Notes under the pieces: generated by a model
What the model was told of the DNA's origin: nothing
What the model saw: the letters and a program-made list of their open reading frames with translations, nothing else
Databases searched by the model: none
Position numbers and translations under genes: made by a program
Source of the DNA: a virus
IMG/VR virus record: IMGVR_UViG_3300034072_001228
Span: 1 to 37,412 of that record
Strand: one strand, 5' to 3'
Length of the DNA: 37,412 nucleotides
Shown: positions 1-37,412 of the stretch, piece after piece
Position numbering within the stretch: the stretch's first letter is position 1
How the letters are laid out: each line of letters opens with the position of its first letter

Positions 1-69
1 GGCAAAAACATGCTCAACGGCGGCGCGGACCTTTGAGCGCCTTGCATTGGCTCTGGCTATCCGTTCAGG

Positions 70-180
70 TGAAGCGGCCCAAGAGCTTTTGTAGTGCGAG
101 ACAAGAGCTTTTGTAGCACCGCTGCATCGCTGAGAAGGCCTTAAACAGATCCTTACAGGCCGCTCAAACACTTTTGTGGA
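70..180 (+). repeat. Right phage end with three transposase-site-like repeats
   Basis: The 15-mer CAAGAGCTTTTGTAG occurs exactly at 80-94 and 102-116, 22 bp apart and in the same orientation. A weaker copy (11 of 15) lies at 165-179. Mu has R1 and R2 22 bp apart and R3 further in, so this is the expected layout of transposase sites at the right end. The terminal TG at 70-71 is followed by AAGCGGC, as in Mu. The third copy falls in the last codons of the 153-371 gene. Transposase binding is inference; the repeats are seen directly. Confidence 0.7.
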
Positions 181-371
181 GGCGCCGGATTGACCGCGAC
201 GCTGGAATGCGGTGCGGCGCCGTCCTGCCTACCGACCCGGCGCAGCGCAAAGCACTCGGCCGGACTTTGCGTGCAGCCACCGGGGCACTCCCCGCTGGCA
301 ATAGGTAGTTCGTCGTTCTCGCCAAGAAAGCCGACACCGAAGAAGGGACATGCACGGATTATCTGAACCAT
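153..371 (-). CDS. Small Cys-rich hypothetical protein, last phage gene
   Basis: A 72-aa ORF that I do not recognise. It starts 22 bp after the stop of the lectin-like gene and has an excellent ribosome site (GGAGG, 7 bases before ATG), which is the main reason to accept it. Cysteines occur at about residues 8, 29, 33, 40 and 68, and the C-terminal third is Pro/Ala-rich. There is no signal peptide or membrane segment. As the last gene before the right end it sits where Mu carries mom/com-type accessory genes, but nothing in the sequence resembles Mom. An overlapping ORF in another frame (164-355) lacks a ribosome site and was not used. Confidence 0.55.
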   Translation of the reverse strand: MVQIIRACPFFGVGFLGENDELPIASGECPGGCTQSPAECFALRRVGRQDGAAPHSSVAVNPAPPQKCLSGL

Positions 372-392
372 TGGATAGCCTCCGCTCGTCCC

Positions 393-1208
393 TCAGGCGT
401 TGTTAAGTGAAGTTCTCCAGGCGCCCCATTCAGCCTCCAGGTCGGTCAGAAACTCGACATTCTCGCCCCCACCGACATAGACGGGAAACACCGCCAGCGC
501 CGCGATCCGGCCAATCAATGCGTCCGTTCCGACCGGACCATAATTGCCGATCTGAATTTTGCGCGCGTTGGGGTGTACGGGCAGGTGGTAAATATTGTCG
601 AAAACCCCGACGCGAAGTCCATTCTGAATAATCTCCCCGCCAGGCGCGCTCCCTTTCCATGTGAAGATGCCCAAGTGCCAGCTCGCTGTGTTGGTAAGGG
701 CGTTCGCAAACATATCCTGCCCTCCAACACCGAACCGCGTCTGAAGGCTAAGATTGGCATACGTCCTATCGACAAACGCAGCCAGCATGTCGCTCCCATA
801 AGGCGTGGGCGAGCCGAACAACCCGCCACCGAACTGACCGGCACCAGCGCCCTGGCGAACGAGGAGCGCGACAGTGGCGGGCGTCCCGCTGGGCGGAAGC
901 CGGTCCAACTCCAGATCCGCAGCCTCCCGCAGCGCTTGGCCGTTGGTGCCAGTGAAGGACAGCGAACTGAGGCCGTCGCCTTCCTCGACAATAGCAACTG
1001 GCGCGCTGACCGGCGAAAAACTTGCGCTACCGATCGCGTCCGACCAGGCGCGCAGTTTGCCCGTGCCATCGCTCGATTTGAACTCCGCTTCCGGCGTTAG
1101 GTACAAGCTCGGCCCATAGCGCAGGATGCGCTTTTGACGCGCGGTGGAGGTGTCCCGGTGGGAGCTGCGAAAAGGAAGTTCAGCGTTAATGTAGAAACTA
1201 TAGGACAT
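393..1208 (-). CDS. Lectin-like distal tail protein
   Basis: A 271-aa protein in the tail fibre position. From about residue 75 to 250 it has the feel of a concanavalin A/LamG-type beta sandwich: alternating hydrophobic strands, a GTPATVALLVR strand, a WHLGIFTWKG strand and a LIGRIAALAVFP strand near the end, the last typical of such folds. It probably binds surface sugars or decorates the tail tip. The start has an AAGGA-type site just upstream. It follows the esterase-like tail protein with a 17-bp gap, so the two are likely co-transcribed and may work together at the host surface. The fold is a reading of pattern, not a proven match. Confidence 0.6.
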   Translation of the reverse strand: MSYSFYINAELPFRSSHRDTSTARQKRILRYGPSLYLTPEAEFKSSDGTGKLRAWSDAIGSASFSPVSAPVAIVEEGDGLSSLSFTGTNGQALREAADLELDRLPPSGTPATVALLVRQGAGAGQFGGGLFGSPTPYGSDMLAAFVDRTYANLSLQTRFGVGGQDMFANALTNTASWHLGIFTWKGSAPGGEIIQNGLRVGVFDNIYHLPVHPNARKIQIGNYGPVGTDALIGRIAALAVFPVYVGGGENVEFLTDLEAEWGAWRTSLNNA

Positions 1209-1225
1209 GACTTTTCCTTTGTCAG

Positions 1226-3163
1226 TCAGGGGCGATTGAGGCGAAGGATAAACGCGGGCAGCCAGTCATATTGAGGGGCGCCGTCGTATATCCGGACGTG
1301 GGCCGCATTGTCGCGAATGGTGCCGCGCGCGCCATAGACTGGCCCATCTGCATCATACTGATCGGCATTGCGCAGCAGCGCATAACCAATCTTGCAGTCT
1401 GGGCCGACGGGCTTTGCGGAGAGATTGATGATGATGGACAGGCCGCTCAACACTACGGAGACGATGGTCGGTGGCGCTTCCGATCCGTCGTCGAAAAGGA
1501 AGCCTTTGTTCGCCAGGCCATCCGTCGCGATCGCGCCCGACAAATCCTCTACCAGCGCCGTACCCATTGAATTGCAGTTGATAGTGATCTGATTGCCTGC
1601 AGCGTTGCTCCACCGCGCGGTTAGCGCCTTGAGGCCATGCCAGGTAGCGCCCAGCAATTCGGCCATAGTAGCACGCGCGCACTGCTGGCCTGTCGAATAT
1701 TTGCCCAGGTTTCCCCGATGAATATGCGTGTCGCCCAGCACCGCTGATCCGGTCATCGGATACTGGTAAGCGGGTCCGGCCAAGACGAAACCATCTTCGC
1801 GGTCGAGGTTGACGAGAGCCTGCCGGACCGGCTGATCCCACGGTGAAGCACCCGGCATCATGAAGCTCGGCTGGATCATGACGACCAGAGGGTCGGATAC
1901 TTCTCCCGTGATCCGGCGGATGATATCCCCGGCGTCACGACGCAACTGACGCAGCTGCCCTTCCATCCGTTCGACCGTCATGCCCGCGAGCGCCTCATCG
2001 CCTTCGCCGCCAGCCCAGTCGATAACCGTGCGAATGTCCGTAAACCCGCGCACTCGCAGCTCTTTCACAACCTTCGCAAGGTCAGTTGCCATAGAGCCAA
2101 AAGCAAAAGTCCCCTTCTTGTTACCGTTGTAGGGGATTCCACCGATGGCGATCGACATCCCCACCACGGTCGGCAAATCGCCCCAGGCCGTGTTCCAATC
2201 GCGAATAAAATGGTTGACCTTGCCGCTTACCGGCGTTTCACGTTGCCGGTCGGCACCGCCCCCCCGATTAGCCTCATTTTCGATGAGTGGGACGAGCGCG
2301 CCGCTGCCAAATTGCGCCGTCGCAGTACGCGGCCCAGCGTCGAGCATCAGCGCGTTGTTCGGATAGATAGGCGTGTCGCTGATCAGAGCGTCGGCCGCGT
2401 TCTGATTTTCTCCATCCACATTGCTTTGCCCCATCCAGATGAAGATATACGCGGTCAGGCTACCTTCTGGACGCGCGAGCAACTCTTGCTGGCCCGGCGT
2501 CCAGGGCTGGCCTTTATATTGGACAGCAGGCGGAAGGGGCGCAAAGAACCGCGCATTTTCTCGTTCCAGTTCATTGCCTACGAGCGTAAACGAACCGCCG
2601 CGATGCCCCTTCCCGCTGATTACGTCACCTTCTTCATTGACCTTGAAGAAGCGGAGGGCCTCACCATCGACCAAGCCCGGCGAAATCGCAGGCTCACCGC
2701 CGCCTGCTACGGGATAAGGACCGGTTTCTGTGTGTTCGACGAGACGGCCCCTGTAATCGTAAAGAGCGTGCCGCTGTCCTGAAGGCGTGGTGAAGCCGAC
2801 GATCGGATCGCCCGGCCGCGTAATCGTGGGGCTGTTACGCATGGTGAATCGCGCGATCTGCTCGGCACGCTCGTCATCCGTCATGACCGATACCCAGGCA
2901 TCCGTTCCGGCCGGGCCGGCATTGCGCGTCCACACGAAGTCGCGGCTTGGCGGCCCATAACCGCCGCCTTCAAGAGCGGTAGCATTGACCACGCTGCATC
3001 GATCGCCGAGATCAGGACTGATCTCGGCCCGCTCTTCGAAAGACGACACGCGCCAATAGCCGATCGCGGCCAGGGCCGGCGCGACCACGTCCTCAATGAT
3101 GGGCGCAATCGCATCCTTCAGGATCGCTGCATCCGCATCATTCAAACTTTCAATCGCCTTCAT
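1226..3163 (-). CDS. Tail protein with SGNH/sialate-esterase-like domain
   Basis: About 645 aa. The N-terminal 230 residues look structural (tail attachment). From about 235 there is a hydrolase-like domain: FIWMGQSN with the candidate nucleophile Ser247 (block I), a glycine-rich SIAIGG strand near 337-342 (block II), WAGGEGD at 383-389 in the place of the WxQGExD motif of the sialate O-acetylesterase (SASA) group, and GDTHIHRG near 477-484 with Asp478 and His480 or His482 (block V). The C-terminal 150 residues look like a beta-rich binding module. It probably removes acetyl or similar esters from host surface polysaccharide during adsorption; the substrate is inference. The ATG at 3163 has GGAG upstream; an upstream TTG at 3178 would add five residues. 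Confidence 0.7.
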   Translation of the reverse strand: MKAIESLNDADAAILKDAIAPIIEDVVAPALAAIGYWRVSSFEERAEISPDLGDRCSVVNATALEGGGYGPPSRDFVWTRNAGPAGTDAWVSVMTDDERAEQIARFTMRNSPTITRPGDPIVGFTTPSGQRHALYDYRGRLVEHTETGPYPVAGGGEPAISPGLVDGEALRFFKVNEEGDVISGKGHRGGSFTLVGNELERENARFFAPLPPAVQYKGQPWTPGQQELLARPEGSLTAYIFIWMGQSNVDGENQNAADALISDTPIYPNNALMLDAGPRTATAQFGSGALVPLIENEANRGGGADRQRETPVSGKVNHFIRDWNTAWGDLPTVVGMSIAIGGIPYNGNKKGTFAFGSMATDLAKVVKELRVRGFTDIRTVIDWAGGEGDEALAGMTVERMEGQLRQLRRDAGDIIRRITGEVSDPLVVMIQPSFMMPGASPWDQPVRQALVNLDREDGFVLAGPAYQYPMTGSAVLGDTHIHRGNLGKYSTGQQCARATMAELLGATWHGLKALTARWSNAAGNQITINCNSMGTALVEDLSGAIATDGLANKGFLFDDGSEAPPTIVSVVLSGLSIIINLSAKPVGPDCKIGYALLRNADQYDADGPVYGARGTIRDNAAHVRIYDGAPQYDWLPAFILRLNRP

Positions 3164-3167
3164 CTTC

Positions 3168-4037
3168 TCAGTCTCCAAGGGTGATGATTTGGCCGGCCAG
3201 CGTGAGCGGCTCGCCGCCCAGGGTGAGCGACGGGATGCTGGTCGGGGTCACGACTTCCGCCGGCTCGACGGCCCAGTCTTCGACGGTCAGCTGCCAGCTT
3301 GTCTGGCGCACATTGCGCCGTTCGAAAGCGCGCAGGCCGGTAAGCGCGCCGTAATGGATGCGATTGCGCAAACCCGTCGTTCGGGCCGGGTCTTCCACCA
3401 CCAGGATCGGCCGGGACTCGCCAACGACCAGTTGCATTTCGTACAGCTGGTCAGCTTCATCGACGCTCAGGTCGCCGAGCGTCCAGCCATAGGTGGCGTA
3501 GCGCACGCCCTCGACCACTGCGACGCCACCCGAGGCGAGGCGCGTCACCGTCCCCGTGTCCTTCACGCCTCGCCCGGCCCCCCATTCTTTGTTGAACCTG
3601 GGCTGGAACCGGCTGCTCACGATGAGCGCGCCAATCGACATCGGTTCTGCACCGGCGGGCTGGATGATGCTGACACGGACATAGCGCACCAGTTGCTCGT
3701 TGCCGATCCAGAGCGCGTGGCTCAGCGTGCGCCTGGCCCATTTTCGATCAGGGACACGCAACGGCTGCGCCTGCATGATGACCTGATCGGCATAGCCGCC
3801 AAGGCCGCCGCTGATCGTCCAGATTGCGGCCGGCGACGCATGAAACATGCAGCCCAGAAAGACCGTGTCCACGATCCGCTCGGCGCCCAGGTCGATGTCG
3901 ATCGACACTACCGATCCGACCGCATCGTCGAGCCACGCTTCGCGCGGGTCGGCGGTGAGCAAATTCTCCGCGCCGCTGCCGCGCGAAGCGCTGATTGCGG
4001 CGATCGGCAAAGGCTCGGCCATGAGGATGTTCGCCAT
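3168..4037 (-). CDS. Distal tail protein, possible discoidin-like fold
   Basis: A 289-aa protein I do not recognise by name. Residues about 25-75 (an ENLLTADPREAW stretch, then SVVSIDIDLGAERIVDTVF) resemble the start of F5/8-type jelly-roll domains, where a buried IDLG strand is typical. The C-terminal half has further beta strands and ends in short repeated SLTLGGEPLTLAGQ-type turns. It lies between the 120-aa tail protein and the esterase-like protein and is almost certainly structural. It could connect the tail tip to the receptor-binding proteins. The fold suggestion is weak. Confidence 0.6.
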   Translation of the reverse strand: MANILMAEPLPIAAISASRGSGAENLLTADPREAWLDDAVGSVVSIDIDLGAERIVDTVFLGCMFHASPAAIWTISGGLGGYADQVIMQAQPLRVPDRKWARRTLSHALWIGNEQLVRYVRVSIIQPAGAEPMSIGALIVSSRFQPRFNKEWGAGRGVKDTGTVTRLASGGVAVVEGVRYATYGWTLGDLSVDEADQLYEMQLVVGESRPILVVEDPARTTGLRNRIHYGALTGLRAFERRNVRQTSWQLTVEDWAVEPAEVVTPTSIPSLTLGGEPLTLAGQIITLGD

Positions 4038-4040
4038 CGC

Positions 4041-4403
4041 TCAGAGCCTCCGCAACACGGAAACGCGGCTGGTGCCGGCGGCCAGCGCGTCTTCCGCGCC
4101 CAGGACGAACACATCGACGCCCGCCTCATAGCCAAGCTTGCTGCCGGTGATGGTGATGACCTGGCCGCGATATTGCTCCCAGCGCCCCAGCAGCAAATGG
4201 CTGTCGATCACCAGCGGCCCGCCCATGAAGGCCAGCTGGCGCGCGGCTTCTGCCTCGGCGTCCGCCTTGGTGGCGATCGTGGTCTGCCGTTCCTTGGTCA
4301 GCGCGCTCTCGCCCCAGCGCGCATCGAGCACGTCATCCTTGGCGAGGGTCCAGAGGCAATCGGCCATCAGCCACTGCGCATAGACGGGATCGACCATGGT
4401 CAT
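4041..4403 (-). CDS. Small tail-associated protein, unknown
   Basis: A 120-aa protein, not recognised. The ATG at 4403 overlaps the stop of the preceding gene (ATGA), which sets the start over a longer reading beginning at 4421. The middle is helical and Ala/Glu-rich (KADAEAEAARQLAFM), followed by a beta-rich part (GQVITITGSKLGYEAGVDVFVLG) that looks like an OB- or Tudor-like barrel. Its place in a run of tail tip genes suggests a virion or tail assembly role. Confidence 0.65.
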   Translation of the reverse strand: MTMVDPVYAQWLMADCLWTLAKDDVLDARWGESALTKERQTTIATKADAEAEAARQLAFMGGPLVIDSHLLLGRWEQYRGQVITITGSKLGYEAGVDVFVLGAEDALAAGTSRVSVLRRL

Positions 4404-4747
4404 GCTGCCACCTCGATCCACGCGTCGCCACGATACTGTCCGACCAGGGAAATGCGCGCGCGACCGGTGGGCGCGGCGATGTCCCGATCTGTGCCGATCG
4501 ATCCGTCCGGCAGGGACAGCCAGGCGCCGGCCGGCGCATCGATCGACACGCGGTCACCCGCGAGCGACGCAGCGATCGGCGCATCGATGCGCGGCGCGAA
4601 GGACCAGCCATTCCACCAGTGCAGGCCGGGATCGACGCCCACGGGCGCGGGCCGGCGGTCCAAATGGGCGGGCGGCATCGATGCCGGCGACGTGGTCACC
4701 ATCACGATCGCGCCCGAGGCGGGATGGATGAAAGCCCAGCGCTTCAT
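4400..4747 (-). CDS. Small tail-associated protein, unknown
   Basis: A 115-aa protein starting MKRWAFIHPASGAIV. The start overlaps the upstream stop as ATGA. It is rich in beta-forming residues and Trp (LHWWNGWSF), with no membrane segment or signal. The family is not recognised. It is translationally coupled to both neighbours, which points to a structural or assembly role in the tail tip. Confidence 0.65.
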   Translation of the reverse strand: MKRWAFIHPASGAIVMVTTSPASMPPAHLDRRPAPVGVDPGLHWWNGWSFAPRIDAPIAASLAGDRVSIDAPAGAWLSLPDGSIGTDRDIAAPTGRARISLVGQYRGDAWIEVAA

Positions 4748-6522
4748 TTGGAAAGCCGCACGGGGATGACGATTCCCCGCTCCCATGTCGGGTGGCCCAC
4801 GACATTCTTGGACTGGACGGTGTAGACATTGGTGCCGTCGAGCGGCGCGGGATCGAAGAATGGCACGGTATAGGCGGTGTTGCCGCCCCCTTCGAACAGC
4901 AGATAGCCATGCTCGGCCGGCAGCAGCGCGGTGCCGTCGCCGCGCATCATGCGCAGCGACACGCGGTCATTGTCGCCGCCGGTGCGGGTTCCCACGACGG
5001 TCACCAGGAACACGGCCGTGGTGTCGGTGGCGCCGGCCGGTCGGGTGAAGGTGGTCGACAGCGAGACACCCATATAGGCGAAGTTGCGCCACACATTATC
5101 GTCGTCGCTGCCTACCGACGCCCCGAACAGGTCGAGCAGCGCGAAGTTGGACTCCGTCACCGCATTGTCCAGGATCGCCGATGTGTTGACCTGGTTCGCC
5201 GCGACCCCGCCGCCATCCTTGATCGTACTGTCCACATCATCGGCCGTGATGCTGCCCACCGGCGTGCCGCTCGGCGCGCCAAGGGTCGATCCGGCTTCAG
5301 CGGGCTGAAGGTCCTGGGCGGGCGTGCCGTCGAGATAGGCGACCTCATTGGCCAGCACGATCGCGGCCAGGTCGCCGCGCGCCATGCGGCTTTCGTTGCG
5401 CCGATAGCCGAGCTTGCGGGTGGCGACCGGGCGAATGACTTTGGTGCGAGACACGTCCTCGCTGACCGCGCTGGCGACGCTCGCGCCCCAGGCCCACGGG
5501 CGGATGAGTATCTCGCCGGTCGGCGACAGCAGCCAGAGCAGCGAGACGTTCGCCATAAGCTCGTCGAGCATGGCGGCGACCGTGGTGGTTTCGTCCTTCA
5601 CTACCCAGCCCACCGGTGCCGGGCGCAGGCTGTCGGCCGCGCCGACGACACCGGCCGCGAAGGCCGGGCCGCCCAGCTCCTGGACCAGGCGCTCGGCAAT
5701 GGCGGCCGTGGTCTCGACATAGCCCGCGCCGATCTCGCCCAGGACATCGGCATGCAAGTCGCCCGAGGGTTCGGTCCACCATTTGATGCTGGCGATCGAC
5801 GGGCAGACGATGCCGCCGCCCGCTGGCGCGACCGCCGCCTGGAGCGCGGCCAGCGTATCTTCGGCGGTTCCAGCCCAGGCCATGAAGGTCAATTCACCGG
5901 CCGGCGATCCACGATCGCGCACCGCGCTGATCGCTTGCAGGGGGCGGCGCGGATCGGCGAGGCAATAGATATTGTTGGCAGGGTCCATCGGCTCGGCCTG
6001 ACGGTTCCACACCCGACCGAACAGCCGGTGCTTGAGCTTGTCTTCCCAGTCTTCCGGGCCTTCCAGCCCGCCGGTGCCGAGGTAGCGATCCTTGAGCAGC
6101 GGCTTTTTGAGGTCGGCGGCTGGGTCGGCGAGCGCGATCGACAGCTTGCCTTCAGCCGTGCTGATCTCCAGAACCTTGCCCTGGACGAGTAGCGGCGGCA
6201 GCGTGCCGGCCGCGTCTTCGGGACCAGCCCGCAGGATGATCGGCGCATCCGGCCAGAAATAGCCGGCCAGATTGGCGAGCACGGCCTGGCGACCAGGCGC
6301 ATAGCTGATCGTTGCATTTTCCGGGACCGTGCCGCCCGAGATTTCCCCATCATAGTCGATCGTCGCGCTGATCGTGGGCAGCGCGACGATCCCCGCGCGC
6401 CAATGCTCGCCGCCATAATGATAGGGCCGCGCGCCGCCGCCGCCCGCCAGGCGCACGATCGTCAGCGCGCCATCGGCCACGGCGCGCAGGTGGATTTCCG
6501 CAAGGATGATCGTTGCCGCCAT
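4744..6522 (-). CDS. Large distal tail / baseplate hub-like protein
   Basis: A 592-aa protein directly after the tape measure, overlapping its stop by one base. The position is that of a distal tail or hub protein in siphoviruses. Residues 1-200 are beta-rich (ALTIVRLAGG, ISATIDYDGEISGG); the middle (about 200-400) reads like a hub with repeated AAIAERLVQELGG and LDELMANVSLLWLLSPTGEILI stretches; the C-terminal 150 residues, after a Gly/Ala/Pro linker near 410-435, look like a beta-sandwich. I see no enzymatic motif. The exact role (hub, or tip attachment protein) is inferred from gene order. Confidence 0.65.
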   Translation of the reverse strand: MAATIILAEIHLRAVADGALTIVRLAGGGGARPYHYGGEHWRAGIVALPTISATIDYDGEISGGTVPENATISYAPGRQAVLANLAGYFWPDAPIILRAGPEDAAGTLPPLLVQGKVLEISTAEGKLSIALADPAADLKKPLLKDRYLGTGGLEGPEDWEDKLKHRLFGRVWNRQAEPMDPANNIYCLADPRRPLQAISAVRDRGSPAGELTFMAWAGTAEDTLAALQAAVAPAGGGIVCPSIASIKWWTEPSGDLHADVLGEIGAGYVETTAAIAERLVQELGGPAFAAGVVGAADSLRPAPVGWVVKDETTTVAAMLDELMANVSLLWLLSPTGEILIRPWAWGASVASAVSEDVSRTKVIRPVATRKLGYRRNESRMARGDLAAIVLANEVAYLDGTPAQDLQPAEAGSTLGAPSGTPVGSITADDVDSTIKDGGGVAANQVNTSAILDNAVTESNFALLDLFGASVGSDDDNVWRNFAYMGVSLSTTFTRPAGATDTTAVFLVTVVGTRTGGDNDRVSLRMMRGDGTALLPAEHGYLLFEGGGNTAYTVPFFDPAPLDGTNVYTVQSKNVVGHPTWERGIVIPVRLSK

Positions 6523-9500
6523 CAGCTGTTCCTCGCCAGCGCGGCCGAGTTGAGGCCGGTGGCGCTCGCCACCACGCCCTGACTTTTCGCAACCAGTTCA
6601 CGCAGCAGAGCGATGACCTCTGCATTCTGGTCGTTATTTTCGTCCAGTGCCTGGTTCGTGGTCGCCAGCGCCGGATCGCTGCTGGTCGTTCCGCCCGATG
6701 CCGCCGTGATCTGGGCATTGGCCGCCGCGATCGCCTTGCGGGCCTCGTCCAGGATCATCGCGCGATCGGCCGCATATTGCGCCGTCGAGCCATAGGCATC
6801 CTTCGAAACCGTATTGAGCTGTTCGAACAGGCTGGCCAGCGTATCCGACGCGCCATCCTTGCCCGCCGCCAGGTCCGCCTTGGCCTGCTCGATCTCGGCC
6901 AGGATCGCGTCGCGCTGCTCCAGCGCCGTGCCCTCGAACAGCGACCCGCTGGTCATTTCGTCGACCAGGCGCTGGAGACTCCCGACCTGCTCTTCCAGCA
7001 GGCTTTCGACCAGGGCGGCGCGATCTTCCGCGTTCTTCTTCTCGATCGCGGCCACATCGAACCCATATTGGGTGGCGATGCGCACGCGTTCCTTCGCGGT
7101 CGCCTCGAACGACTTGAACTCGTTGGCGATCTCGGCCCCAAGCCCGCCCATCAGCGTCTCGATCTCCGAAACCTTCAGCGCCTCCTCCAGCGCCTTGTCC
7201 AGGTCGGGCGAGGATTTGAGCGCCTTGTTGACGGCCGCTGAAAGGCCTGTGACAGCCCCTTGGGAAACCGCCAGCTGGATCGCATAGGCGATCGCGCCTT
7301 CCTGATCGTCGTCAAATTCCTTGGCGCCCTTCGCCACCTTCAGCGAGCCGGTGCCGGTGCGCACGCGCCAGTCGCCATGGCGTTGACCGATGGTGACGTT
7401 GAACGAACCGATCGCGCCGCCCAGCTGCTCGGCGATCGACGACAAACCATCCTGGACCGACCCGGCCGCGCCCGAGGCGGCGGCCTTGAACTGGCTGCTG
7501 TTGCCGCTCAGCGTGGCGTCGTCGGTGACGTTGGTGATGTTGGCGGCGCCGGTTTTGGTCTTCTTGAGCAGGCCGCCGATCGCGCCGCCCAACAGCCCGC
7601 CCGCGATCGCGCCGATCGGTCCTGCAAACTGGCCAAGCGACCCCAGCGCCGAACCCAGCAATTCCTTGCCCACCGCGCCGCCGATCGCACCGCCGATCGC
7701 GCCGCCCGTCTTGCTGCCGGTCAGACTGCCCGCCGCATAGCCCAGGCCAGCATTTTGCAGCGTCTTGCCGAACGATCCCTTGGAGCCGAACACCTTGTCC
7801 AGCGATCCTTCCAGCGACTTGCTGACCGACTTGCCGATCGCGTCGGCGGCAACGCCCTGCGCACTGGCGCTGGCGCCGCCGGTCGACGGCAGGGATGCGC
7901 CGTTCAGCATCGCGGCCAGCGGGCCAGTGCCGAACAGCGTCGCCTGGATCGCGGCGGCGGCGATCGTCTCGGCCAGGCGGCCGATCACGTCGCTCGCCTT
8001 CTGCCCGCCGACCGCGATCGCGGCGAACGCATCCACGGCCATATTGCCCAGCTGCTCCTGGGCGCGGCGCGCTTCCTCGGTGGCGCGCGCCACTTCCTGG
8101 GTGGCGTTCTTCTCGGCGAGCGCGCCCGCGATCCGCGCCTCGGCTGCCGCCCGTTCCTCGGGCGACAGCGCGGCCAGCTGCTGGCGATAATTGAGCAGTT
8201 CGCGCTGGACCGGGTTGAGGACTCCCAGCGCGGCGGCTTCGTCGTTGATCGACTGGACGATCTTGTCGATCGCGCCCGAGGCGTCGATCGCGGCCTGCTC
8301 CTGCGCGGCCATGTCCTTGATGCCCGACACGTCGAGCGACTTGCTAAGATAAGCGGCGCTTGCCTGGGCGCGATAATTGGCGGCGTCGTCGGCGCTGATC
8401 TTGCCCGCGTCCTTGAGCTTGGCGATCCGCTCCAGTTCTTCGGCATAGTCGGCCGCCGCTTTGCGCGCGGGATCATAGCGACCGATCACGCCTTCCAGAT
8501 CAGCCTTCAGCTTCTTGGTCGCCTCGGCCGCCGCGCGATCGGCAGCGCTGGCCGCGCTGCGCGTGCTGGACAGCGACTTGCCACTGGCGCTGGCCTTCTT
8601 TTCGGCCTCGCTGACCGCGTCCAGGGCGGCTTTGCGCTCATTGTCCAATTTGATCTTTTGCCTGGAGTACTCGGCTTCGCTCAGGTCTTCTCGACGACGA
8701 TCAAGGCTAAACAAGCTCCGGTCATAGTTGAGATTTACTCGCGCACGCGGGTCGGTAGCGGCAGCAATTCCACGGTCCACAAAGGGACGGCGTTTGGCAA
8801 GAACCTCCTTCTCCCTATCCGCTAGGTCGCTCTCCGCCGCAGCCAGTTCTTTCCGCAGGTCAGCTACCGCAGCGTTTGCACTCATCAGCGCGGCTTGCTG
8901 AATAGCCTGACCCGGTCCTGCTGGCGACCAGCTGGGAGTTTTCTTTTGCTCCGCGATCGCCGTTTCCAACAATGCCTTGCGAGATTTGACTGCCTCAATC
9001 GCAAGGGTGCGGTGCGCCTCGGCATTGGCGAGAGCGGCCATTTCGGACGCATATTGGGTCTTAATTTCCCTCGCGAGCGCATCGTTCAATGCGTCGATCT
9101 GTTCGGTCAGGGAAGCTGCGGCATCTTCCTGCTGCCCCAGGGCATCGCTACCGCTCAACGCCTCGGCGGCGAAGCCGGACAGAAAACCGATGACGGCGGT
9201 CAGCGCCAGAGACAGGCCGCCGGTTAGGATCGCTTCCACCGTCGCGGCGGATACGCCGAACCCGCTCATGGCGGTGGCGGCGACACCGCTGGCCTTGGCG
9301 ATCGCGCCCTGGGCGGCCGAGGACTCCAGTGCGCCCTTGGCCATGTCGCCAAGCTTGCCTTCCAGCTCGCCGGCGAGCTTGGAGGATTCCTTGGTGGCGC
9401 CGCCCATATTGTCGAGCGCACCGTCCAGGCCGAGCGCGCCGCTGATCGCGTCCTTGATGGCGCCGCTAGCGTCAGACAGGATGCTGCCCAGGAACCCGGC

Positions 9501-9809
9501 ATCCTTGCCCGCATTGCGCGCGCCAGTGCCGATATCATCCAGGGCGCCGCCCAGCGCCTCGCTGGTGCCGGCCGCATCGGCCGCGCTGCCGGCGATGTCG
9601 CCGATCGCGCCGTCCAGCGCGCCGATCGCACCGGCCGCATCCTCGGCGCTGTCGGCAATGCCATCGACCGCCTTGCCCATCGCGTCGGCGGGCGCGGTCG
9701 TATCGGCGGCGGCCTTGCCTGCCTTGTTGACCGCATCGGTGAGCGCATCCACCGCCGCCTTGGCGGTGGCGCTGTCGCCGGTAATGATCAGGGATGTCTT
9801 GAAGCTCAT
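6522..9809 (-). CDS. Tape measure protein
   Basis: At 1095 aa this is the longest ORF and lies directly after the tail chaperone frames, as expected. It starts MSFKTSLIITGDSATAKAAV, a common opening for these proteins, then has long Ala/Asp/Lys-rich helical and coiled-coil stretches. Gly/Ala-rich hydrophobic segments occur near 185-215 and 690-770 (GGAIGGAIGGAVG and similar), typical of tape measure membrane segments. It sets tail length and probably helps DNA pass the inner membrane. If the usual ratio of about 1.5 angstroms per residue holds, the tail would be about 160 nm; that is inference. No peptidase motif was seen. Confidence 0.9.
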   Translation of the reverse strand: MSFKTSLIITGDSATAKAAVDALTDAVNKAGKAAADTTAPADAMGKAVDGIADSAEDAAGAIGALDGAIGDIAGSAADAAGTSEALGGALDDIGTGARNAGKDAGFLGSILSDASGAIKDAISGALGLDGALDNMGGATKESSKLAGELEGKLGDMAKGALESSAAQGAIAKASGVAATAMSGFGVSAATVEAILTGGLSLALTAVIGFLSGFAAEALSGSDALGQQEDAAASLTEQIDALNDALAREIKTQYASEMAALANAEAHRTLAIEAVKSRKALLETAIAEQKKTPSWSPAGPGQAIQQAALMSANAAVADLRKELAAAESDLADREKEVLAKRRPFVDRGIAAATDPRARVNLNYDRSLFSLDRRREDLSEAEYSRQKIKLDNERKAALDAVSEAEKKASASGKSLSSTRSAASAADRAAAEATKKLKADLEGVIGRYDPARKAAADYAEELERIAKLKDAGKISADDAANYRAQASAAYLSKSLDVSGIKDMAAQEQAAIDASGAIDKIVQSINDEAAALGVLNPVQRELLNYRQQLAALSPEERAAAEARIAGALAEKNATQEVARATEEARRAQEQLGNMAVDAFAAIAVGGQKASDVIGRLAETIAAAAIQATLFGTGPLAAMLNGASLPSTGGASASAQGVAADAIGKSVSKSLEGSLDKVFGSKGSFGKTLQNAGLGYAAGSLTGSKTGGAIGGAIGGAVGKELLGSALGSLGQFAGPIGAIAGGLLGGAIGGLLKKTKTGAANITNVTDDATLSGNSSQFKAAASGAAGSVQDGLSSIAEQLGGAIGSFNVTIGQRHGDWRVRTGTGSLKVAKGAKEFDDDQEGAIAYAIQLAVSQGAVTGLSAAVNKALKSSPDLDKALEEALKVSEIETLMGGLGAEIANEFKSFEATAKERVRIATQYGFDVAAIEKKNAEDRAALVESLLEEQVGSLQRLVDEMTSGSLFEGTALEQRDAILAEIEQAKADLAAGKDGASDTLASLFEQLNTVSKDAYGSTAQYAADRAMILDEARKAIAAANAQITAASGGTTSSDPALATTNQALDENNDQNAEVIALLRELVAKSQGVVASATGLNSAALARNS

Positions 9810-9816
9810 CGCCGCG

Positions 9817-10173
9817 TCACCCGCGATAGCCGTTGAGGGTGGCGCGCGCGGCGCTCTCCATCACGCGCAGCCAGGCCCACTGGACCGGCGACACGGCGAT
9901 CCCTGCTTGCTTCAGCCCGGCCCGCACGCGCGCATAGTCCAGCCCCTGCCAATAGATATGGCCGGACGGCATGGCGATCATCTGCCACTGGTTGCTGATC
10001 GCAAGGAAGGCCGTGACGATGGGCATATTCTGGGGCCAGACCGGGAATCCCGGCTCCTCTTTCGACAAATCTTCGATCGCTTCGGCGGGGAGGTCCCATG
10101 CCTCAGCATCGGCGGCGGCTTCGGTAAGGTCGGAGGAGCCGCCACGCGCCCAGTGGCGCGCGGCGTCCTTCAG
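9817..10173 (-). CDS. Tail chaperone second frame (DUF1799-like), made by -1 frameshift
   Basis: This frame is open from the frameshift site at 10173 to the stop at 9817 (118 codons) and is in the -1 frame relative to the chaperone gene. It has no convincing start of its own: the first possible start is a TTG at 10068 after 35 open codons. The C-terminal part (PVWPQNMPIVTAFLAI, then GLDYARVRAGLKQAG) resembles the DUF1799 family found before tape measure genes. Reading through gives a fusion of about 227 aa (109 plus 118), as with lambda G and GT. The fusion should bind the tape measure protein and load tail tube subunits. The frame continuity was checked codon by codon near the shift. Confidence 0.8.
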   Translation of the reverse strand: MKDAARHWARGGSSDLTEAAADAEAWDLPAEAIEDLSKEEPGFPVWPQNMPIVTAFLAISNQWQMIAMPSGHIYWQGLDYARVRAGLKQAGIAVSPVQWAWLRVMESAARATLNGYRG

Positions 10174-10179
10174 TTTCCC
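10140..10179 (-). promoter_or_regulatory. -1 programmed ribosomal frameshift signal
   Basis: On the minus strand the chaperone gene ends GGG GGA AAC TGA. The heptamer G GGA AAC (10179-10173) is a canonical X XXY YYZ slippery site placed right before the stop. Seven bases later begins an 11-bp stem (10165-10155 with 10150-10140, one G-U pair) closed by the tetraloop ACTG (10154-10151). After a -1 shift the next codon is CTG at 10173-10171, in frame with the 9817 ORF. All three classic elements (slippery site, spacer, hairpin) are thus present in the exact place where long-tailed phages use them. Confidence 0.85.
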
Positions 10180-10499
10180 CCCTGCGCGCCCGCGACCGCC
10201 TCGAAATAGGTGCGGGCCAAAGCCTTGCGGACATAGAGCTGGCCAAGCAGCGTATCGCGCAGCTCATCGCTGTAGCTGATGGTCTCGCCATCCTTGTCGA
10301 CCAGGTCGGACATATGGGTCACGGCGCGCTGCAAGAATTCCTTCGATCCCTCGCCGCCGCCAAGATCATATTGGCTGACCTCGCTGGTCGGGATGACGTT
10401 GAAGGTCGCCTTGAAACTCTGATCCTTGAAGCCCCCGTCGACGGGGACCTTAACTTTGACGACATGAGTAAAGGTGGGATTGGGATCGACGACGAACAT
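10170..10499 (-). CDS. Tail assembly chaperone (G-like)
   Basis: A 109-aa protein between the tail tube gene and the tape measure gene, the usual place for the tail assembly chaperone. It opens MFVVDPNPTFTHVVKVKVPVDGG, then a beta-rich half and a helical half (DELRDTLLGQLYVRKALARTYFEAV). A GAGGA-type ribosome site lies about 10 bases before the ATG. Its last codons form the slippery sequence described at 10140-10179, so most ribosomes should make this short form and a minority the long fusion. It is not a virion protein in the lambda model. Confidence 0.8.
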   Translation of the reverse strand: MFVVDPNPTFTHVVKVKVPVDGGFKDQSFKATFNVIPTSEVSQYDLGGGEGSKEFLQRAVTHMSDLVDKDGETISYSDELRDTLLGQLYVRKALARTYFEAVAGAQGGN

Positions 10500-10525
10500 G
10501 CTGGGGAGTCCTCTGCTGGTTGGTG

Positions 10526-10552
10526 GGAGGCGGTTTGTCTCGGCCCGCCTCC
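10526..10552. other. Hairpin upstream of tail chaperone gene
   Basis: An 8-bp perfect inverted repeat (GGAGGCGG at 10526-10533, CCGCCTCC at 10545-10552, 11-base loop) lies in the 126-bp gap between the tail tube and chaperone genes. No T run follows, so it is not a clear terminator; it may shape mRNA stability and the relative yield of tube and chaperone. A second short stem (ACCCC/GGGGT) lies near 10595-10610. Confidence 0.35.
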
Positions 10553-10625
10553 GGTATCTGGCTCCCCAGCCGCCAGCCCGGACGCCAGCGACGGATCATC
10601 ACCCCTCTCGGGGTTTATTGCGTGA

Positions 10626-11582
10626 TCAGGTGATCGTGATTTTCCACTGGTCGTTGCCGGCGGTCGGCAGCGGCACGAATGTCAGCGGCCATTCCTCGAC
10701 TTTCTGATTTTCCTGGCTGCCGGCGAAGCGGCCCTGGACACAGGCATTGGCCTGGATGTCGACGATGCGGCCCGCGATCGTGCCATGCTTCACTTCGATC
10801 GGAACGCGCGGCGGCTCGGCAGTGATCGATCCGGCGCGCTCCACCGGGTTGTAGGTGGTGAACGGCACGGCCTCGACCGTCATCGAAATGCTCTCGGCCT
10901 TGTCGACGATCAGCACACGTTCCTGGTTGAACAGCATGCGCGTCTGGACATCGCAGCCGAGGTTAAGGCTGAAGTCCAGGCCGACGAACGGGATGCCGTC
11001 GATCGTGTAGACCGGCGTGGTCGCCTTGCTGGCGGCCTGGGGCTTCTGCCATTTGGACAGGTCCACGGTCGGGCGAACCGCCACAGCCGGGATCGTGAAC
11101 AGGCCGGTGATGGTGACGCGCAGGACGGGAATCCCCGCCGCGTTGACGGTGATCGTGCCGGTCGCCCTGCCGCCCAGCAGCACATAGCGATTGGTGCCGA
11201 TCATGAAATAGGCGGCGACGCTCTCCTGCCCATCGGTGATCGGCGTATATTCGACCTTCTCGCCCACGGTCAGGACTTCGGCCGCGCCGCAGGCACGGAT
11301 CAGCGGCGACCAGGCCGGCGCGACGCCGAGCGTGCCGCTGCCCACCAGTTCAACGTCGCCGGTCAGAACGCAATAGAGGCCGACGTTGATGCTTTCCTGG
11401 GCGCCCTGATAGGGCAGCTCCAGATTGCGGCTGACTTCCTGCCCTTCCATCGGTTGGAACTGGACATTAGTCATCAGCATCGCGTTCGCCGCGCCGGTCG
11501 GCGTGGGATCGACACCATAGGCATTGAGCGGTTCAGCCTTGATCAGGATGATCTTGCTGTTCCAGCGAATAGGTTCGGCCAC
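10626..11582 (-). CDS. Phage tail tube protein
   Basis: A 318-aa protein with the pattern of siphovirus-type tail tube proteins found in Mu-like phages with non-contractile tails: MAEPIRWNSKIILIKAE at the start, an early YGVDPTPTGAANAML segment (the ETTYGTDPTP-like opening), and a long run of beta strands. It ends in a domain with SITAEPPRVPIEVKHG and PLTFVPLP strands. It is followed by the two-frame chaperone and tape measure, which confirms the tail role. There is no tail sheath gene near it, so the tail is probably non-contractile. Confidence 0.85.
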   Translation of the reverse strand: MAEPIRWNSKIILIKAEPLNAYGVDPTPTGAANAMLMTNVQFQPMEGQEVSRNLELPYQGAQESINVGLYCVLTGDVELVGSGTLGVAPAWSPLIRACGAAEVLTVGEKVEYTPITDGQESVAAYFMIGTNRYVLLGGRATGTITVNAAGIPVLRVTITGLFTIPAVAVRPTVDLSKWQKPQAASKATTPVYTIDGIPFVGLDFSLNLGCDVQTRMLFNQERVLIVDKAESISMTVEAVPFTTYNPVERAGSITAEPPRVPIEVKHGTIAGRIVDIQANACVQGRFAGSQENQKVEEWPLTFVPLPTAGNDQWKITIT

Positions 11583-11792
11583 TTACGCCTCCAGGTTACG
11601 GGTCAGGGTGCCATCGGACTGGCGGGTGAAGCTGCCGCCGGACATCGGCCGGTCGCGGCCATCCTTGTCCTGGGCGAAAATCGGGTCGGGCATCGTCGGC
11701 AGCGGTGCGGCGCCTTCGTCGGATACGGGGGTCAAATTGAGCCGCGTATCAGCATCGTTGGCCGTCGCTTCGGGCTTCTTGGTCGCCATCAT
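11583..11792 (-). CDS. Small conserved phage protein between gp37-like and tube genes
   Basis: A 69-aa protein, acidic and probably unstructured at the N-terminus, ending GSFTRQSDGTLTRN. Mu and relatives carry a small gene (gp38/DUF2635 type) at this place, but the match in sequence is weak. The start ATG at 11792 overlaps the upstream stop (TGATG) and is followed at once by another ATG; GAGG lies just upstream. Function unknown. Confidence 0.6.
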   Translation of the reverse strand: MMATKKPEATANDADTRLNLTPVSDEGAAPLPTMPDPIFAQDKDGRDRPMSGGSFTRQSDGTLTRNLEA

Positions 11793-12235
11793 CAAATCCT
11801 CAATTGGTCGTTCAGACTGAAGTCGATCTGGTAGGTCAGGAGGCCGGTCGACAGGCTGATCAGCTCACCGCGCGCCAGGCGAAATTCGCCGACCGTCTCG
11901 CCCTCCAGCCAGTCCGACTGGGGCGCCCAGCCGACGATCGCGCGGATCACGTCATTGCGCAGCGGGACCAGGGCATCGGTCATCGTGCCGCCGGTCGCGT
12001 CGCCGGCCGATCGCAGGAACAACACGATGCCCAGCGTCTCGGCGATGTCCTGCTTGAACAGACCGCTCATCGCTTCGACCGCGCCACCGCGAATCCCCAG
12101 CGGTAGAACGAACGCGGCCGGGCAGACCTGCGGCGCCTGGTTGCGGGCCATCAAATCCGACAGGCTTGCGCCTGGCTGGATGCGTCCCCCCAGCGCCGCG
12201 ATGTCCGACAGCCGATCCTTGACCGCCGCGAACAT
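11792..12235 (-). CDS. Mu gp37-like tail terminator/completion protein
   Basis: A 147-aa protein placed after the DUF1320 protein, where Mu-like phages encode gp37-like tail completion proteins. It starts MFAAVKDRLSDIAALGGRI and contains a VQ/CPAAFVLPLG strand and a long helix, then a FLRSAGDATGG loop and a LISLSTGLLTYQIDF strand near the end; such alternation fits the tail terminator fold. It should cap the tail and join it to the head. The start codon shares a base with the DUF1320 stop. Confidence 0.65.
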   Translation of the reverse strand: MFAAVKDRLSDIAALGGRIQPGASLSDLMARNQAPQVCPAAFVLPLGIRGGAVEAMSGLFKQDIAETLGIVLFLRSAGDATGGTMTDALVPLRNDVIRAIVGWAPQSDWLEGETVGEFRLARGELISLSTGLLTYQIDFSLNDQLRI

Positions 12236-12663
12236 CAGATGAACCCGCGCATGCTTTCGGGCGTGAGCGGACGTTCACGATCGATGAACTGTACCCCGCT
12301 CGCGCCCGAGGACGCCGGCTCCACCCCCGCCGCGTCCAGCTTCACCGTGCCGCTGCTGATGTCGCGCAGCGTCCGGATGGCCTGTTCGTAATCATCCTTC
12401 ACCTTGGGATCGGGCGCGAAGGCATGAAGCTTGTAGAGCGCGATCGACAGCGCCAGATCGGTCACAAGATCGGGCGTGGGATCAAGCGGCAGGCGATACC
12501 GGTTACCGACATAGCCATTGATGACCGCATCGGTGTTGGCCAGTTCCTGCGCGACCAGATCGGTGTCGATCTGGCCGGTCGGGACCTCGCCGCGATCGGT
12601 GAGCTGCACCAACTGCCGCTCCCCGAACCGCTTCACCAGCATCGCCTGGGTGGCGTAGCTCAT
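12235..12663 (-). CDS. DUF1320 (Mu gp36-like) head-tail protein
   Basis: A 142-aa protein starting MSYATQAMLVKRFGERQLVQLTDR, which is the typical opening of DUF1320 (Mu gp36). The typical AVINGYVGNRYRLPL segment follows, then a helix with ALSIALYKLH. These proteins act as head-tail adaptors. It overlaps the upstream gene by ATGA. Family call is firm; the exact virion role is from family knowledge. Confidence 0.85.
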   Translation of the reverse strand: MSYATQAMLVKRFGERQLVQLTDRGEVPTGQIDTDLVAQELANTDAVINGYVGNRYRLPLDPTPDLVTDLALSIALYKLHAFAPDPKVKDDYEQAIRTLRDISSGTVKLDAAGVEPASSGASGVQFIDRERPLTPESMRGFI

Positions 12664-13133
12664 TCGGCGTCTTCCGCCTCGTCGACCTCGGGCAGTCCCA
12701 CGACCGACCAGGTCAGCAGCGCATCGCCGTCGATCGCACGCAATTCATCCTCGCCCAGATTGATGAGCGGCAGGACCTGCGCCTCCAGGCCGAAGTTGCG
12801 ACCCGCACGCCAGCGACCCTGGCGAGGCCCGACCACACGGAAGCCGATCGACGCAACGATATCGGAAGGCGCATTCTCGGCCAGTTCGAGAAGGGCGTCG
12901 ATCGACGGGGCGACAGGAATGACCTCCTGTGCAAGCGCAGTCATGATGGTGCCAGCACCGGCCAAGGCGCCATCGGTAATCGCCTGCGATACAGCCTTGC
13001 TGATGGCTTCATCCTGGGCGGCGTCGGCCGGCTTCAAGTCTGCCACGGGAACACCTTCCGTAAAGGGAGCCGACGCGGCGGCGAGGGTGGACGCCGGCAC
13101 AGGGGCCGGCGTCTTCTTGGGTTCGCGCGCCAT
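12660..13133 (-). CDS. FluMu gp35/HI1506-like protein
   Basis: A 157-aa protein after the major capsid gene. The last third (FRVVGPRQGRWRAGRNFG, then LGEDELRAIDGDALLTW) matches the pattern of the FluMu gp35-type domain in which an R-AG motif and a final short helix-strand occur. The first half is a Pro/Ala-rich linker and an Ala-rich helical part. It may contact the capsid or the connector. ATG lies two bases after the capsid gene stop. Confidence 0.6.
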   Translation of the reverse strand: MAREPKKTPAPVPASTLAAASAPFTEGVPVADLKPADAAQDEAISKAVSQAITDGALAGAGTIMTALAQEVIPVAPSIDALLELAENAPSDIVASIGFRVVGPRQGRWRAGRNFGLEAQVLPLINLGEDELRAIDGDALLTWSVVGLPEVDEAEDAE

Positions 13134-13135
13134 GA

Positions 13136-14029
13136 TTAGGCGAGCCAGGGGCAGACGAGCAGTTCCGCCGTGCCTGCCCAGGGGTTGCTCTCGCCGCCAT
13201 TGACCAGCTGCGACTGGAGCAACTTGCGGCCGGCGCCCTCGTTGGTCGGGCCGACGATCAGCAGGTTGCCGCTGATGCCGAGCGGACGACCATGGTCGCC
13301 CTTCATGCCCGACAGGGCAGCGCGGGCTACCTCGTAATGCGCCGCGTCGAGCGTCTGTTTGGACCCCCAGGCGAACTGCCAGAAGCCGAAGCCGACATTG
13401 GCACGGGCGTCAGCGCCGTACTTGTACTCGTTGAGGTCGAAGACGTTGTCGTCGGTATCCTTGTCACGGGCGACGAATTTGAAGTCCTTGCGCTTCTGGA
13501 GAATGATCGGCTTGAGCGCGCGGCTCACGTCGAGCAGGAACCAGGGGGCACTAGCGCCGCCATCGGTATTGGCGACGGTGACGGCCTGGCCGGCGGCATC
13601 GAGCACCGGATGGTCGGTGTCGAAGAAATTCTGGCCATCATAGCAAGGGGTGGTGAAGCCGTCCTTGAGCAGCGGCCAGACCAGCATATCCCAGAATGCG
13701 CCGGTCGACTGGCCCATTTCTTCGAACAGAGGTGCATAGACGCCGATGTTGTCGGTCTCGATATCATCGCGATCAACGCCGATGGTCAGTTCCCACGGCT
13801 TTTCGCGGATCGCATAGTCGCCCTGGGAAAGGTTCTGGACGATACGCGCACCGATCCATTCGCGCACATTGGGCACCTTGCCCAGCCACCCATATTTCTG
13901 TTCCTTGGTGCTGGCCGGCACGACGGTAGTCACGCGCTGATACAGCGGCTTGGCCTGGCCCAGCCCCTTGGCAAATGCGGTGCTGAAGCCGGTGCGAACG
14001 GCCGCCAGATTTTCGGCATTGATGATCAT
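13136..14029 (-). CDS. Major capsid protein (Mu gpT-like)
   Basis: A 297-aa protein starting MIINAENLAAVRTGFSTAF, the characteristic opening of Mu gpT head proteins. The later WLGKVPNVREWIG, FEEMGQSTGAFWDML and FFDTDHPVL segments are also typical. It forms the HK97-type shell. The ATG at 14029 has GGAG upstream and follows the decoration gene by 13 bp. An in-frame extension upstream to 14290 overlaps that gene and is rejected. This is one of the firmest calls in the window. Confidence 0.95.
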   Translation of the reverse strand: MIINAENLAAVRTGFSTAFAKGLGQAKPLYQRVTTVVPASTKEQKYGWLGKVPNVREWIGARIVQNLSQGDYAIREKPWELTIGVDRDDIETDNIGVYAPLFEEMGQSTGAFWDMLVWPLLKDGFTTPCYDGQNFFDTDHPVLDAAGQAVTVANTDGGASAPWFLLDVSRALKPIILQKRKDFKFVARDKDTDDNVFDLNEYKYGADARANVGFGFWQFAWGSKQTLDAAHYEVARAALSGMKGDHGRPLGISGNLLIVGPTNEGAGRKLLQSQLVNGGESNPWAGTAELLVCPWLA

Positions 14030-14042
14030 GCTGGAAAGCTCC

Positions 14043-14450
14043 TCAGAGGGTCTCGACCCAGACGCCCTGGGCGTCCACGTCGCGAATGGTGCCGGCAACC
14101 GATCGGGTGTTGGTGCCGTTCGTCTTGGCGACCGTCTGATCGTCGACGATGTAGGCGGGGTCCCCGATTTCGGCGCGGGTGATGGCGTCGGCGGCGGCGC
14201 TGTTGTTCCAGCGGAAAATGCCTTGGCGCACCTTGCAGCGCACGGCGCCATCCGCGCCGTCATTGACCACCTTTTCATCGGCCCGGCCACGCGCGATCAG
14301 GCCCGTGGCGACGGCACCGGGCACGAGCTGGCCGGTCGCGTCGAGGGCGACAAGGCCGCCGCCATGGATGGTGGTCGCCCCCTTGACCGGGTGGCTCTCG
14401 ATCCCGCGTTCACGCAGCGGGGTGTTACGGTCGGCGGTAAGCGCGGCCAT
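14043..14450 (-). CDS. Head decoration/capsid cement-like protein
   Basis: A 135-aa protein between protease/scaffold and major capsid, where phages encode decoration proteins. It has a beta-rich reading: GGLVALDATGQLVPG, VATGLIARGRADE, a KVRQGIFRW strand and a closing AGTIRDVDAQGVWVETL strand, similar to DUF2190/cement-type small barrels. It should bind the shell after expansion. The stop of the protease lies directly before its ATG. Confidence 0.65.
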   Translation of the reverse strand: MAALTADRNTPLRERGIESHPVKGATTIHGGGLVALDATGQLVPGAVATGLIARGRADEKVVNDGADGAVRCKVRQGIFRWNNSAAADAITRAEIGDPAYIVDDQTVAKTNGTNTRSVAGTIRDVDAQGVWVETL

Positions 14451-15512
14451 TTAGCGTGCCTCCTGCTGGCCCGCCGCAGCGAGCGATTTCTTATATTCCT
14501 CGGGATCGAGACCCATCAGGGCGATGACCGAGGTGTCGGCTTCGTTCAGCTCGCCGGCCTTGCGATCGGCCGGGGGAACATGTCGGGTGCCGGTCGGCGT
14601 CAGGCAGGGCATGGCGTTGATCAGCTCCTGCGTGCCTGCTGGATCGGCCATGTGCATGGCGATGTACCGGTCGCGCATCGGCTTGATGCCGACCCGCTGC
14701 GCGGCGATCGCGCCGTCCACGAACGTCGTCGCGGCAAGGCGCTTGCCATCATCCTGAAGGGTGTTGAGCTGGTTGGTGACACCGGCCAGTTCCGATTGAA
14801 GCGCGGTGATGACCTCGTCACGACCGCCGCCGGCCGCGAGCTGCTGCACGCCGACCAGGATGGCGGCGGCGTTGCTGCCCAGTGCAAGGCCCGCCGCCTG
14901 GGCGATGGGATCAAGAGCGGACTGGAGCGCGGTTTCGCCCTCATCCTTCTTGCCCTCGAACTTGGCTTTGAGCGCCGCCATGATCGCGGCGTCGTCGGCT
15001 GCGCTGTCGAGGCCAAGCGCCTCGATCAGCCATGCACGGAAATCCATGGCATTCTCCTGATGAAGGGCCACGAGGCCCCGAAAATTGGGTTTGTTGGTAA
15101 GGCTGGCGCGCAGGACGGCGTCGATCGTCCCGTCCTTGCGGTGCAGGATGACCGGCGAGACGCCGCGATATTCTTTCCAGATGCGGCGCTCGACAGCGGC
15201 CGGGAGCCAATCGACCTTGCCCCAGATGCCATCGCTGCGGTGCTGAAGCTCGACGATCCAGGCGCGTGCCGGGGCTTCCTCGCCGCGCGGCCCCGCCAGA
15301 TCGGTGGCGTGGTTCTCGTCCAGGACCAGCTTGTCGCCGGCGTTAAGCGAGGCCGCCATCAGAGCGACCATGTCACCGGCGCGATAGGGACCGCGTCCAT
15401 CATTGGTGAAGATTTCACCGGCGGGCAAAAGGTGAAGCCACTCGGGCGGCGCGTCACTGGCCGCGATCGTAATCGCGGAGCAAAGGGCAATGGAGGAGTG
15501 CGACTTCGTCAT
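14451..15512 (-). CDS. Head maturation protease and scaffold (Mu gpI/Z-like)
   Basis: About 353 aa. The N-terminal half has the Mu I protease pattern: EWLHLLPAGEIFTNDGRG near 24-41, a LVLDENHATDL segment near 63-72 whose His may be catalytic, and an APARAWI segment. The C-terminal half (about 175-350) is Ala/Gln-rich and helical, with LQSELAGVTNQLNTLQDD as a likely coiled coil; in Mu this part is also made alone as scaffold Z. A late internal start is possible here but I cannot prove one. The ATG at 15512 is preferred since the conserved part begins soon after; ATGs at 15566 or 15548 would extend it. No start has a strong ribosome site. Confidence 0.85.
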   Translation of the reverse strand: MTKSHSSIALCSAITIAASDAPPEWLHLLPAGEIFTNDGRGPYRAGDMVALMAASLNAGDKLVLDENHATDLAGPRGEEAPARAWIVELQHRSDGIWGKVDWLPAAVERRIWKEYRGVSPVILHRKDGTIDAVLRASLTNKPNFRGLVALHQENAMDFRAWLIEALGLDSAADDAAIMAALKAKFEGKKDEGETALQSALDPIAQAAGLALGSNAAAILVGVQQLAAGGGRDEVITALQSELAGVTNQLNTLQDDGKRLAATTFVDGAIAAQRVGIKPMRDRYIAMHMADPAGTQELINAMPCLTPTGTRHVPPADRKAGELNEADTSVIALMGLDPEEYKKSLAAAGQQEAR

Positions 15513-15651
15513 GCCGCTGTTGTGCCCGCGCCGGACATGCCGAAACATGGCTGCGGAGGCGGCCATGAAGGACGGTTATGTCAGGGAAGGCGCTCGTTTC
15601 GGGCGCGGGGGCAACCTGCCACCGGCGTCCCGGAAAATCAAACGGCGTGCA

Positions 15652-16158
15652 TCAGCCGTTGAAACCGCTGAGATTGAAGGCCTGTTCCAGATACTCGTCG
15701 GCAATGTCGATGATATTGGCCTCATCCTCCTCCGACAGGCCCAGCCAGGGGCGCGCGGGAATGTCGCCCCAGGGGATCGGGCCACCGCGCGGCGACTTGC
15801 CGAACGCCCCTTGCTTCGCGCCATTCTGCATCACCGCAGAATATTCCAGGGCTGACCCGATCTCGACGCCCTGTGCATCGGCATATTGCGCGATCTCGCT
15901 CGACAACCGCTTCGACGGGCCGATTAGCGGATCGGGCCAGTTGCCATCGCCGCGTTCCTTGTAGCGGTCGATCGTCGCCTGTTTCTTCGGCGTCCAGGCG
16001 TTGCCATCCGGGTCGATGCCCTTCTTGAAACGCTCCTTGGTGACGCGCACCACATAATTTCCGATGGACTGGTGGATCGGCGTCATGTCGGACAGCCTGC
16101 GCGACGCCTCGCCCAGGGCCTGCCCTACCACCACATATTTGAAATCGACCTTGATCAT
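15652..16158 (-). CDS. Virion morphogenesis protein (Mu gpG-like)
   Basis: A 168-aa protein with the gpG/tail completion pattern: RRLSDMTPIHQSIGNYVV, RVTKERFKKGIDPDGNAW, and later GDIPARPWLGLSEEDE, the RPFLGLS-like end typical of this family. It acts in head-tail completion. It lies after the F-like gene across a 57-bp gap that contains a small stem (TCCTGC/GCAGGA). An AGGGAA purine run lies upstream of the ATG. Confidence 0.88.
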   Translation of the reverse strand: MIKVDFKYVVVGQALGEASRRLSDMTPIHQSIGNYVVRVTKERFKKGIDPDGNAWTPKKQATIDRYKERGDGNWPDPLIGPSKRLSSEIAQYADAQGVEIGSALEYSAVMQNGAKQGAFGKSPRGGPIPWGDIPARPWLGLSEEDEANIIDIADEYLEQAFNLSGFNG

Positions 16159-16215
16159 GGCTATAAAGTTCCCTGGAAGCGTGGCAGCGGCCTCCTGCGC
16201 TTATGTGCAGGACGT

Positions 16216-17502
16216 TCAGCGGCGTTGGGTCGCGGCTCCGCTTCCACCTTTCCCGATACGAACATACATGGTCACTAGCGCCACCGTGCGCCGGCCGCGC
16301 CGGATCACGAAAGTGGCGACATAGGTTTGGCCGCCGATCCGCTTCACGAAATTGACCAACTGATCCCCGTCCTTCGACGTGCCGCCCGGCTCTATCGCGT
16401 CGGGCCGGGCGATGATCTGGGGCAGCATCGCGAAATCGTCCGGCACGATAGCCCGTTGCCCGCGCGGCGCTTCGGTGGCGGCGCTGCCATGCGCGGCGCG
16501 GATATGGTCCAGATCGTGGCGCGCCAGCGAATAGTCGTAGAGATCGATCGGCGTGTCACCGGCAACGACGGCGCGGATTGCCTCTGCCTGGCGTGGCCCG
16601 ACCAGGCCGAGCGTGCGCAACGGCTCGATCGTGCCGTCGCTCTCCCCCCAGATGCGGCGTGCATAGCGGCGAGCATCATCCGCCACGGAAGGCAGCGCGC
16701 GATAGCTTTCCGCCAGGGCGTCCCGCATCGCCTCGGGCACGCTCTCCATGAAGCCCTTGCCGATGCGATAATCCCAATGCCGGATTTTCTCGGCCGAGGC
16801 CTGGACGATCGGCGCGACACTGGCGCCAGGCGCATAATCCCAATTGCGACCCGCCCCGAATGGCGCGCCCGTCTTGGGGTTGATCCGGTCCCAGCCTTCA
16901 GGAAGCTTCTTGTCCGGCTTGCCACCCAGCCGCCGCGCCTCCCGCTCACTGCGGGCGCCCAGCACATAGCAGCTGCATCCCCAGTCCGAGGGCGGGTAGA
17001 AGATTTTCCAGAATGGGTGGTCGGGCGGCAGGCATAGGCCGTCAAAATCGAGATGCTCCTGGCGCGGCTCCTTCGATCCGCCATGGAAGTAGATCCAGAT
17101 CGGATAATCGTCCGCGACCAGCTGGGCATAGCGGCCGGCAGAATAGCTGGTCGATGCGTTGGTCTTGTAGATGGTGCGGGTCCGCCAGGCGCGGCCGCCT
17201 TTCGTGTCCTCGCCGGTCCAGCCATGCCAGCCATGACGCTCGACGATCGCCCGGAAGTCCTTGCGGAACGCGTCCAGGCTCTTGCCCTCCGCGATCGTCC
17301 GGTCGACAGCCATGGCCAGATCGCTCAGCAGGTCCGCCTTCTGCGCGCCGGCCACCATGAAGCCGGTGTCATGCTGCTCGCGCTCCAGATCGTCCCAGAA
17401 CTGCGTCGGGACAAGATTGCCGAGCTTGCCGCGAAAGAAGGCGATCTGTTCGGTGAACGGCTGACGGAACGTGCCGGAAATGGCACTGGGCTGGCTGGGC
17501 AT
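16216..17502 (-). CDS. Mu gpF-like head morphogenesis protein with C-terminal nuclease-like domain
   Basis: About 428 aa. Residues 1-215 are Mu F/SPP1 gp7-like: RQPFTEQIAFFRGKLG, then HGWHGWTGED, RTRTIYKTNASTSYSAGRY, and DGLCLPPDHPFWKIFYPPSDWGCSCYV near 154-180, all typical. After a linker, residues about 318-420 form a separate domain: LARHDLDHIRAAHG (His329, His333, His338), RGQRAIVPDDFAMLPQII, then YVATFVIRRGRRTVALVTMY. This fits the PBECR group of BECR-fold nuclease domains known from phage polyvalent proteins. Such a domain on a packaged protein could be injected with DNA and act in the new host. Start overlaps the portal stop (TGATG). The fusion is clear; catalytic activity is inference. 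Confidence 0.82.
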   Translation of the reverse strand: MPSQPSAISGTFRQPFTEQIAFFRGKLGNLVPTQFWDDLEREQHDTGFMVAGAQKADLLSDLAMAVDRTIAEGKSLDAFRKDFRAIVERHGWHGWTGEDTKGGRAWRTRTIYKTNASTSYSAGRYAQLVADDYPIWIYFHGGSKEPRQEHLDFDGLCLPPDHPFWKIFYPPSDWGCSCYVLGARSEREARRLGGKPDKKLPEGWDRINPKTGAPFGAGRNWDYAPGASVAPIVQASAEKIRHWDYRIGKGFMESVPEAMRDALAESYRALPSVADDARRYARRIWGESDGTIEPLRTLGLVGPRQAEAIRAVVAGDTPIDLYDYSLARHDLDHIRAAHGSAATEAPRGQRAIVPDDFAMLPQIIARPDAIEPGGTSKDGDQLVNFVKRIGGQTYVATFVIRRGRRTVALVTMYVRIGKGGSGAATQRR

Positions 17503-19070
17503 CAACCGCCCTCGATGTCGAACCGCCCCGCCGCGTGCGCCGCGACCAGGCCATCACCGATCTTGCCGGCCAGGCGGGCGATCGGCAGATCGGGATAGGC
17601 CGCGAGCAGCATTTCGCGGAACTCACCCAGGTCACTCGCCGCTTCCATCATCACGTCGATCTGATCGAGCAGTTCGGCCATATCTGGCGCTGTGTCGGCG
17701 ACCGTGCGATCCGCGATCGCGTCGACAGGAAAAACCGCTTTGCCCTGCGCGGCCTGGAGCGCCTGGACCAGCTTCAGCGAAGGCTGCGCAATCCGCTCAG
17801 GCGCAGCTGGCGCAGACGGCGCGCGCAGCAGTTCGGCATTGGCGTCCGGATCGGACAGGCCGAACTTGTCGCGGACTTCGCTCATCTGAACGCGCATGCC
17901 CATCGGGACAAGCTTCTCCAAGGCGTCGACCAGGCCTTTGACATCCTCCGCCTTGGGGCGGGCAATGCGAAGGCGCGGATAGGCCTTCTGCGGCCCATAT
18001 TCCAGATTGACCCAGGGGCGGATCAGGTCCCGGTTCAGCGTCGCGGCGAGCGCTTTGCAATCGGCCGTCTCGATATCTTCGCGAACATCGCCATGGACCT
18101 TATTGCCGCCGTCACCCAGCCCGCCCTGCTTGGTGTCGGTAGTGCCGGTCTGGCCCAACACCGCCTTGCTCATCTGGCGATCAAGCCAATCCGACCGCCG
18201 CTCGTAAAGGTCGCTGCCCGACGCGACATTCTTGCTCTCGATAAACTCGATGGACATGCCCTCGGGCACGATCGCCGCGCAGTCGCCCGCGATATTGGCT
18301 ACCGCGCGGAACAGGGTCGCCTTGTCCGCATCGCTCGCGCCCGACCGGAATTTACCGATGCGCACCGGCTGTCCATAGGTCTGGGTGAAGATCGCCCAGT
18401 CGCGCTGGGTGAAGGCCTTGAACATCCATGCCCAGGCCGCGATGCGCGCCAGGCCCGATCGCACCGGCAGACCAGACTTGGCCTTGACGGTGTGGCGGAT
18501 GAATTTGAACGGCGGCAGCGGACAATCCGGGCTGTTGCCGTCCTCGCCACCCCGCAGCAACGGCGTCCGCCCGTCCAGCCGGTCATAGCTGAACCAGCGC
18601 GGATCACGCCATTCCAGGCGCAGCGGCTCCCACTGTCCACTGCTGGTGTCCCAGATGATTTCGGTGAAGGCATCACCCTTGCCGACGCCGTCGAGAATAT
18701 CGAAAGTTTCGTCGGCCAGTTCATCGCGATCGATCCAGCGGCGGATGCGATCGGCGATCTCCACATCGAGCGGATTATCGCTGGCGGCATCGACAGTCAC
18801 ATCGATCTGCGCGACCGACCGTTTGCGAGTCCCCAATATGCCCAGATAATGGAGGTCGCGTTCCTCGATCTGCTCGGCCAGTTCGAAATAGGCCAGCGGA
18901 TCGCCCATGTCGGCAGCGCGCAGCAGTCGCGCCAGGCGCACCGGATTGAGGCCATCGGCGGGATAGCCGGTGTTGGGCGAACGCACGCCCGCCAGGGTCG
19001 GCCCTGCGACATCGCGCGTCATGACCTCTTTGCGGAGCGGTTGCCCCCGATGATCGACCAACACGGTCAT
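17502..19070 (-). CDS. Portal protein (DUF935, Mu gp29-like)
   Basis: A 522-aa protein with DUF935 hallmarks: NPVRLARLLRAADMGDPLAYFELAEQ, HYLGILGTRKRSVAQ, a central WAWMFKAFTQRDWAIFTQTYGQP segment, and a KAVLGQTGTTD segment. It forms the dodecameric vertex portal through which DNA enters and leaves. The ATG at 19070 overlaps the terminase stop (ATGA) and has AGGAG 8 bases upstream; an ATG at 19076 is too close to that site. The C-terminal 100 residues are Ala/Asp-rich and helical. Confidence 0.93.
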   Translation of the reverse strand: MTVLVDHRGQPLRKEVMTRDVAGPTLAGVRSPNTGYPADGLNPVRLARLLRAADMGDPLAYFELAEQIEERDLHYLGILGTRKRSVAQIDVTVDAASDNPLDVEIADRIRRWIDRDELADETFDILDGVGKGDAFTEIIWDTSSGQWEPLRLEWRDPRWFSYDRLDGRTPLLRGGEDGNSPDCPLPPFKFIRHTVKAKSGLPVRSGLARIAAWAWMFKAFTQRDWAIFTQTYGQPVRIGKFRSGASDADKATLFRAVANIAGDCAAIVPEGMSIEFIESKNVASGSDLYERRSDWLDRQMSKAVLGQTGTTDTKQGGLGDGGNKVHGDVREDIETADCKALAATLNRDLIRPWVNLEYGPQKAYPRLRIARPKAEDVKGLVDALEKLVPMGMRVQMSEVRDKFGLSDPDANAELLRAPSAPAAPERIAQPSLKLVQALQAAQGKAVFPVDAIADRTVADTAPDMAELLDQIDVMMEAASDLGEFREMLLAAYPDLPIARLAGKIGDGLVAAHAAGRFDIEGG

Positions 19071-20959
19071 GCCCATTGCTCCTGGCGTTCTAAAATCATT
19101 TTAAGAGGGCTTAAAAGGGTGCTGAGGCCCCATTCACCCCCCGCTGCGCACACTCGGGGCGGAACGATGCCTCCTGAGGCTCCCAGGGCCTTCTGGGCCA
19201 TATCTGCAATAACCCGCCTGATGCGGGCGCCGACGGGCGGTTTCCACCAGCCGCGCGGCGCTTCGTCACCGTCGAAATCGTCCGCTTGCTCGCCATAGAT
19301 CGACGCTCTGGCGACCGGCACCGGCTCATAGCCATATTCTGCCGCGCCCTGCCGCGAGGCGTACCAAGCGAGGATGCCGGCGATGCCGGCGTCGCCATGG
19401 CGCTCGAAACCATCGCCGCCCTTGTAGCGAAAATTCTCGGGCACGCGGATGATGCCGTCGACATATTGCAGCGCCTGATGATCGCGGATGATGTCGTCAT
19501 CGCCGGCCACCACAATCTCGCCATCGGCGAACGCCTCGATATAGGCGGGGCTGTTGATGCCATACCAGCCGGCGTTGAGCTTGATCTCGCTGACCCGCTC
19601 GCCCCATTTCTGGCAGGCGACTTCCGCGAGATAGGCGCCGTTGCCGGTCGCGTCGAATGCGGCATGGCCAAAGCGCGGCAGCGCATCGCCGAGAAAGAAG
19701 ACGACATCGCGCTGGGTTTCGAACGGCACGTTGCGCAGTTCGATCACCAGCTTGCCGCGCCGGACCATGTCCTGGCCGAGCTCATTGACGATGATGACCG
19801 ACCCGTCGCCGCTGCGCGCGAAGTCCTGGCCAAAGTCATGACGGCGTGTCGGATCGAGTTTGTCCAGGATCGGGCGCAGCTTCTCGCGAAGCCAGGTATC
19901 CATGATCCGTTTGCGCTCTTTGGCGGGCGCGCTCTTGAACGCGTCTTCCAGCGCCCAGCGCACGACGGGAATGGTGCGATCGCTGTTGTTCTCGATCATC
20001 ACCCGCGACAGGGCGGAGCCGGCCGCGTCCGACGGGATCGCGTCCAGCTCCTGCCGCATCTGGGCGGTGCGGACGCCATAGGCGCCCCTGATCTTGGCTT
20101 CCCATTCGTCCTGGGCTTTCTGCGACCAGGTCTTCCCGCGCGTCAGGCAGACCCGTTTGAACAGCCCATTATCCACCGCCTTCTGGAAGGGGATGAAATG
20201 CAGGTTGTAGGAAACCTTGCCGGCCTTGGCTTCCTGGATCAGTTCGTTGAACGGGTTGAGGACGCCGTTATGCGTACTGATGACGCGGATTTTGCCGCCC
20301 CAGATCAGCAGCGCATTGACCGCGTCCAGCACGGCGCGGACATCCTTGTGGAACGCCGCTTCGTCGATGACGACCACGCCCTGAAGACCACGGATATTTT
20401 CCGGCCGGGACGATAGCGCCTCGACGCGAAAGCCCGATGCGAACTTGACGCGGTAGGCACTGATGAATTTCGACGTGCCGTCGTCCAGCTGATCTTCGAA
20501 CAGGAACTCTTCGACATCGACCAGTTCTTTCGCAACCACCCGTGCGAAATGGGCGACATAGCCGATGAACTCGCGGCCCTTGTCCTTGGTATCACCGATG
20601 TAGAAGACATTGTCGCCACCGGCCGAGCGGGCCGACGACGCGATGATCGTATCGTCCAGCGCCTCGGCATAGGTAATGCCGGTGCGGCGGCCCTTCTCCC
20701 CCAGCTTCAGGTCCGACTGATCTTCCAGCCATTCCTTCTGATGGTCCATGAGGATGCCGTCAGCGAGCGGATCATGGTCAGAGGGAAGCTCAAAACCGCG
20801 CGGCAGTTCGGGCGGCAGCTTCTCCACGTCGCGCGACATGACCGGCGCGATCGGCGCGGCCTTGGGCATCGGTTGACCGGGACCAGCCAGCGCTGCGGCC
20901 ATGGCGACGCCGGCCACAAACATGGACTTGCCTTTCGCGGGCTTCTTGGGCGGGATCAT
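19067..20959 (-). CDS. Terminase large subunit (Mu gp28-like)
   Basis: About 630 aa. The N-terminal ATPase has a deviant Walker A at 87-96 (GEKGRRTGIT), Walker B at 195-201 (VVVIDEA) and motif III at 227-232 (ISTHNG). The C-terminal RNase H-like nuclease begins near DFGQDFARSGDGSVIIV, whose Asp residues are likely metal ligands, and a later AFDATGNGAY carries another Asp. It packages DNA by the headful way and cuts host flanks. It starts with a 50-residue extension rich in Ala/Pro/Gly (MFVAGVAMAAALAGPGQP) that is not part of the motor. ATG overlaps the preceding stop (ATGA). Confidence 0.93.
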   Translation of the reverse strand: MIPPKKPAKGKSMFVAGVAMAAALAGPGQPMPKAAPIAPVMSRDVEKLPPELPRGFELPSDHDPLADGILMDHQKEWLEDQSDLKLGEKGRRTGITYAEALDDTIIASSARSAGGDNVFYIGDTKDKGREFIGYVAHFARVVAKELVDVEEFLFEDQLDDGTSKFISAYRVKFASGFRVEALSSRPENIRGLQGVVVIDEAAFHKDVRAVLDAVNALLIWGGKIRVISTHNGVLNPFNELIQEAKAGKVSYNLHFIPFQKAVDNGLFKRVCLTRGKTWSQKAQDEWEAKIRGAYGVRTAQMRQELDAIPSDAAGSALSRVMIENNSDRTIPVVRWALEDAFKSAPAKERKRIMDTWLREKLRPILDKLDPTRRHDFGQDFARSGDGSVIIVNELGQDMVRRGKLVIELRNVPFETQRDVVFFLGDALPRFGHAAFDATGNGAYLAEVACQKWGERVSEIKLNAGWYGINSPAYIEAFADGEIVVAGDDDIIRDHQALQYVDGIIRVPENFRYKGGDGFERHGDAGIAGILAWYASRQGAAEYGYEPVPVARASIYGEQADDFDGDEAPRGWWKPPVGARIRRVIADMAQKALGASGGIVPPRVCAAGGEWGLSTLLSPLKMILERQEQWA

Positions 20960-21273
20960 GCGGCAGCCCTCAGAGCTTGCTGCAAAATCGTGCGGCACAC
21001 ATCAGCATGAAGCAACAGAAGGCGGGCTTCGCTTTCATTATCCCGCAAGGCCCATTCGGTCATCCGGCCATGGAAGCGCTTCGCGCGCTCCCGCGCTTTA
21101 TCCATGGCAGAAAGACCGTCCAGGATAGACGGATAGGTCGTCTTGATGACCACAGCGGAAAGGCGGGTTGGAACGGCCTGATCGCGTGCGGTCGATACGA
21201 GCAGGCTCAGCCTGTCGATCGCGTGGCGCAGTCGGATTTCTTCCGGCCCATAGCGTGGCACGATCGCGCTCAT
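20956..21273 (-). CDS. Hypothetical protein between terminase subunits
   Basis: A 105-aa, mostly helical protein (LRHAIDRLSLLVSTARDQ, then KARERAKRFHGRMTEWALRD). Not recognised. It overlaps both terminase genes by four bases, so it is translated in step with them and may be an accessory packaging factor. No DNA-binding motif, signal or membrane segment is visible. Confidence 0.65.
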   Translation of the reverse strand: MSAIVPRYGPEEIRLRHAIDRLSLLVSTARDQAVPTRLSAVVIKTTYPSILDGLSAMDKARERAKRFHGRMTEWALRDNESEARLLLLHADVCRTILQQALRAAA

Positions 21274-21854
21274 ATCCGCAGCCCCAGAACATCGCGGCGG
21301 ATCTGCGCGGCGCGCTCGGCGGTGAGGCCGGCTTCGGTGGCAACCTTCTCGGCCTTCTCGGCCGCGCGCTCGATCTGGGCGGCGGCGCGCTCTTCCAGCT
21401 TCTTGCGCAGTTCGTTCGACGCCTTCTGCGCCGACACGACGGAGGTCAGGGCGCGCGCCATCTCCATGACCGACTTGCTGTCGACCTCGCCCTTTTCCAG
21501 ATTTTCATAGATCGCGACCTTGATCATTTCCGCGACCGCGACCGTGACCTGGTCGGCGCCATCGGTGCCCAGATCGGCGACGATCTCGGACGTGATATGG
21601 CGGACCTCGTCCAGCTTGCGGAACTGGATCGACTTGCGCACCGCCCACCGGCTGAAGGCCGACTTGGAGACGCCTGCGATTCCCCGATCCGCCAGCCGCT
21701 TGTTGAACTCACCGACGATCGCCGTCTGCGGCATCGTGCGATCGCGCAGCTGCTCGATCGCCCAGGCCAGATCGGCGTCGGCTTCCTCGGGCAGCTGGTC
21801 GAGCGACGACAGCCAGCCGCGCCCCTGGCGGCGTTCGGTGCGATCGTCGCTCAC
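21270..21854 (-). CDS. Terminase small subunit-like (DUF3486, Mu gp27-like)
   Basis: A 194-aa protein with the DUF3486 pattern: a short basic head, LDQLPEEADADLAWAIEQLRD, a HTH-like ADRGIAGVSKSAFSRWAVRK region near 54-73, and a long Ala/Glu/Lys-rich coiled coil at the C-terminus. In Mu-like phages this protein comes directly before the large terminase and should recognise the pac site near the left phage end. Only one small gene intervenes here. ATGA overlap with the upstream gene. Confidence 0.85.
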   Translation of the reverse strand: MSDDRTERRQGRGWLSSLDQLPEEADADLAWAIEQLRDRTMPQTAIVGEFNKRLADRGIAGVSKSAFSRWAVRKSIQFRKLDEVRHITSEIVADLGTDGADQVTVAVAEMIKVAIYENLEKGEVDSKSVMEMARALTSVVSAQKASNELRKKLEERAAAQIERAAEKAEKVATEAGLTAERAAQIRRDVLGLRI

Positions 21855-22516
21855 GCCAGCAGCTCCTGACGGGTCGAGGTCACCGCCTGGTTGAGGTCGA
21901 CCTTGCGTCCAGCGCTCCAGCCATGATCGCGATCATTGTCGGCGGCGGCCCCGTTCGCAGCGGTCTCGCGCGGGAGTAGCGCCACCGCACGGAAGTTGCG
22001 GGCAATATAGGCCCGCACGACCTCTGGCATTTCCGCTTCGGGACATAGTGCCTCGATCTTCACCCGCACCGCCACCACCCAGCCTTCGCAGAACGCATCG
22101 GCTCGCGCAGTCTTGCGGCGGGTCGATTTTACGCGTTTGAGGTTGGTCGCCATGTAAGCGGTGCGCGCGCGCTTCAGCTGCCGATAAAGGGTGCCGAATG
22201 CATAGGACGCGATCTCCGGGTTGGGCGCCAGGCCGACAAATGCCCAGCCGGTATCGCCGCAAGAGATGGCCGTGGTGGGGATCGCTCGCGCGACGGTGAC
22301 GGCAAGCAAGGTTTCCCAGCGCGTCGGCGTCCAGGCGCAGCTTCCCTTCGCCCGGTACTCCCCGGCGTCGATCAAATCGACATCGGCCTGGTCAACGCCA
22401 TATTGCTCCATCAGGCGCCGCACGGTCGCCAGCGCTGCCGCCGCCTCATGCTCATTGGCCGACTTGGACATGGCCAGGCATTTGCGAATTTTCGCCAGCA
22501 GCTCTTGTCGGGTCAT
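21851..22516 (-). CDS. DUF2786 domain protein
   Basis: A 221-aa protein. Residues 1-40 (LLAKIRKCLAMSKSANEHEAAAALATVRRLMEQYGV, split here only by description) fit the DUF2786 domain, a short helical module common in phages and plasmids. The rest (FVGLAPNPEIASYAFGTLYRQLKRARTAY and on) resembles the domain usually fused to it in phage proteins. Biochemical function is unknown. The protein ends in TSTRQELLA, which echoes its start MTRQELLA, a curious coincidence. Overlaps its neighbours by four bases. Confidence 0.75.
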   Translation of the reverse strand: MTRQELLAKIRKCLAMSKSANEHEAAAALATVRRLMEQYGVDQADVDLIDAGEYRAKGSCAWTPTRWETLLAVTVARAIPTTAISCGDTGWAFVGLAPNPEIASYAFGTLYRQLKRARTAYMATNLKRVKSTRRKTARADAFCEGWVVAVRVKIEALCPEAEMPEVVRAYIARNFRAVALLPRETAANGAAADNDRDHGWSAGRKVDLNQAVTSTRQELLA

Positions 22517-22758
22517 TGGGTCACCTGAAGTTTTAGAGACTGGGTCAGCGAAAAGCTGCCATCGGTGCGGATGCGCAGGTCTGCGCGCCAGCCATCGGGA
22601 AAGCGGGCGATAATCCGTGCCGGATTGCCGGACGGGGTCAGCCAGGCCATGACCGTTTCCGGGTCCTGGTCTCGACTGACGACACCGGCTTCCTGGAGCA
22701 GCGCGACGGCATTGGCAGGGATCAGCTGGACCCTGCGCAGCTTGGCACGCTTACGCAC
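22513..22758 (-). CDS. Small hypothetical protein
   Basis: An 81-aa ORF beginning at GTG (22758), which overlaps the end of the gp26-like gene by 8 bases; a longer reading from 22818 would run 60 bases further into that gene. It starts with a basic stretch RKRAKLRRVQ and has a beta-rich end (IIARFPDGWRADLRIRTDGSF). Not recognised. Its place in a tightly packed run of overlapping genes is the main evidence that it is real. Confidence 0.55.
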   Translation of the reverse strand: MRKRAKLRRVQLIPANAVALLQEAGVVSRDQDPETVMAWLTPSGNPARIIARFPDGWRADLRIRTDGSFSLTQSLKLQVTQ

Positions 22759-23047
22759 GGTCGGACGGACGGGTGACGCCCTCGATCCGCTCCCGGCGTT
22801 CGATATGGTTCCGGCCAAGCGTCCGGATTTCCGCGATCATGACGGAACCGGCCTCGGTGATGCTGATCGCTTCCAGTTCGGCGAGCTTGCGCAACTGAGT
22901 ACGCACCCATTCGCGCGACCGGGTAATGGCGAAGGTTTCCAGCACGCGCTGAAGCGAGACCTCGTTAAGGCGGCCATCCACCTGGAGGGCCAGTTCCTTC
23001 AAGATCACCAGGCGGCCGTCTTCGGCGGTCTTATCCTCGTAGCTCAT
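22751..23047 (-). CDS. Mu gp26-like winged-helix protein
   Basis: A 98-aa protein with the pattern of the small phage family found after the DUF2730 gene (VpaChn25_0724 type): an AEDGRLVILKELALQVDGRLNE opening, then a REWVRTQLRKLAELEAISI helix-turn-helix and a beta wing, ending RIEGVTRPS. A DNA-binding role is plausible from the winged-helix reading, but the function in the phage is not known. ATGA overlap with the DUF2730 gene. Confidence 0.75.
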   Translation of the reverse strand: MSYEDKTAEDGRLVILKELALQVDGRLNEVSLQRVLETFAITRSREWVRTQLRKLAELEAISITEAGSVMIAEIRTLGRNHIERRERIEGVTRPSDRA

Positions 23048-23394
23048 GCTTTCTCTCGCAGATAATCGTCCATGCGGCGGACGTTGTGGGACATGTTGGA
23101 AATCTCGCTATCCTGGCGGCCGACCATGCCCAGCACCTGCTCCATCTTGAGCGCGATGTTGCTCATGTCGTCTTTGGTCGGCAGATGCTTCAGCCGCTCT
23201 TCCAGCGTGATCTGCTTGTCCTCGACCTGGTCGACACGCGCTTCGAGCTTCTGGACCTTGTCGGCCGCAGCGCTCTGGCTCTTGGCGTGCCAGGTCCAGA
23301 CGAAATTCGCGATGCTGACCAGAATTGCCAACATGGGAATAATCCCCGCTCCAGAACTCACAATTTCCCCCGTGTCCTCAGGACTTACAAACAT
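23044..23394 (-). CDS. DUF2730 (Mu gp25-like) membrane-anchored coiled-coil protein
   Basis: A 116-aa protein with one membrane segment near 17-36 (GIIPMLAILVSIANFVWTW) followed by a heptad-rich coiled coil (KVQKLEARVDQVEDKQITLEERL). This is the DUF2730 arrangement of Mu gp25. It lies right after the spanin pair and may belong to the lysis group, though the family function is unknown. Confidence 0.8.
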   Translation of the reverse strand: MFVSPEDTGEIVSSGAGIIPMLAILVSIANFVWTWHAKSQSAAADKVQKLEARVDQVEDKQITLEERLKHLPTKDDMSNIALKMEQVLGMVGRQDSEISNMSHNVRRMDDYLREKA

Positions 23395-23408
23395 GGATCA
23401 CGGCCCTT

Positions 23409-24041
23409 TCAGGGCTGCGCATTCGGGTCGATCGACGCGGCACGCCCCCAGGCGTCGATCAGATGCTCCAGGCGGACGGTGTTAATCGTCACGGCTTCGG
23501 CTTCGGCTGCATCCAGGGTGGCCGTGTCACCGGGCCGCAAAGCTCCGGTGGACAGGGCGGAAACTGGGGACAGGCACGCGTCTCCGACGCGACCGGCAGC
23601 GCCGGCTGCACGCGCTCCGCCGCCGTGGCGCATCCACTCAGCAAGAGCAGCGCGAGCGTCGGCCAGATCAGCCGTGTAACCATGCTTCACCTCCGAAAGA
23701 TTGGCGTCCCATTCACGCTGGACGCGAGCGATATTGGCCTGGTCGCGCCGGGCCGCCTCGATGCGGGCCGCGCGAACCAGATCGACCAGCTTGAGCATCT
23801 CGGCCTTCTGGTCGCGAAACTTGCCGTGCCAGGCTGTCGCCTGATCCATGCGGCTTGCGGCAAGGTCCTTGGCGCGGTGCAAGGCGACATGCTGGATCAG
23901 GCCGATCAGGATCAGGCCCGCGATCAGCATCCGGGAAGGCTTGGCCAGCAGCCAGCGGAGCGCTTCGACCAGGCGCTCCAGCAGCGCGCCCAGGATCATG
24001 CCCGCGACATCCGCGAACGCCCAGCCCAAACGCGCGATCAT
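23409..24041 (-). CDS. Rz: i-spanin (Rz-like)
   Basis: A 210-aa protein with an N-terminal hydrophobic part (a segment near 38-53, MLIAGLILIGLIQHVA, is the likely inner membrane anchor) followed by a long periplasmic helical coiled coil (about 55-140) rich in Ala/Arg/Glu, the Rz pattern. It should join with Rz1 to fuse inner and outer membrane at the end of lysis. It is longer than lambda Rz and has an extra amphipathic N-terminal stretch. It overlaps the endolysin stop by ATGA. An Rz1 gene is nested within it. Confidence 0.85.
   Translation of the reverse strand: MIARLGWAFADVAGMILGALLERLVEALRWLLAKPSRMLIAGLILIGLIQHVALHRAKDLAASRMDQATAWHGKFRDQKAEMLKLVDLVRAARIEAARRDQANIARVQREWDANLSEVKHGYTADLADARAALAEWMRHGGGARAAGAAGRVGDACLSPVSALSTGALRPGDTATLDAAEAEAVTINTVRLEHLIDAWGRAASIDPNAQP
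23489..23683 (-). CDS. Rz1: o-spanin lipoprotein (Rz1-like), nested in Rz
   Basis: A 64-aa ORF wholly inside the Rz gene in another frame. It has a textbook lipoprotein signal (TLALLLLSGC, Cys18 lipidated) and then a short Pro-rich chain (CPQFPPCPPELCG, PPWMQPKPKP). A strong ribosome site (GGAGG, 6 bases before ATG at 23683) supports its start. It anchors in the outer membrane and pairs with Rz. Automatic annotation often drops such nested genes. Confidence 0.9.
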   Translation of the reverse strand: MVTRLIWPTLALLLLSGCATAAERVQPALPVASETRACPQFPPCPPELCGPVTRPPWMQPKPKP

Positions 24042-24601
24042 TCAGCCACCTTCGGCGTCAGGGTGCGTTCCGGCGTCAGGTTGGTGAAACAGGCGCGCAT
24101 TTCATCATTGCGCCGGTTCGTGAGGCCGGTGACCACAACCTTGCCCGCCTTGTTCCACAGGGCGAACGCCTGGCACGCGGAGTACCAGTCACCGGCCTTG
24201 AACTGCCTGGCCATGGTCGAGGTGCAATAGCCCGCGACGCCGATATTGTAGGCCACGCTGATCGCGGCGCCGAGCTGATAGACACTAGCAGCGATCTGCG
24301 GCGTGCAAGCCAGGACGCCCTTGCCGAAATCGCTGGTGATGGCCTTGCGCAGGAAGACGCGGCACTCGCCCAGAGTGTAGCGCTTCATCGTGACGCGGGT
24401 TTCGCCGGTGCAGACGGTCCACTTGCCGACGATGTCCTTGTACGGGACCAGCGCCGGGCCGCCCGGCCCATTCTCCCATTTCTCGATCAGGCCCGTCGCG
24501 ACCTGCTGGGCGGGATCGCTGACGACCATGCCAACCGGTGCAGCCACCAGCGCACTGGCAGCGACCAGGCCGATCGCGCTTTTGCCAGGTGCCTCAGCCA
24601 T
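24038..24601 (-). CDS. SAR-type endolysin (GH24 muramidase)
   Basis: About 187 aa from the ATG at 24601. A weakly hydrophobic Ala/Gly-rich segment at 9-27 (AIGLVAASALVAAPVGMVV) is typical of signal-anchor-release endolysins. The GH24 triad is readable: Glu43 in WENG, Asp56 in YKD, Thr62 in GKWTVCTGE; the Glu-Asp gap is longer than in T4 lysozyme, as in lambdoid SAR endolysins. Cys residues (64, and others later) may control activation. It cuts peptidoglycan once released from the membrane. A TTG start at 24664 would add 21 residues; neither has a good ribosome site. No separate holin was identified. Confidence 0.85.
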   Translation of the reverse strand: MAEAPGKSAIGLVAASALVAAPVGMVVSDPAQQVATGLIEKWENGPGGPALVPYKDIVGKWTVCTGETRVTMKRYTLGECRVFLRKAITSDFGKGVLACTPQIAASVYQLGAAISVAYNIGVAGYCTSTMARQFKAGDWYSACQAFALWNKAGKVVVTGLTNRRNDEMRACFTNLTPERTLTPKVAE

Positions 24602-24704
24602 GGGCGGGAACCTGTTGACGAGCGGGGTTGTTTTGGGCTTTGTCCATGGCCTCTTGTCGGCCAAGGAAAGCGCTCAACCCATGACCGCCGACGCGGCCAT
24701 GGCC

Positions 24705-25085
24705 TCAGAAAAACGAAAGTTGGCGGTCTGGCTCGCTACCCTTTTCGGGCGGGCCATCCATCCGGGCGAACAGGCTGTTGACGCCCGTTTCCGTCATGCC
24801 GAGCTTCGTGGCGATCTCGCCATTGCTATGCCCGGCGGCGCGATAATGGCGGGCGCGAAGCCCGCGAGCAAGGGGCACGCGCAGATAGTCGGGCGACTTG
24901 CGATCGGAGAGCCGCTTCGCTGCGACCAGGCCGACCGCCTTGGCGATCTCGCCGTCCGCATCAATCTTGCGCGGGACATAGAGGCGACGCCCACCGAAAT
25001 GCTCGGCGAGCGCAATGAAGGCGCGCTCGCCGAGCAAGGTCACCAGTTCGGCAACCAGATGTTCGGAGGTGACGCGCCGGCTCAT
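24705..25085 (-). CDS. mor: Mor-family middle transcription activator
   Basis: A 126-aa protein with the Mor/C family signature: an N-terminal dimerisation part with GERAFIALAEHFGGRRLYVPRK (GGRRLYVPR at 31-39 is the hallmark), and a C-terminal HTH near 78-107 (RARHYRAAGHSNGEIATKLGMTETGVNSL). It should activate the promoter of the following lysis and morphogenesis genes, whose first gene begins about 100 bp downstream. No second activator (C) was found, so one Mor protein may control all late genes. It overlaps the preceding small membrane protein stop by one base. The C-terminal Asp/Glu-rich tail ends RQLSFF. Confidence 0.88.
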   Translation of the reverse strand: MSRRVTSEHLVAELVTLLGERAFIALAEHFGGRRLYVPRKIDADGEIAKAVGLVAAKRLSDRKSPDYLRVPLARGLRARHYRAAGHSNGEIATKLGMTETGVNSLFARMDGPPEKGSEPDRQLSFF

Positions 25086-25240
25086 CAGATGAGCAGCCCG
25101 ATCAGCAGGCCCACGGCGAAGGCGAGCATCAGCCAGCCTGCCGGGTGGCCGCGACGGCGCACAGGCGCGCCGATCAGCGGCTGCGATTCCCAGGCCAGAT
25201 GGTGATGACCACCGCGCGCGGCATCGATGCGCCGGCTCAC
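25085..25240 (-). CDS. Small membrane protein (51 aa)
   Basis: A GTG-started ORF (GTGA overlap with the GemA stop), ending in a TGATG overlap with Mor. The protein has a soluble basic part with GGHHHLAW and one C-terminal membrane segment (AGWLMLAFAVGLLIGLLI). It is a tail-anchored layout. Position in the early operon rather than with the lysis genes makes a holin role unlikely; superinfection exclusion or host interference is possible but unproven. Confidence 0.6.
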   Translation of the reverse strand: MSRRIDAARGGHHHLAWESQPLIGAPVRRRGHPAGWLMLAFAVGLLIGLLI

Positions 25241-25965
25241 TTGCCCATCTCCTCGAACGCGCCCGCGCCGCCATGCTCGCGCAGCTTGGCGCCCAGCGCT
25301 GCCGCCATCCGCTCCAGTTCCTGCGTTTCGAACACGGCCCGGTTGGCGGCGCCCAGACCGGTCAAGCGGAATGCCGCCTCGCCCAGCAGCCAATGATCGG
25401 CGGCTATCCCCGCCCGCTTCAGCTTGGCGAGAATTGCCTCGCACAGGCGGACCTTGAGCACATGGACATAAGCGACCTTTGAAAGCCCCTTGGCCGACTG
25501 GTCCCAGCCATGGCGCTCGGCGATGGCCTTCAATGCCTCGACCAGCTTGTCACCCTGGGTCTGGTCCGCCCACTGGAACTTGGTGCAGGCCAGCTGACGG
25601 CAGGCGAAAGTCTCCAATGCCTTGTCGCCCCGGATCGCCTTGGCGGGGTCCTCGCGCACCGCGCACAGATGCGCCAGGCTGATCCACATCACCCGCGCCT
25701 TGCGCGCCAGGGGATGATCAGCACGGCGCGGCGCGCCCGGCCGCTTGGCCGAAGCGCTGAACCCGCGCCGCTCGAAATCCGCCACGACCAGGCGCAGCTG
25801 GGGCACCGTGCAATTGCCGGCGCTGGTGGTGCCCGCGACGCGCAGCAGCACGCCTTCATAGGCGTCTTCATCCAGGCCAAGCAGCTTCTTCGCGATATGC
25901 ACTTTGGCGAGCAGGATTTTGCGCGCCTTGTCATCGGCCGGGATGGCCGCTGCGGTCGAAGCCAT
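25237..25965 (-). CDS. gemA: GemA/gp16-like regulatory protein (DUF1018)
   Basis: A 242-aa protein with the DUF1018 pattern: KARKILLAKVHIAKKLLGLDEDAYEGVLLRVAG at the N-terminus (here given as two readings, LLAKVHIAKKLLGL and DEDAYEGVLL), GNCTVPQLRLVVADFERRGF, then a middle part with KARVMWISLAHLCAVRE and a C-terminal helical part. In Mu, GemA affects host gene expression and supercoiling; its role here is by family. The residues 80-90 region has a basic linker. Confidence 0.85.
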   Translation of the reverse strand: MASTAAAIPADDKARKILLAKVHIAKKLLGLDEDAYEGVLLRVAGTTSAGNCTVPQLRLVVADFERRGFSASAKRPGAPRRADHPLARKARVMWISLAHLCAVREDPAKAIRGDKALETFACRQLACTKFQWADQTQGDKLVEALKAIAERHGWDQSAKGLSKVAYVHVLKVRLCEAILAKLKRAGIAADHWLLGEAAFRLTGLGAANRAVFETQELERMAAALGAKLREHGGAGAFEEMGK

Positions 25966-25968
25966 TGG

Positions 25969-26310
25969 TCAGTCCTCCTGAAGGTTACGGTAATGATCGC
26001 GCAGCTGATCGGTGCGGCGCCGAAAATCGGCGTCGCGCGCGCGCAGCCTGGCGGCGGTCTGGTAGGCCGTTTCGATCACGCCATGCCGGCGATCGCCAAG
26101 CGCGCGGCCCAGCATGCCGTTGCTCGCCTCGATCAGCTCCCGCGACAACCACACCACGGCCGCGCGCGCCTGGACCAGCGGCCGGGTCCGGCCGGGTCCG
26201 ATCACGGCATCCTTGGGCAGATGCATCTGATAGGCCACGTCGGCGATGATGTTGGCGATCGGCGCCGGGAAACGCAGATCGCCGCTGATGTCGATGATCT
26301 GCGCCGTCAT
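25969..26310 (-). CDS. DnaA domain IV-like DNA-binding protein
   Basis: A 113-aa protein whose residues about 17-90 resemble the DNA-binding domain of DnaA without the AAA+ motor: IIADVAYQMHLPKDAVIGPGR, then RPLVQARAAVVWLSRELI, then LGRALGDRRHGVIETAYQ, the last (72-82) matching the GGRDHSTVxHA signature of DnaA. A C-terminal basic helix (RDADFRRRTDQLRDHYRN) follows. It could bind DnaA-box-like sites on phage or host DNA and affect replication start. It lies between MuB and GemA genes and overlaps the preceding small gene by ATGA. Confidence 0.75.
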   Translation of the reverse strand: MTAQIIDISGDLRFPAPIANIIADVAYQMHLPKDAVIGPGRTRPLVQARAAVVWLSRELIEASNGMLGRALGDRRHGVIETAYQTAARLRARDADFRRRTDQLRDHYRNLQED

Positions 26311-26465
26311 TGGCCCGCTCCCAGACCAAGCGACAGCATCAGCATGGTCATCACCATGAAGAACGCGGTGAAGGTCCATGCCGCGACCATCGCGGGGTTG
26401 AGCGGTTCGCCCGTAACCGGGTCGGTCAACAGCGCCTGGCGCGCTTTGGCCAGCAGCCGGATCAT
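26307..26465 (-). CDS. Small membrane protein (52 aa)
   Basis: A 52-codon ORF that starts with an ATGA overlap of the MuB stop and ends with an ATGA overlap of the DnaA-like gene, so it is bound into the coupled operon. Translated from the sequence: a short N-terminal RLLAKARQALLTDPVTGEP part, then a membrane segment rich in Met and Phe (WTFTAFFMVMTMLMLSLGLG), ending GAGQ. No family recognised. A membrane role next to MuB is odd. Confidence 0.65.
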   Translation of the reverse strand: MIRLLAKARQALLTDPVTGEPLNPAMVAAWTFTAFFMVMTMLMLSLGLGAGQ

Positions 26466-27451
26466 GCCGCCACCGGACGGCTGGCGCGCTGGGCAAAGGC
26501 CTCGGCGATATGCTTACCGGTCAGTTCTTCGCCCTTCGACCGGGCAATGGTGACCGCCACTTCCAGGGTGAAGGTGCAATCACGCAGGCCGCCTGGCCGG
26601 GATGCGATATCCTTGAGGATCGCCACCGCCTTCTCATCATGAACGCCCCAGGCGGCCGCCTGCGCCTCGGCATCCTCGGGATAGGCCTGGGCAATGACCA
26701 TCGTCTGGCTGACGCGGCTGAACAGCTGGGCCAGATAGGGCGCGGTGCGGGACGTGCCCTCCATCTGCGAGGAAACATGCTCATTACCGACCAGCAGCAC
26801 GCCCACCGTGATCTCGCGCTCATCCCACCAGCCGCGAATTTCCTCCAGCATGTCGATGTTCAGATGCTGCGCGTCGTCGAAGATCAGCAGCGCATTCTTG
26901 AATTTCAGTTCCGACACGACCCAACGCGACAGATCGTCGCTGGAACCGCGCGCGGCCTTGTTGCCCATGGCGATCAGCACCGCCTTGCAGAGCGCCGTGA
27001 TCGTCTTCATCGACTTACGACAGCGGATGAAATAGGCGTTCGACGCCCGGTTGGTATACTCGATCAGCCCTTCCGTCTTGCCCACGCCAGGCGTGCCGAC
27101 CAGCACCCCGACGCGTCCGCGCTGCGCCCAGGTGGCAAGGCTCATAGCCATCCGCGCCGCGCGGGTTTCGAAGAAGGGCGGGATTTCAGGCGCCTCGATC
27201 CGAAGCTCTTCCTGCGCCTTCAGCGTCTGACGGTAGCGATAGACCTCCTGCGCAATCTTCTCATTGCCGCGCTCAAACTTGGAATTGTTGTAGGTGCCGC
27301 CGCAAAAGGCCGAGAGGGTCGATCCGGCGCGACCGATCGGATTTTCCAAGCGGGTCCAGCTGAAGCCGGTTTCGGCCTTGTGCGCGATCAGCCATTCGCG
27401 CTGGTCCAGAACGAAATCGGGGGTGGCTTCTATTTCGTTGATGTTGATCAT
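26462..27451 (-). CDS. MuB-like transposition ATPase
   Basis: A 329-aa protein. The N-terminus (FSWTRLENPIGRAGSTLSAF near 30-49) is a helix-turn-helix-like DNA-binding part, then a AAA+ domain has Walker A at 119-126 (GTPGVGKT) and Walker B at 188-193 (LLIFDD). This fits MuB, which coats target DNA, chooses the insertion site, activates the transposase and gives target immunity. It follows the transposase gene after a 73-bp gap with a hairpin, and a GAGGA site lies before its ATG. Length is close to MuB (312 aa). Confidence 0.92.
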   Translation of the reverse strand: MININEIEATPDFVLDQREWLIAHKAETGFSWTRLENPIGRAGSTLSAFCGGTYNNSKFERGNEKIAQEVYRYRQTLKAQEELRIEAPEIPPFFETRAARMAMSLATWAQRGRVGVLVGTPGVGKTEGLIEYTNRASNAYFIRCRKSMKTITALCKAVLIAMGNKAARGSSDDLSRWVVSELKFKNALLIFDDAQHLNIDMLEEIRGWWDEREITVGVLLVGNEHVSSQMEGTSRTAPYLAQLFSRVSQTMVIAQAYPEDAEAQAAAWGVHDEKAVAILKDIASRPGGLRDCTFTLEVAVTIARSKGEELTGKHIAEAFAQRASRPVAA

Positions 27452-27479
27452 GCTAACTCATCCTCGTGCTGTACGGCAC

Positions 27480-27517
27480 GGGCCGCGCTGGAAGTTTCCT
27501 AGGCCTCGGCGCGGCCC
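27480..27517. other. Hairpin between transposase and MuB-like genes
   Basis: A 9-bp perfect inverted repeat (GGGCCGCGC at 27480-27488, GCGCGGCCC at 27509-27517, 20-base loop) fills the only sizeable gap within this part of the early operon. There is no T run, so a full terminator is unlikely; partial termination or an mRNA processing site could set the ratio of the two transposition proteins. Confidence 0.4.
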
Positions 27518-27524
27518 AAATATT

Positions 27525-29501
27525 TCACTCCACCACGCGCAGTTTGGAGACGGCCGCCACGAACTGGTCGACCTGCTCGTTTGCCACGGGTGTCTGAAGG
27601 GTCTTTGGAGCTGCTTTGAGAGCCGTGTTTCCACGGAAGCGCGCGGGCCGAACGACGCTCGCCACCAGTTCGGGCGCGGGCTTTTCGACATAGCGGCGCT
27701 GGGCTTCCAGCTGCTGGGCGCTGAGCAGGTTTTCCTGATCGCGCAGGCGGCGCACCGTCTTGCGCATATCGCCCAGCGTCTTCTTCTGCTGCTTGGCATC
27801 CTCGACGCTGTCGAACTGCGATGCGCCTACGCGATCGGCGGTGCAGATATAGTCGCCAGCCATCGAATAGACGTGGATCGGCAGGCTCAGATCGTCGGGA
27901 TCGAAGCGGATGGTGAGCAGCTTGCCGGCATGACGGCTGAGGTCGCGCGACCAGTAGCGATTGCCCACGATCCTGACCGACCCGTCCTTGCGATCGGCCT
28001 TGATCTTCTCGCCAGTCAGCAGCGCCAGGCGCAGATGCTCGGGGCTGGCCCGGCCGATCGGCGCGGTCTCGTAGCTCGCCTGGAAGGTCTGCTGATAGCT
28101 CGCACCGTTGGTGGTTTCGGTGCGACGGCCTTCCTTCTCATTATAGGCGGCCATGCCGTCGCGCACGACCTGGACGAACACGTCGAGTGGGACCGCCTTG
28201 CTGCCGTAATTCTCGGGCTTGTTGTCGATATGGTTGCCGGTATAGGCGCCCGCGCAGCGGATATCCTTGGCGATAAAATCAGCCAACGTGCGGAACGACC
28301 GTTCGATCGGCTTGGACTGGCCGCTATAAGGTTGGGCGAATTGGACGCCGATGCCCAGGCTCGGCAGCAGGCCGAGCGGATCATCCTCGCGGATGGTGAA
28401 GCGGAAGCGGTTGCGCACGCCGCCGGTCACCCATTTCGAGGCGAAGGCGCGGCCATTGTCCATCAGGCAGCGATTGGGAATCCCATAGTCGCGGAACAGA
28501 TCGGCGAAGGCCAGGCGGGTCAGCAGCGCGCTTTCCGTCTCGCCGATCCGCCAGGCCAGCATCATGGAGCTGTAAACGTCCTGGATCGCGACCATCATCG
28601 GACGCGCGATGATGTCCTTGCCGGCCGCGTCCTTGCCGAAATTGACGAACACGTCGAACTTGTGGCCGTCGATATTGACCATATCCATGGCGAACATGTG
28701 GGCTTTGCTACGCTGCTGCGGGGGAACCATATTGCGCACGGCGTCCATTCCTTTCCTCATTGCGACGATGACACGGGGATCGACCTCACGTTCGAGCTTG
28801 CGCCGGAGCGTCTTCTCGTTCGGCATCTCGATGCCGCGCGGGGCCGCATAATATTTGACGGTGTTGAAGTAGCAGCTGCTCAAGGTCGGTCGCTCGGGGC
28901 GCAGATATTCCGACTTGAAATATTGCCAGGCGCCGTCATCGACCTCGCACTCCTTGCCACCGCCCTTCCGGCGCGGGGCAAGCGCAGGGAGATAATCGGC
29001 GCGGCGAATCCCCTTCACGAGCTTGAGGTAATTGTAGATCGTACCGACGCTGTCCCCGGCCGCCTGGTGCGTGGCCTGGGCGGCGCTGGTGCGGTTCATG
29101 CCCGCCGTGACGAACCCTTCGAACATGTCGAGGATGGCCGCGCGACGTTCAGCCTCGGCCTTCACCTTGTCCGTCTGCATCTCGTACCAGGCCCAGCCCT
29201 GGGTCTGGCGCGCGATCGACACCGCGTCCTCATCATTGGCGGGCATCCAGGCGATGCCGCGCTTGACCAGTTCGGCCTTCGCCGCGTCCGGCAACAGCGA
29301 CAGGTGCCACTCCATACCGCCGCCCCGGCCGCTACCGCGTTTGCGCGCCAGCGACATGCCCTGGGCGTCCACGCGCAGCACCCAATTTTCATCGGCTGCG
29401 CGTTCGTTGATCTTACGCTTAGATTTCGGCAGGCCAGGCAATGCCAGTTGCTCCAATTCCAGTGACGTGAACCAAGTCTTTCCGCCCCCCAGTTCGATCA
29501 T
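27525..29501 (-). CDS. MuA-like DDE transposase
   Basis: A 658-aa protein. Residues 8-40 (KTWFTSLELEQLALPGLPKS and on) fit the MuA N-terminal winged DNA-binding domain; residues about 100-240 hold the end-binding HTH domains. The catalytic core has Asp278 (VNIDGHKFDVFV), Asp348 (LMDNGRAFASKW) and Glu400 (SKPIERSF), aligning with Asp269, Asp336 and Glu392 of MuA; the AGAYTG and KPENYG segments after it are also shared. A beta-barrel follows (YWSRDLSRHAGKLLTIRFDP, VYSMAGDYICTADRVG). The C-terminal basic helical region should contact the B protein. All key residues are present, so it is probably active. ATG overlaps the upstream stop. Confidence 0.95.
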   Translation of the reverse strand: MIELGGGKTWFTSLELEQLALPGLPKSKRKINERAADENWVLRVDAQGMSLARKRGSGRGGGMEWHLSLLPDAAKAELVKRGIAWMPANDEDAVSIARQTQGWAWYEMQTDKVKAEAERRAAILDMFEGFVTAGMNRTSAAQATHQAAGDSVGTIYNYLKLVKGIRRADYLPALAPRRKGGGKECEVDDGAWQYFKSEYLRPERPTLSSCYFNTVKYYAAPRGIEMPNEKTLRRKLEREVDPRVIVAMRKGMDAVRNMVPPQQRSKAHMFAMDMVNIDGHKFDVFVNFGKDAAGKDIIARPMMVAIQDVYSSMMLAWRIGETESALLTRLAFADLFRDYGIPNRCLMDNGRAFASKWVTGGVRNRFRFTIREDDPLGLLPSLGIGVQFAQPYSGQSKPIERSFRTLADFIAKDIRCAGAYTGNHIDNKPENYGSKAVPLDVFVQVVRDGMAAYNEKEGRRTETTNGASYQQTFQASYETAPIGRASPEHLRLALLTGEKIKADRKDGSVRIVGNRYWSRDLSRHAGKLLTIRFDPDDLSLPIHVYSMAGDYICTADRVGASQFDSVEDAKQQKKTLGDMRKTVRRLRDQENLLSAQQLEAQRRYVEKPAPELVASVVRPARFRGNTALKAAPKTLQTPVANEQVDQFVAAVSKLRVVE

Positions 29502-29956
29502 TTCCGGCGATTCCTCGTGATGGTCGGGTTGATGCGCTTCAGGTCTTTCTTGCGGCGCAGCAGCTTTTCGATTTCGCTGTCGATGTGGCCGATCTCGGCC
29601 GTGTAGATTTCTTCGCCAACCAGCACGGCCGCGCCGATTGCGCGCAGTTCCCGGTCGAGAAGATCGAAGCGGTTGGTCACCGCGATCAGCGCCAGCATGC
29701 GGGCGAAGCTGATATTGTGGCCGTCCCGCGCTGGGCTGGCATAGGCGTCCAGCATGGCCTTGCTGACTTCCTCATCCAGCAGGACGCTCATGGCCGCCGC
29801 GATCACCAGGCGATCGCGATCGTCATTCTTCAGCACCTCGGCGACCGTCCGCGCGACCCGTGCGTCCACGCCCGCCAGCGCAGCCGGCAGCGTTGCCGGC
29901 TGCGGCGCGTCGAACGTAAAAGCGAACTGGTCGGCAGAGGCGCGCGTCTTAGCCAC
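29498..29956 (-). CDS. Hypothetical early protein before transposase
   Basis: About 152 aa from a GTG at 29956, which has GAGGA five bases upstream; an ATG at 29998 would overlap the previous gene more. The protein is helical (VARTVAEVLKNDDRDRLVIAAAMSVLLDEEVSKAML) with a C-terminal basic tail (EKLLRRKKDLKRINPTITRNRRK) that suggests nucleic acid binding. Family not recognised. It overlaps the transposase start by ATGA, so the two are coupled; a role in transposition or its control is plausible only from context. Confidence 0.65.
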   Translation of the reverse strand: MAKTRASADQFAFTFDAPQPATLPAALAGVDARVARTVAEVLKNDDRDRLVIAAAMSVLLDEEVSKAMLDAYASPARDGHNISFARMLALIAVTNRFDLLDRELRAIGAAVLVGEEIYTAEIGHIDSEIEKLLRRKKDLKRINPTITRNRRK

Positions 29957-30152
29957 GGGAGTCCTCGTGAAAAACGCCAGCTTCCCGATCGCCGACAAAG
30001 ACGACGGTCAGGCCCGGCAGCGTCCAGACCTGGACGCGCTCACTTGGCTCCACCGGCGCAGGCCCTTCGCGCTGCGCGTCGAGCCATGCGACGATCCGGT
30101 CAGCCAGGGCGGGCGTGATCGCCGACGCATTCTTGATATTCGATCCGGCCAT
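29949..30152 (-). CDS. Small hypothetical early protein
   Basis: A 67-aa protein starting MAGSNIKNASAITPALADRI with GAAGGA seven bases before the ATG. It has an N-terminal helix and a beta hairpin (VQVWTLPGLTVVFVGDRE). Not recognised. Its stop falls inside the start region of the next gene. Confidence 0.55.
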   Translation of the reverse strand: MAGSNIKNASAITPALADRIVAWLDAQREGPAPVEPSERVQVWTLPGLTVVFVGDREAGVFHEDSRG

Positions 30153-30154
30153 GA

Positions 30155-30379
30155 TCAGTCCTTCAGCCACCAGAAACGGGGCGCCTGTTCTTCAGTCGGC
30201 GTCGGCAGGTCCCGCTTCATCATCAGGTCGGCGGTGTGGTCCGCGACCTCGGCCTGGGCGCGATGCGCCAAGGCACGCTTGCGGCGGCGCAGCTCGACGA
30301 TGGTGCAGCCCAGCGCCACGGCCTGCTCAAATTCGGTGCGGGCGCGGTTGAAGCGCTCGGCCTGGCTGGCGGCGCTCAT
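30155..30379 (-). CDS. Small helical early protein
   Basis: A 74-aa protein beginning MSAASQAERFNRARTEFEQA with an ATGA overlap of the upstream stop. It is a basic helical protein (IVELRRRKRALAHRAQAEVADH) and ends with a Trp-rich tail (PRFWWLKD). It may form a coiled coil. Family not recognised. Confidence 0.55.
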   Translation of the reverse strand: MSAASQAERFNRARTEFEQAVALGCTIVELRRRKRALAHRAQAEVADHTADLMMKRDLPTPTEEQAPRFWWLKD

Positions 30380-30693
30380 GACCGGGTCCATTCGATCTGG
30401 CGGACTTCGCCAAGAATGCGCCGGATATCGTCTTCCCAACGCATCAGGATGTCGACGGTGAAGTCGACGCCACTCTCTATGACTGGGCGGCGTGGATCGA
30501 TACCCGGCACGCGCAGGCCAACGACATCACCAAAATCGTCCAGGATCGCCTGCTCCTGGACGACGGCAAGCAACTCCTCAATATCGTGAGGGTGATTTGC
30601 GGTGCAGACCAGGATGGAGCCGTCCGGTTCGGGCACATTGCCGATGAACTCGATCAGGCCGCTGGCCCACACGATCATTTTGCGGATCGTCAT
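30376..30693 (-). CDS. Hypothetical early protein
   Basis: A 105-aa acidic protein (MTIRKMIVWASGLIEFIG, a central HPHDIEELLAVVQEQAIL helix, then a beta part and a C-terminal ILMRWEDDIRRILGEVRQIEW helix). Not recognised. Four-base overlaps on both sides place it in the coupled early operon. Confidence 0.6.
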   Translation of the reverse strand: MTIRKMIVWASGLIEFIGNVPEPDGSILVCTANHPHDIEELLAVVQEQAILDDFGDVVGLRVPGIDPRRPVIESGVDFTVDILMRWEDDIRRILGEVRQIEWTRS

Positions 30694-31388
30694 GCAGCTA
30701 TCTCCAGTTGAGGAAGCGCGCCCACCCGGCGCAGATCGAAGTCACGGTCGATCAGCTTCTGGGCGGCGGTGCGGGGCGGAATGATGCGGGTGATGGTTTC
30801 GGTCGCGCGCTCGCGCGTATCCCAGACATACCAGGCATAATCGGTCTTTCCGCGCTTCCAGGCGGTCAGCTTGCCAGTGGCCGGATCGCGATAGCCCAGC
30901 GCATCGCCGGGCGGCATCGAGGGGCGATCGCAGAACTCCAGAATGAAGCGCGGCGGATACTGCTCGGCGAACAGCGGATAGCGCTTCTCGCTAGCGCGCC
31001 AGCGGATTGGCAGCAGCGCGCAGACCAGGCCGTCAGCAAGCATCAGGGCACGGCGTACGCAGCGCTCGGCGATGTCCTGCTCATAGCCATAGGGCGGGTT
31101 GAACACGATGTTCAGCCGCGCCATGCGCTCCATCAGGTGAACCTGCTGGCCGAGGAAATCATGCTCGCCCATGAACAGCCGGCGCGGATCGTTCGACCAG
31201 CGATCGACCAGATCGGTGCCGACAGCGGCGAAGCCGGCGACAGAGAAAGCCGTAGGGATCGTGCCCAGGCCGCAGCACGGGTCCCAGATCATCGCCGCAG
31301 GATCGAAAGCGACCATCTGCATCAGCGCACGGACGGTCCAGGTCTGTTCGACGTACCAGTCCTGCGGATGGCGATCGGGGGCGATCAT
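30690..31388 (-). CDS. DNA adenine methyltransferase-like protein
   Basis: About 232 aa from the ATG at 31388 (ATGA overlap; a longer reading to 31577 runs through the double-HTH gene). It has the Rossmann SAM-binding motif DPCCGLGT at 36-43, an acidic loop AVGTDLVDRW at 55-64, and the catalytic NPPY at 97-100, typical of N6-adenine DNA methylases. A separate recognition domain is not obvious, so it may be short-specificity or act in concert with another protein. In Mu the Mom system modifies adenines to block restriction; this gene could do a similar job but is early, not late. Confidence 0.8.
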   Translation of the reverse strand: MIAPDRHPQDWYVEQTWTVRALMQMVAFDPAAMIWDPCCGLGTIPTAFSVAGFAAVGTDLVDRWSNDPRRLFMGEHDFLGQQVHLMERMARLNIVFNPPYGYEQDIAERCVRRALMLADGLVCALLPIRWRASEKRYPLFAEQYPPRFILEFCDRPSMPPGDALGYRDPATGKLTAWKRGKTDYAWYVWDTRERATETITRIIPPRTAAQKLIDRDFDLRRVGALPQLEIAA

Positions 31389-31804
31389 GCGCCACACCGT
31401 TCGGGATGGGCGCGGCGCAGGGCGGCGAGCAACGCATCGGAGCTGCGGGCTGTTGCAGCCTCGCCGGTCGCCAGATCGGTTGCACCCTCCCGCATGTAGG
31501 CGACAATTTTCTGTGCCGTTTCCCGACGAATATTCAGACGCGCGGCAATCTCGCCGTAGGACCTGCCTTCGTCCCACAAGTCCATGATCGCGGTTTCAAG
31601 CGCGGCGGTCGTGATCCCATATTTGCCACGTTCGCAAGGCGCGCCCGTGCCGCCACGGCTCTTCGCCCGATGCCCGCTCGCCAGCAGCGCGCTGGCAGTG
31701 CTGACGGTAACGCCGAGCGCATCCGCAATCTGGCGATTGCTTGCCCCCGAGGCTTGGAGCGCCAGCGCACGCGCCGTCCGGGTTTCTCCCGCATCGTTGG
31801 TCAC
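31385..31804 (-). CDS. Double helix-turn-helix regulator
   Basis: A 139-aa protein from a GTG at 31804 that overlaps the upstream stop (GTGA). It contains two HTH units: ALQASGASNRQIADALGVTV at about 16-35 and LWDEGRSYGEIAARLNIRRE at about 79-98. The spacing and the KSRGGTGAPCERGKYG linker suggest recognition of a bipartite site. A role as an early regulator or as a partner of the downstream methyltransferase is inference. The ATG-started reading at 31975 would run 170 bases into the zinc-ribbon-like gene and is rejected. Confidence 0.65.
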   Translation of the reverse strand: MTNDAGETRTARALALQASGASNRQIADALGVTVSTASALLASGHRAKSRGGTGAPCERGKYGITTAALETAIMDLWDEGRSYGEIAARLNIRRETAQKIVAYMREGATDLATGEAATARSSDALLAALRRAHPERCGA

Positions 31805-32127
31805 AGACGCCTCCCATTGGCATAGGTGACGCGCGCGCCATCGGCCGCGATCGCCACGGTGGACATCGATTGTGCGGGGGTGCGGGGCGCGCGGCGCAGA
31901 TGATCCTGGCAGTCGCGGAAGGCGACGCCATAGGCCCGGTTCAACTGCTCCTGATCGTCGCGCGGCGCCCGGCAATGAGCGGCACGGGCGGCGTTATAGG
32001 CCGCCAGCACCGTCTGACGCAGTTCCAGGGGCAGCGCGAACCAGTGATCCTTGCAGAACCAGCCCTTGGTGATCTGGGCACGGCATCCTTCGGCCGAGCA
32101 GCTGGTATGATGGCGGGCGCCTATCAT
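31801..32127 (-). CDS. Small zinc-ribbon-like early protein
   Basis: A 108-aa protein with CSAEGC (Cys10, Cys15) followed by FCKDHW (Cys25, His28), which could form a zinc-binding knuckle, then a helical part (PLELRQTVLAAYNAARAAHC) and a C-terminal beta end. Probably a DNA- or protein-binding adaptor. Family not named with confidence. ATGA overlap with the upstream gene. Confidence 0.6.
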   Translation of the reverse strand: MIGARHHTSCSAEGCRAQITKGWFCKDHWFALPLELRQTVLAAYNAARAAHCRAPRDDQEQLNRAYGVAFRDCQDHLRRAPRTPAQSMSTVAIAADGARVTYANGRRL

Positions 32128-32429
32128 GACCGGTCCTCGGCGCGCATCCGGCGTTCGAGTAGCGAGAGCCGCGTTTGAACAGCTGGCGGGTAGACGCGGT
32201 GAGCGGCGCCGACGACAGCGGGCAAGCCGCGCCAGACCTGGGCGTGATCGGTATGGATCACCTCCGGCCGGCCAAGGCGGCGCGCTATCTTTTGGATCGC
32301 GGGAGCTACAACCCGGCGATCCGTGCTGCTGATTTCGGCGGTTTCGAAGCGATCACATGGCTGAGTGAGGACACAGAGCCTGAATTTGCCATCCCGCTTG
32401 CGCAAAATATCGATGGTCCAGCTGCTCAT
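32124..32429 (-). CDS. Hypothetical early protein
   Basis: A 101-aa protein beginning MSSWTIDILRKRDGKFRLCV (ATGA overlap with the upstream stop; a start at 32615 lies inside that gene and is rejected). It is mixed alpha/beta with a Leu/Arg-rich end (TRLSLLERRMRAEDRS). Not recognised. Confidence 0.55.
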   Translation of the reverse strand: MSSWTIDILRKRDGKFRLCVLTQPCDRFETAEISSTDRRVVAPAIQKIARRLGRPEVIHTDHAQVWRGLPAVVGAAHRVYPPAVQTRLSLLERRMRAEDRS

Positions 32430-32995
32430 GAGCGCGTCCCCACGAAAATTTCGAAGACAAAGCGGCCCCACTGGATCACCAGCACGCGGCCATCGAATTC
32501 GTCGTCGTCGCGTCCAAGGCCACTCGACAGGCTCGGCAGGATGCCGATGCGCGGGAGCCAGCTGGGCCGGCGGCGACGCGGGGAATCCTCTCGATCGACG
32601 GCCATGCCGTCGCACCGGGTCACGACAACCGCGCCCGAGAAATCTGGCAAAGGGGACACGTCGTCAGTGCGAGGCCAACCCGGCGAGCCGACGGAATTGA
32701 CAAGGTTTGCCAGCTTCACGCCCTCAACCATCGCCTTGATATCGGGGTTGAGGTCATGGACGGACGGCAGGCCCAGATAGGCGCGCGTCCGGCCCACGGC
32801 CTTGTTCAGCTGGCCGATGCTCCAGCCGCGATAAGGCTCGACAATCTGTGCGGCGAGGATGTCGCGGAGCAGCTGATCCTGCTCGATCAGCATCGTCATG
32901 CCAGCCTCGCCAGCCTCGTACAGGCGATCGTCCATGTCGAAGACTTCCTGGACGTCTTTCAGGCCTTCCAGGACCTCGGAAAGCGCGCGGCTCAT
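32426..32995 (-). CDS. Hypothetical early protein
   Basis: A 189-aa protein. The N-terminal half is acidic and helical (LSEVLEGLKDVQEVFDMDD, LIEQDQLLRDILAAQIVEP); a short Arg-rich turn (DREDSPRRRRPSWLPRIG) separates it from a beta-rich end (FDGRVLVIQWGRFVFEIFVG). Not recognised. It overlaps the ParB-like stop by ATGA. Confidence 0.55.
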   Translation of the reverse strand: MSRALSEVLEGLKDVQEVFDMDDRLYEAGEAGMTMLIEQDQLLRDILAAQIVEPYRGWSIGQLNKAVGRTRAYLGLPSVHDLNPDIKAMVEGVKLANLVNSVGSPGWPRTDDVSPLPDFSGAVVVTRCDGMAVDREDSPRRRRPSWLPRIGILPSLSSGLGRDDDEFDGRVLVIQWGRFVFEIFVGTRS

Positions 32996-33993
32996 TCTTC
33001 GATCCCCTCTTCGGCGATCCGAGCATCCAGCGCCGCGCGCAGCGCCAGCAGGGCGCTGGGCTTCATCACCTTCACGATCTCGGGCGCGATCCGCGCCTGA
33101 TCGCCCGCCGACAGCCGGAAGAGGTTCTTCGTGGTGTTGTTCATGAACTTGGTCGCGCCGGTCGGCGCCGCGCCGCCCTTGGGCTTCGACAGGCCCAGCC
33201 CGTCCATCGCCTCGGCCAGCGTCATGTCCGGCGTATCGACCAGGCTTTCGATCAGCGCCTGGCGATCGCCCATGTCGCCGATTGCGGCGATGTCGCGGAG
33301 GGCTGAAGCGTTTTCACCCACAATGGAATGCGTGGCCAGCCCGCGCCAGAGGCCGGGGAACGGCGCGATCAGGGCACGGTGAAGGGCGAGGTCACGAAAC
33401 ATTGCGCGACGCGACATTCCCAGCGCTTCAGCGGTCGCTTCGGCCCAGCCGTATACCAGTGCCAAGTTGGCACTGGTATGATCCGCCTCAGCCTCGACAA
33501 GATCGACATCGCGTTCGACGCCGGGCGCCTTAGCCTTAACGGCATCCCAACGAGCGCGGATCGCGATCTGCTCGGGGGACAGGTCACCATGCTGCTCTTG
33601 CAGCCGCGCTTCGGCGGCGTCGGCGATGGCGCGCACAAAACTGGCGCGTTCCAACGGGCTGCGCGATGGCCGCGCCGCATTTTCCATTGCCTCGATCTGA
33701 AGCGCGTCAGCTCCAGCCTCGACAGCAATCGCATCGATCACGGCGAGGCCTACCATGCGCGCGCCTTCAAGGCGGTGATGGCCCGCGATTAGGGTCCATG
33801 GCGCCGCGGCGCGCGGCCCACTGGCGCGCACGATGATCGGCACGATCTGCCCGTCTTCTGCCATGAGCTGACCCAGCGCCTGGGCTTTGTCGGGATGGAA
33901 GGCGCCTAGCCGGTCGCCAATCAGGATTTCATTCGGGGAAAGCGCCATTACGGCGCCGGTCGGCTCCACTACCTTCTTTGCTGCGGTGGCCAT
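32992..33993 (-). CDS. ParB/Srx N-terminal-domain protein
   Basis: About 333 aa from the ATG at 33993 (GGAGG 10 bases upstream; a TTG at 33999 is possible). Residues 15-100 have the ParB/sulfiredoxin nucleotide-binding pattern, with GHHRLEGARMVGL at 71-83 in place of the GERRxRA motif and MENAARPSRSPLERA near 103-117. The middle contains a HTH region (EALGMSRRAMFRDLALHRAL). In chromosomes such proteins partition DNA as CTP switches; in phages relatives act as nucleases or regulators. There is no ParA partner in the window. As the second early gene it may act in early gene control or in protecting phage DNA. Confidence 0.75.
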   Translation of the reverse strand: MATAAKKVVEPTGAVMALSPNEILIGDRLGAFHPDKAQALGQLMAEDGQIVPIIVRASGPRAAAPWTLIAGHHRLEGARMVGLAVIDAIAVEAGADALQIEAMENAARPSRSPLERASFVRAIADAAEARLQEQHGDLSPEQIAIRARWDAVKAKAPGVERDVDLVEAEADHTSANLALVYGWAEATAEALGMSRRAMFRDLALHRALIAPFPGLWRGLATHSIVGENASALRDIAAIGDMGDRQALIESLVDTPDMTLAEAMDGLGLSKPKGGAAPTGATKFMNNTTKNLFRLSAGDQARIAPEIVKVMKPSALLALRAALDARIAEEGIEE

Positions 33994-33995
33994 GT

Positions 33996-34268
33996 TCAAC
34001 GGGCCTCCGCATTTTGACGGTGCATGTCGCCAGCCCGTACGCTATTGTCCCGAATATGGGACTTGAACCGACCAGGAAAGAGGCGCTCAACCGTGGTGTT
34101 AAGCTCCACCGCTATGGCATGCGCAGTTTGCGCAACTGCACGACCGCGCAACACGTCACGCGTCGACTGACGAGGGAGACCGCGTGCAGCCTCAAAGGCG
34201 GCCAAAGAGCCGTGCCTTTTCCTAATTTCCGCCTTGATGTCCTCTTTATGGACGGAGCGCTTTAGCAT
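33996..34268 (-). CDS. ner: Ner-like early regulator
   Basis: A 90-aa protein from the ATG at 34268. Residues about 6-68 fit the Ner/Nlp type of lambda-like HTH: HKEDIKAEIRKRHGSLAAFE, ARGLPRQSTRDVLRG, AHAIAVELNTTVERLFPGRF. In Mu, Ner represses both the repressor gene and, later, the early promoter. The gene faces the repressor gene and the two ATGs lie within CATG at 34266-34269. A GTG at 34295 without ribosome site would extend it by nine residues. It opens the early operon. Confidence 0.85.
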   Translation of the reverse strand: MLKRSVHKEDIKAEIRKRHGSLAAFEAARGLPRQSTRDVLRGRAVAQTAHAIAVELNTTVERLFPGRFKSHIRDNSVRAGDMHRQNAEAR

Positions 34269-34971
34269 GTCCGTTTCCCGAAATATGTTGTCCACAAAAA
34301 CGGACGTTATATCCCAGAATAAGGATGGTCAAGCAGCCGACGCTAAAATTGCGTTCGGAGAGCGCTTGCGCGCGAAAATCGTAGCGTCAGGGCTTAAGGA
34401 TGCTGAGGTGGCGCGCAGGTCTGGCATCAGCACCAGCGCAATGAGCAGCTACGTAAAAGGACGATCTTTCCCCAATTCCGAACAGCTCATCCCACTTTGC
34501 GATGTCTTAGGTGTGGAGCCGCGATGGCTTGTTAGCGGCGTTCAGCAGCCTCGACCCGTGGTCGCCGTGGAAGACGCAGAATGGGAAGACATCCCTTTCT
34601 TTGATCTGAGGAATATTACGGATACCGGAAAAGGAGAGCCGCAATCCTGGACCCCATTCAGAAAGGACTGGCTGAATAGGACGCTCGGCACTTCTTTCGA
34701 TCTCTATCTGGTTCGGTTGTTGTCCGATTATCAAAGCCGCAACGGTGATCGCGATTTGTCCGAAGGCGATCTAGTATTTGTACGGGAAATTACCCCCGGT
34801 GAGTTAGCGGATGGGCATGTTGTGATTTGGCGGCGAGAGGGCGGCCTCACAGTGGCGCGATACTCAGTGCGCGCAAGAGATGAGGGGGACGTGATTCACC
34901 CCCAAGAGGTGGCAGATGACCAGTTCGTGCCGATCTGCCGGATATACGGGAAGTTCCTTCAGAAAATGTGA
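34267..34971 (+). CDS. Phage repressor (XRE HTH, S24-like C-terminus)
   Basis: A 234-aa protein from the ATG at 34267 (GGAG nine bases upstream; an ATG at 34234 has no site, one at 34285 is possible). Residues 29-90 are a lambda-repressor-like HTH (FGERLRAKIVASGLKDAEVARRSGI and on, then YVKGRSFPN). Residues about 135-234 have the S24/LexA fold pattern (LYLVRLLSDYQS, LSEGDLVFVREITPG, HVVIWRREGGLTVARYS). However, the SM of the catalytic serine motif reads as SDYQS and the catalytic Lys position reads as AR, so autocleavage seems lost. It should keep the prophage silent. Base composition is lower in GC than the structural genes. Confidence 0.85.
   Translation: MSVSRNMLSTKTDVISQNKDGQAADAKIAFGERLRAKIVASGLKDAEVARRSGISTSAMSSYVKGRSFPNSEQLIPLCDVLGVEPRWLVSGVQQPRPVVAVEDAEWEDIPFFDLRNITDTGKGEPQSWTPFRKDWLNRTLGTSFDLYLVRLLSDYQSRNGDRDLSEGDLVFVREITPGELADGHVVIWRREGGLTVARYSVRARDEGDVIHPQEVADDQFVPICRIYGKFLQKM
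34269..34332 (-). promoter_or_regulatory. Candidate early promoter with inverted-repeat operator
   Basis: On the minus strand TTGACC (34332-34327) and TATAAC (34311-34306) could form the early promoter, though with a short 15-base spacer. An 8-bp perfect inverted repeat, GTCCGTTT (34269-34276) and AAACGGAC (34298-34305), flanks the start region 21 bases apart and abuts the -10 box; the arms could be repressor or Ner sites. A TTGTCCACAA near-palindrome lies between them. All of this lies in the first codons of the repressor gene. Confidence 0.5.
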
Positions 34972-34975
34972 CCGT

Positions 34976-35230
34976 TCACCGCGCGAACGGGTCGTTCGCC
35001 AAGCTACAGTTCAGGTCAGATTTTTGCTTCCACTCCCGGTACTTGGCTTCGTTCTGATCATCCAAGTATGCCGAGGCTACGGCTTTCGATTGTGCGCAAA
35101 GCGTTTTGTAGCGGTACATGCCGACATCACCTGGCTGGCGCTCAACCATGTGATACTTCTCTTCTTCTTTCGCTCCCGCGCTGGAGCAGGCCGCAAGGGC
35201 GAGAAGAGGCAAGACCATGAAGTTGCGCAT
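34976..35230 (-). CDS. Small lipoprotein (moron-like)
   Basis: An 84-aa protein from the ATG at 35230, with AGGAG eight bases upstream. It has a lipoprotein signal (MVLPLLALAAC, Cys15 lipidated) and then a charged, soluble domain with two more Cys (TLCAQSKA, DLNCSLAN), which could form a disulfide. It is transcribed against its neighbours, ends 4 bp from the repressor stop, and is lower in GC, which fits a gene expressed from the prophage. Exclusion of other phages or an envelope change is a reasonable guess; the family is not recognised. Confidence 0.65.
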   Translation of the reverse strand: MRNFMVLPLLALAACSSAGAKEEEKYHMVERQPGDVGMYRYKTLCAQSKAVASAYLDDQNEAKYREWKQKSDLNCSLANDPFAR

Positions 35231-35310
35231 GCGAGACACTCCTACGATTCGCGCCATCCTATAGCTGCCAAGGTAAAACAAAAGCGTCCCATTACCGGAA
35301 CCGCCTCGGA

Positions 35311-35381
35311 CTGTTCCAATTTGACTATCATGTTCCCTTTATGTTCTCATTGTTCCGCCGACCCGAGTCGGCGGATGGAGG
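35311..35381 (+). promoter_or_regulatory. Promoter region with LexA-type box and leader hairpin
   Basis: TTGACT (35321-35326) and TCTCAT (35345-35350, 18-base spacer) form a weak promoter. Between them GTTC-N7-GTTC occurs at 35332-35346, the form of the alphaproteobacterial LexA box. The TGTTCC/TGTTCT word is repeated at 35312, 35331, 35342 and 35351. An 8-bp stem (35355-35362 with 35367-35374, loop CCGA) follows, then GGAGG at 35377-35381 and the ATG at 35388. The box is an exact match, but one such match is expected about once in 37 kb by chance. Confidence 0.5.
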
Positions 35382-35387
35382 AACGAT

Positions 35388-35630
35388 ATGGAACATGCAG
35401 ACCCGTCCCAGTTCGCCAGCGTAAGCAAACCGCCTTTTGGCCAGTGGCTGATCGAACAGGAAAAGCGAGAAGGCGCGATCGGCGAGCTTGCCAAGCACGC
35501 AAAGGCTGATCGCAGCTTCCCCAGGAGCGGAACCGTCAAAGATGTCTGGAAGCGGCTCAACACCATGCAGGTTGAAGGCGACCTCTATGACGCGATGGAG
35601 GAAGCCGAGCTGGATTATCTGGCGCTATGA
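35388..35630 (+). CDS. YozE/SAM-like fold protein
   Basis: An 80-aa protein. Residues 14-78 fit the YozE SAM-like family (PFGQWLIEQEKREGAIGELA, DRSFPRSGTVKDVWKRL, DAMEEAELDYLAL). Such domains occur in phages and Gram-positive bacteria; the function is unknown, perhaps protein or nucleic acid contacts. It has a strong ribosome site (GGAGG, six bases before the ATG) and is first in a three-gene operon leading toward the left phage end. Confidence 0.7.
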   Translation: MEHADPSQFASVSKPPFGQWLIEQEKREGAIGELAKHAKADRSFPRSGTVKDVWKRLNTMQVEGDLYDAMEEAELDYLAL

Positions 35631-35953
35631 ACGTCCGGCGTCGCGATCCCGCTTTTTGCTTCGCTGTCATGGGTCGCCCTAGGGCGCCATGGCGGCCAAG
35701 CATCCAACAGGCCCGCGCCGACGCGCTTGATGCTGGCTTTGGTTCATGGTCGGACCATGCGCCAAAGCCAGGTCGCGAAAGACGTATCTATCTCGACGCG
35801 CTTGCCGAAATCTGGGCCACGCAGGAATTGGTGCCCGCGATCCCGCGCGAAGTAGTCGAGCCTGACGATCGCCGGCCCCAGCCGGCCGACGACTATGAGG
35901 GCCTGTCGCGCATCGATCGGATCATCGCCCGTCGCGAAGGAAGGATAAGTTAA
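35627..35953 (+). CDS. Hypothetical protein of left-end operon
   Basis: A 108-aa protein starting with an ATGA overlap. It has a basic opening (MNVRRRDPAFCFAVMGRPR), then a helical stretch (SIQQARADALDAGFGSWSDH, RRIYLDALAEIWATQELV), and an acidic end. Family not recognised. Coupling to both neighbours suggests that the three proteins act together. Confidence 0.6.
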   Translation: MNVRRRDPAFCFAVMGRPRAPWRPSIQQARADALDAGFGSWSDHAPKPGRERRIYLDALAEIWATQELVPAIPREVVEPDDRRPQPADDYEGLSRIDRIIARREGRIS

Positions 35954-36267
35954 TGCCCAGTCGTCGCCGCAAGGGCGAACGCCCGATCGATAAGAGCCAG
36001 TTCTATCGCCCCTACGACAGCACCCACCCGGTCGCCCACGCGATCAAAACCGGATCGCGCTGGTTCCTGGCCTGGCAATTCCAGTACGGCTTCAGCGATG
36101 CCCGCCTGGTCAAGCAACTGGGTATGTCGCCGGGCCGCCTGCGACAGCTCGACCAGGACGCCCCGATCCTGCCGGCCGAGGTGGATGCGCTTGCCGCCAC
36201 CTATGGTGTCCAGCCGTCCGACATCATAGCTTCACTGCCCGATCCGGAGATGCTGCTGAAGGAATAG
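35953..36267 (+). CDS. Hypothetical protein with HTH-like region
   Basis: A 104-aa protein whose ATG overlaps the previous stop (TAATG). It has a basic start (MPSRRRKGERPIDKSQF) and a HTH-like region near 48-85 (FSDARLVKQLGMSPGRLRQL, then ALAATYGVQPSDI). It could be a regulator or a partner in DNA binding near the left end, where repeats lie just downstream. Family not recognised. Confidence 0.6.
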   Translation: MPSRRRKGERPIDKSQFYRPYDSTHPVAHAIKTGSRWFLAWQFQYGFSDARLVKQLGMSPGRLRQLDQDAPILPAEVDALAATYGVQPSDIIASLPDPEMLLKE

Positions 36268-36295
36268 GAAAGGTGGATGGCCGCTTCGAAAAATC

Positions 36296-36421
36296 CGTCC
36301 CAGTTCGACCATAGAACTGCTGCCGCTGGAACGGCCATACATCGCGCCAAAGTCCAACAAATCCGGGGCGTTCCGACAACTGGGACCCGATTTCCGAACT
36401 GGGACCTCCTTGGTCCCGGTT
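36296..36421. repeat. Decamer repeats AACTGGGACC
   Basis: Exact copies at 36378-36387 and 36397-36406 (19 bp apart) and inverted near-copies (9 of 10) at 36296-36305 and 36412-36421. A weaker inverted copy (7 of 10) lies at 36571-36580. Clustering outside genes suggests binding sites for a phage protein such as the transposase, repressor or the HTH protein encoded just upstream. Confidence 0.55.
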
Positions 36422-36501
36422 CATTTTATATTGAACGATGGCGCGGGCGCCCCGGCATGGCCCAGTGATAGCCTTTCAGAGGCCTGAAAGCCCCATTTAT
36501 A

Positions 36502-36542
36502 AGGCTCTAAGAGAACCCGCGCCCACACCCCTCTTAGAGCCT
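36502..36542. terminator. 12-bp inverted repeat, possible terminator or protein site
   Basis: AGGCTCTAAGAG (36502-36513) is repeated inverted at 36531-36542 with a 17-base spacer. It lies downstream of the plus-strand operon and the loop is C-rich. No T run follows on the plus strand, so it is a weak terminator at best. The TTAGAGC core is loosely like the right-end repeat, so it may instead be a pair of transposase sites. Confidence 0.35.
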
Positions 36543-36580
36543 CTTACGCATAGCGGTTTCAAAACGGTCTGGTCCCGGCA

Positions 36581-36595
36581 CTGTCAATTTGACAG
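36581..36595. repeat. 15-bp palindrome near proposed left end
   Basis: CTGTCAATTTGACAG is a perfect palindrome with 7-base arms around one central T. It lies 13 bp inside the proposed left terminus. It could be an operator or part of the end-binding site; no matching site occurs at the right end. Confidence 0.4.
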
Positions 36596-36675
36596 ATCAT
36601 TATAGACACAGGATCGAAGCGCCAATTTTTCAGCGAAACCCCGAAAAGCCCCGATTTTTGGGCGTTCTTGGCCAC

Positions 36676-36705
36676 ACTATCCCGCACAATCCCGGACTAT
36701 CCCGC
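36676..36705. repeat. Three tandem 10-bp repeats at the rpoN 3' end
   Basis: ACTATCCCGC, ACAATCCCGG and ACTATCCCGC follow each other without gap. They overlap the last codons of the rpoN reading frame; as ten is not a multiple of three, the repeats are unlikely to have arisen as protein code. A TTGAAAGG word is also repeated next to them on the minus strand. Confidence 0.5.
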
Positions 36706-37412
36706 CTTTCAACCCCTCCTGTCCCCTTTCAAGCGCCTTTTGCCGGCGGCGCTGGACCGAGGAGCCGATGCCCATGGATTCGCGATATTTGGCGACGGTG
36801 CGGCGGGCGATGTCCATGCCCTTGGCGCGCAGCAGGTCGACCAGCGTGTCGTCGGAGAGGATGGCATGGGCCTCCTCCGCGCCGATCAGCGCCTTGATAT
36901 GGCTCTTGACCGCCTCGGCCGAGACGGCGCCGTCGCCATCCGCCGCCGCGACGCCGCTGGTGAAGAAATATTTGAGTTCGTAGAGGCCGCGCGGGCAGGA
37001 GAGATATTTGTTCGAAGTGACGCGGCTGACGGTCGATTCATGCATCTCGATCGCGTCGGCGACCGCGCGCAGCGTCAGCGGCTTGAGATAAGCGACGCCG
37101 TTGCGGAAGAAATCCTCCTGCTGGCGGACGATCTCGCTCGCGACCTTGATGATCGTCTTCTGCCGCTGGTCGAGCGCCTTCACCAGCCAGTTGGCGCTGG
37201 CGAGGCAGTCGGCCAGCCAGGCCTTGCTCGCCTTGTCCTGCGGGCCGCCGGCCAGTTCGACATAATAGGTGCGGTTGACCAGCACGCGCGGCAGCGTGGC
37301 GCTGTTGACCTCTATACCCCAGCCTTCGCGGGTACGGCTGACGAACAGGTCGGGCGTGACCGGCGTCGCGCTGTCGCTGGCGAAGCGCAGGCCGGGCTTG
37401 GGATCATAGCCG
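36677..37412 (-). CDS. rpoN: RNA polymerase sigma-54 factor, C-terminal part (runs off the window)
   Basis: Only the C-terminal 244 residues are in the window; the gene continues beyond the right edge. The core-binding domain (QRQKTIIKVASEIVRQQEDF), the HTH (LRAVADAIEMHESTVSRVTS) and the RpoN box ARRTVAKYRE (36779-36808), which reads the -24 promoter element, are all present. After SSVQRRRQKAL the frame continues for about 18 residues (ERGQEGLKGGIVRDCAG), longer than usual, and through the tandem decamers. This tail may be natural or may have been created when the prophage inserted nearby. In related bacteria hpf and ptsN often follow rpoN; here the phage lies in between. Confidence 0.93.
   Translation of the reverse strand, partial: GYDPKPGLRFASDSATPVTPDLFVSRTREGWGIEVNSATLPRVLVNRTYYVELAGGPQDKASKAWLADCLASANWLVKALDQRQKTIIKVASEIVRQQEDFFRNGVAYLKPLTLRAVADAIEMHESTVSRVTSNKYLSCPRGLYELKYFFTSGVAAADGDGAVSAEAVKSHIKALIGAEEAHAILSDDTLVDLLRAKGMDIARRTVAKYRESMGIGSSVQRRRQKALERGQEGLKGGIVRDCAG

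Follow-up and report, generated by a model that had tools for sequence, protein, structure and literature searches.

The stretch of DNA analysed here (hereafter the window; 37,412 nucleotides, the whole of IMG/VR virus record IMGVR_UViG_3300034072_001228) comes from a Mu-like phage and has a GC content of 64%. A gene for a tail assembly chaperone ends in it on a slippery heptamer, which raises the question of whether this gene is extended by a programmed -1 ribosomal frameshift into the overlapping frame. The whole feature lies on the minus strand, which the first-pass annotation omitted while locating it at the right coordinates. ORF A (10170..10499, minus strand, 109 aa, C-terminus ...AQGGN-stop), which is lambda G-like, closes with the heptamer G GGA AAC (GGGAAAC, 10179..10173), and the frame-0 stop TGA (10172..10170) directly abuts it. 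The 7-nt spacer TGAAGGA (10172..10166) is followed by an 11-bp stem containing one G-U pair, in which the 5' arm CGCCGCGCGCC (10165..10155) and the 3' arm GGCGCGTGGCG (10150..10140) enclose the 4-nt loop ACTG (10154..10151). The order on the minus strand, 5' to 3', is ...GCGCAGGG GGGAAAC TGA AGGA CGCCGCGCGCC ACTG GGCGCGTGGCG..., all of these elements being on that strand. RNAfold adds four further base pairs (10169-10166 with 10137-10134) below a 2-nt bulge, and the stem-loop including this lower extension spans 10134..10169. At the junction, frame 0 reads CAG GGG GGA AAC TGA and frame -1 reads GGG AAA CTG AAG GAC. The latter is open for 118 codons, from the CTG at 10173 to a stop at 9817 (ORF B, 9817..10173, starting LKDAARHW...), and encodes a DUF1799, lambda T-like extension, so that the predicted A-DUF1799 fusion has 227 aa. 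The figures first given for the end of the chaperone gene, the spacer, the stem, the loop, the open -1 frame and a fusion of about 227 aa were all reproduced.

Taken as a single sequence, this architecture must be interpreted cautiously. Counted over both strands, the window contains 46 heptamers of the XXX[AAA/TTT]Z type, a frequency of about 6e-4 per position. To meet one by chance in frame and exactly against this stop is thus improbable, though not decisive alone; at this GC content, the heptamer and hairpin by themselves would amount to weak evidence. The hairpin was not significant against dinucleotide shuffles of its sequence (z -0.71), owing to the high GC content of the region. When the shuffles retained the -1-frame protein and its codon usage, it reached z -2.97 (p 0.015). 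A Shine-Dalgarno (SD)-like stimulator is absent from the window, and the search of Rfam returned sRNA matches only, all sub-threshold. We regard the single-sequence case for a frameshift signal as only fair, and it is the conservation among relatives that leaves no reasonable doubt about the signal.

The two frames encode proteins with recognisable families. ORF A matches the tail family phrog_569 (E=5e-13), which also includes gp15 of HK578, and scores 13.6 bits (E=0.079) against PF08748 (Phage_TAC_4), below the cutoff of 21.1 bits. Its relatives match PF08748 down to 1.6e-29, with 85-103 bits for HK578, HK639 and YMC11 and 22.3 bits for a protein of phage RC1 that is 40% identical to ORF A and itself above the cutoff. 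ORF A is thus a distant relative of the PF08748 family, not a scored member, in agreement with its initial identification as a tail chaperone. ORF B matches PF08809 (DUF1799) with 40.9 bits (E=2.4e-10), above the 26-bit cutoff, as well as phrog_680, which bears out its description as DUF1799-like. The AlphaFold models have a pLDDT of 94.3 for B and 89.7 for A, and neither predicted fold has a match in the PDB; in BFVD, the predicted fold of B matches, with modest scores, fused 'tape measure chaperones', including those of Salmonella phage Shivani and Escherichia phage K1H. DUF1799 also gave weak matches to ribosomal protein L20.

In the genome, the chaperone and DUF1799 frames lie, in that order, between the genes for the tail tube protein and the tape measure. 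The preceding gene (10626..11582, minus strand; phrog_290, E=1e-11, named minor tail protein) may encode the tube or major tail protein, a role assigned by position only from the lambda order V-G-T-H. The next gene (6522..9809, minus strand) encodes a tape measure protein of 1095 aa (phrog_10574, E=3e-9), located as in lambda. Elsewhere in the window, a Mu F-like head protein (16219-17505, minus strand) has at its C-terminus a domain of the PBECR3 nuclease-like kind (residues 324-416, E=3e-12), a toxin-type domain here fused to a virion protein. At the right edge, past the MuA/MuB genes, a sigma-54 DNA-binding domain (PF04552, E=6e-67; 36680-37285, minus strand) is encoded; because of this position it is probably host flank, and the record may include a prophage end.

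Related junctions were gathered by DUF1799 similarity and not by slip site, from IMG/VR, GTDB contigs, annotated phages and a profile search of whole genomes, the last of these built around Ruegeria and Variovorax genomes to which loci had led. We tabulated 154 junctions, of which 115 were non-redundant after removing those above 75% identity; by construction the table holds heptamer-bearing loci only, and loci lacking a heptamer were followed separately. In the tabulated relatives, X XXY YYZ is correctly phased where A meets B, as GGGAAAC in 72 of the non-redundant loci, AAAAAAC in 42 and AAAAAAT in one. In the whole-genome sample obtained by profile only, the heptamer is present in 32 of 35 loci, and the other three have no intact chaperone ORF A upstream. 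It is kept down to less than 30% protein identity. In the GGGAAAC loci, GGA makes up 12% of the glycine codons, yet it is invariant at the slip site; the terminal asparagine, encoded by the AAC of the heptamer, is the sole invariant residue in 38 A proteins with a mean column identity of 33%. At the only AAAAAAT junction (locus L162), the DUF1799 domain is preceded by a repeated insert of the QENCL type, about 60 residues long.

The hairpin shows the same tendency across the family. For the first 14 codons past the junction leucine, the 115 loci gave a mean z of -1.69 (se 0.15) against synonymous shuffles, half of them at p<0.05, whereas three windows further downstream gave -0.37, -0.37 and -0.13. 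The best stem begins a median of 6 nt after the heptamer. In the 20 closer relatives, the stem of the window is 83.6% paired, compared with 36-62% when slid. One clear C-G to G-C exchange was observed in these relatives (columns 21 and 34), while the number of doubly changed stem pairs was not above that of shuffles, so covariation lends the putative stem modest support. An SD-like element occurs in 22% of the family against 14% in shuffles; given this slight enrichment and its absence from the window, we rejected it as a required element. The comparison of heptamer and stem among relatives that the first-pass annotation had proposed thus came out in its favour, with 115 non-redundant junctions bearing the heptamer and a hairpin signal that is family-wide.

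The loci without the heptamer fall outside this pattern in different ways. L127, L137/L149, L146 and L181 look like remnants, and no intact A lies upstream in L146, L149 and L181. Two of these, L146 and L149, are DUF1799 copies about 1 kb apart in a gammaproteobacterial MAG (G004:C5:188651-189864), both without a heptamer and without a recognisable chaperone ORF. L090 was initially a candidate for this group and was rejected, as it carries AAAAAAC TGA, together with an in-frame stop further into B. The intact relatives lacking the heptamer are the T1-like phages KLB16, Mingus, Sushi and VAC70, which have TCA AAG, CAA AAG or GCA AAA one codon before the usual site, with one sense codon separating the slip codon from the stop; these junctions are consistent with an A_AAR slip. 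The chaperone genes of KLB16, Mingus and Webervirus (L153, L187, L191, L194) have lost the heptamer and have A_AAR two codons ahead of a TAA stop, and a change of slip-site type from heptamer to A_AAR within one family is possible. The case that would speak against a frameshift, loss of the heptamer together with a clear start for the second frame, was not found among the relatives, the four T1-like phages keeping A_AAR near the stop.

Frameshifting in tail chaperone genes is a classical trait of phages (Xu, 2004, as described in papers citing it). Records of RcapMu, Stevie, Sushi and Smarc2 already mark a frameshift in the PF08748-DUF1799 family; therefore, this kind of frameshift was already known. 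A close parallel in layout is the Mu-like siphovirus RcapMu of Rhodobacter (genes 49/50), which has GGGAAAC TGA at the junction and encodes DUF1799 in the -1 frame. Its record includes a feature named 'potential -1 frameshift', B still being a separate CDS; in contrast to the window, RcapMu has a near-perfect SD-like GGAGG upstream. In the T1-like phages (Drexlerviridae) Stevie, Sushi and TLS (TfmS/TfmB), the chaperone is likewise joined to a DUF1799-like part by a -1 frameshift, annotated as a join and described for Stevie as a conserved translational frameshift (PMC4319613). In this T1-like group the junction is AAAAAAC TAA instead of the GGGAAAC TGA of the window, and Webervirus, KLB16 and Mingus differ further in having the A_AAR tetramer one codon earlier. 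In the open-access literature searched, one paper gives DUF1799 by name, with no mention of a frameshift. The haloarchaeal viruses HCTV-1 and HCTV-2 have G_GGA_AAC and A_AAA_AAC slip sites in their g-t genes, a likeness in the slip site, here in archaeal viruses (PMC5009743).

The lambda G/GT system, invoked as the underlying principle from the outset, shares with the window the gene order, the G GGA AA. slip site and, as predicted here, the -1 shift and a chaperone accompanied by a rare fusion. The window has an X XXY YYZ near the end of the upstream ORF, a -1 frame that continues into a second, conserved domain, a location between the major tail protein (a role given by position) and the tape measure, and a slip site and structure conserved in relatives. 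Nevertheless, hhalign profile comparison with lambda G and T gave probabilities of 0.1 and 0.6 percent, hence no detectable homology, and the lambda principle is therefore an analogy; the architecture, the gene order and the existing records sustain it, while common descent and the abutting stop do not form part of it. The lambda slip site ends in AAG (GGGAAAG), unlike the AAC of the window, and is separated from its stop by five codons. AAC is found in phages of E. coli and other enterobacteria too, which weakens the idea that it replaces AAG owing to the host tRNA-Lys(CUU).

From these data, a programmed -1 ribosomal frameshift very probably yields both the 109-aa chaperone and the 227-aa A-DUF1799 fusion, one message giving two products in a set ratio. 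Most ribosomes would terminate at the TGA (10172-10170) and release chaperone A, and a minority, kept on the slip site by the hairpin about 7 nt past the heptamer, would slip by -1 on G GGA AAC, read GGG AAA CTG AAG and produce the fusion. By analogy with lambda, where the roles of chaperone and fusion are described (PMC5009743), A would coat the tape measure protein and the DUF1799 part of the rare fusion would recruit the tail tube protein, both products presumably being absent from the virion. Some observations count against a frameshift: the dinucleotide test of the hairpin, the missing SD-like stimulator, the sub-cutoff Pfam score of A and AAC as the second slip codon, which is weak in E. 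coli, where A_AAA_AAG is much shiftier than A_AAA_AAC (PMC5009743).

The alternative that survives best retains the frameshift and makes the abutting stop a working part of it: slippage would mostly follow translocation, at a point when the E and P sites hold the slippery codons and the A site holds the UGA. If so, RF2 would compete with the shift, and this competition would set the ratio of chaperone to fusion. A frame-0 stop stands directly behind the heptamer in 105 of the 115 relatives (TGA 83, TAA 16, TAG 6), whereas 49.4 (sd 4.5) are expected from the -1-frame residues and the codon usage of each locus, an expectation in which codon usage is approximate, as the loci are short, and in which the sd understates the uncertainty and the counts overstate independence, as the sequences are related. 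The excess is greatest where the residue after the junction leucine could avoid a stop, with stops in 21 of 25 loci with arginine (3.1 expected) and in all five with glutamate (0.18 expected); therefore, the stop itself appears to be maintained in the relatives. The contrast with the five codons of lambda, and with SEA-PHAGES joins, which average 26 nt (PMC10885494), points in the same direction, as do the natural immediate stops in RSV and BYDV (PMC4373837). In E. coli, according to the account in PMC4373837 of Horsfield (1995), shifting at the HIV slip site fell when a stop was placed immediately behind it and was abolished by additional RF2. However, ten of the 115 relatives have a sense codon at this position, the enterobacterial phages mostly have TAA, which is generally efficient and not weak, and the stop may merely fix the C-terminus of the chaperone. 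The conservation of the abutting stop is thus suggestive, though no proof, of a shift efficiency set by termination at the next codon, and we consider this version possible but unlikely.

The existence of a ribosomal frameshift, with or without a working stop, has two much weaker competitors. It is very improbable that ORF B is a separate gene, started at TTG 10068 or by reinitiation at the CUG overlapping the stop, with the heptamer as a leftover. Such a TTG does exist at codon 37 of the -1 frame, and several records annotate B alone, as in phages RC1 and RS1 (L007, L008), whose DUF1799 starts from the CTG at the C TGA overlap of slip site and stop; yet this TTG has only a weak SD-like sequence upstream and sits at the domain edge, which upholds the original remark that the second ORF has no good start. 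In addition, 39 of 114 B frames have no ATG, GTG or TTG ahead of the DUF1799 domain and only 19 of 114 have a start with an SD-like 4-mer, the junction codon varies among CTG, CTA and CTC, and the heptamer persists to the low protein identity given above. The CTG start in RC1 and RS1 would then be an annotation artefact, and a DUF1799 ORF annotated alone a misannotation, as first proposed. Slippage of RNA polymerase, for which the G6 run of the window (CAGGGGGGAAAC) and the A6 of the AAAAAAC loci might serve, is still more improbable, as most GGGAAAC relatives have just G3 A3, shorter than the runs on which transcriptional slippage is known (An, n>7; PMC3711429), and the conservation of hairpin and stop position accords with slippage by the ribosome.

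Therefore, the frameshift signal as observed is confirmed and its interpretation as a programmed ribosomal frameshift is supported, the near-universal abutting stop being the part worth a bench test. This corrects a systematic misannotation, in which DUF1799 is usually called a separate gene, often as 'tape measure', as hypothetical or with a CTG or TTG start, whereas it would be the -1-frame half of a tail chaperone. The heptamer with its abutting stop provides a simple rule for locating the junction in new phages, and the near-invariant stop offers a natural, easily cloned test of termination versus -1 slippage in bacteria; in the open-access literature, we found no description of an invariant X XXA AAC with an abutting stop. 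More tentatively still, the PF08748-DUF1799 chaperones of phages of Alpha-, Beta- and Gammaproteobacteria might form a class with a termination-coupled -1 frameshift, in which the release factor and E/P-site slippage would compete to tune the stoichiometry of the two products. If true, this class would represent, naturally and in bacteria, what has been built artificially in constructs that combine the HIV slip site with a stop.
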